This document shows, piece after piece, positions 1-28,591 of a DNA stretch of 28,591 bases (its first letter is position 1; each line of letters opens with the position of its first letter). Source of the stretch: a virus. The notes under the pieces are model-generated. The model worked only from the letters and a program-made list of their open reading frames with translations, was not told the DNA's origin and did no database searches. The translations under genes and the position numbers were made by a program. The stretch lies in the IMG/VR virus record IMGVR_UViG_3300031951_000932, positions 1-28,591 of that record; one strand, given 5' to 3'.

Positions 1-23
1 TAGTTCCCTAGGCGTGATAGTAA

Positions 24-126
24 GAGGCTGACTGGTTAGGTGAGCGCCCGAGGCTGACTGGTTAGGTGAGCGCCCGAGGCTGACTGGTTAGGTGAGCGCC
101 CGAGGCTGACTGGTTAGGTGAGCGCC
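24..126. repeat. Four tandem 26-bp direct repeats
   Basis: Four head-to-tail copies of a 26-bp unit (GAGGCTGACTGGTTAGGTGA followed by GCGCCC) begin at 24, 50, 76 and 102. The first three are identical and the fourth loses its last base before running into unique sequence. There are no spacers between copies. Inside the unit, GGTTAGGTGAGCGCC resembles the GAGTTAGCGGCGC that follows the array at 134-146. Iteron-type binding sites for a replication or regulatory protein are one reading, and a simple tandem duplication is another. The array may continue or have partners left of the window. Confidence 0.9.
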
Positions 127-150
127 TTAACCTGAGTTAGCGGCGCTGAC

Positions 151-179
151 CTGCTAGCACGAGTGCTAGCAGCTTTTTG
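151..179 (+). terminator. Rho-independent terminator, rightward (T1)
   Basis: A 9-bp perfect stem (CTGCTAGCA with TGCTAGCAG) closes a CGAG tetraloop and is followed by CTTTTTG. It would stop rightward transcription entering from left of the window. Its sequence is closely related to the terminator at 232-262, as if one were duplicated from the other. Confidence 0.75.
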
Positions 180-199
180 CTGCAGTTGTCAAGCGCCCA

Positions 200-228
200 A
201 AAACAAAAAAGGCCAGACCGTCCGGCCT
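200..228 (-). terminator. Rho-independent terminator, leftward
   Basis: Read on the minus strand, AGGCCGGACGGTCTGGCCT folds into a GC-rich hairpin and is followed by TTTTTGTTTTT. It lies between the two rightward terminators, so this short stretch blocks transcription in both directions. No leftward gene is visible to its right before 789. Confidence 0.6.
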
Positions 229-231
229 GAC

Positions 232-262
232 CTGTTAGCACGGATGTGCTAACAGCTTTTTT
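232..262 (+). terminator. Rho-independent terminator, rightward (T2)
   Basis: A 10-bp perfect stem (CTGTTAGCAC with GTGCTAACAG) closes a GGAT loop and is followed by CTTTTTT. It shares the GACCTG, TAGCAC and CAGCTTTTT blocks with the terminator at 151-179, so the two look like diverged duplicates. Confidence 0.8.
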
Positions 263-676
263 AGGGCGCGTCAACCCCTAACCAAAGTTAGCGATTTAGT
301 GGTAAAGTTAGCGCGTAATATTATTGCGCTAACTTTAGTAACGCTTAGTTATCAACGACTTAACCCCCTAAAGTTAGAAGTAAGCGTTTTTCAGAAATTG
401 AGAGGGGAGAATTGAGTTTTTAGACAGTGGGAGCACGCCCTCGCTGATGCACCACCACACTGTCAAAAATGGGAGCAGCCTCTCCAGAACGCTCTTACTT
501 ACTTACTTTCAAACTTTATATATATATATATCCCTTACAATCCTGCATTTCTGCGGCTTTCCGGGTGCCTCCCTAAAGTTAGCGTTTTCAAAACCGGACT
601 CTTACTTTACCCCAGTTTCCTTACTTTCCCCCTCGTTCATAAAAGGTATACTCCAACCTGAACGAACCCCCTCCAT
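263..676. other. Gene-free control region, candidate origin
   Basis: No coding frame with a credible ribosome-binding site is seen here. The stretch carries AAAGTTAGCG boxes at 284-293, 304-313, 327-336 (inverted) and 575-584, plus a variant at 370-379. It also holds a TA dinucleotide tract at 517-531 that would melt easily, and CTTACTTT at 502, 601 and 620. Repeated boxes beside an AT-rich tract and outside coding sequence resemble replication origins or dense regulator-binding regions. That role is inferred. A weak promoter-like TATACT at 647-652 lacks a good -35 box. Confidence 0.5.
303..337. repeat. Perfect 12-bp inverted repeat with AT-rich loop
   Basis: TAAAGTTAGCGC at 303-314 is the exact reverse complement of GCGCTAACTTTA at 326-337, with an 11-nt AT-rich loop between. 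The arms are two copies of the AAAGTTAGCG box found elsewhere in this region. On the minus strand the loop contains TAATATTAC. There is no T-run after either arm, so it is not a terminator. It could be an operator, a cruciform, or part of an origin. Confidence 0.8.
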
Positions 677-705
677 TTGACATAAGCCATTAGATGTGCT
701 ACATT
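677..705 (+). promoter_or_regulatory. Sigma70-type promoter of transcription unit 1
   Basis: TTGACA at 677-682 and TACATT at 700-705 are separated by 17 nt, and TGC before the -10 box gives an extended -10. It shares TTGACATA and ATGTGCTACA with the promoter at 3712-3740, so both probably answer to the same polymerase. Transcripts would start near 712, about 75 nt before the first gene. Confidence 0.8.
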
Positions 706-761
706 AATAACACTGGGAAAGCAGCTGCTCCCCAGCGCCCCGCGCCCGTGCGCGTGCGGGT

Positions 762-777
762 CTTAACCAGAGTTAAG
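762..777 (+). promoter_or_regulatory. Palindrome overlapping a ribosome-binding site
   Basis: CTTAAC and GTTAAG flank CAGA, and the right arm runs into the Shine-Dalgarno sequence AAGGAG (775-780) of the gene at 789. As RNA this could fold and hide the ribosome-binding site, and as DNA it could be an operator. Related half-palindromes occur at 127-140 and at 3797-3808, just ahead of the gene at 3831. Confidence 0.45.
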
Positions 778-788
778 GAGCAACGACC

Positions 789-1004
789 ATGACGACCGAT
801 ACCGAGTGCAAATACTGCGTCAGTGAAGCTGACTACCGCGTCAAGAAGATCGCGCACGCCAACCGCCTTGCACGCTTCGCGCAAGCTGAACTGAACCATA
901 CCCGCGACTGCCTCCGCGCAGGAATGCCTACTGACGTAGTGCTCGACGGAATCGACGAGACTTTGCGACTGCTCACCAAGCTGCTCGCCCACTGCACCAA
1001 CTAA
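789..1004 (+). CDS. Hypothetical protein, 71 aa
   Basis: First gene after the promoter at 677, with an ideal ribosome-binding site (AAGGAGCAA at 775) and an ATG start. The protein has a CKYC pair near the N-terminus (residues 7-10), followed by helix-rich, Arg- and Ala-rich sequence. A single Cys pair could bind metal only with partners elsewhere, and the two further Cys residues are not arranged as a classical zinc ribbon. No family is recognised. Its place at the head of an early transcription unit fits a small host-takeover or regulatory protein, but nothing in the sequence proves that. Confidence 0.75.
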   Translation: MTTDTECKYCVSEADYRVKKIAHANRLARFAQAELNHTRDCLRAGMPTDVVLDGIDETLRLLTKLLAHCTN

Positions 1005-1027
1005 TTACCAACCAAGGAGCAAACACC

Positions 1028-1159
1028 ATGACCACTTTGACCATCCACGCACCGCGCCATTACATCTGCCTGCGTCGTGCCTCCCAGTCCCTGCTCGCTG
1101 CACTCCAGCGCGAGCACGCGTCGATCATCAACAACCTCACCAACAAGAAGGATGCCTAA
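1028..1159 (+). CDS. Hypothetical small protein, 43 aa
   Basis: A short frame from ATG 1028 to TAA 1157-1159, preceded by AAGGAGCAAAC at 1014, the extended ribosome-binding site used through the window. That site is the main reason to call it. The product begins MTTLTIHAPRHY and continues as a basic, probably helical peptide ending NNLTNKKDA. There are no membrane segment, Cys pair or known motif. It lies 23 nt after the preceding gene and 2 nt before the next, as expected in an early phage operon. Function unknown. Confidence 0.65.
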   Translation: MTTLTIHAPRHYICLRRASQSLLAALQREHASIINNLTNKKDA

Positions 1160-1161
1160 CC

Positions 1162-1437
1162 ATGGTTAAGCTTTTGCATTGGTGCGCGCTGCGCATTTCG
1201 TCCCTCGCCTACCTCGTCGTGCGCCTCGGCGATCACCTCTGGGAGATCGGTGGTAACCTCGAACTGTGGTGCGATGAGAAGCACTGGGCCAAGTTGTCTA
1301 AGCGCGTAGCCAAGCAACACCCGATCAAGGGTGAAGCCATCAAGGCATGGCTGGCAGTGCCAGTCCCACCACTCGACTATACGTTTGACCCAGACAAGCC
1401 GATCATCACCATGCTTGACGAATGGGAGGACAAGTGA
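1162..1437 (+). CDS. Hypothetical protein, 91 aa
   Basis: It starts at ATG 1162 behind AAGGATGCC, and its stop codon overlaps the next start (TGATG at 1435-1439), which suggests translational coupling. The first 25 residues or so are hydrophobic with Trp and Cys (LLHWCALRISSLAYLVV) and could form an amphipathic or membrane-associated helix. The rest is soluble and charged, with an acidic end (LDEWEDK). No family is recognised. Confidence 0.7.
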   Translation: MVKLLHWCALRISSLAYLVVRLGDHLWEIGGNLELWCDEKHWAKLSKRVAKQHPIKGEAIKAWLAVPVPPLDYTFDPDKPIITMLDEWEDK

Positions 1438-1706
1438 TGCGCTTTGACGAAGCCCAAGCCCTCAAACCGGGCACACTGCTAGCCGTCAGGGATGACGTGC
1501 TGGACGACGACCCGGAAGACAATGAACACTACGCCTTGCGCGACGTGGTTGCCACACACGGCTACCTCTATCGGTTCACCCATCTACTCGAAAACGATCA
1601 CTACCCAGTCCAAGCCACATCGCTGGTGACGGGTAAACACATGGAGTTCTTCCTTAACGAAGTAGATGCAGCGGAGGAGGGAGAAGGGAAGGAGTTAACG
1701 CCATGA
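1437..1706 (+). CDS. Hypothetical acidic protein, 89 aa
   Basis: ATG 1437 overlaps the preceding stop, and GGGAGG at 1425-1430 provides the ribosome-binding site, so it is preferred to the in-frame GTG or ATG codons just upstream. The product begins MRFDEAQALKPG and has a strongly acidic patch (LDDDPEDNEHY, about residues 21-31). Mixed beta-type sequence follows, then an acidic C-terminus. The arrangement resembles small phage proteins with one compact beta-rich domain. No known family is recognised. It overlaps the next gene by 4 nt (ATGA). Confidence 0.7.
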   Translation: MRFDEAQALKPGTLLAVRDDVLDDDPEDNEHYALRDVVATHGYLYRFTHLLENDHYPVQATSLVTGKHMEFFLNEVDAAEEGEGKELTP

Positions 1707-1906
1707 CCATGCACTTCTGCGCTAACTGCGGTTATGGGATCGGTGACGGGCGCGCAGCCTTGGGTTATCGCACGTGCCTTGCCTGCGGCGACCGCGAAGC
1801 GCGAAGCAGACGCCGGGTAGTCGCCCCCCTCAACAAGAGCAACTACGTCCTTATAACCAACCCCGAGGACCTCAAGCAACTGAACCCCAAGCGAGTAGGA
1901 GAGTGA
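1703..1906 (+). CDS. DksA/TraR-type zinc-ribbon protein, 67 aa
   Basis: Residues 6-29 read CANCG, about 15 residues, then CLACG, giving a four-Cys site (C6, C9, C25, C28). The intervening GIGDGR and GYRTC match the DksA/TraR C-terminal zinc finger pattern. Full DksA also has a long coiled coil whose acidic tip enters the RNA polymerase secondary channel. Here only the finger and about 38 downstream residues are present, so an effect on host RNA polymerase is possible but not shown. The start overlaps the preceding stop (ATGA), and a second ATG lies two codons on. Confidence 0.7.
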   Translation: MTMHFCANCGYGIGDGRAALGYRTCLACGDREARSRRRVVAPLNKSNYVLITNPEDLKQLNPKRVGE

Positions 1907-1907
1907 A

Positions 1908-2129
1908 ATGAGCGACGACCTGATTTTGAGTATGCCGCACCATGCGGGCAAGGTTGTGGAGTCCGTCCATGTGTGGGGCGACCTTGCACACTACGAGCGT
2001 AGGAAGGGTGACGACGAGGGGCTCGACCGCATCGTGGTTACGTTCACTGATGGCACCCGTGTCGTTGCGTCCTACTGGTCAAGCGAGATGGGTGGTTTGA
2101 CCATCGACGAGGGAGAAGACGATGCGTAG
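1908..2129 (+). CDS. Hypothetical protein, 73 aa
   Basis: ATG 1908 follows AGGAG at 1897-1901 and lies one base past the preceding stop. The protein looks like a single small beta-rich domain. Strand-like stretches (VVESVHVWG, RIVVTFTDGTRVVASYW) are followed by an acidic tail (TIDEGEDDA). This architecture is common among small phage accessory proteins, but no named family can be assigned. It overlaps the next gene by 8 nt. Confidence 0.7.
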   Translation: MSDDLILSMPHHAGKVVESVHVWGDLAHYERRKGDDEGLDRIVVTFTDGTRVVASYWSSEMGGLTIDEGEDDA

Positions 2130-2319
2130 CTGGCTAGCATACAAGCTGATGTGCTGGGCGCTGTGGTGTGACCACGACCGCACTATGATGATGGCTATCG
2201 CCCTGTCAGCCGAGAGTGCAAGGCGTGACCTCGAAGCGCGGGGGCTTCACCTCGTCCCCGACGAGAACGGTGTCCCTACCATCCAGCCCATCAACACTAA
2301 ACCAACCACAATGCACTAG
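2122..2319 (+). CDS. Hypothetical protein, 65 aa
   Basis: It starts inside the end of the preceding gene, with GAGGGAG at 2109-2115 as ribosome-binding site. The N-terminus (LAYKLMCWALWCDHDRTMMMAIAL) is rich in hydrophobic residues, Met and Trp but interrupted by charges, so an amphipathic helix is more likely than a true membrane segment. The C-terminal half (LHLVPDENGVPTIQPINT) looks extended. No family recognised. Confidence 0.6.
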   Translation: MRSWLAYKLMCWALWCDHDRTMMMAIALSAESARRDLEARGLHLVPDENGVPTIQPINTKPTTMH

Positions 2320-2328
2320 GAGTAAGCC

Positions 2329-2523
2329 ATGACTGAGGAAGAACTGTTCATTGAGTTGGAGGCACTCGAAGCAGCCGAGCGTGCCATCAAGGCGCAGCGT
2401 AGGGAGTTGGAGGACAAGTGCTACGCCTTCGGCAAGAGGATCGGCTACGGTGGGCGGTTCCGCATCGACCACCTACGCATCAACTACAACATGTATAAAG
2501 CCAAGAAGGAGCAAGCAGCATGA
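2329..2523 (+). CDS. Coiled-coil hypothetical protein, 64 aa
   Basis: ATG 2329 follows TAGGAGTAAGCC. Residues 3-32 are dense in Glu, Leu, Ala and Lys with heptad-like spacing (EELFIELEALEAAERAIKAQ), predicting a coiled coil or long helix. A Gly-, Arg- and Tyr-containing basic segment follows. It may dimerise or bind a nucleic acid or protein partner, but no family is recognised. Its stop overlaps the next ATG (ATGA at 2520-2523). Confidence 0.65.
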   Translation: MTEEELFIELEALEAAERAIKAQRRELEDKCYAFGKRIGYGGRFRIDHLRINYNMYKAKKEQAA

Positions 2524-2717
2524 CTACACTTATCATCGGAGGCAAGGACCGCAGCGACTACCGCGCTATGAGCACACGCGAGCTGATCGAGGAGGCCAAG
2601 TATACCCCCAGCATCGAGCTGTGCATCGTGCTGGCCGAGCGCCTCGATGAGGCTGAGCGTAACCGGCGTTACGCCCGGTGCGAAGAGTGCGACCGCTACA
2701 TCAACACTAACCCATAA
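2520..2717 (+). CDS. Hypothetical protein, 65 aa, C-terminal Cys pair
   Basis: AAGGAGCAA at 2506 lies ahead of ATG 2520, which is also coupled to the preceding stop. The protein begins MTTLIIGGKDRSDYRAMSTR and ends in a basic segment with ARCEECDRYINTNP. The CEEC pair could bind zinc with a partner or through dimerisation. A helix with Leu and Glu (LIEEAKYTPSIELCIVLAERL) occupies the middle. No family recognised. Confidence 0.65.
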   Translation: MTTLIIGGKDRSDYRAMSTRELIEEAKYTPSIELCIVLAERLDEAERNRRYARCEECDRYINTNP

Positions 2718-2729
2718 GGAGCAAAGACC

Positions 2730-3701
2730 ATGGCACTAGGATGGAACACACTGCGCAGCCTGCCCCGGCTACGCACTTACAAGGATGCCTACGAGCGTGA
2801 GGTCAACACCAAGCCCATCAAGGGCGACGACCGAAACCCCAAGCCCATCGCGCAGCGCAGTATGAAGTGGCGGCATATCCGCAAAGCGGACGATGCTACT
2901 ATCAGCATCCACGAGACCTTGCAGGGCGGCTACCTGCCGATTTTAACTTTCAACCCTGACAACACGGTGCTCGTGCGTCCGTCTGGCTTTTGGAACAAGG
3001 CGACAAGCCACGACATGATCCGGGAAATCCTTGGTATCAGGATATGGACCGAGGCGGGTGACTCATGGGTGCAGTGTCGAGGCGGGACTTACCGACTGCG
3101 TCCGCAGCCGAAGGCTCAGTGGAACCGGGACAAGAACGAGTACGACGACCCCGAGATTACGTCCGAGCACGACAACCTGTTCATCTGGGTGCCGAACGAG
3201 ACGATGCGCTACCCGTCTGGTGAGTGGGTGTTCGTCAACCCTGAGGATCGGGTAACTCACGTTATCGACCGCAAGGGTGCGCGAGAAGTGCGCGAGCGCT
3301 ACGCTGACTACCTGCGCTACGCGTCGGCCATGTTCAAGCTGCGTCGGGACAACCGGCCTGAGTTCGATGAGTATGTGGAAGCGTTCCAGATGGATAAGAC
3401 CGTATTTACCGCTCACGGCACCTATAAGCCTTGGTGGCTGCTGCCTAGCAACCCGCTGGAGCGAGGGTTCAGCCATGAGGACGCAGCTAACCTGTGCGCG
3501 CTGATGCAGTCCGAGGTGCCTGAATGTCAGTACAAGGCCTACCTGTGGCTGACCGCGCGCAACTGGGGAGGCCTCAACGACGTGCTCAAGGCCATCGACC
3601 ACTGCCTCCTCATGCACCACCACGCCAAGATGCTGAAGGTCAAGCGGCACGAGCTGGGGGCCAAGGCCCTCGACCGCTACAAGTGGGCGATCCCGGCGTA
3701 A
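2730..3701 (+). CDS. Hypothetical protein, 323 aa
   Basis: The largest product of the first transcription unit, started at ATG 2730 behind AAGGAGCAAAGACC. It is a soluble mixed alpha/beta protein with many Trp and Tyr residues. Features include a basic N-terminal region (KPIAQRSMKWRHIRK), a beta-rich middle (GGYLPILTFNPDNTVLVRP) and a helical C-terminus with a His-rich patch (HCLLMHHHAKMLKVKRHE). I see no catalytic signature and do not recognise a family. The His patch could bind metal, but there is no conserved metalloenzyme spacing. It is followed by the promoter at 3712, so it ends its unit. Confidence 0.8.
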   Translation: MALGWNTLRSLPRLRTYKDAYEREVNTKPIKGDDRNPKPIAQRSMKWRHIRKADDATISIHETLQGGYLPILTFNPDNTVLVRPSGFWNKATSHDMIREILGIRIWTEAGDSWVQCRGGTYRLRPQPKAQWNRDKNEYDDPEITSEHDNLFIWVPNETMRYPSGEWVFVNPEDRVTHVIDRKGAREVRERYADYLRYASAMFKLRRDNRPEFDEYVEAFQMDKTVFTAHGTYKPWWLLPSNPLERGFSHEDAANLCALMQSEVPECQYKAYLWLTARNWGGLNDVLKAIDHCLLMHHHAKMLKVKRHELGAKALDRYKWAIPA

Positions 3702-3711
3702 GCCAGATCGC

Positions 3712-3740
3712 TTGACATAGCGCTATTAATGTGCTACAGT
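3712..3740 (+). promoter_or_regulatory. Sigma70-type promoter of transcription unit 2
   Basis: TTGACA at 3712-3717 and TACAGT at 3735-3740 with a 17-nt spacer, and TGC before the -10 box. It is nearly a copy of the promoter at 677-705. The leader of about 85 nt contains a small hairpin (GCGGC/GCCGC at 3759-3772) and the half-palindrome TAACTCAAGTTA at 3797-3808 just before the ribosome-binding site of the AAA+ ATPase. Confidence 0.8.
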
Positions 3741-3830
3741 ATATGCACAATGAGAAGAGCGGCCCGAGCCGCCAAGCGTCAACCATAACCAACCGCTAAC
3801 TCAAGTTAACAACCTAGGAGCAATCATACC

Positions 3831-4901
3831 ATGAGCACCATTAACTTTGGCACCACTGTGTCCCTCGACGAAGCCGCGACCTTGGTTCGCACTTGCCAGC
3901 ACAATCGGTTCTTCCTGCGCGGTGAGCCGGGTATCGGCAAGTCCAGCCTGATGGGTGCGTTCGAGCGTCACTTCGGCGGTGCCTACGCCTATGCCTACTT
4001 CGACTGTGCGCAGAAGGACCTTGGCGATATCGCCATGCCGAGCATCAACCGTGAGGAGCGGGTCACCGAGTACTTCCCCAATGCCGTGCTGCAGCTGCAG
4101 ACTGGTAAGCCCGTAATCATCATGCTCGATGAGTTCACCAAGGCACCGCAGCCCGTGCAGAACATGCTGCATCCGTTGCTTGAGGCGCGCAACCCGCGTC
4201 TGGGTGACATCGCTCTGCCCGAGGGGTCCATCGTGTTCCTGACAGGCAACATGGCATCGGACGGTGTGGGCGATAACATCAAGGCTCACACGCTCAACCG
4301 CGTAACTACGGTTACGGTGCGCAAGCCGAGCGCCGACGAGTGGCTGGCGTGGGCGCTCAATAACGGCGTTGACCCTGTGGTCATGGCGTGGGTGGATCGC
4401 TTCCCGCATGTGATGGACAGCTACATGGACGGGGACCAGAGCAGCAACCCGTACATCTACAACCCCAAGAAGCAGCAAGGTTCGTTCGTTAGCCCTCGCT
4501 CACTGCAGCTGGTTAGCAACGTGCTCGAGCAGCGTGAGCACAACACGGCCAACGCTACGCTGGCTGCGATGATCGGTACCATCGGTGAGTCCGGTGCACG
4601 TGATCTGAATGCCTTCGTCGAGTATCAGGACCAGCTGCCTACGTGGGAAGCTGTCATCACTAACCCCAAGACGGCCAAGCTGCCTGACTCACCGGGTGCC
4701 TGTGCGGTTATGGTGTTCGGTGGTGTGACGCGTGTCGATGCTACTTCTATCACGCCGTTCATGGACTACATCGAGCGCATGGAGCCCGAGTGGCAGGCTG
4801 CCTTCGCTATCAACCTGTCCAAGAACCCCATCAAGCAGGGCGTGGCGTTCAAGTCGGTCAAGTTCCGTGACTGGTGCTACGCCAACGAGGACATTCTGTG
4901 A
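3831..4901 (+). CDS. MoxR-type AAA+ ATPase, 356 aa
   Basis: An AAA+ ATPase with Walker A GEPGIGKS (K37), Walker B IIMLDEF (D100, E101) and a sensor-1 Asn in FLTGN (N140). The length and the motif order fit the MoxR group, whose members remodel or load partner proteins and are usually encoded beside a VWA-domain protein, as here. GTAGGAGC-like sequence (TAGGAGCAA, 3815) precedes ATG 3831. The C-terminal part (about 210-356) is probably the helical lid plus a family-specific extension. It is the first gene after the promoter at 3712, and the metallopeptidase/VWA gene lies two genes downstream. The substrate cannot be read from sequence. Confidence 0.85.
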   Translation: MSTINFGTTVSLDEAATLVRTCQHNRFFLRGEPGIGKSSLMGAFERHFGGAYAYAYFDCAQKDLGDIAMPSINREERVTEYFPNAVLQLQTGKPVIIMLDEFTKAPQPVQNMLHPLLEARNPRLGDIALPEGSIVFLTGNMASDGVGDNIKAHTLNRVTTVTVRKPSADEWLAWALNNGVDPVVMAWVDRFPHVMDSYMDGDQSSNPYIYNPKKQQGSFVSPRSLQLVSNVLEQREHNTANATLAAMIGTIGESGARDLNAFVEYQDQLPTWEAVITNPKTAKLPDSPGACAVMVFGGVTRVDATSITPFMDYIERMEPEWQAAFAINLSKNPIKQGVAFKSVKFRDWCYANEDIL

Positions 4902-5071
4902 GCGGGTTGAGACTAGAACGCATCCAACCGTGGGGAGACATGTGGCGCATCCGGTATACCGACTTGCAAGGCTCGACGCGCTACGCCTTCAAAACCAAGC
5001 GAGACCACCCCGACGAGCTGTCGGTGCTCAAGTGGTGGCTTAAATATACAGGAGCAAACCAATGGCAATAA
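4898..5071 (+). CDS. Small protein between ATPase and VWA genes, 57 aa
   Basis: It starts at GTG 4898, whose last bases overlap the ATPase stop (GTGA), and it ends inside the next gene, so it is tightly coupled on both sides. The protein is beta-rich and basic (GDMWRIRYTDLQGSTRYAF) followed by a helix (ELSVLKWWLKY). No family is recognised. Because it lies between the AAA+ ATPase and the VWA partner, it may be an adaptor or regulator of that pair, but this rests on position alone. Confidence 0.65.
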   Translation: MSGLRLERIQPWGDMWRIRYTDLQGSTRYAFKTKRDHPDELSVLKWWLKYTGANQWQ

Positions 5072-6258
5072 CTGCTGAGCGCAGGCTCAAGAAAACTGTG
5101 ATCGAGTTGCTGCGTGATCCTACCTTCGCCGACATGGCGGGTATCTTCATGCTGGGCACCAAGTCGGTTGTCGAGGATATACCCACTGCTGCGACTGACG
5201 GGCGTGATGAGTGGTATGGCCGTGCCTTCGCCGATACGCTGGCTGATAAGGAGCTAGCCTTCGTCGTCGTGCACGAGTCCTACCATAAGATGCTACGCCA
5301 CCTCACTACGTGGGAGAAGCTGCACAAGGAGGACCCACAGCTGGCTAACATGGCGTGCGACTACGTCATCAACCTAGCCATCACCAAGCGCGACCCAACC
5401 GGTGTCATGGTCAAGATGCCGCAGAAGAACGGTAAGCCCATGGGCTTGCTGGATCAGCGGTTCGACAACATGAACGCCAAGCAGGTCTTCGACATCCTTA
5501 AGCAGGAGAAGAAGGACGGCAAGGGACCGGGCGGCGAGGGCGGCGATGGTGCTGGCTTAGACGAGCATGACTGGGCCGGTGCCAAGAAGCTGAGCAAGGA
5601 GGAGCAGGACGCGCTGGCCAAGGAGGTCGATCAGGCTATCCGGCAGGGACAGATCGCCGCGTCCAAGATGCACGGTGACAAGGCTGGCAACATGGCACGT
5701 GAACTGGCTGAGTTGCTCGAGCCCAAGGTAGACTGGCGCGAACTGCTGCGTGAGTTTGTGTCGGCTATCTGTGCTGGGCGTGACCAGTCCTCGTGGCGCA
5801 GACCCAACCGGCGCTTCCTCTCGGCAGATATCTACATGCCTAGCCTAGTAAGCGAACGCGTCGGGCATCTGGTTATCGGCATCGACACGTCGGGCTCCAT
5901 CGGTGGGCCGGAGCTGTCTAGGTTCCTAACCGAGGTTAAGGATATCGCCGAGCGCGTGAACCCTGACAAGGTGGACCTGATCTACTGGGACGCATCGGTG
6001 GCTGGGCACGAGGAGTATGACTCGTTCACCCTGCCTACCCTGATCGACAGCACCAAACCCAAGGGTGGTGGAGGCACGGACCCAACCTGTGTCGAGCGCT
6101 ACCTCGCCGAGAAGAAGATCACGCCCGAGTGCATCATCATGCTGACCGATGGTTATGTCGGCCAGTGGGGTAACTGGGACGTGCCGATCATGTGGTGCAT
6201 CTGTGGCGGCAACACCGTCACCGCACCGGTCGGCAAGACCATCCACATCAAGGACTAA
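5062..6258 (+). CDS. Putative metallopeptidase with VWA-like domain, 398 aa
   Basis: Two parts are visible. The N-terminal part carries VVVHESYHKML, an HExxH zinc-binding motif (H71, E72, H75), as in the DUF2201 N-terminal putative metallopeptidase domain. After a Gly- and Lys-rich linker (about 150-180), a VWA-like domain follows with a complete MIDAS: DTSGS at D275, the GGTDP Thr at T339 and LTDG at D363. VWA proteins next to MoxR ATPases are thought to bridge the ATPase to its substrate. AGGAGCAAAC precedes ATG 5062. Whether the peptidase site is active is unknown, and the third zinc ligand could not be fixed. Confidence 0.8.
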   Translation: MAITAERRLKKTVIELLRDPTFADMAGIFMLGTKSVVEDIPTAATDGRDEWYGRAFADTLADKELAFVVVHESYHKMLRHLTTWEKLHKEDPQLANMACDYVINLAITKRDPTGVMVKMPQKNGKPMGLLDQRFDNMNAKQVFDILKQEKKDGKGPGGEGGDGAGLDEHDWAGAKKLSKEEQDALAKEVDQAIRQGQIAASKMHGDKAGNMARELAELLEPKVDWRELLREFVSAICAGRDQSSWRRPNRRFLSADIYMPSLVSERVGHLVIGIDTSGSIGGPELSRFLTEVKDIAERVNPDKVDLIYWDASVAGHEEYDSFTLPTLIDSTKPKGGGGTDPTCVERYLAEKKITPECIIMLTDGYVGQWGNWDVPIMWCICGGNTVTAPVGKTIHIKD

Positions 6259-6282
6259 CAACCAAGAAGAAGGAGCAAACCA

Positions 6283-7134
6283 ATGAGCATTTCCAACTCA
6301 GCAATGCTGGTCGAGATGAATATCAGCGTATGGACCGGGCAGAAGGTAGACCGAGGAGCTACTATCAGAGTCACCGATGATGCGCGGGCATCGTCCGATG
6401 CGGGTCTGTTCCGCAAGAACCTCATGGCGGGCACCACCCTGCGCAAGGAGATCGCAGACTACGCGGCGCTGTGCCGCACGTGGCATAACGGGCGCACCCT
6501 GCCGTGGTCCGACAAGGGTACGAGGTTGCTGCCGACCTCGATGTTCTTTGACTATAAGAAGGAGGTCAACGCGCGGCGTGACTACTTTAATAGCAAGGTG
6601 GCGCAGTTCCTCATGGAGTATCCCACCCTCATGCTGGCTGCCGAGCGTAGCCTTGGCGATCTGTTCAACCCGGCTGACTACCCGACCGTCGAGGAGGTGC
6701 AGTCCAAGTTCGGCTTCAGGCTTGTGTTCTCGCCGGTCGCCGAGGCGGGTGACTTCCGTATTGACGTAGGTAACTCCGAGTTAGCCGAGCTACGTGAGCA
6801 GTACGAGTCGGCTTACGAGAGCCGAGTGCAGGAGGCGATGCAGACTGCATGGGACAAGCTGCACGACGTGCTGACTACCATGAGTGAGAAGCTGACCGAG
6901 CCCGAGGGTGAGAAGCCCAAGCTGTTCCACGGTACGTTCGTGTCCAACATCACCGACATGTGCAGTCTGCTTACGCACCTGAACATCGCCAACGACCCCA
7001 AGCTGGAGATGGCACGGCGCGAGCTTGAGCGGGCTATTGCCAACGTAGACATCACCGATATCCGTGAGGACCCGGGCGTGCGTATTGACCTCAAGGCGCA
7101 GGTCGATGCGGTGCTGGGCAAGTATGACTGGTGA
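6283..7134 (+). CDS. DUF3150-like protein, 283 aa
   Basis: The protein begins with SAMLVEMNISVWTGQKVDR, the kind of N-terminus seen in DUF3150 proteins, and it sits directly after a MoxR ATPase and a VWA protein as DUF3150 genes often do. The rest is helical with long Glu/Arg/Leu-rich stretches, including a probable coiled coil around residues 165-205. No catalytic residues are visible. The start is ATG 6283 behind AAGGAGCAAACC. It may be the substrate or scaffold of the ATPase-VWA pair. The family assignment comes from memory and context and is moderate. Confidence 0.65.
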   Translation: MSISNSAMLVEMNISVWTGQKVDRGATIRVTDDARASSDAGLFRKNLMAGTTLRKEIADYAALCRTWHNGRTLPWSDKGTRLLPTSMFFDYKKEVNARRDYFNSKVAQFLMEYPTLMLAAERSLGDLFNPADYPTVEEVQSKFGFRLVFSPVAEAGDFRIDVGNSELAELREQYESAYESRVQEAMQTAWDKLHDVLTTMSEKLTEPEGEKPKLFHGTFVSNITDMCSLLTHLNIANDPKLEMARRELERAIANVDITDIREDPGVRIDLKAQVDAVLGKYDW

Positions 7135-7324
7135 GCGGCTATACGTGGTGGAGTGGGAGGACCGCCAACCCGTGCGTGTGATCGAGTGGAACGACTGGTT
7201 ACGCGTGCCACCACCCGAACGACCGTGGGATACCACCATGATCAAAGCCAAAGACGAGCTCGATGCCTTCGCTAGAGCTGCACGAGGCGAGGACTACTTC
7301 GCCGACTATAAAGGAGCAAACTGA
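7124..7324 (+). CDS. Hypothetical protein, 66 aa
   Basis: ATG 7124 lies inside the end of the DUF3150-like gene (11-nt overlap), and its stop shares a base with the next start. The protein begins MTGERLYVVEWEDRQPVRVI, a beta-rich start, then a Trp- and Pro-rich stretch (WNDWLRVPPPERPWDT) and a helical acidic end. No family recognised. Alternative upstream GTG and ATG codons have poorer spacing to a ribosome-binding site. Confidence 0.6.
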   Translation: MTGERLYVVEWEDRQPVRVIEWNDWLRVPPPERPWDTTMIKAKDELDAFARAARGEDYFADYKGAN

Positions 7325-8184
7325 TGCCTAACATTCTACTGCCGATGGACATGCACAACGTCTTCCGTGAGTGTCCCTACGAGAACCGTGAGTACATGCG
7401 CAACACCAACGCCCGCGTGGAGTCCTTCATGCGGCCATTGATCGACGAGCTGGCGCGCAAACGTCCGACGTGGACTTTCGTATCCACCAACCATTCCACA
7501 AACTCGGACGGCGATATCTACTACTACTACACTAAGTTCTCCGTGCGTGTGGGCGACGAAGAGATTGGCTGGATCGACAAGGACAGAAGCTGGCGCGACG
7601 GGTCGCAATATTATGAGTACGACTGCCGTGCGCTGCGTAAGGCTCGTGAGCGTGGCCACTGCAACAGGACCAAGGACCTCAAGAAAGCAGCCAAGGTCAT
7701 CACTGGGTCGTTCTGCGAACTCAGCTACGGTGAGCATATGGTTGCTACGCAGAGTGCCATCAGGTCAACGGCGCATCGGATCATGAGCGGTCGCAAATAC
7801 GACTACGGTCAGTCCGAAACCAAGGCGCGGTCAAGCATCATGGCTTTCCTTCGCGCAAACTGGGACGCCTTCCTAACTACGGTTAGCGACCCGGAGCTGG
7901 CTATGCTGCTAGACAAGTATGACACTGCGCGTGACGCCGAGGCTGTGGCTACCAACATTGCGAAGCACGGTGCCTACGTGAAGCTGATGGACGGCAAGTA
8001 TGTGGTGAACCGTGTAGGGGGCGATGATGTGCACGTCTACACGAGCGATAACCTGCCGGATGACCTGCGTGGTCCTATCGGTGCGCTCAAGATGGTCAAT
8101 GACAACACCCTGATTCCCGAGATCGGTGTGCGGTCCGAGGACGGGATACTGTACGTTATCCCTACGGTGAAGCACGATGAGTAA
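7324..8184 (+). CDS. Hypothetical protein, 286 aa
   Basis: It starts at ATG 7324 with AAGGAGCAAAC directly upstream (7311). It is a soluble alpha/beta protein with an unusual Tyr run (DGDIYYYYTKF, about residues 61-71) and a Lys/Arg-rich middle (RKARERGHCNRTKDLKKAAK). The last third is beta-rich (VHVYTSDNLPDDLRG). No enzymatic signature is visible and no family is recognised. It belongs to the same transcription unit as the MoxR/VWA genes, so a role with that complex is possible. Confidence 0.75.
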   Translation: MPNILLPMDMHNVFRECPYENREYMRNTNARVESFMRPLIDELARKRPTWTFVSTNHSTNSDGDIYYYYTKFSVRVGDEEIGWIDKDRSWRDGSQYYEYDCRALRKARERGHCNRTKDLKKAAKVITGSFCELSYGEHMVATQSAIRSTAHRIMSGRKYDYGQSETKARSSIMAFLRANWDAFLTTVSDPELAMLLDKYDTARDAEAVATNIAKHGAYVKLMDGKYVVNRVGGDDVHVYTSDNLPDDLRGPIGALKMVNDNTLIPEIGVRSEDGILYVIPTVKHDE

Positions 8185-8398
8185 CACACTAGAACAGTTA
8201 GAGAAGGAGTTGCGGCGATGGCCCGGTGTTAATCACCGGGCCGAGCATGCTGGACGGCATCCGCGCCTGTGGGTGGAGTACCGAGGCGAGAAGCGGTTCG
8301 TGCCATTCAGTAGCACCAAGGTGGGCCGGTATGGCCTGATGCAAAAGGTTACGCAGTTACGTCGTGTGCTGCGAGAGATGGGAGCTGACAATGACTAG
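8177..8398 (+). CDS. HicA-like small protein, 73 aa
   Basis: The sequence fits the HicA layout: an N-terminal helix (LEQLEKELRRW), a beta hairpin with His and a basic turn (GRHPRLWVEYRGEKRFVPF) and a C-terminal helix (LRRVLREMGA). HicA toxins are small mRNA-cleaving proteins with a dsRNA-binding-type fold and a catalytic His in the first strand, and H48 or a neighbour might correspond. It overlaps the preceding gene by 8 nt and is followed by an overlapping ribbon-helix-helix gene, which resembles a toxin-antitoxin order. Similarity is judged by eye only. A non-toxic phage homologue is equally possible. Confidence 0.5.
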   Translation: MSNTLEQLEKELRRWPGVNHRAEHAGRHPRLWVEYRGEKRFVPFSSTKVGRYGLMQKVTQLRRVLREMGADND

Positions 8399-8558
8399 AG
8401 GACGACCGAGACTACCCGAGGGCGAGCGCCTCGTGCACGTGAGCCTGCGCCTGCCGCAGTGGCTAGTGGACTGGTATGATGATGGGGCACTCAAGCGCTC
8501 CACGCGGATGCGTCGGGTACTGGAAGATTATGCCTGCCCCGATGAGAGGGAAGGTTGA
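8391..8558 (+). CDS. Ribbon-helix-helix-like protein, 55 aa
   Basis: ATG 8391 overlaps the end of the HicA-like gene, and GGGAGC at 8380-8385 serves as ribosome-binding site. After a basic N-terminus with an AT-hook-like RGRPR (residues 3-7), VHVSLRLPQWLVDWYDDG reads as the strand and first helix of a CopG/Arc ribbon-helix-helix domain. TRMRRVLEDYA follows as the second helix. Such proteins bind DNA as dimers and often repress their own operon. The promoter at 8555 begins at the end of this gene. An antitoxin or autoregulator role for the preceding gene is inferred. Confidence 0.6.
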   Translation: MTRGRPRLPEGERLVHVSLRLPQWLVDWYDDGALKRSTRMRRVLEDYACPDEREG

Positions 8559-8582
8559 CACTGTCTAAATCAGGTATAAAAG
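8555..8582 (+). promoter_or_regulatory. Probable promoter of transcription unit 3
   Basis: TTGACA at 8555-8560 overlaps the preceding stop codon and is followed by TATAAAAG at 8575-8582, which offers a -10 box after a 14- to 16-nt spacer. TTGACACTGT followed by a base and TAAA recurs at 16807, marking a second promoter or regulatory class unlike the pair at 677 and 3712. Confidence 0.55.
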
Positions 8583-8605
8583 TACTCACAAAGAAGGAGC
8601 AAACA

Positions 8606-8914
8606 GTGGCGGCAACCCCTGAAAAGCGGGTGAAGGATAAGGTGGTGGGCATCCTCAAGGATGCGGGTGCCTACTACTTCTTCCCTGCAACGCACGGCTA
8701 CGGACGTAGCGGTGTGCCCGATATCGTCGCCTGTGTGAACGGGCAGTTCCTTGGCGTCGAGTGCAAGGCCGGGAAGAACAAGCCGACTGCCCTGCAAATC
8801 CGTGAGATCGAGAGTATCCGCCATGCCGGTGGTGTGGCGGTCGTCGTCAACGAGGGTAACTGGGACATGCTCCCAGAACTCATCCGCAAGTTGAAGGGAG
8901 TTACTCATGCGTAA
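8606..8914 (+). CDS. VRR-NUC-type PD-(D/E)XK nuclease, 102 aa
   Basis: A compact restriction-fold nuclease. The catalytic core is visible as GVPDIVA (D39), FLGVECKAGK (E52, K54) and Q64 in the following helix, the order of the VRR-NUC family. It may process replication or recombination intermediates, or degrade host DNA. GTG 8606 is chosen because AAGGAGCAAAC (8594) lies just before it. The in-frame TTG at 8555 is the -35 box of the promoter. The stop overlaps the next start by 8 nt. Confidence 0.85.
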   Translation: MAATPEKRVKDKVVGILKDAGAYYFFPATHGYGRSGVPDIVACVNGQFLGVECKAGKNKPTALQIREIESIRHAGGVAVVVNEGNWDMLPELIRKLKGVTHA

Positions 8915-9089
8915 GTATTTAACTGGGTTCGTCGTCGGTCTGGTTATGGGCACCGTTGTGCCTGCAGCTGCAGCTACCATCGTAGGTGGCACTGGCTACC
9001 TGTCTGGCTGGACTGTGACCAAGGATGGGGATGAGGTTTGCTACATGCCTTATGTCTGGACTGCCATCCGCGAGATCGAGTGCGACTGA
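8907..9089 (+). CDS. Small exported or membrane-anchored protein, 60 aa
   Basis: Residues 1-24 form a basic start and a hydrophobic core ending in small residues (MRKYLTGFVVGLVMGTVVPA, then AAA), like a signal peptide with an AxA cleavage site or a membrane anchor. The remaining segment has two Cys residues (EVCYMPY, IECD) that could form a disulfide in the periplasm. It may act at the cell envelope, but there is no recognised holin, spanin or exclusion motif. It overlaps its neighbours on both sides. Confidence 0.6.
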   Translation: MRKYLTGFVVGLVMGTVVPAAAATIVGGTGYLSGWTVTKDGDEVCYMPYVWTAIREIECD

Positions 9090-9208
9090 TGCGCGACAAC
9101 TGGCTGGTGCTGTTCCTGTGCAGCGTGGCGGGCCTCGCCGCGTGGATCGCGCTGACCGCACCCGATGTCGAGGACTTCGAGATAACTGAGGAGGACTGGG
9201 GACTATGA
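9089..9208 (+). CDS. Small membrane protein, 39 aa
   Basis: A short frame from ATG 9089 (overlapping the preceding stop as TGATG) to TGA 9206-9208, which overlaps the next ATG. The product is MRDNWLVLFLCSVAGLAAWI followed by ALTAP and an acidic tail ending EDWGL. Residues 5-23 form one membrane helix. Coupling on both sides supports a real gene. It may work with the exported protein directly upstream. Function unknown. Confidence 0.6.
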   Translation: MRDNWLVLFLCSVAGLAAWIALTAPDVEDFEITEEDWGL

Positions 9209-9399
9209 CCCATTACCATGTGCGTGTTCACTACCGGACCAAGACCAACCCCCGTGCCCGTAAGGTAACGTGGTTCCCGAGCATCGAGGCCCGCAACCAG
9301 ACCGATGCAGGCAACAAGGCGATCCAGCGGGTCGTGAACCGCAAGAGCAACAGCGGCGTAGTCGAGGTTGAGACGGTAGACGTCCGGGAGTGGGCGTGA
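9205..9399 (+). CDS. Hypothetical basic protein, 64 aa
   Basis: ATG 9205 overlaps the preceding stop (ATGA), with GAGGAGGAC as ribosome-binding site. The protein is basic and probably beta-alpha-beta (HYHVRVHYRT, then IEARNQTDAGNKAIQRVV, then GVVEVETVDVREW). This looks like a small single-domain phage protein of unknown role. No family recognised. Confidence 0.65.
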   Translation: MTHYHVRVHYRTKTNPRARKVTWFPSIEARNQTDAGNKAIQRVVNRKSNSGVVEVETVDVREWA

Positions 9400-9626
9400 T
9401 GGCCGATCCGTACGTCCACTGGTCGCACAAGGAAGAGAAATACTGGATCAGGGATGGCGATGACATCCTCTGGTTCGATGGTCCGTTAGAAGCCAAGGAA
9501 GCCGCACGTATGTTGGAACGTAAGCACACCACACAAGCCGAGCGCGCTGCGGTCGCAGCATGGCTGCGCCGGATCGGTAAGCCCCAGTTGGCTGATGCCA
9601 TTGAGCGCGAGGAGCATCTCAAGTGA
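9399..9626 (+). CDS. Hypothetical protein, 75 aa
   Basis: ATG 9399 shares its first base with the preceding stop, and GGGAG at 9387-9391 is near. It begins with MADPYVHWSHKEEKYWIRDG, a Trp- and Tyr-rich charged start, followed by a helical part (LEAKEAARMLERKHTTQAER). No family recognised. It lies in a run of short coupled genes leading to the DNA polymerase. Confidence 0.65.
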   Translation: MADPYVHWSHKEEKYWIRDGDDILWFDGPLEAKEAARMLERKHTTQAERAAVAAWLRRIGKPQLADAIEREEHLK

Positions 9627-9706
9627 ACCCCGCGCTGCGCCACTGGCTGTTCACTAACTTCGGCTGGGACATTTATGATTGGAACCCCGATGACATCAGG
9701 TTCTAG
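9623..9706 (+). CDS. Possible 27-aa peptide
   Basis: GTG 9623 overlaps the preceding stop (GTGA), and a frame runs to TAG 9704-9706. The product is Trp- and Phe-rich (VNPALRHWLFTNFGWDIYDW) and ends in DDIRF. Without it there would be a gap of about 63 nt before ATG 9690, which breaks the otherwise tight packing here. It could be a coupling peptide that carries ribosomes to the next start. The GTG start and short length keep confidence low. Confidence 0.4.
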   Translation: MNPALRHWLFTNFGWDIYDWNPDDIRF

Positions 9707-9890
9707 CTTCGGGCGCTCCCGCTACCATCTGACTGGTATGCAGGTGGGAGAGACGGCAGCATTCCCTAACCTCGATGCCGCCGGGAAGATGCGCCTGCGT
9801 AAGGCAGCGCACAACCACAACGCGCGCACCGATATGTACTTCTCTACCCGCTGCGTTGACGGCGTGATTTACGTGACGAGGATCAGGTGA
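9690..9890 (+). CDS. Hypothetical protein, 66 aa
   Basis: Two in-frame ATG codons are possible, 9675 (71 aa) and 9690 (66 aa). I prefer 9690 because the longer form adds only MIGTP. The protein begins MTSGSSFGRSRYHLTGMQVG and contains a helix with basic residues (GKMRLRKAAHNHNARTDMYF) and a strand ending VIYVTRIR. The layout resembles small DNA-binding or sequence-context phage proteins. No family is assigned. Its stop overlaps the DNA polymerase start (GTGATG). Confidence 0.6.
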   Translation: MTSGSSFGRSRYHLTGMQVGETAAFPNLDAAGKMRLRKAAHNHNARTDMYFSTRCVDGVIYVTRIR

Positions 9891-11704
9891 TGCCGGTTAT
9901 TGTTTATGATTTTGAGACCTTCTACGACAAACACTTCTCCCTGTCGAAGATGACTACGGAGGAATACATCCGTGACGAGCTGTTCGAGGTCATTGGCATT
10001 GCCGCGAAGGTGGATGAGGGGGAGACCGAGTGGTTCTCTGGCACCAAGGCGCAAACCAAGAAGTGGCTGGAGCAGTTCCCGTGGGGTGAGGCAGTGGCCG
10101 TGGCCCATAACGCCATGTTCGATGCTGCCATCCTTAACTGGCACTTCGACATTCGCCCCAAGATGATCGCCGACACGCTGTCCATGGCGCGGGCGCTTCA
10201 CGGTACGGAAGTAGGCGGAAGCCTCAAGGCGATGGCCGAGTTCTACGAACTGGGCGTGAAGGGCACCGAGGTGCTGAACGCGCTGGGCAAAGGGCGGCTG
10301 GACTTCACGCCGGATGAGCTGGAGCGGTACGGTGAGTACTGCATCAATGACGTGGAGCTGACCTACAAGCTGTTCCAAGCGATGGCCCCGCTGACCCCGA
10401 AGCTGGAAGCCAAGCTGATCGACCGGACCATCCGCATGTTCTCCGAGCCTGTGCTGGAGTTGGACACGGACGTACTGAAAGCGCACCTCGCTGCTGTGCA
10501 GGAGAAGAAGGCCAAGCTGATGGAGGCGGTCGAGGCGCAGAAGGACGTGCTCATGTCCAACCCGAAGCTGGCCGAGTTACTATCATCGCTAGGAGTCTCT
10601 CCGCCCACCAAGATCAGCCCGACCACTGGCAAGAAGACGTGGGCCTTCGGCAAGAACGACGAGGGCTTCAAGGCGCTGCTGGACCACTATGACCCTGCGG
10701 TGCAGGCCATTGTCGCTGCCCGCATGGGGGTGAAGTCTACGCTGGAAGAGACGCGCACCGAGCGCTTCATCAAGATCGCCGAGCGCGGGACGCTGCCCGT
10801 CCCCCTGCGCTACTACGCTGCCCACACCGGGCGTTGGGGTGGGGACGACAAGGTCAACCTCCAGAACCTGCCCCGCAAGTCGCCGCTCAAGAAAGCTATC
10901 CGGGCACCTGATGGCTACGTGTTTATCGACTGTGACTCCTCGCAGATCGAAGCGCGCACCCTTGCGTGGCTGGCCGGGCAGGACGACCTCGTCGAGGCCT
11001 TCGACCGGGGTGAGGACGTCTACAAGATCATGGCATCCAGCATCTACGGCGTACCCATCGAGGAGGTGACGGACGCGCAGCGGTTCGTGGGCAAGACCAC
11101 CATTCTTGGTGCCGGGTACGGTATGGGGGCAATCAAGTTCCAAGCGCAGCTCAAAAACTTCGGTGTCGAGCTACCCGAGCCCGAGTGCCGTTTCATTATC
11201 AGTGTGTACCGCCAGACCTACCCTAAAATCCCGCAGCTGTGGGAGGCGGCAGGGCGCGCACTCGAAGCACTGCGGACGCAGCGCACGGCGCAGCTGGGGC
11301 GCAAGGACGTGCTCAAGGTGGACCTGCTAGGCATCCGGCTGCCTAACGACATGTACATCCGCTACCCCAACCTGCAGGTGGTCGAGACCAACGGTAAGCA
11401 GGAGCTTGTCTACGACACTAAGAAGGGGCGGGCTACTATCACCTCACGCATCTACGGCGGCAAGGTCGTCGAGAATGTCTGCCAAGCGCTGGCGCGCATC
11501 GTGATCGGTGAGCAGCTGCTTATGGTCGCACGGCGCTACCGCGTGGTCATGACCGTGCATGACGCTGTGGGGTGTATCGCCCCGGTCGAGGAGGCCGACG
11601 AGGCCCGCAAGTTCGTAGAGGACTGCATGCGCATCCGTCCCAAGTGGGCGATGGGACTACCGCTAAACTGCGAGAGCAAGATGGGAGCAAGCTATGGAGG
11701 GTGA
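9890..11704 (+). CDS. Family A DNA polymerase with 3'-5' exonuclease, 604 aa
   Basis: The phage replicative polymerase. The N-terminal DEDDy exonuclease shows YDFE (D7, E9), AHNAMFD (D78) and YCIND (Y150, D154). The polymerase domain shows motif A DCDSSQIEAR (D349), motif B RFVGKTTILGAGYG (K402, Y410) and motif C TVHDAV (D558). Motif C has Ala where most family A enzymes have Glu after the Asp. There is no 5'-3' exonuclease domain, as in T7 polymerase. ATG 9890 overlaps the preceding stop, and a GTG one codon earlier is possible. It works with the primase-helicase at 18536. Confidence 0.93.
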   Translation: MPVIVYDFETFYDKHFSLSKMTTEEYIRDELFEVIGIAAKVDEGETEWFSGTKAQTKKWLEQFPWGEAVAVAHNAMFDAAILNWHFDIRPKMIADTLSMARALHGTEVGGSLKAMAEFYELGVKGTEVLNALGKGRLDFTPDELERYGEYCINDVELTYKLFQAMAPLTPKLEAKLIDRTIRMFSEPVLELDTDVLKAHLAAVQEKKAKLMEAVEAQKDVLMSNPKLAELLSSLGVSPPTKISPTTGKKTWAFGKNDEGFKALLDHYDPAVQAIVAARMGVKSTLEETRTERFIKIAERGTLPVPLRYYAAHTGRWGGDDKVNLQNLPRKSPLKKAIRAPDGYVFIDCDSSQIEARTLAWLAGQDDLVEAFDRGEDVYKIMASSIYGVPIEEVTDAQRFVGKTTILGAGYGMGAIKFQAQLKNFGVELPEPECRFIISVYRQTYPKIPQLWEAAGRALEALRTQRTAQLGRKDVLKVDLLGIRLPNDMYIRYPNLQVVETNGKQELVYDTKKGRATITSRIYGGKVVENVCQALARIVIGEQLLMVARRYRVVMTVHDAVGCIAPVEEADEARKFVEDCMRIRPKWAMGLPLNCESKMGASYGG

Positions 11705-11909
11705 AGAGCTACATCCTGCGGTCAAGCTACTACTAACCCGCATGCAGAGCCACCCCGACGAGTTCGTGAACGACGTCCGTTGGGGGAGCAAATACCAACC
11801 ATACAAGACGCATTGGAATGCCACCGAGAAGGGGCTGTTCAACGCTAAGATACGCGAGATACGCATGCACAGCATGCACGAGAGCCTGATGAAGGAGCTA
11901 CTGAGATGA
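11694..11909 (+). CDS. Hypothetical protein, 71 aa
   Basis: ATG 11694 lies just inside the polymerase gene end (11-nt overlap), with GGGAGC at 11681-11686 as ribosome-binding site. The stop overlaps the next start (ATGA). The product begins MEGEELHPAVKLLLTRMQSH, is helical and charged, and has a basic central region (GSKYQPYKTHWNATEKG). It might assist the polymerase or be unrelated. No family recognised. Confidence 0.65.
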   Translation: MEGEELHPAVKLLLTRMQSHPDEFVNDVRWGSKYQPYKTHWNATEKGLFNAKIREIRMHSMHESLMKELLR

Positions 11910-12505
11910 GTGAGTACAAGTTCACAAAAGACTGGTTCCACTGGGCACCGGAGGTCTGGACGCAGCTGATCCCGATGCTGCCGGAGCGTAAGGCGTTCCT
12001 TGAAATCGGCTCTTTCGAGGGCCGAAGCACCGTCTGGATCATCGAGAATATGATGGAAGACGACGGTTTTATCGACTGCATCGACACATGGGAGGGCGGC
12101 GAAGAACACGGTTCCGAGGATATGCGAGAGGTTGAGGCGCGGTTCGTGCACAACGCGGAGTTGGCTACTAACGGCATCCCTAAGCACTACGATCAATGGA
12201 AAGGGACTTCGGTCAGCCGCTTGGCTGATCTTATAGTGGGTGAGGTGGGTCCGGGCCTAGGTTCCTATGACTTCATCTACATCGACGGCAGCCATGTAGC
12301 TAAGGACGTACTCACAGACGCCTGTATGGCTTGGCCACTACTTAAACCGAAGGGCATTATGGTGTTCGACGACTACTTGTGGGGTAACCCGCGTGACGTC
12401 CTGCACCGCCCCAAGGCAGCAATTGATGCTTTCACTACGATATTCGCGGAGGAAGCAGAGATCGTCCACGTTGGATATCAACTGGTCGTACGTAAGAAGG
12501 CTTAA
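11906..12505 (+). CDS. Class I SAM-dependent methyltransferase, 199 aa
   Basis: A Rossmann-type methyltransferase of the Methyltransf_24 kind. The SAM-binding loop is FLEIGSFEGRS (E33-G35 onward), the acidic ribose-binding position is D60 in CIDTW, and the following motif is YIDGSH (D127, H130) then GIMVFDDY. Its relatives modify sugars or small molecules and often sit with glycosyltransferases, as here (gene at 13027). DNA methylation is less likely because no DPPY or PC motif is present. The real substrate is unknown. Confidence 0.8.
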   Translation: MSEYKFTKDWFHWAPEVWTQLIPMLPERKAFLEIGSFEGRSTVWIIENMMEDDGFIDCIDTWEGGEEHGSEDMREVEARFVHNAELATNGIPKHYDQWKGTSVSRLADLIVGEVGPGLGSYDFIYIDGSHVAKDVLTDACMAWPLLKPKGIMVFDDYLWGNPRDVLHRPKAAIDAFTTIFAEEAEIVHVGYQLVVRKKA

Positions 12506-12529
12506 CTATTCAACTGAGGGAGCAAACCC

Positions 12530-13030
12530 ATGCCTACTCTAGGGCCTAAGAAGGGTGAAACTATGCGCCGTATATACGCGGTGCTTCACCGGAACCCTGA
12601 CCTGACAAGCGCGGAAGTGCGGGCGCACCTACCCGACCTCACCGATTCCGCATTATACTCTGCCCTGAACAAGATGAAGAAAAACGGTGCTGTTGAAGTG
12701 CGAGGTAAAAGGCAGCTTAGGTCCGACGGTACCCGCGCAGCTTCCTACGACGTTTACCATGTGAAGTACAAGTCGGGGGCTATCCCCAAGGCTAAGACCA
12801 AGCGCAAGGTCAAGGCTAAGGCCAAGGTCAAAGCCGTGCCAGTGGCACCCAAGGTGGAGGTAAGTCGCAACGACTCCGCACAAGAGCTGTTCCGGCTGCA
12901 GCAGCATAACCGAATACTCCATGAGCTGACTAGGGAGCTAGCACTTGATCTAGCAACTGCGCGGCTTGATCTGTCAGAGGCGAAGCGCCGCCGTAGCTGG
13001 TGGGCCGCAGTAAAGGAGTGGTTCGCGTGA
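12530..13030 (+). CDS. Winged-helix protein with basic linker and coiled coil, 166 aa
   Basis: Residues 1-75 look like a winged helix-turn-helix (LTSAEVRAHLPDLTDSALYS, then LNKMKKNGAVEVRG as recognition helix and wing). A Lys/Ala-rich linker follows (about 83-104, KAKTKRKVKAKAKVKA), resembling histone-like basic tails. The C-terminal segment is a probable coiled coil (LFRLQQHNRILHELTRELAL) with a Trp/Arg-rich end. GGGAGCAAACCC precedes ATG 12530. It is likely a DNA-binding protein, perhaps a regulator or nucleoid-like factor. The exact family is not assigned. Confidence 0.7.
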   Translation: MPTLGPKKGETMRRIYAVLHRNPDLTSAEVRAHLPDLTDSALYSALNKMKKNGAVEVRGKRQLRSDGTRAASYDVYHVKYKSGAIPKAKTKRKVKAKAKVKAVPVAPKVEVSRNDSAQELFRLQQHNRILHELTRELALDLATARLDLSEAKRRRSWWAAVKEWFA

Positions 13031-13797
13031 CCGATGAGATCAAAGTTAAGACCAAGCGCCCGTCACTGATGATCGCTACCCCCATGTACGGGGGCATGTG
13101 TACCGGGCACTACGTGCAGGGTCTGCTGACGACCATGAACAAGATGAGGGAGCTTGGCGTCAACGTTGCGTGGGCACAGATCACCAACGAGAGTCTGATT
13201 ACGCGTGCACGTAACGAGCTAGCACGAGTGTTCCTAGAGAGCGACAACGATTACCTCATGTTCATCGATGCTGATATCGGTTTCGACGGAGAGGCAATCG
13301 CCCGGCTCATGGCGCTAGATGATGACCTCGTGTGCGGCATCTACCCCAAGAAGGAGGTGAACTGGGAGAGCGTGGAGCGCGCTGCTGCCGCAGGTAAGAA
13401 GGACCTGTCTGACCATGCCGGGGCATTCGTGTTCAACATGCTCAACGAGCATCACGTCGAGACGGATGAGCGGGGGGCTATCGAAGTGCGGCATGGCGGC
13501 ACTGGCTTCATGCTTATCCGGCGGGGGGTGTTCGAGCATCTCAAGCCGCACGTGCCGACCTACCGCACGTCCTCGTTCATCAAGCCTGATGGCGAGTACG
13601 AGAAGCCACTGACGCACGAATTCTTTGCTACCAGCATCGATGCGAACGGCGCGCTGCTATCAGAGGATTACCACTTCTGCGAGTTATGGCGGAAGCACGG
13701 GGGCAAAATCTTCCTGCACCCGTTTATCAAGCTGCAGCACGTAGGCACCTACGTGTTTGGTGGCGACATCCTCAAGAGTGGAGGGAACCTGAAATGA
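13027..13797 (+). CDS. GT-A-type glycosyltransferase, 256 aa
   Basis: After a basic N-terminus, SLMIATPMYGG begins a nucleotide-sugar-binding Rossmann-like fold, and YLMFIDADIGF carries the DxD metal site (D81, D83). A GHYVQGLLTTM helix and NARNELAR-like RARNELARVF fit this group of phage glycosyltransferases. It may glycosylate modified DNA bases, virion proteins or host surface sugars. GTG 13027 overlaps the preceding stop (GTGA), with AAGGAG at 13013-13018. The methyltransferase two genes upstream may belong to the same modification pathway. Confidence 0.8.
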   Translation: MTDEIKVKTKRPSLMIATPMYGGMCTGHYVQGLLTTMNKMRELGVNVAWAQITNESLITRARNELARVFLESDNDYLMFIDADIGFDGEAIARLMALDDDLVCGIYPKKEVNWESVERAAAAGKKDLSDHAGAFVFNMLNEHHVETDERGAIEVRHGGTGFMLIRRGVFEHLKPHVPTYRTSSFIKPDGEYEKPLTHEFFATSIDANGALLSEDYHFCELWRKHGGKIFLHPFIKLQHVGTYVFGGDILKSGGNLK

Positions 13798-13991
13798 GAG
13801 TGAAGAAGCTACAGCGTGGGTACACCGCCTACTTGTCCGACCATGAATATGCTATCCTGCAACGCATGGCCGAACGGTTTAACATCGACGAAGAGTGGAA
13901 GAATATGCCCGGTGGGCAGCGGCGCTCATGGGGGCGGCGCATCCGCCACGGGAGCTTTCTTCGCGTAGATGAGGACACACGGAAATGGTAG
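13794..13991 (+). CDS. Hypothetical basic protein, 65 aa
   Basis: ATG 13794 overlaps the glycosyltransferase stop (ATGA). The product begins MRVKKLQRGYTAYLSDHEYA and is basic, with Arg clusters (GGQRRSWGRRIRHGSF). It probably binds nucleic acid or an acidic partner. No family recognised. The frame continues upstream inside the glycosyltransferase gene, but the overlapping ATG is the natural coupled start. Confidence 0.6.
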   Translation: MRVKKLQRGYTAYLSDHEYAILQRMAERFNIDEEWKNMPGGQRRSWGRRIRHGSFLRVDEDTRKW

Positions 13992-14146
13992 AAGAGCCAG
14001 TAGTTGAGTATGCTGTTGCCGACTATGCAGCTGCAGCTGCTGAGCTACTGGAGACCTTCGCAGCACAGCTGCGTAGCGGCGTAAGCGTCCAAGACATAGG
14101 ACCATACGTTGTACTTATCGGGCGGCTGATGGCCCGCAGAACGTGA
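13985..14146 (+). CDS. Small Ala-rich protein, 53 aa
   Basis: ATG 13985 lies in the last codons of the preceding gene, with its stop at TGA 14144-14146. The product MVEEPVVEYAVADYAAAAAE leads into a helix (LLETFAAQLRSG) and ends PYVVLIGRLMARRT. The acidic start, Ala-rich helix and basic end suggest a small helical bundle or oligomer. No family recognised. Confidence 0.55.
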   Translation: MVEEPVVEYAVADYAAAAAELLETFAAQLRSGVSVQDIGPYVVLIGRLMARRT

Positions 14147-14156
14147 AGGGGGTATT

Positions 14157-14288
14157 ATGAACATCGTCATGATTATCGTAGTTTTCTTCACTGGATTCTC
14201 ACTCGGTTATATTGCCGGGCGTGTGTCTGGGTATATTGACGCGAAGCCCAAACGCGATAAAACTGGTCGTTTCGTCAGGGAGGATTAA
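14157..14288 (+). CDS. Small single-span membrane protein, 43 aa
   Basis: ATG 14157 follows AAGGGGGT. Residues 2-20 (NIVMIIVVFFTGFSLGYIA) form one membrane helix with a small-residue face (GxSLG), and the C-terminus is basic (KPKRDKTGRF). It could act in the membrane as a small antiholin, exclusion factor or regulator, but it has no specific signature. It ends 4 nt before the nuclease start at 14293. Confidence 0.6.
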   Translation: MNIVMIIVVFFTGFSLGYIAGRVSGYIDAKPKRDKTGRFVRED

Positions 14289-14292
14289 GCAC

Positions 14293-14964
14293 GTGGCGGC
14301 GTGGTCGTATTCAGCAATCAAGACCTTTGAGCAGTGCCCTAAGAAGTACTTCCACCTCAAGGTGGCTAAGGACGTAAAGGACGAGCCGGGGGAAGCTGCT
14401 GACTACGGCACCGCCGTCCACCTTGCAGCTGAGGAGTTTATCCGAGACGGCACGCCGATTCCCGAGAAGTTTGCCTACATCCGCCCGGTGGTAGAGCGCC
14501 TCGCTGCTATCCCGGGCGACAAGCACGCCGAGCTCAAGCTGGGAGTACGCAAGGCTAACGGGAGTTACGAACCCTGCGGCTTCTTCGACAAGGACGTGTG
14601 GTGGCGGGGCATCGCCGACCTGCTGATCGTCAACGGGCACAAGGCATGGTGCATCGACTACAAGACTGGGAAGTCTGCGCGCTATGCAGATACTAAGCAG
14701 CTAGACCTGTTGGCCGGTGCGGTGTTTACGCACTTCCCCGAGGTAGTGACGGTCAAGTCGTCACTTATCTACGTCGTTAGTGGGGAGCTGATCCCCAAGA
14801 CGCATGTGATTACCGAGAAGAGCAGGTACCTTTCAGTCTTCGACGAGCAGCTGGATCACCTCGACGCCGCCATGGAAAATGGTGTATGGAATGCGAAGTC
14901 CAGCCCACTGTGCGGCTGGTGTCCGGTGACTAGCTGCGAACACTGGAAGCCGAGGAGGAAGTGA
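14293..14964 (+). CDS. Cas4/RecB-like PD-(D/E)XK nuclease with Cys cluster, 223 aa
   Basis: The N-terminus has SYSAIKTFEQCPKKY (C15), GTAVH (H43) follows, and the catalytic core is RGIADLL (D109) with CIDYKTGK (D122, K124) and QLDLLAG. The C-terminus adds LCGWCPVTSC (C207, C210, C215). One N-terminal plus three C-terminal Cys is the arrangement that holds a 4Fe-4S cluster in AddB and Cas4 nucleases. It is likely a DNA exonuclease for recombination or end processing. GTG 14293 follows AGGGAGGA. The in-frame codon at 14212 would overlap the membrane protein. Confidence 0.85.
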   Translation: MAAWSYSAIKTFEQCPKKYFHLKVAKDVKDEPGEAADYGTAVHLAAEEFIRDGTPIPEKFAYIRPVVERLAAIPGDKHAELKLGVRKANGSYEPCGFFDKDVWWRGIADLLIVNGHKAWCIDYKTGKSARYADTKQLDLLAGAVFTHFPEVVTVKSSLIYVVSGELIPKTHVITEKSRYLSVFDEQLDHLDAAMENGVWNAKSSPLCGWCPVTSCEHWKPRRK

Positions 14965-15245
14965 TGGCCCGCAATTACCGCGCCGAGTACGATAAGTACC
15001 AAGGCAAGCCCGAGCAGATCAAGAAGCGCGCCGCGCGCAATGCTGCACGTGCGAAGCTGATGAAGGCGGGGAAGGTCAAGAAAGGCGACGGCAAGGACGT
15101 CGCGCATGTCAAAGCCTTCGACAAGGGGGGCAACAACGGCACCGGGCTGCGAGTCGAGAGCAAGTCGGCCAACCGCTCGTTCAAGCGTGACAGCAAGGGC
15201 AACCTCGTTTCGGAGACCAGTAAGCGCGAACGCAAGCGCAAGTAA
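14964..15245 (+). CDS. Basic HNH-like phage protein, 93 aa
   Basis: ATG 14964 overlaps the preceding stop (TGATG) behind GAGGAGGAAG. The product is highly basic, with MARNYRAEYDKYQGKPEQIK at the start and a helix rich in Ala, Arg and Lys. GDGKDVAHVKAFDKGGNN, then LRVESKSANRS, follow the spacing of a short HNH-type core, with H48 as the likely metal-activating His in a DVAH context where relatives usually have DVDH. It may be a degenerate or unusual nuclease, or a structural DNA-binding protein. Confidence 0.55.
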   Translation: MARNYRAEYDKYQGKPEQIKKRAARNAARAKLMKAGKVKKGDGKDVAHVKAFDKGGNNGTGLRVESKSANRSFKRDSKGNLVSETSKRERKRK

Positions 15246-15264
15246 TCAACCTCAAGGAGCAAAC

Positions 15265-16803
15265 GTGAGGATCATCGACAACAAAGCTCTCCTGTTGGAG
15301 ACGCCTGACCCGTCCGTGGTGATGGGTGCAATCAAGAAGAGCGCGCTGACAGACGCAGGGGTTCTGGTTCACTGGGGGCACAACGAGGCCGAGCAGCTAG
15401 CTAAACTACATACCGACGTGCCGTCGCCAATGCTGCGGGACTACAAGTGGACTGGCAAGCACACGCCGTTTGACCATCAGAAAGAGACTGCCTCGTTCCT
15501 ATCCATCCGCAAGCGCGCCTTCTGCTTCAACGAGCAGGGCACCGGCAAGACGGCCAGCGTGATCTGGTCTGCTGATTACCTGATGAAGAAGGGGCTGGTT
15601 AAGCGCGTACTGGTGCTGTGCCCGCTCTCGATCATGAAGTCGGCGTGGCAGAAAGACTTGTTCACTTTCGCTATGCACCGGTCATGTGGCGTGGCGCATG
15701 GCGCGGCAGCGCAGCGCAAGAAGGTCATCGCCTCTGGTGTGGAGTTCGTCGTCATCAACTTTGACGGGTTAGCTGTCGTGGCGGACGAGGTGGCAGCGGG
15801 CGGCTTTGACCTGATCGTGGTGGACGAGGCCAACGCCTACAAGAACGCGCAGACCAACCGCTGGAAGGTGCTGAACAAGCTGCTCAAGGCGACGGACCCC
15901 CGGTTGTGGATGCTTACTGGTACGCCAGCGGCGCAGTCGCCTGTCGATGCCTACGGCCTCGCTAGGCTGGTCAACCCGGAGGGGTGCCCCAAGTACTTCA
16001 CCGAGTTCCGCGCAACAGTGCTGACCAAGGTCACTACGTTCAAGTGGGTGCCGAAGCCAAGCGCTCCTGCCTACGTGCATAGAGTGCTTCAGCCTGCGAT
16101 TCGCTTCGAGAAGAAGGACTGCCTTGATCTGCCCGAGGTTACGCACGTGGACCGTGAAGCGCCACTGACTCCGCAGCAGATGAAGTACTACAAGCTGCTC
16201 CGTGACGAGATGATTATGGAAGCAGCAGGCGAAGAAGTCAGTGCGGTCAACGCCGCCACGAAGCTCAACAAGCTGCTTCAGATTAGCGGAGGCGCGGTCT
16301 ACACGGATACTGGCGAGGTGCTGGAGTTCGACGTGTCGAACCGGCTCAACGTGGTGCTGGAGGTCATTGAGGAAGCCAGCCACAAGGTGCTGGTCTTTGT
16401 TCCCTTCACGCACACCATCGAGCTGCTCCGGGCACGGCTGGAGAAGGAAGGCATCTCGTGCGGTGTCATCAATGGTCAAGTGTCGGTCAACAAGCGCAGC
16501 GAGCTGGTGGATCGGTTCCAGACTGCCAAAGACCCGCACGTGCTTATCATTCAGCCACAGGCTGCCTCGCACGGCCTTACCCTAACGGCAGCAGACACAG
16601 TTATCTGGTACGCCCCTACTACTAGCGTGGAGACCTACCTGCAGGCCAACGCCCGCATCAACCGTCCGGGCCAGAAGAACGCCATGACGATTGTGCATAT
16701 CAAGGGCAGTCCAGCGGAGGAGCGGCTGTACACGATGCTACAGGACAACATCGGCCACCACGAGAAGCTGATCGACCTGTACCGTGATGTGCTGACCGCG
16801 TAG
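15265..16803 (+). CDS. SNF2-type SF2 helicase, 512 aa
   Basis: A double-stranded DNA translocase or helicase of the SNF2 group. Motif I is NEQGTGKTAS (K95), motif II VVDEAN (D187), motif III MLTGTP (T218), and motif VI QANARINRPGQ (R464, R467). Phages with this replication set commonly encode such an enzyme near a Cas4-like nuclease and the polymerase, as here. It probably assists replication or recombination. GTG 15265 is chosen for AAGGAGCAAAC at 15254. A longer reading to 15106 would cover the preceding gene in another frame. Confidence 0.9.
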   Translation: MRIIDNKALLLETPDPSVVMGAIKKSALTDAGVLVHWGHNEAEQLAKLHTDVPSPMLRDYKWTGKHTPFDHQKETASFLSIRKRAFCFNEQGTGKTASVIWSADYLMKKGLVKRVLVLCPLSIMKSAWQKDLFTFAMHRSCGVAHGAAAQRKKVIASGVEFVVINFDGLAVVADEVAAGGFDLIVVDEANAYKNAQTNRWKVLNKLLKATDPRLWMLTGTPAAQSPVDAYGLARLVNPEGCPKYFTEFRATVLTKVTTFKWVPKPSAPAYVHRVLQPAIRFEKKDCLDLPEVTHVDREAPLTPQQMKYYKLLRDEMIMEAAGEEVSAVNAATKLNKLLQISGGAVYTDTGEVLEFDVSNRLNVVLEVIEEASHKVLVFVPFTHTIELLRARLEKEGISCGVINGQVSVNKRSELVDRFQTAKDPHVLIIQPQAASHGLTLTAADTVIWYAPTTSVETYLQANARINRPGQKNAMTIVHIKGSPAEERLYTMLQDNIGHHEKLIDLYRDVLTA

Positions 16804-16806
16804 CTA

Positions 16807-16835
16807 TTGACACTGTATAAAACCTACTTTACCGT
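16807..16835 (+). promoter_or_regulatory. Probable promoter of transcription unit 4
   Basis: TTGACA at 16807-16812 lies right after the helicase stop. A TACCGT at 16830-16835 follows at 17 nt and is a weak -10 box, and TATAAAA lies at 16816-16822. The start TTGACACTGT with a base and TAAA matches the promoter at 8555, so both probably share a regulator. Confidence 0.5.
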
Positions 16836-16862
16836 TCACCCACCAACCAAAAGGAGCAAGCT

Positions 16863-17270
16863 ATGGAAGGTGATACTATGCCTGCCGACAAGCTCGTGAG
16901 GGTCTACCGGAAAATCCGGGACGCCATCAACGAGAAGGAGGAGGCCCACAAGACTGAGATAGCAGAACTAAGAGCGCAGCTCGACGTCGTCGGTGTCAAG
17001 CTGCTGGAAATCTGCAACACACAGAACATGGATAGCCTGCGCACCCCCGAGGGGACCGCAACGCGCCGTGCTGTGACCCGCTACTGGACCAACGATTGGG
17101 AAGCCATGTACGGCTTCATCAAGGACCACGACGCGCCATTCCTGCTGGAGCAGCGCATTCACAATGGGAACATGAAGCAGTTTCTGGAGGAGAACCCCGA
17201 GACGCTGCCGATTGGACTGAACGCCGACACCAAGTACGTCATTAGCGTACGCAAGCCTACCAACAAGTGA
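16863..17270 (+). CDS. Coiled-coil protein of phage replication regions, 135 aa
   Basis: Two parts are visible: an N-terminal coiled coil (about residues 9-55, IRDAINEKEEAHKTEIAELR and on) and a compact C-terminal part (TRYWTNDWEAMYGFIKDHDA, ending LNADTKYVISVRKP). This shape is familiar from phage genes next to the candidate single-stranded-DNA-binding protein, but I know no proven function. AAGGAGCAA at 16851 selects ATG 16863, and a second ATG at 16878 is less well placed. It probably partners the next gene. Confidence 0.65.
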   Translation: MEGDTMPADKLVRVYRKIRDAINEKEEAHKTEIAELRAQLDVVGVKLLEICNTQNMDSLRTPEGTATRRAVTRYWTNDWEAMYGFIKDHDAPFLLEQRIHNGNMKQFLEENPETLPIGLNADTKYVISVRKPTNK

Positions 17271-17278
17271 GAGAGACT

Positions 17279-18229
17279 ATGAGCAACCTTGCAATCTTCA
17301 AGAACCCCGGCGCTGTCGCCGCCTCCGCCCTGCCGCCCTCGAAGCTGGGTCAGCAGATCGCTGAAAACTCTGCGGGCGGCTACAACCGCATCGCCACCAA
17401 CACCAACGGCACCTTCAAGCGCATCATCAATGGTGAGCAGGTAGGTAAGGCCATCCGGGGTGAGTTCAACGCCATCATCGTGGACATGCTGGAGAAGCCG
17501 AGCCGCGAGTACTACGCAGGTCAGTACGACCCCGATGCCAAGGGCACTCTTCCCGACTGCTACTCGCTGCTGGGCGACAAGCCGGAAGCCAAGGCTGGCA
17601 ATCGTCAGGCGGCAAACTGCGCCAGCTGCCCCAAGAATATCGACGGTTCGGGTCAGAACGGCAAGGGCAAGGCATGCCGCTTCAAGCGCAAGATCGCCCT
17701 ACTGCTCGAAGGTGACACTTCGGGTGAGGTCTATCAGTTCAACGTGCCCGCGAAGAGCCTGTTCGGTAAGGGCAGCGGTTCGACGCACCCGTTCGAGAGC
17801 TACTGCCGCTTCCTCGTGAACAACGGAGCTGCGCCTGACCGCGTGGTAACTACCATCGCATACAACCTCGACGCAGAGACCATGGAGCTCAACTTCACTC
17901 CGGACCGCTTCATCAATGAGGATGAGCTGGAGCTGGTCGAACGTGCACAGGCTAACCCCCTGACGCGCCGCCTGATCCAGATCAGCGCAGGTGAGACGGA
18001 GAAGCCCAAGGCGCTGCCGAAGGCCGAGGAGCCCGAGGAAGAAGCTCCGGCGATCAAGCCCGCCGCTGTTGCCAAGAAAGCCAACAAGTGGGAAGACGAC
18101 GAGGACGAAGACGAAGCCCCGAAGGCTGAACCCGCCAAGCGCGCCACCAAGAAGGAAGAAGCTCCGAAGCTGAGCGCCGACATCGGTTCGCTGGTTAACT
18201 CGTGGGCAGATGACGAGGATGAAGAATGA
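17279..18229 (+). CDS. Candidate ssDNA-binding protein with zinc site and acidic tail, 316 aa
   Basis: Four Cys residues (C94, C114, C117, C133) form a probable zinc site, in PDCYSLL, NCASCPKN and KACRFKRK. The last 75 residues or so are a Pro/Lys/Glu linker with acidic clusters (EDDEDEDE) and a final NSWADDEDEE. An acidic C-terminal tail is typical of single-stranded-DNA-binding proteins, which use it to contact partners, and T4 gp32 also has a zinc site. An OB fold is not evident by eye, so the call rests on tail, zinc site and neighbours. ATG 17279 is preferred to GTG 17267. Confidence 0.55.
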   Translation: MSNLAIFKNPGAVAASALPPSKLGQQIAENSAGGYNRIATNTNGTFKRIINGEQVGKAIRGEFNAIIVDMLEKPSREYYAGQYDPDAKGTLPDCYSLLGDKPEAKAGNRQAANCASCPKNIDGSGQNGKGKACRFKRKIALLLEGDTSGEVYQFNVPAKSLFGKGSGSTHPFESYCRFLVNNGAAPDRVVTTIAYNLDAETMELNFTPDRFINEDELELVERAQANPLTRRLIQISAGETEKPKALPKAEEPEEEAPAIKPAAVAKKANKWEDDEDEDEAPKAEPAKRATKKEEAPKLSADIGSLVNSWADDEDEE

Positions 18230-18468
18230 GCCACGGGTATACTCTGCGCATTCGTGACTTGAACGCGAAGGCCAATAAGCGCAAGCTAGGCGTTCGTCTG
18301 GGGCGTCTGTGCATCAAGCACGACGTTCCGGTCACGGTAGTCGCGCAGCGTATGGGTGTGACAAGGGCTACGGTGTATAACTGGTTCTGCGGGATTTCGG
18401 TCCCGCAGGCCAGCGCCGTCTCCCTGATCGAGTCCTATATCGCTAGTCTGGAGAGCAACGCTGCTTAA
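18226..18468 (+). CDS. XRE/Cro-type helix-turn-helix protein, 80 aa
   Basis: After a basic N-terminus, residues 23-60 fit an HTH: LGRLCIKHDVPVTVVAQRMG, then VTRATVYNWFCG with Val-Thr-Arg-Ala-Thr leading the recognition helix, and SVPQASAVSLIESYI. XRE-type proteins bind operator DNA as dimers. It is coupled to the candidate SSB gene (ATGA) and precedes the primase-helicase, so it may control expression of the replication genes or a late switch. The operator is not identified. Confidence 0.75.
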   Translation: MSHGYTLRIRDLNAKANKRKLGVRLGRLCIKHDVPVTVVAQRMGVTRATVYNWFCGISVPQASAVSLIESYIASLESNAA

Positions 18469-18535
18469 CGCAGTGTGCAGACGTGTGTAGTTTTTGGGGG
18501 TAGGTGCGCCTGCCCTCGTGGAGGGTTATCGCGCC

Positions 18536-21346
18536 ATGGAGGGTTTTGATCTATTGTCAGCGGTACGGCCAGCGGGAGGCTGGTATGCCGTTGTCGGGAT
18601 CACAGAGCACAGCAAAAAACAAGAGTTAGTCGAGACACGTGAGGAGCTGGATGAGTGGGCGCAGCATTTCGTGCGCCAGAAGAAGAACGTATTTTTTGGG
18701 CTGGCTAGTTACAAGGACGGCACCTCCCGTGCCCAACACAACGTACTGGCACTCAAGTCGTTCTGGCTTGATATCGACTGCGGCCCCAACAAGGACTACC
18801 CTACGCAAGCAGAGGGGTTCGCCGCACTTCAGAAGTTCTGCAAGACCGTAGGTCTGCCCAAGCCGATCATCGTCAACTCAGGGCGCGGGTTCCACGTATA
18901 CTGGGCGCTCGAAGAAGAGTGCACTCGCGAGGAATGGGAGCCAGTCGCAGCGCGCCTCAAGGAAGTGTGCAAGGCGCAGGACTTCCGGGTGGACAACAAC
19001 TGCTTTGAGGCAGCGCGCATCCTGCGCATCCCCGGCACCTACAACTTCAAGGACGACCCGGCACCGCAGGTTACTGTGATGTCTATCGGCAAGCCCGTGA
19101 CGCTGGAGTTTATGCGGGATACGCTGGGCGTCAAACAACGTGCGGCTCTGCCCGTGCCGGGGCCACGGCAGCCGCTTAGCCCACTGGGGCAGATGCTTCA
19201 GAACAGTATCAACACGCGCTTCTCCAAGATCATGCAGCGTGGCGAGGACGGGTGTATGCAGCTGCTATCCTGCTACCGGGAGCAAGCTGACCTCTCCGAG
19301 CCGCGCTGGTTCAACGCGCTGTCCATCGCCAAGTTCTGTTCTGACCGGGATAAGGCCGTACACAAGATGTCGGCGGAGCACCCGGACTACGATCCGATCA
19401 AGACCGAGCAGAAGCTCAAGCACATCGTCGGGCCGCACACCTGTGCGGAGTTCGAGAAGAACAACCCGGGCGTGTGCGCAGGCTGCCCACACTTCGGGAA
19501 GATTAAGTCCCCTATCTCGCTGGGCAAGGAGCTGGCGGAGGCGAAGGGTAAGGACAACGTCATCGAGCAGGAGAGCGCGGCTGGCGTCAAGAATATCTAC
19601 CGCATCCCGGAGTACCCCTTCCCCTACGCACGTGGGAAGGAGGGGGGCATCTGGCGCAAGCCCATGTCGGATGCCGAGGAAGCCGAGCCGATACTGGTCT
19701 ACCCCTACGACTTCTATATCGTGAAGCTGATGGAGGACCCGGCGGATGGCGGCAAGGTGCTGTTCCGACTGCACACCCCCAACAACGGCGTCAGGGAGTT
19801 CTCACTTACGACCGCTACGGTCATGGCACCGGATGAGCTGCGCAAGGCGCTGGCCGCGCGCAACATAGTGTCCGTCAAGAAGAAGTTCGAGCTGCTGGTA
19901 GACTACGTGATTAAGTCATTCGAGAACATCTACGAAACTAACAAGGTGGAGCAAATGCGTAATCAGTTCGGTTGGGTCGATAACGACAGTAAGTTTATTC
20001 TGGGCGACCGCGAGATCAGCGTCGAAGGTACTTACCACAGCCCGCCCTCTTCTGCGACCAAGGCACTTGCAGAGTATACCGTCCCGGTAGGCAGTCTTGA
20101 GAAGTGGAAGGAAGTATTCAACCTCTACGGGCGTAAGGGACTGGAGGCGTCGGCCTTCGCTGCGGCCACCGCATTCGGTGCACCCCTGCTGCGCTTCTCC
20201 GGTCAGCGTGGCGCGATCATCAACCTCGTCAACACGCACTCGGGTACGGGCAAGACCACCGTCCTGCATATGTGCAACTCGGTGTGGGGTAACCCGGAGA
20301 AGCTCTGCGCGAAGAAGGACGACACCTTCAACTCCAAGGTCTTCAAGCTGGGCGTTCTCTGTAACCTCCCGGTTACCTTCGACGAGATGTCGAACACGGA
20401 ACCCAAGCAACTCAGCGAGCTTGCCTACCTCATTACGCAGGGCACCGGCAAAGACCGCATGAAGGCATCGTCGAACGAGCTGCGGGTCAACCTTACCTCG
20501 TGGCAGACCATCGCCCTGTGCTCGTCCAACCACTCGTTCTACGAAAAGCTGGAGATACTCAAGAACAGCCCGCAGGGTGAGATGATGCGCATCATCGAGT
20601 ACTCACTGGACTACAGTAATGCCATCGACACCGAGACCGGCAAGCAGATGTTTGACCATCAGCTGCTGGAGAACTACGGGCACGCCGGGGAAATCTACGC
20701 GCGTTACCTGCTCGCTGAGTACGACAAGGTACGCAGCATCTACATGGGCATGCAGGCGCGGCTGGACGAGCACCTCAAGCTCACGCAGCGTGAGCGCTTC
20801 TGGTCGGCTACCGTAGCTGCCAACCTAACCGGCATCTACATCGCGCGTCACCTCGAACTATGCGACTGGGACCTTGGCGCGATCTTCAAGTGGGCTTGCA
20901 AGATGATTACTAACCTGCGCACGTCGGTCGCGCCGCCGCCAGATGGCGACAAGCAAATCCTCGGTGACTTCCTCGTAGGCCGCGTGGATAACATCCTGAT
21001 CGTCAAGGACGGCGCTGACCGTCGCACCAAGATGGAAGAGCTGCCGCTGCTGGAGCCGCGCCGCGAGCTCATGATCCGCTACGAGCCAGATACCAGCAAG
21101 GTCTTCGTCACTTGCGCATCGTTCCGACAGTACTGCGCATCACGTAACATCGGTTACCGGGAGACGCTCAACAAACTCAAGAAGACCGGTATGTTCATCG
21201 GGTCTGCCCCGAAGCGCATGGGTAAGGGGATGAAGTTCAACCCGCCTCCGGTGCAGGCACTTGAGTTTGACGCCACGCACCCCGACTTCGTGTCGATGGA
21301 CGGCTTCGTTCCGAAGGAGGAAGAGCTTGAAGGTAGCGGGGGTTGA
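18536..21346 (+). CDS. AEP-type primase fused to DUF927-like helicase, 936 aa
   Basis: The N-terminal third has archaeo-eukaryotic primase motifs: FWLDIDCG (D79, D81), SGRGFHVYW (H120) and RILRIPGTYNF (about 162-172). A zinc-finger-like C303, C314, C317, H319 group (NPGVCAGCPHFGK) follows. The C-terminal part is an ATPase with Walker A HSGTGKTT (K573) and Walker B VTFDEM (D616, E617), like DUF927/SF3-type helicases. One protein can thus prime and unwind at the fork. The start is ATG 18536 behind GGAGGG. In-frame TTG 18494 and GTG 18518 are alternatives. Confidence 0.85.
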   Translation: MEGFDLLSAVRPAGGWYAVVGITEHSKKQELVETREELDEWAQHFVRQKKNVFFGLASYKDGTSRAQHNVLALKSFWLDIDCGPNKDYPTQAEGFAALQKFCKTVGLPKPIIVNSGRGFHVYWALEEECTREEWEPVAARLKEVCKAQDFRVDNNCFEAARILRIPGTYNFKDDPAPQVTVMSIGKPVTLEFMRDTLGVKQRAALPVPGPRQPLSPLGQMLQNSINTRFSKIMQRGEDGCMQLLSCYREQADLSEPRWFNALSIAKFCSDRDKAVHKMSAEHPDYDPIKTEQKLKHIVGPHTCAEFEKNNPGVCAGCPHFGKIKSPISLGKELAEAKGKDNVIEQESAAGVKNIYRIPEYPFPYARGKEGGIWRKPMSDAEEAEPILVYPYDFYIVKLMEDPADGGKVLFRLHTPNNGVREFSLTTATVMAPDELRKALAARNIVSVKKKFELLVDYVIKSFENIYETNKVEQMRNQFGWVDNDSKFILGDREISVEGTYHSPPSSATKALAEYTVPVGSLEKWKEVFNLYGRKGLEASAFAAATAFGAPLLRFSGQRGAIINLVNTHSGTGKTTVLHMCNSVWGNPEKLCAKKDDTFNSKVFKLGVLCNLPVTFDEMSNTEPKQLSELAYLITQGTGKDRMKASSNELRVNLTSWQTIALCSSNHSFYEKLEILKNSPQGEMMRIIEYSLDYSNAIDTETGKQMFDHQLLENYGHAGEIYARYLLAEYDKVRSIYMGMQARLDEHLKLTQRERFWSATVAANLTGIYIARHLELCDWDLGAIFKWACKMITNLRTSVAPPPDGDKQILGDFLVGRVDNILIVKDGADRRTKMEELPLLEPRRELMIRYEPDTSKVFVTCASFRQYCASRNIGYRETLNKLKKTGMFIGSAPKRMGKGMKFNPPPVQALEFDATHPDFVSMDGFVPKEEELEGSGG

Positions 21347-21527
21347 CTACGAGGTTAACTGGCGGGCCTTCACCAAGGGCAAGTCGCTGTTCTTCCCGTG
21401 CCTCGACCCGAAAGCGGCGTGGCGCGAGCTCCGCCCGACCCTGCGCAGACTGAAGCTAAATGTAGTTCACAAGAGCGTAGTGGACCCCAAATCTGGTATT
21501 AGGGGTTTACGTATTTGGCGGACGTGA
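21327..21527 (+). CDS. Hypothetical protein with TTG start, 66 aa
   Basis: It begins at TTG 21327 behind a perfect AAGGAGG (21313-21319) inside the end of the primase-helicase gene. The other frame runs on there, so the strong ribosome-binding site decides the start. The product KVAGVDYEVNWRAFTKGKSL continues with FFPCLD, a basic helix (AAWRELRPTLRRLKLN) and a beta-rich end (GIRGLRIWRT). It is small and basic. No family recognised. It is the last gene before the terminator. Confidence 0.6.
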   Translation: MKVAGVDYEVNWRAFTKGKSLFFPCLDPKAAWRELRPTLRRLKLNVVHKSVVDPKSGIRGLRIWRT

Positions 21528-21572
21528 TAAGACGTCCTTGGAAGTTTGCTCCTTCCATGGTTGAACACCTTG

Positions 21573-21613
21573 TACCCCCACCGGTACCCTCCCCGGTGGG
21601 GGTATTTTTATTT
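21573..21613 (+). terminator. Strong Rho-independent terminator of the rightward genes
   Basis: A 12-bp perfect stem (TACCCCCACCGG with CCGGTGGGGGTA) closes an 8-nt loop and is followed by TTTTTATTT. It ends the rightward replication genes and lies between convergent transcription units. The T-run overlaps the stop codon of the leftward gene (21608-21610). The minus-strand reading has no T-run, so it may be one-sided. Confidence 0.85.
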
Positions 21614-24600
21614 GGGCCTGAAGGCCTCTGCCGACTTGAGCTCTTGCTGCGGCGACTTCTTACTAATCAGCATACCCTCCATGGTGCGCGCTTCGCGCTC
21701 AGTGCGGCCCTTGAGCGACCGCTCAATCGTATCCATGGTTATGAGGAAGTCAGGGTCCGGGTAAGTGCGGTTGAACGGCACGACGGTCTCGGTCCAGAAC
21801 TTCTTGAAGTCTGCTTGCGTAGCAATCTCTCCAGAGTCGAGCTTGCGCTCCAACTCGTCAAGGATATCGACCCGCTCACCCTTGATCCGGTTCTCGTTCT
21901 TCTTGGCAGTGATGTAGTAGTCCTGCCAGCGGGCAAGCCGCGCAGAGCGCGCCCCAAGGATCGAGCGGGCGACGTCGCCCCCGCTAATGTCTTCCTTCGG
22001 AATGATGGTGTCACCCTTGCGGGTTTTAACACCTTCGACCTCACTGTAGTAGGCATTAACCGGCGCACGGAAGAACGCGGGCAGCAGCTTCTTGAGGGCT
22101 GCGCTGGTGTTCTCGTTCTCGATGTCTTCCCACGCCTTGAGCATCTGCGAGACCATGCTGAACCCGGCGACGTTAGCGATAATGGCACTGATTGCCGTGC
22201 TCTCAAGGCTGTCACCTGCGATAGGCTCGCGGTACCACATGTTCACGAGGTCGAGCGACAGGGTGCTGGATAGCTCAGTATCCGTCATGGCCCCCGGCAC
22301 ACCACCAATCACGACGTCCGCAAAGTCTACGTCGCCCTTCTCCGACGTGCCCAGATGCTCCATGATCCAACGCCGGAACATGATGTCGGCATCGTAGGCA
22401 GTGCGCGGGTCAATCCCCATCAGCTTACGCACGTCGTCATCGTCTTCTTGATCGAAACCTTCGGCGAGGGCCTGCGCCAAGATGGTGTAGAAGGGCATCG
22501 CGGTGAGACCGCCAAGCAGCCCCGCCATCATGATGACGCCTGAGAACTCCTTGAGCGCACCCCCGATGTAGGCAGTATCTGCCTCGGTCATCTTGCCCCG
22601 ACCCGTAGCCTGACGCGCTGCGCCGCGAAGCGGGGCACCGATGATGTCGCGGAACGCGCCCACCATGAACTTGGTCTGGAGGATCGGGTGCATCTTGAAC
22701 AGGAAGAAGGCACGAGTGACTTCGCCCTTGGCGATACGCGGGCGTTCCCAGTCAGCGAAGTTACCGATGGTGTCGTCCACGATGCGCAGAGCCTTCTGCA
22801 GAGCCCGCTCGCGGCGCTCCTCCAGCGGCATGCTGGGGTTCTCCTTGGCCTGCTTCTTCATCTCCAGCTCAAAGGCCATGTAGTAAGTGGCCTGCCGCGA
22901 GATGTTCTCCGTACCCGTGAAGAGGAAGCTCATCACCTTACCAACGTTCGCCTGCAGGTCTTGCAGCTTACCAGTGATGTTCCCCTTAGCTGTCAGCGGA
23001 TGAGCGCGCTCGTTATGCACCATGGTGTCGGCGGTGGTCATCAGGATACCACGCTCGGTGCCAGCCTTAAGCGCCCACTGCAGGTCATCACTGTTCTTCA
23101 CGAAGTTGGACCCGTTGACGTTAGGCATGACGGCATCGAGGTAGTCCCCAAAACGCATATTAGTGCGTTCGAGCTTCACCCGGCCAAGACTGTCCCACAT
23201 CTTCATGTACTTGAGCCACATCGCAGTGCCTTCGGCGTAGCCATACTCGCGCCAGAAGCGCGGCACGACGCGCACGGGGATGTTGGCGAAGTTGGTCAAC
23301 GCAGTCTTGGCTGACGTCAGGAAGTAGTAGAACGAGAAGCGGTTGAGGGCGTTTACGAACGTACGCATCGCACCGAGAGGTGGCGGGTTCAGTTCCTCCT
23401 CGGCACGCAGCTCCAACTCGCGGGCAAAGTCACCCAGCATGAGCTTCTCACTAACTGGGCGCTCTGGATCATCAATGGTGTCCTTGATCGCTTTGGTCGC
23501 TGTCCGGACGCGGCCAGCATAGGCCAGCTTGGTCAGCTCGTTTGCATTCGTGACGAGCTGGTTCTGGAAGTTCGCAAGCGTATCCGTCGAGAAACCTGCA
23601 ATCTGCTTGGCATGCATGAAGTGGCGACGCGCTGACCGTTCGGGGGTAGTCATGAGCCACGTCTGGTAGATTTCATCCATCAGCTGACGCATGTCGAGGT
23701 CACCGGACTTATTGTAGTCGTCGCGTGCCTTACCCACGATGTCGAAGACGCGCTGCATCAAGGCGTCGCTCTCGCGCAGGGTGTTCTGCAGCTCACCGAT
23801 GTCGTTACCAGCCTCAAAGACTGCGCTGCTCTCGGCGTCTTCCTTAAGCTGCTTAGCCAGCTTGCGGCGACCCGCTGCCAACTCGCGGGCGCTCTCAAAG
23901 ACGTAGAACTGTTCCTCGCGGCCCTTCGACAGGTCCTCCTTGACGCGCAGCCAATACTGGCCATCGCGCAGCATCGGGAAGTACTCCTTGTCGAATAGGT
24001 CGGAGTCGAGGTCCCAGAACAGATCACCGGCCTTCTGCCGCTCGGTAGGCGACTGGAGCTCACGCATCATTCGGGCACGGATGTCGCGGATACGGGTAGC
24101 CTGCTCCTTGCCCAGACCGCGCTCGATACGCTCGTCAAGCAGCGCCTGCCGCGCCTCAAGGATTTTCTTGTGGTACTCGCGCTCCGCCTCGTAAAGTTCG
24201 AGGCCACCCTTCTGCTTAGCCAGCTCTGCCTTAGCGGCATAGCTGTCGCGGATGCGCTGCGTCACCGCAGCCAGCTGCTTGACCTTGAGCAGCACCTTGT
24301 CCGCATCGACCGCGATCTTGGATAGCTCGTTGGCCTTAACACGCAGTGGAGTGGATAGAGTGACCTTGTCCTTAAGCACCGAGGTGCCGTCCGACTGCTT
24401 AGCAGCCTGCTCCTTGACCGCGTCGAGCAGCTTGCGCGTCTCTGCCTTGTTGTTTGAGTTCGATAGCAGTTCGCCCTCAATGGCCTTGACCAGCCGGTGC
24501 TTGGTTAGCGCTTCGGCCTGCGTATCGAACGCGAGGAAGTCGATCTCGTTAATACGGTTGGTGAACTGAGCGCGAGCAAGAGCCTGAGTCCCGTATTTGC

Positions 24601-27600
24601 GCACGAAGTCGGTCATGTCGCGGACGGTGTCATCACCCGCAGCCAATAGGTTAACCCGCAGACCGTTCATCTTGCGCACGGTGTCAACGAGAACTTCTGC
24701 AACTTCGTATACAACCGGCGACTTACGCTGGAGCCAGCCCGTGATACCTGAGGTCGGCATCGACATGAGCGCCTTCTGACGCATCGGAGACGAGGTGTCC
24801 TCCGCGAAAGCGATTGCGTCGCGCAGCTTCGAAGTGTTCTCGGTAGCTTCCTCGATACCATCCACCATGCCGTAAACGCTCATGGTGTCTTCCACGCGGC
24901 GGCGACCCGCGCTCAGCCCGGCGGCTGCATCGACGACCTTCTTGTTCTTCTTGCGGGAGTACTTGGCGGTGAGTTCGACGTCTTCGTCTTGGAATACGAC
25001 GTAGTTGTAGCCCGGCGCAGCCGCAATCATACCCCGTGAGTTGCCGTCGAGGTACTTGTTGCCCCGAACGCCAGCAGCAAGCAGTGCAAGCGATGCCTGC
25101 TTGGCATCACCCATAAACTCTTCGGTGAGCAGCTGGTACATCTGACCACCACTGAGGTCGAGTCGAAGCGCGCGAGGCATGGTCATCAGGTCCAAGGCTT
25201 TTTGGAACGTAGACCGGGGGGTGAAGCCCAACGACTTCATGGCCTCAATTACCTTCGGCGACTGCTTGCTTAGGGGTTTATCCCACAGCAACCAAGAGTC
25301 ATCGTCGGGCTTCAACTCTACATTATAGAGCTTACCTGAACTCTTACGCGTGACCTTCAGATTACCGAGTTTATTGAGGATTTCGAGTTCCGTGATCGTG
25401 CTGCGCAGTACCGATGTTAGCTCCTTCATGCGGCGTGCATCACGCTTACGCTCGGCCTCGTTCAGTTCATCTTGGAATGAGTAGGCGGCATCGAGCAGGT
25501 CCTTAGCCACGTGCTCAAGCTCAGTCGGCTCACTCCCCGAGAACTGGGAATTGATTGTAACGGCTACATCAATCTTCTGCATTAGCCCCGGCACATCAAG
25601 GGGGTCAGCGCCCACTGCTGCAGCTGCAGCCTTAACCTGATCGCGCAGCGACTTCCCGTCAGCAACGAGCTCCGTATCGCTCAGTCGATCACGGTAGAAG
25701 CGTTCAGCAATCTGCTTGGTGTCGGTGAAGTAGAGGCCCCAGCCAAAGATTTGTGCGCCTTCGCCAGTACCGATCTTCTCGGTGGTGAACTTATCGAAGT
25801 CGTGCGGTGAGCCGTGCCACGCAGTTACGTAGCGCAGGCCCTTGACGATGGTGCTCTCGGTATCACCCTTGACGACCTTGTCGTGGGCCATGGACAGGAT
25901 GGCAGCAACATCGCCATCGCTGATCTTGAGGTTGATCCCCATGCGCCGTGCGAAGTTACGCACGATAGCAGCCACCTTCTGGAACAAGGTGCGGTCGAGC
26001 TGCCCCTTCTCGGAGCGCTCGGCGAGGACTTCCTCGATTGCACGTGCCAGCGGGTTCTTGTCGTTCTTATAGGCGTCAGGGTTCTCAGCGCGCCACTTGT
26101 CGGTGTCGGCCTTAAGTTGCGCATTGCCCCGGTACATGGTAACCAGAGCGTTATCGAGATTGTTACGGAAGAGCTTTTCAAGTCCCGTATGGCCCAGCGC
26201 TTCGTGGAACAGGACCGCCTTGGCGTCCTCCATGCTGAGCAGGTTGTCAGCGAGCAGGTAGATGGTGCCATCGGGAGCAACGAGGCCGTTAGCTCCCTCT
26301 GCTTTGTCGCGCTTGATCGCCCGGCGCAGCTTGGCGTCAGGGATGTCATCGACAGATGCAACGACCTTGACCGGGTTAGTGCTCTTCCACTGCGACGTGA
26401 TCTTATCGACCATCGCCTGCACGGCAGCGACGTCTACGACCTTAGGCGGCCCACCCGGCTGCTTCTCCGCGCCCTTACGGTACTTTTGTACCTTCGACTC
26501 CTTAAGGTCGATCTTGGCTTCGCGGGCTTCCTTCTTGGCTTCACGCTGCGTTGCCGACACGGGAGACCCGACCTGCGCCTTTTCGCTTAGCTCCTTCGGG
26601 AGAAAGAACTCGTTAGCCGGATCGCGCGAGTATTGCTTAGGATTAATCTCCCCTTCCGCCTCAATATTAGAAACGCGATACTTCTCAAGATCACGAGTCG
26701 GAACATCAACATAGACGACCTTCGCGCCTTCGCCTGCGTCTTTTAGGTACCAGTCGATTTGGGCTTTGCTATCAGCACGGGTAAACCAGCGCCCAGCAGC
26801 GGTACCGGCGGGAGACGCTTTGTACGCCTCCTCAAGCCACGGAGACATAACCCCAGTACGTGCTTGAACACGCGCGAGACGAGTGGTTCCAGACAGTACA
26901 TCCTGCGCTTCTTTGAGGCGTGTCTTAGCGCCGACCTTCTCGTCCTGCCGCATCTCGACCATCGACTTGAGCTTGGCCCGTGCCGGGTTGAGGAGGCTGT
27001 TCTTGACGGCGGCAGCGAGGCGGTCATTGGCCTCCACGGCGGCAGCGGTAGCTGCGTCCCGCTCTTCTGCGGTAGCGTTGTTGGCCGCGCTGGCGGCGTC
27101 GATGGCTTCCTTCTCCAACTTGGCGATAGCGTCGGGGATCATCCGCTCGCCGTTGGGCGACGGACGGTAAGCATTCGGGCGTTGCAGGCGCTGGAGGAGC
27201 TCTGACCGCTGCAGGTTATCAATCAGACCCGCTTCACGTGCAGCATCCACCTCAGCAGTGAAGTCCTGCACCATGCGCGTGGCAACCGTAGGGTACTTCT
27301 GCTCGCCCGACTCGCGCTCTTCGATCTCCTCAATCCCAGCCGGAGCAGGCGGGGTATAGGGAGTGAGCTCTTCCATGCGCTCGTACACGGCGTCGGAGAA
27401 GTCCTGCCGTGTCTTTGCCTGCAGCACCAGCTCAGGCTTCTTGCCCAGCTGGGTCTCAGCTACGAGCTTATACGGCGCGTTGGTGTCTTCCGGCTCGTAG
27501 AGCACCTTGTAGACGGCGTTCTCCGGAGCCTTGGCGCGCAGGATGGACTGGATGAAGTCCAGATGCCGCTGCCGCTGCCCTGCTTCACGCTCGTTAATAG

Positions 27601-28591
27601 CCAGCGCACGCTCGGTACCCGCCTCAAACTCAGCGGCAGCCTGTTCCTGACGGGCAAGCCGTTCTTCCTCGGAGGCAAACCGCAGCTCGTTATACTTGTC
27701 ACGCTTCAGCGCTTCACCCGGCGCAGCCTGCACAGGGAGGTCAAAGCCAAGGGATGCGGTCTGGGTGTCCTTGGGACGGCGACCACGCGAGTACTTGGGT
27801 TGGTAACCTACATCCTCTCCACGAGCTACGGCTCGCAGGGTCTCAAGATCGCCGCCACGATTGACGTATTCGTCGAGTGCATCCTGATCGTCGAGGATAG
27901 CATTAGCACGCTCAGGGGTAAGATCGCCCCCGGTGGGGTACGTCGGCGGATTAGCGAAAGCGTCGGAAGCTGAGGGGGTTGGGGGAGCTTTGCTCGCAGC
28001 AAGCTCATTAATAGTAGCCGCCTCCTTGGCGAAAAACTGCTGCACAATAGGGCCAAGGTCGCTAACAGCAACCGTATCCAACTGCCCATTAGCGCTGAGG
28101 TCAAGCATCTTTGACGCTATCGTATTAACCAATGGCGCTGGTGCTTTGACCCCCCGAGCACTTAGGGAGCCATACATATTAAGTGCGCTCTTGATCGAGG
28201 CGTCTTCGAGCTCTGCCTCGTTCGGACGTACGCCGCCCAACTGCTCCTTAATCTGTGCCTGCGGCGTGATAGTTTTTAGCGGAGGGATGACACTCGGTGC
28301 AGGGGGCGTGCTCGGTGCGGTGCCAGCCTCTGCCGCGCGCAGGCGGTCCATAGCGGCCTGCTCTTCAACATCCACCGGGGGCGGCGCACCAATGTCGGGC
28401 TCGACGATGGGCTCAACACCAGCAGTGCGTTCTTCACGGGCCTTCTGCTTCGCTTCGGCTTCTTCCGCAGCGGCTCGTGCAGCGGCTTCCTTCTGGAACT
28501 GTGCGTTGCGGACGATGGTACGCGCGGTCTCTTCGTCGAACCCTAGGTCCGTGAAGCGCTTGGTTAGCTCGTTAGCAACCTCTTCCTCTGC
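21608..28591 (-). CDS. Giant polyvalent protein with zincin-like and ADP-ribosyltransferase-like segments, partial
   Basis: An open frame of at least 2327 codons ends at TAA 21608-21610. Its 5' end lies beyond the right edge. GTG 28375 is only internal because the frame stays open to 28591. Part 1 is Ala/Pro/Glu-rich and helical. A zincin-like segment has LFHEALGHTG (26189-26206) and AIEEVLAE as possible third ligand. An ART-PolyVal-like ADP-ribosyltransferase segment (about 25835-24970) has AWHGSPHDFDKF, GWGLYFTD and YNYVVFQDEDVEL. The last 1100 residues are helical with hydrophobic stretches (about 22455-22550 and 22140-22205). Such proteins are thought to be packaged and injected. The lack of any stop argues against a pseudogene. 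Confidence 0.75.
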   Translation of the reverse strand, partial: AEEEVANELTKRFTDLGFDEETARTIVRNAQFQKEAAARAAAEEAEAKQKAREERTAGVEPIVEPDIGAPPPVDVEEQAAMDRLRAAEAGTAPSTPPAPSVIPPLKTITPQAQIKEQLGGVRPNEAELEDASIKSALNMYGSLSARGVKAPAPLVNTIASKMLDLSANGQLDTVAVSDLGPIVQQFFAKEAATINELAASKAPPTPSASDAFANPPTYPTGGDLTPERANAILDDQDALDEYVNRGGDLETLRAVARGEDVGYQPKYSRGRRPKDTQTASLGFDLPVQAAPGEALKRDKYNELRFASEEERLARQEQAAAEFEAGTERALAINEREAGQRQRHLDFIQSILRAKAPENAVYKVLYEPEDTNAPYKLVAETQLGKKPELVLQAKTRQDFSDAVYERMEELTPYTPPAPAGIEEIEERESGEQKYPTVATRMVQDFTAEVDAAREAGLIDNLQRSELLQRLQRPNAYRPSPNGERMIPDAIAKLEKEAIDAASAANNATAEERDAATAAAVEANDRLAAAVKNSLLNPARAKLKSMVEMRQDEKVGAKTRLKEAQDVLSGTTRLARVQARTGVMSPWLEEAYKASPAGTAAGRWFTRADSKAQIDWYLKDAGEGAKVVYVDVPTRDLEKYRVSNIEAEGEINPKQYSRDPANEFFLPKELSEKAQVGSPVSATQREAKKEAREAKIDLKESKVQKYRKGAEKQPGGPPKVVDVAAVQAMVDKITSQWKSTNPVKVVASVDDIPDAKLRRAIKRDKAEGANGLVAPDGTIYLLADNLLSMEDAKAVLFHEALGHTGLEKLFRNNLDNALVTMYRGNAQLKADTDKWRAENPDAYKNDKNPLARAIEEVLAERSEKGQLDRTLFQKVAAIVRNFARRMGINLKISDGDVAAILSMAHDKVVKGDTESTIVKGLRYVTAWHGSPHDFDKFTTEKIGTGEGAQIFGWGLYFTDTKQIAERFYRDRLSDTELVADGKSLRDQVKAAAAAVGADPLDVPGLMQKIDVAVTINSQFSGSEPTELEHVAKDLLDAAYSFQDELNEAERKRDARRMKELTSVLRSTITELEILNKLGNLKVTRKSSGKLYNVELKPDDDSWLLWDKPLSKQSPKVIEAMKSLGFTPRSTFQKALDLMTMPRALRLDLSGGQMYQLLTEEFMGDAKQASLALLAAGVRGNKYLDGNSRGMIAAAPGYNYVVFQDEDVELTAKYSRKKNKKVVDAAAGLSAGRRRVEDTMSVYGMVDGIEEATENTSKLRDAIAFAEDTSSPMRQKALMSMPTSGITGWLQRKSPVVYEVAEVLVDTVRKMNGLRVNLLAAGDDTVRDMTDFVRKYGTQALARAQFTNRINEIDFLAFDTQAEALTKHRLVKAIEGELLSNSNNKAETRKLLDAVKEQAAKQSDGTSVLKDKVTLSTPLRVKANELSKIAVDADKVLLKVKQLAAVTQRIRDSYAAKAELAKQKGGLELYEAEREYHKKILEARQALLDERIERGLGKEQATRIRDIRARMMRELQSPTERQKAGDLFWDLDSDLFDKEYFPMLRDGQYWLRVKEDLSKGREEQFYVFESARELAAGRRKLAKQLKEDAESSAVFEAGNDIGELQNTLRESDALMQRVFDIVGKARDDYNKSGDLDMRQLMDEIYQTWLMTTPERSARRHFMHAKQIAGFSTDTLANFQNQLVTNANELTKLAYAGRVRTATKAIKDTIDDPERPVSEKLMLGDFARELELRAEEELNPPPLGAMRTFVNALNRFSFYYFLTSAKTALTNFANIPVRVVPRFWREYGYAEGTAMWLKYMKMWDSLGRVKLERTNMRFGDYLDAVMPNVNGSNFVKNSDDLQWALKAGTERGILMTTADTMVHNERAHPLTAKGNITGKLQDLQANVGKVMSFLFTGTENISRQATYYMAFELEMKKQAKENPSMPLEERRERALQKALRIVDDTIGNFADWERPRIAKGEVTRAFFLFKMHPILQTKFMVGAFRDIIGAPLRGAARQATGRGKMTEADTAYIGGALKEFSGVIMMAGLLGGLTAMPFYTILAQALAEGFDQEDDDDVRKLMGIDPRTAYDADIMFRRWIMEHLGTSEKGDVDFADVVIGGVPGAMTDTELSSTLSLDLVNMWYREPIAGDSLESTAISAIIANVAGFSMVSQMLKAWEDIENENTSAALKKLLPAFFRAPVNAYYSEVEGVKTRKGDTIIPKEDISGGDVARSILGARSARLARWQDYYITAKKNENRIKGERVDILDELERKLDSGEIATQADFKKFWTETVVPFNRTYPDPDFLITMDTIERSLKGRTEREARTMEGMLISKKSPQQELKSAEAFRPK

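Follow-up and report, generated by a model that had tools for sequence, protein, structure and literature searches.

A DUF3150-like protein accompanies the MoxR ATPase and metallopeptidase-VWA pair in an uncultured phage, its relatives and large plasmids

We report that a DUF3150-like gene is, judging from sequence and gene order, a regular third partner of a gene pair encoding a MoxR-type ATPase and a fused metallopeptidase-VWA protein. The pair is already known as gp24/gp25 of phage N4 and has also been described in jumbo phages; the third partner is new here. We propose that the cassette formed by these genes is an early, ATP-driven remodelling and cleavage machine directed at a complex that limits mobile elements and belongs to replication, maintenance or the host, a reading to which we give a probability of about 0.48. 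The predicted biochemical class of this machine is well supported, while its target is a guess.

The DNA analysed (hereafter the window) is the whole 28,591-nt IMG/VR record IMGVR_UViG_3300031951_000932 from an uncultured phage. No DNA similarity to known phages was found for the window, and Rfam and tRNA searches gave no matches. The cassette, at positions 3831-8184, comprises the MoxR-type AAA+ ATPase, a DUF2201 protein, the DUF3150-like protein, an orphan that we call u286 and two small open reading frames (ORFs), all six lying where the original prediction had placed them (Table 1). Nuclease, polymerase and helicase genes surround it, and the same phage also codes for a DarB-like protein.

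Table 1. Features of the cassette and its upstream region in the window.
Feature	Position	Strand	Remarks
323-aa fast-evolving protein	2730..3701	+	upstream; in 23/39 loci with enough upstream DNA
Sigma-70-type promoter	3712..3740	+	TTGACA-17-TACAGT, TG before -10
MoxR-type AAA+ ATPase, 356 aa	3831..4901	+	Pfam AAA_5 (9.8e-8, 32.5 bits, cut-off 22); PHROG 1297 (2.7e-46)
57-aa ORF	4898..5071	+	GTG start overlaps MoxR stop; PDEL motif; optional, in some relatives only
DUF2201 protein, 398 aa	5062..6258	+	N-terminal metallopeptidase domain, C-terminal MIDAS-VWA domain
DUF3150-like protein, 283 aa	6283..7134	+	assigned by plasmid homologue bridge, hhalign and synteny
66-aa ORF	7124..7324	+	DELDA motif; optional
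u286, fast-evolving 286-aa orphan	7324..8184	+	between the triad and Hjc/polymerase genes

The ATPase carries the Walker A (GEPGIGKS), Walker B (IIMLDE), sensor 1 (N140) and arginine finger (R157) residues of the AAA_5 group, all conserved, which places it among MoxR-type AAA+ proteins. When its profile was compared to the PDB, the best matches were midasin AAA domains, with NorQ lower down (5.4e-4).

Its partner combines two Pfam domains, each above its cut-off within the one protein: the ‘putative metallopeptidase’ DUF2201_N (PF13203; 9.5e-29, 101.3 bits, cut-off 23.2) and the VWA-like DUF2201 (PF09967; 8.9e-17, 61.8 bits, cut-off 26.4). The first contains the motifs HExxHxxxxH and NxAxDxxxN, of which H71, E72, H75, H80 and D100 are invariant among 17 diverse DUF2201 members; in the structure model HExxH lies on helix 62-77 and D100 on helix 92-110, and profile comparison gives a weak match to MJ1213 (E 0.018). 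The second holds a complete MIDAS in a VWA fold, and a fold search with the model finds VWA domains including the midasin MIDAS and NorD. No change in HExxH (H71, E72, H75) or MIDAS (D275-x-S-x-S, T339, D363) was seen among all 84 aligned relatives from phages and plasmids, in keeping with the MoxR-VWA pair with a metallopeptidase motif that had been predicted. An alternative label, ‘HNH endonuclease’ (PHROG 1314, match 7.3e-92), was rejected: Pfam finds no HNH, and DUF2201_N and DUF2201 span nearly the whole length. The same label in GenBank looks like an error derived from PHROG, and a widespread annotation is thereby corrected.

The third gene had been called DUF3150-like, a description that holds for the window protein only as probable distant homology. 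Neither this protein nor 20 relatives match DUF3150 (PF11348) in Pfam at its cut-off of 24.9 bits, and PF11348 was not found in the window or the related contigs. However, the window protein is 28.6% identical (E 5e-26) to a plasmid homologue whose own score against PF11348 is 22.1 bits (E 1.1e-4); hhalign aligns the DUF3150-like family with DUF3150 over 227 columns (P 1.6e-4, probability 50.7%), and canonical DUF3150 genes have the same gene neighbours. The DUF3150-like gene occurs on about 500 viral contigs. Where enough upstream DNA was available, MoxR and VWA genes were each found in 50 of the 51 loci; the order is MoxR-VWA-DUF3150 in most loci, VWA-MoxR-DUF3150 in 10 and MoxR-DUF3150-VWA in 5. 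Our literature search found no paper that uses the word DUF3150, nor any experimental work on a DUF2201 or DUF3150 protein.

The remaining members of the proposed six-protein unit are less constant than these three conserved proteins. The two small ORFs, which by eye appear to form one small family, come and go: the MoxR-VWA gap is 15 bp in loci L004 and L022, and the gap between the DUF3150-like gene and u286 is 14 bp in many relatives. As for u286, its membership in the cassette is likely but unproven, and it could instead be part of the Hjc/polymerase side. It occupies the same position in all 74 informative loci, with 21-29% identity where its neighbours have 47-79%, and its alignment varies too much to allow contigs to be scanned with it. 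No credible match was found in Pfam, NCBIfam or PHROG, nor any homologue in cultured phages by tblastn. An NCBIfam hit to nicotinate phosphoribosyltransferase (0.0012) was discarded at 17.6 bits against a cut-off of 503. The u286 model (pLDDT 86.5) gave a meaningless best fold match in the PDB (E 0.05, TM 0.13) and, in BFVD, matches to uncharacterized phage proteins only. The 323-aa upstream protein, also encoded in the L046 cluster (L046 profile match 2.6e-11), is a possible associate of the cassette.

The cassette was further predicted to be a single gene unit with its own promoter, which the relatives bear out. A scan of 20 kb of the window gave two 10/12 matches, the promoter being one of them; because the whole-window count of matches equals the shuffle mean, the claim rests on conservation and not on this single match. 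Relatives supplied 59 distinct regions upstream of MoxR; a match of 10/12 or better occurs in 23 of these (shuffle mean 1.1, maximum 5 in 100), always with a 17-base spacer.

The closest known counterpart is N4 gp24-gp25, in which a MoxR-type ATPase likewise precedes a DUF2201 HExxH-VWA protein with the same catalytic residues, in the early/middle region. The two VWA proteins share 27% identity, and neither a DUF3150-like gene nor u286 is found in the N4 stretch examined. N4 gp24 and gp25 are middle genes, belong to the 14 genes common to all N4-like phages and count as core Schitoviridae genes of unknown function. In phages EcP1, D498, pYD6-A and RHph_TM27A the pair or its VWA gene adjoins helicase and/or DNA polymerase genes, although such neighbours may only reflect shared early timing.

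Beyond phages, the MoxR-DUF3150-DUF2201 triad is found on large plasmids: coordinates place it within 5 kb on 40 of the 44, or on 41 when one spanning the record start is included. On Burkholderiales and Rhodovastum plasmids all three proteins are homologous to those of the window and encoded close together; here, however, the order is MoxR-DUF3150-VWA in those examined, no u286 occurs in the stretches examined, and PRTRC and/or conjugation (T4SS) genes lie beside the triad in several annotated Burkholderiales examples. True DUF3150 genes in five Burkholderiales genomes stand beside a separate HExxH-VWA gene, and four of the five also beside a Walker-A ATPase. These operons resemble the window in the adjacency of ATPase, DUF3150 and HExxH-VWA genes, but their DUF3150 has the canonical Pfam form and the one VWA protein typed is of CobT (5.5e-13) and not DUF2201 type. 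A tree of the VWA proteins joins the window clade to Schitoviridae and not to the plasmid triads (96/95). The DUF3150 association needs three changes on this tree, although one common clade is not rejected (p 0.075). The tree does not recover the triad as a single ancestral block, nor does it clearly reject one. Phage and plasmid pairs may therefore have different targets.

The plasmid triads bear directly on virion assembly, in which the MoxR-VWA pair would put together part of a tail or head while the zincin domain would trim a structural protein. Such a role has been proposed (PMC7824862) for the MoxR and metallopeptidase-vWA pair found in group 2.2 jumbo phages; that pair has the same domain fusion and partner ATPase as the window but, in the available portion of that report, no described DUF3150 partner. 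The role has also been inferred for p618-p892 of the Acidianus two-tailed virus (ATV), where p618 binds the VWA protein p892 and tail proteins (PMC4124505). That virus-encoded MoxR-VWA pair differs from ours in that ATV is an archaeal virus, p618 is in the virion and, according to PMC7824862, there is no peptidase domain. In phage RPP1, virion genes lie near the gp24/gp25 homologues; the homologues themselves, however, are not found among the 13 virion proteins of RPP1/RLP1. The window cassette also sits among replication-type genes behind a host-type promoter, and the plasmid triads have no virion genes around them. The target is most likely no virion part, given that conjugative plasmids retain the triad and that replication genes adjoin the pair in several phage groups. 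A virion protein, one of three targets originally offered beside a host complex and a defence system, is accordingly weakened, and we consider this role unlikely. Since plasmids have no virion, what the machine does in both settings is more likely early remodelling and cleavage of a target complex of replication, maintenance or the host.

Counter-defence or host takeover, with the machine dismantling or cleaving a host defence or nucleoid complex and u286 acting as a fast-evolving target adaptor, would fit a triad common to lytic phages and conjugative plasmids, the divergence of u286 far beyond that of its neighbours, the Lar-like restriction alleviation gene adjoining the pair in EcP1 and the DarB-like protein of the window phage. 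Yet we see no direct link to a defence system, fast evolution can have many causes, u286 is missing from the plasmid stretches examined and from the vicinity of the N4 pair, and core status in Schitoviridae suggests a housekeeping role. This reading strikes us as rather unlikely.

The cassette could also insert a metal or cofactor, activating a metalloenzyme of the phage, such as one of nucleotide metabolism, with HExxH holding the metal and not cutting, as in NorQD, CbbQO and CobST. Known MoxR-VWA pairs do insert metals or reactivate enzymes, and the bacterial DUF3150-linked partner matches CobT. NorQ-NorD (mechanism described in PMC13036017) is likewise a MoxR AAA+ protein with a VWA partner, but no metallopeptidase domain is described for NorD, whose target is nitric oxide reductase. 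Across phages and plasmids no common metalloenzyme neighbour was seen, and the catalytic E72 is invariant, as expected of a peptidase, so that we regard metal insertion as improbable. Least credible is a phage-borne anti-phage defence or superinfection exclusion system. The general MoxR-VWA theme recalls the ternary conflict systems to which the cassette had been linked, but that link found no backing: PADLOC returned chance-level matches only (best E 0.0097), Pfam identified no VMAP, iSTAND, FtsH (double or otherwise) or beta-propeller third component in the cassette proteins, where a DUF3150-like protein takes the third place, and the cassette holds a core position among replication genes.

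For the early remodelling and cleavage machine that we favour, the following mechanism can be envisaged. The proteins would be made early in infection from the host-type promoter; MoxR would form a hexamer with the VWA protein docked on its pore, and ATP hydrolysis would pull on or twist the bound partner, as extrapolated from NorQ-NorD and RavA-ViaA. The fused zincin domain, going by its motif, would cut the presented target, which the DUF3150-like protein and perhaps u286 would choose.

More tentatively, lytic phages and conjugative plasmids might share a machine that unfolds and cuts a host or replication complex which would otherwise keep mobile DNA from becoming established; a lineage-specific adaptor, u286 for example, would determine the target, and N4 gp24/gp25 would represent the two-gene form. 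That plasmids carry this pair as well, together with its constant third partner, points the search for a target away from virion assembly and opens it to testing in plasmids and in a laboratory phage.

The MoxR ATPase, the DUF2201 protein and the DUF3150-like protein form a set that is kept together across related viruses. The family of the DUF3150-like protein has a member in about 500 IMG/VR stretches, and among the best 80 of these, MoxR and VWA genes were each found at 50 of the 51 loci that extend 3.5 kb or more upstream, and the orphan u286 at all 74 loci that extend 1.5 kb or more downstream; these loci come from related viruses and the counts are not independent. The gene order varies (MoxR-VWA-DUF3150, VWA-MoxR-DUF3150 or MoxR-DUF3150-VWA) but the set itself is constant, which argues for a joint function. 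Where VWA is the last of the three, u286 follows it, and may thus be tied equally well to the Hjc-polymerase side as to the triad. Its identity to relatives is only 21-29%, the other three proteins of those relatives being 47-79% identical to the window. All six open reading frames (ORFs) of the original prediction were found in the window, a virus record of 28,591 bases that has no close DNA relatives among phage records. Counterparts of the 57-aa and 66-aa ORFs are limited to part of the clade. These two small ORFs, which share a (P)DELxAy motif, are seemingly copies within one small family, variably retained beside larger genes. A sister group (L009, L010, L013, L014, L016, L017 and L023) replaces the 57-aa ORF with a protein of ~55 aa that is similar to sigma-70 region 4 (Sigma70_r4, 1.7e-5 for L013), possibly a promoter or sigma decoy.

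Coordinates of features in the window and in related phage or plasmid stretches (L-numbers)
Stretch	Positions	Feature	Remark
Window	677-705	A further strong match to a promoter	TTGACA-17-TACATT; TG extension as in cassette promoter
Window	4898-5071	(P)DELxAy ORF	
Window		DUF3150-like protein	ORF 4; 283 aa
Window	7124-7324	(P)DELxAy ORF	
Window	7324-8184 (+)	u286	ORF 6; orphan
Window	21608-28375 (-)	2255-aa protein	
L003	7828-8001	(P)DELxAy ORF	
L029	6397-6579	(P)DELxAy ORF	
L013	1709-1876	~55-aa protein	Between MoxR and VWA
L137	6042-7601	~510-aa protein	No Pfam or NCBIfam match
L140	5234-6754	~510-aa protein	
L144	5645-7165	~510-aa protein	
L145	6064-7599	~510-aa protein	
L146	6087-7604	~510-aa protein	

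The cassette was also predicted to have its own promoter, and this is borne out by TTGACA-17-TACAGT, about 90-120 bases 5' of the MoxR start. When 59 different sequences from upstream of MoxR in relatives were compared, 23 had a match of at least 10/12 (1.1 in shuffles), all with a 17-base spacer. The promoter is of host type, which would fit early expression. Elsewhere in the window, the 2255-aa protein carries a C-terminal PLxRFG/tail-700 domain (4.8e-61), a DarB-like antirestriction match (1.2e-34) and a weak ADP-ribosyltransferase PolyVal match; it is a polyvalent protein, probably ejected together with the DNA.

ORF 1 encodes a MoxR-type AAA+ ATPase (AAA_5, 9.8e-8) with Walker A, Walker B, sensor-1 and arginine positions all intact. 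ORF 3 encodes the DUF2201 protein, for which the predicted HExxH plus MIDAS-VWA architecture is confirmed: both domains are matched (metallopeptidase, 9.5e-29; VWA-like, 8.9e-17), and H71, E72, H75, A98, D100 and N104, as well as MIDAS residues D275, S277, S279, T339 and D363, are unchanged across 84 aligned phage and plasmid homologues, with one change at N96. H80 is also invariant in 17 more diverse DUF2201 proteins, including those of N4, phage G, a jumbo phage and plasmids. An AlphaFold model has a mean pLDDT of 74.8, and most of its metallopeptidase part scores 79-94, falling to 64 at one point. It places HExxH in the helix of residues 62-77 and D100 in that of residues 92-110; either H80 or D100 is a candidate for the third metal ligand. 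Against PDB profiles, the N-terminal domain gave weak matches to MJ1213 (E 0.018), the minigluzincin selecase, to an M48 peptidase (E 0.6) and to one unrelated entry, while a fold search matched the other half to VWA folds including the midasin MIDAS and NorD. The label 'HNH endonuclease' of PHROG 1314, carried by N4 gp25 and many other records, was rejected for the window protein, in which Pfam shows no HNH domain. Further phage records (among them L044, L149, L150 and L151) give DUF2201 metallopeptidase-VWA proteins this name, apparently from PHROG 1314, and phage Tunturi_3 gives it to its DUF3150-like protein.

For the DUF3150-like protein, a distant relationship stood and membership did not: PF11348 matched neither the window protein nor 20 relatives. 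A profile comparison of the window family with DUF3150 aligned 227 columns (P 1.6e-4, probability only 50.7%). The two are linked by a homologue from a plasmid, which matches the window protein at E 5e-26 and PF11348 at E 1.1e-4 (22.1 bits, slightly below cut-off). We therefore call the window protein a distant relative of DUF3150. Beside canonical DUF3150 genes of five Burkholderiales genomes, an HExxH-VWA gene adjoins in all five (CobT-like in the one typed) and a Walker-A ATPase is near in four.

The MoxR-VWA pair is also found outside this clade. A DUF2201 relative is encoded by 627 phage records, and the N4 counterparts are gp24 and gp25, which belong to the 14-gene core of N4-like phages and have no known function (PMC4193335); both are middle genes. 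A jumbo-phage survey already describes a MoxR and peptidase-vWA pair, proposing virion assembly and processing (PMC7824862). Homologues of gp24 and gp25 are missing from the 13 virion proteins of RPP1/RLP1, although other virion genes are close by. In EcP1, D498, pYD6-A and Rhizobium phage RHph_TM27A, genes for a helicase and/or a DNA polymerase follow shortly after either the pair or its VWA gene. What speaks most strongly against a role in virions alone is the occurrence of the triad on plasmids. By tblastn, the DUF3150-like protein is on 44 plasmids, mostly Burkholderiales megaplasmids (16 typed as conjugative), with MoxR and DUF2201 relatives within 5 kb on 40 and a 41st triad straddling the record start. 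Annotated examples have the order ATP-binding protein, DUF3150, VWA-like, flanked on one side by PRTRC genes and, in three, on the other by type IV secretion genes. A ~510-aa protein lies immediately 5' of the triad in all five tabulated plasmid stretches (L137, L140, L144, L145 and L146).

In a tree of 28 VWA proteins, the window clade falls together (96/95) with Schitoviridae and one Acinetobacter plasmid, apart from the plasmid triads. The 75-kb record of A. baumannii plasmid pRBH2-3 (L154), which has the pair and groups with Schitoviridae, is possibly a phage-plasmid. The DUF3150 association needs three changes, and the hypothesis of one clade is not rejected (p 0.075); hence either this partnership arose or disappeared on more than one occasion, or the tree lacks the strength to decide.

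In NorQ-NorD, a finger of the VWA partner enters the pore of the MoxR hexamer, and a linker in the same partner is twisted as ATP is hydrolysed (PMC13036017). By analogy, the phage MoxR would engage the DUF2201 protein and deliver a target to its zincin domain, with the DUF3150-like protein as putative adaptor. Because the triad is shared with plasmids and is placed in the early replication region, the putative target is more likely a complex that serves replication or maintenance, or one of the host.
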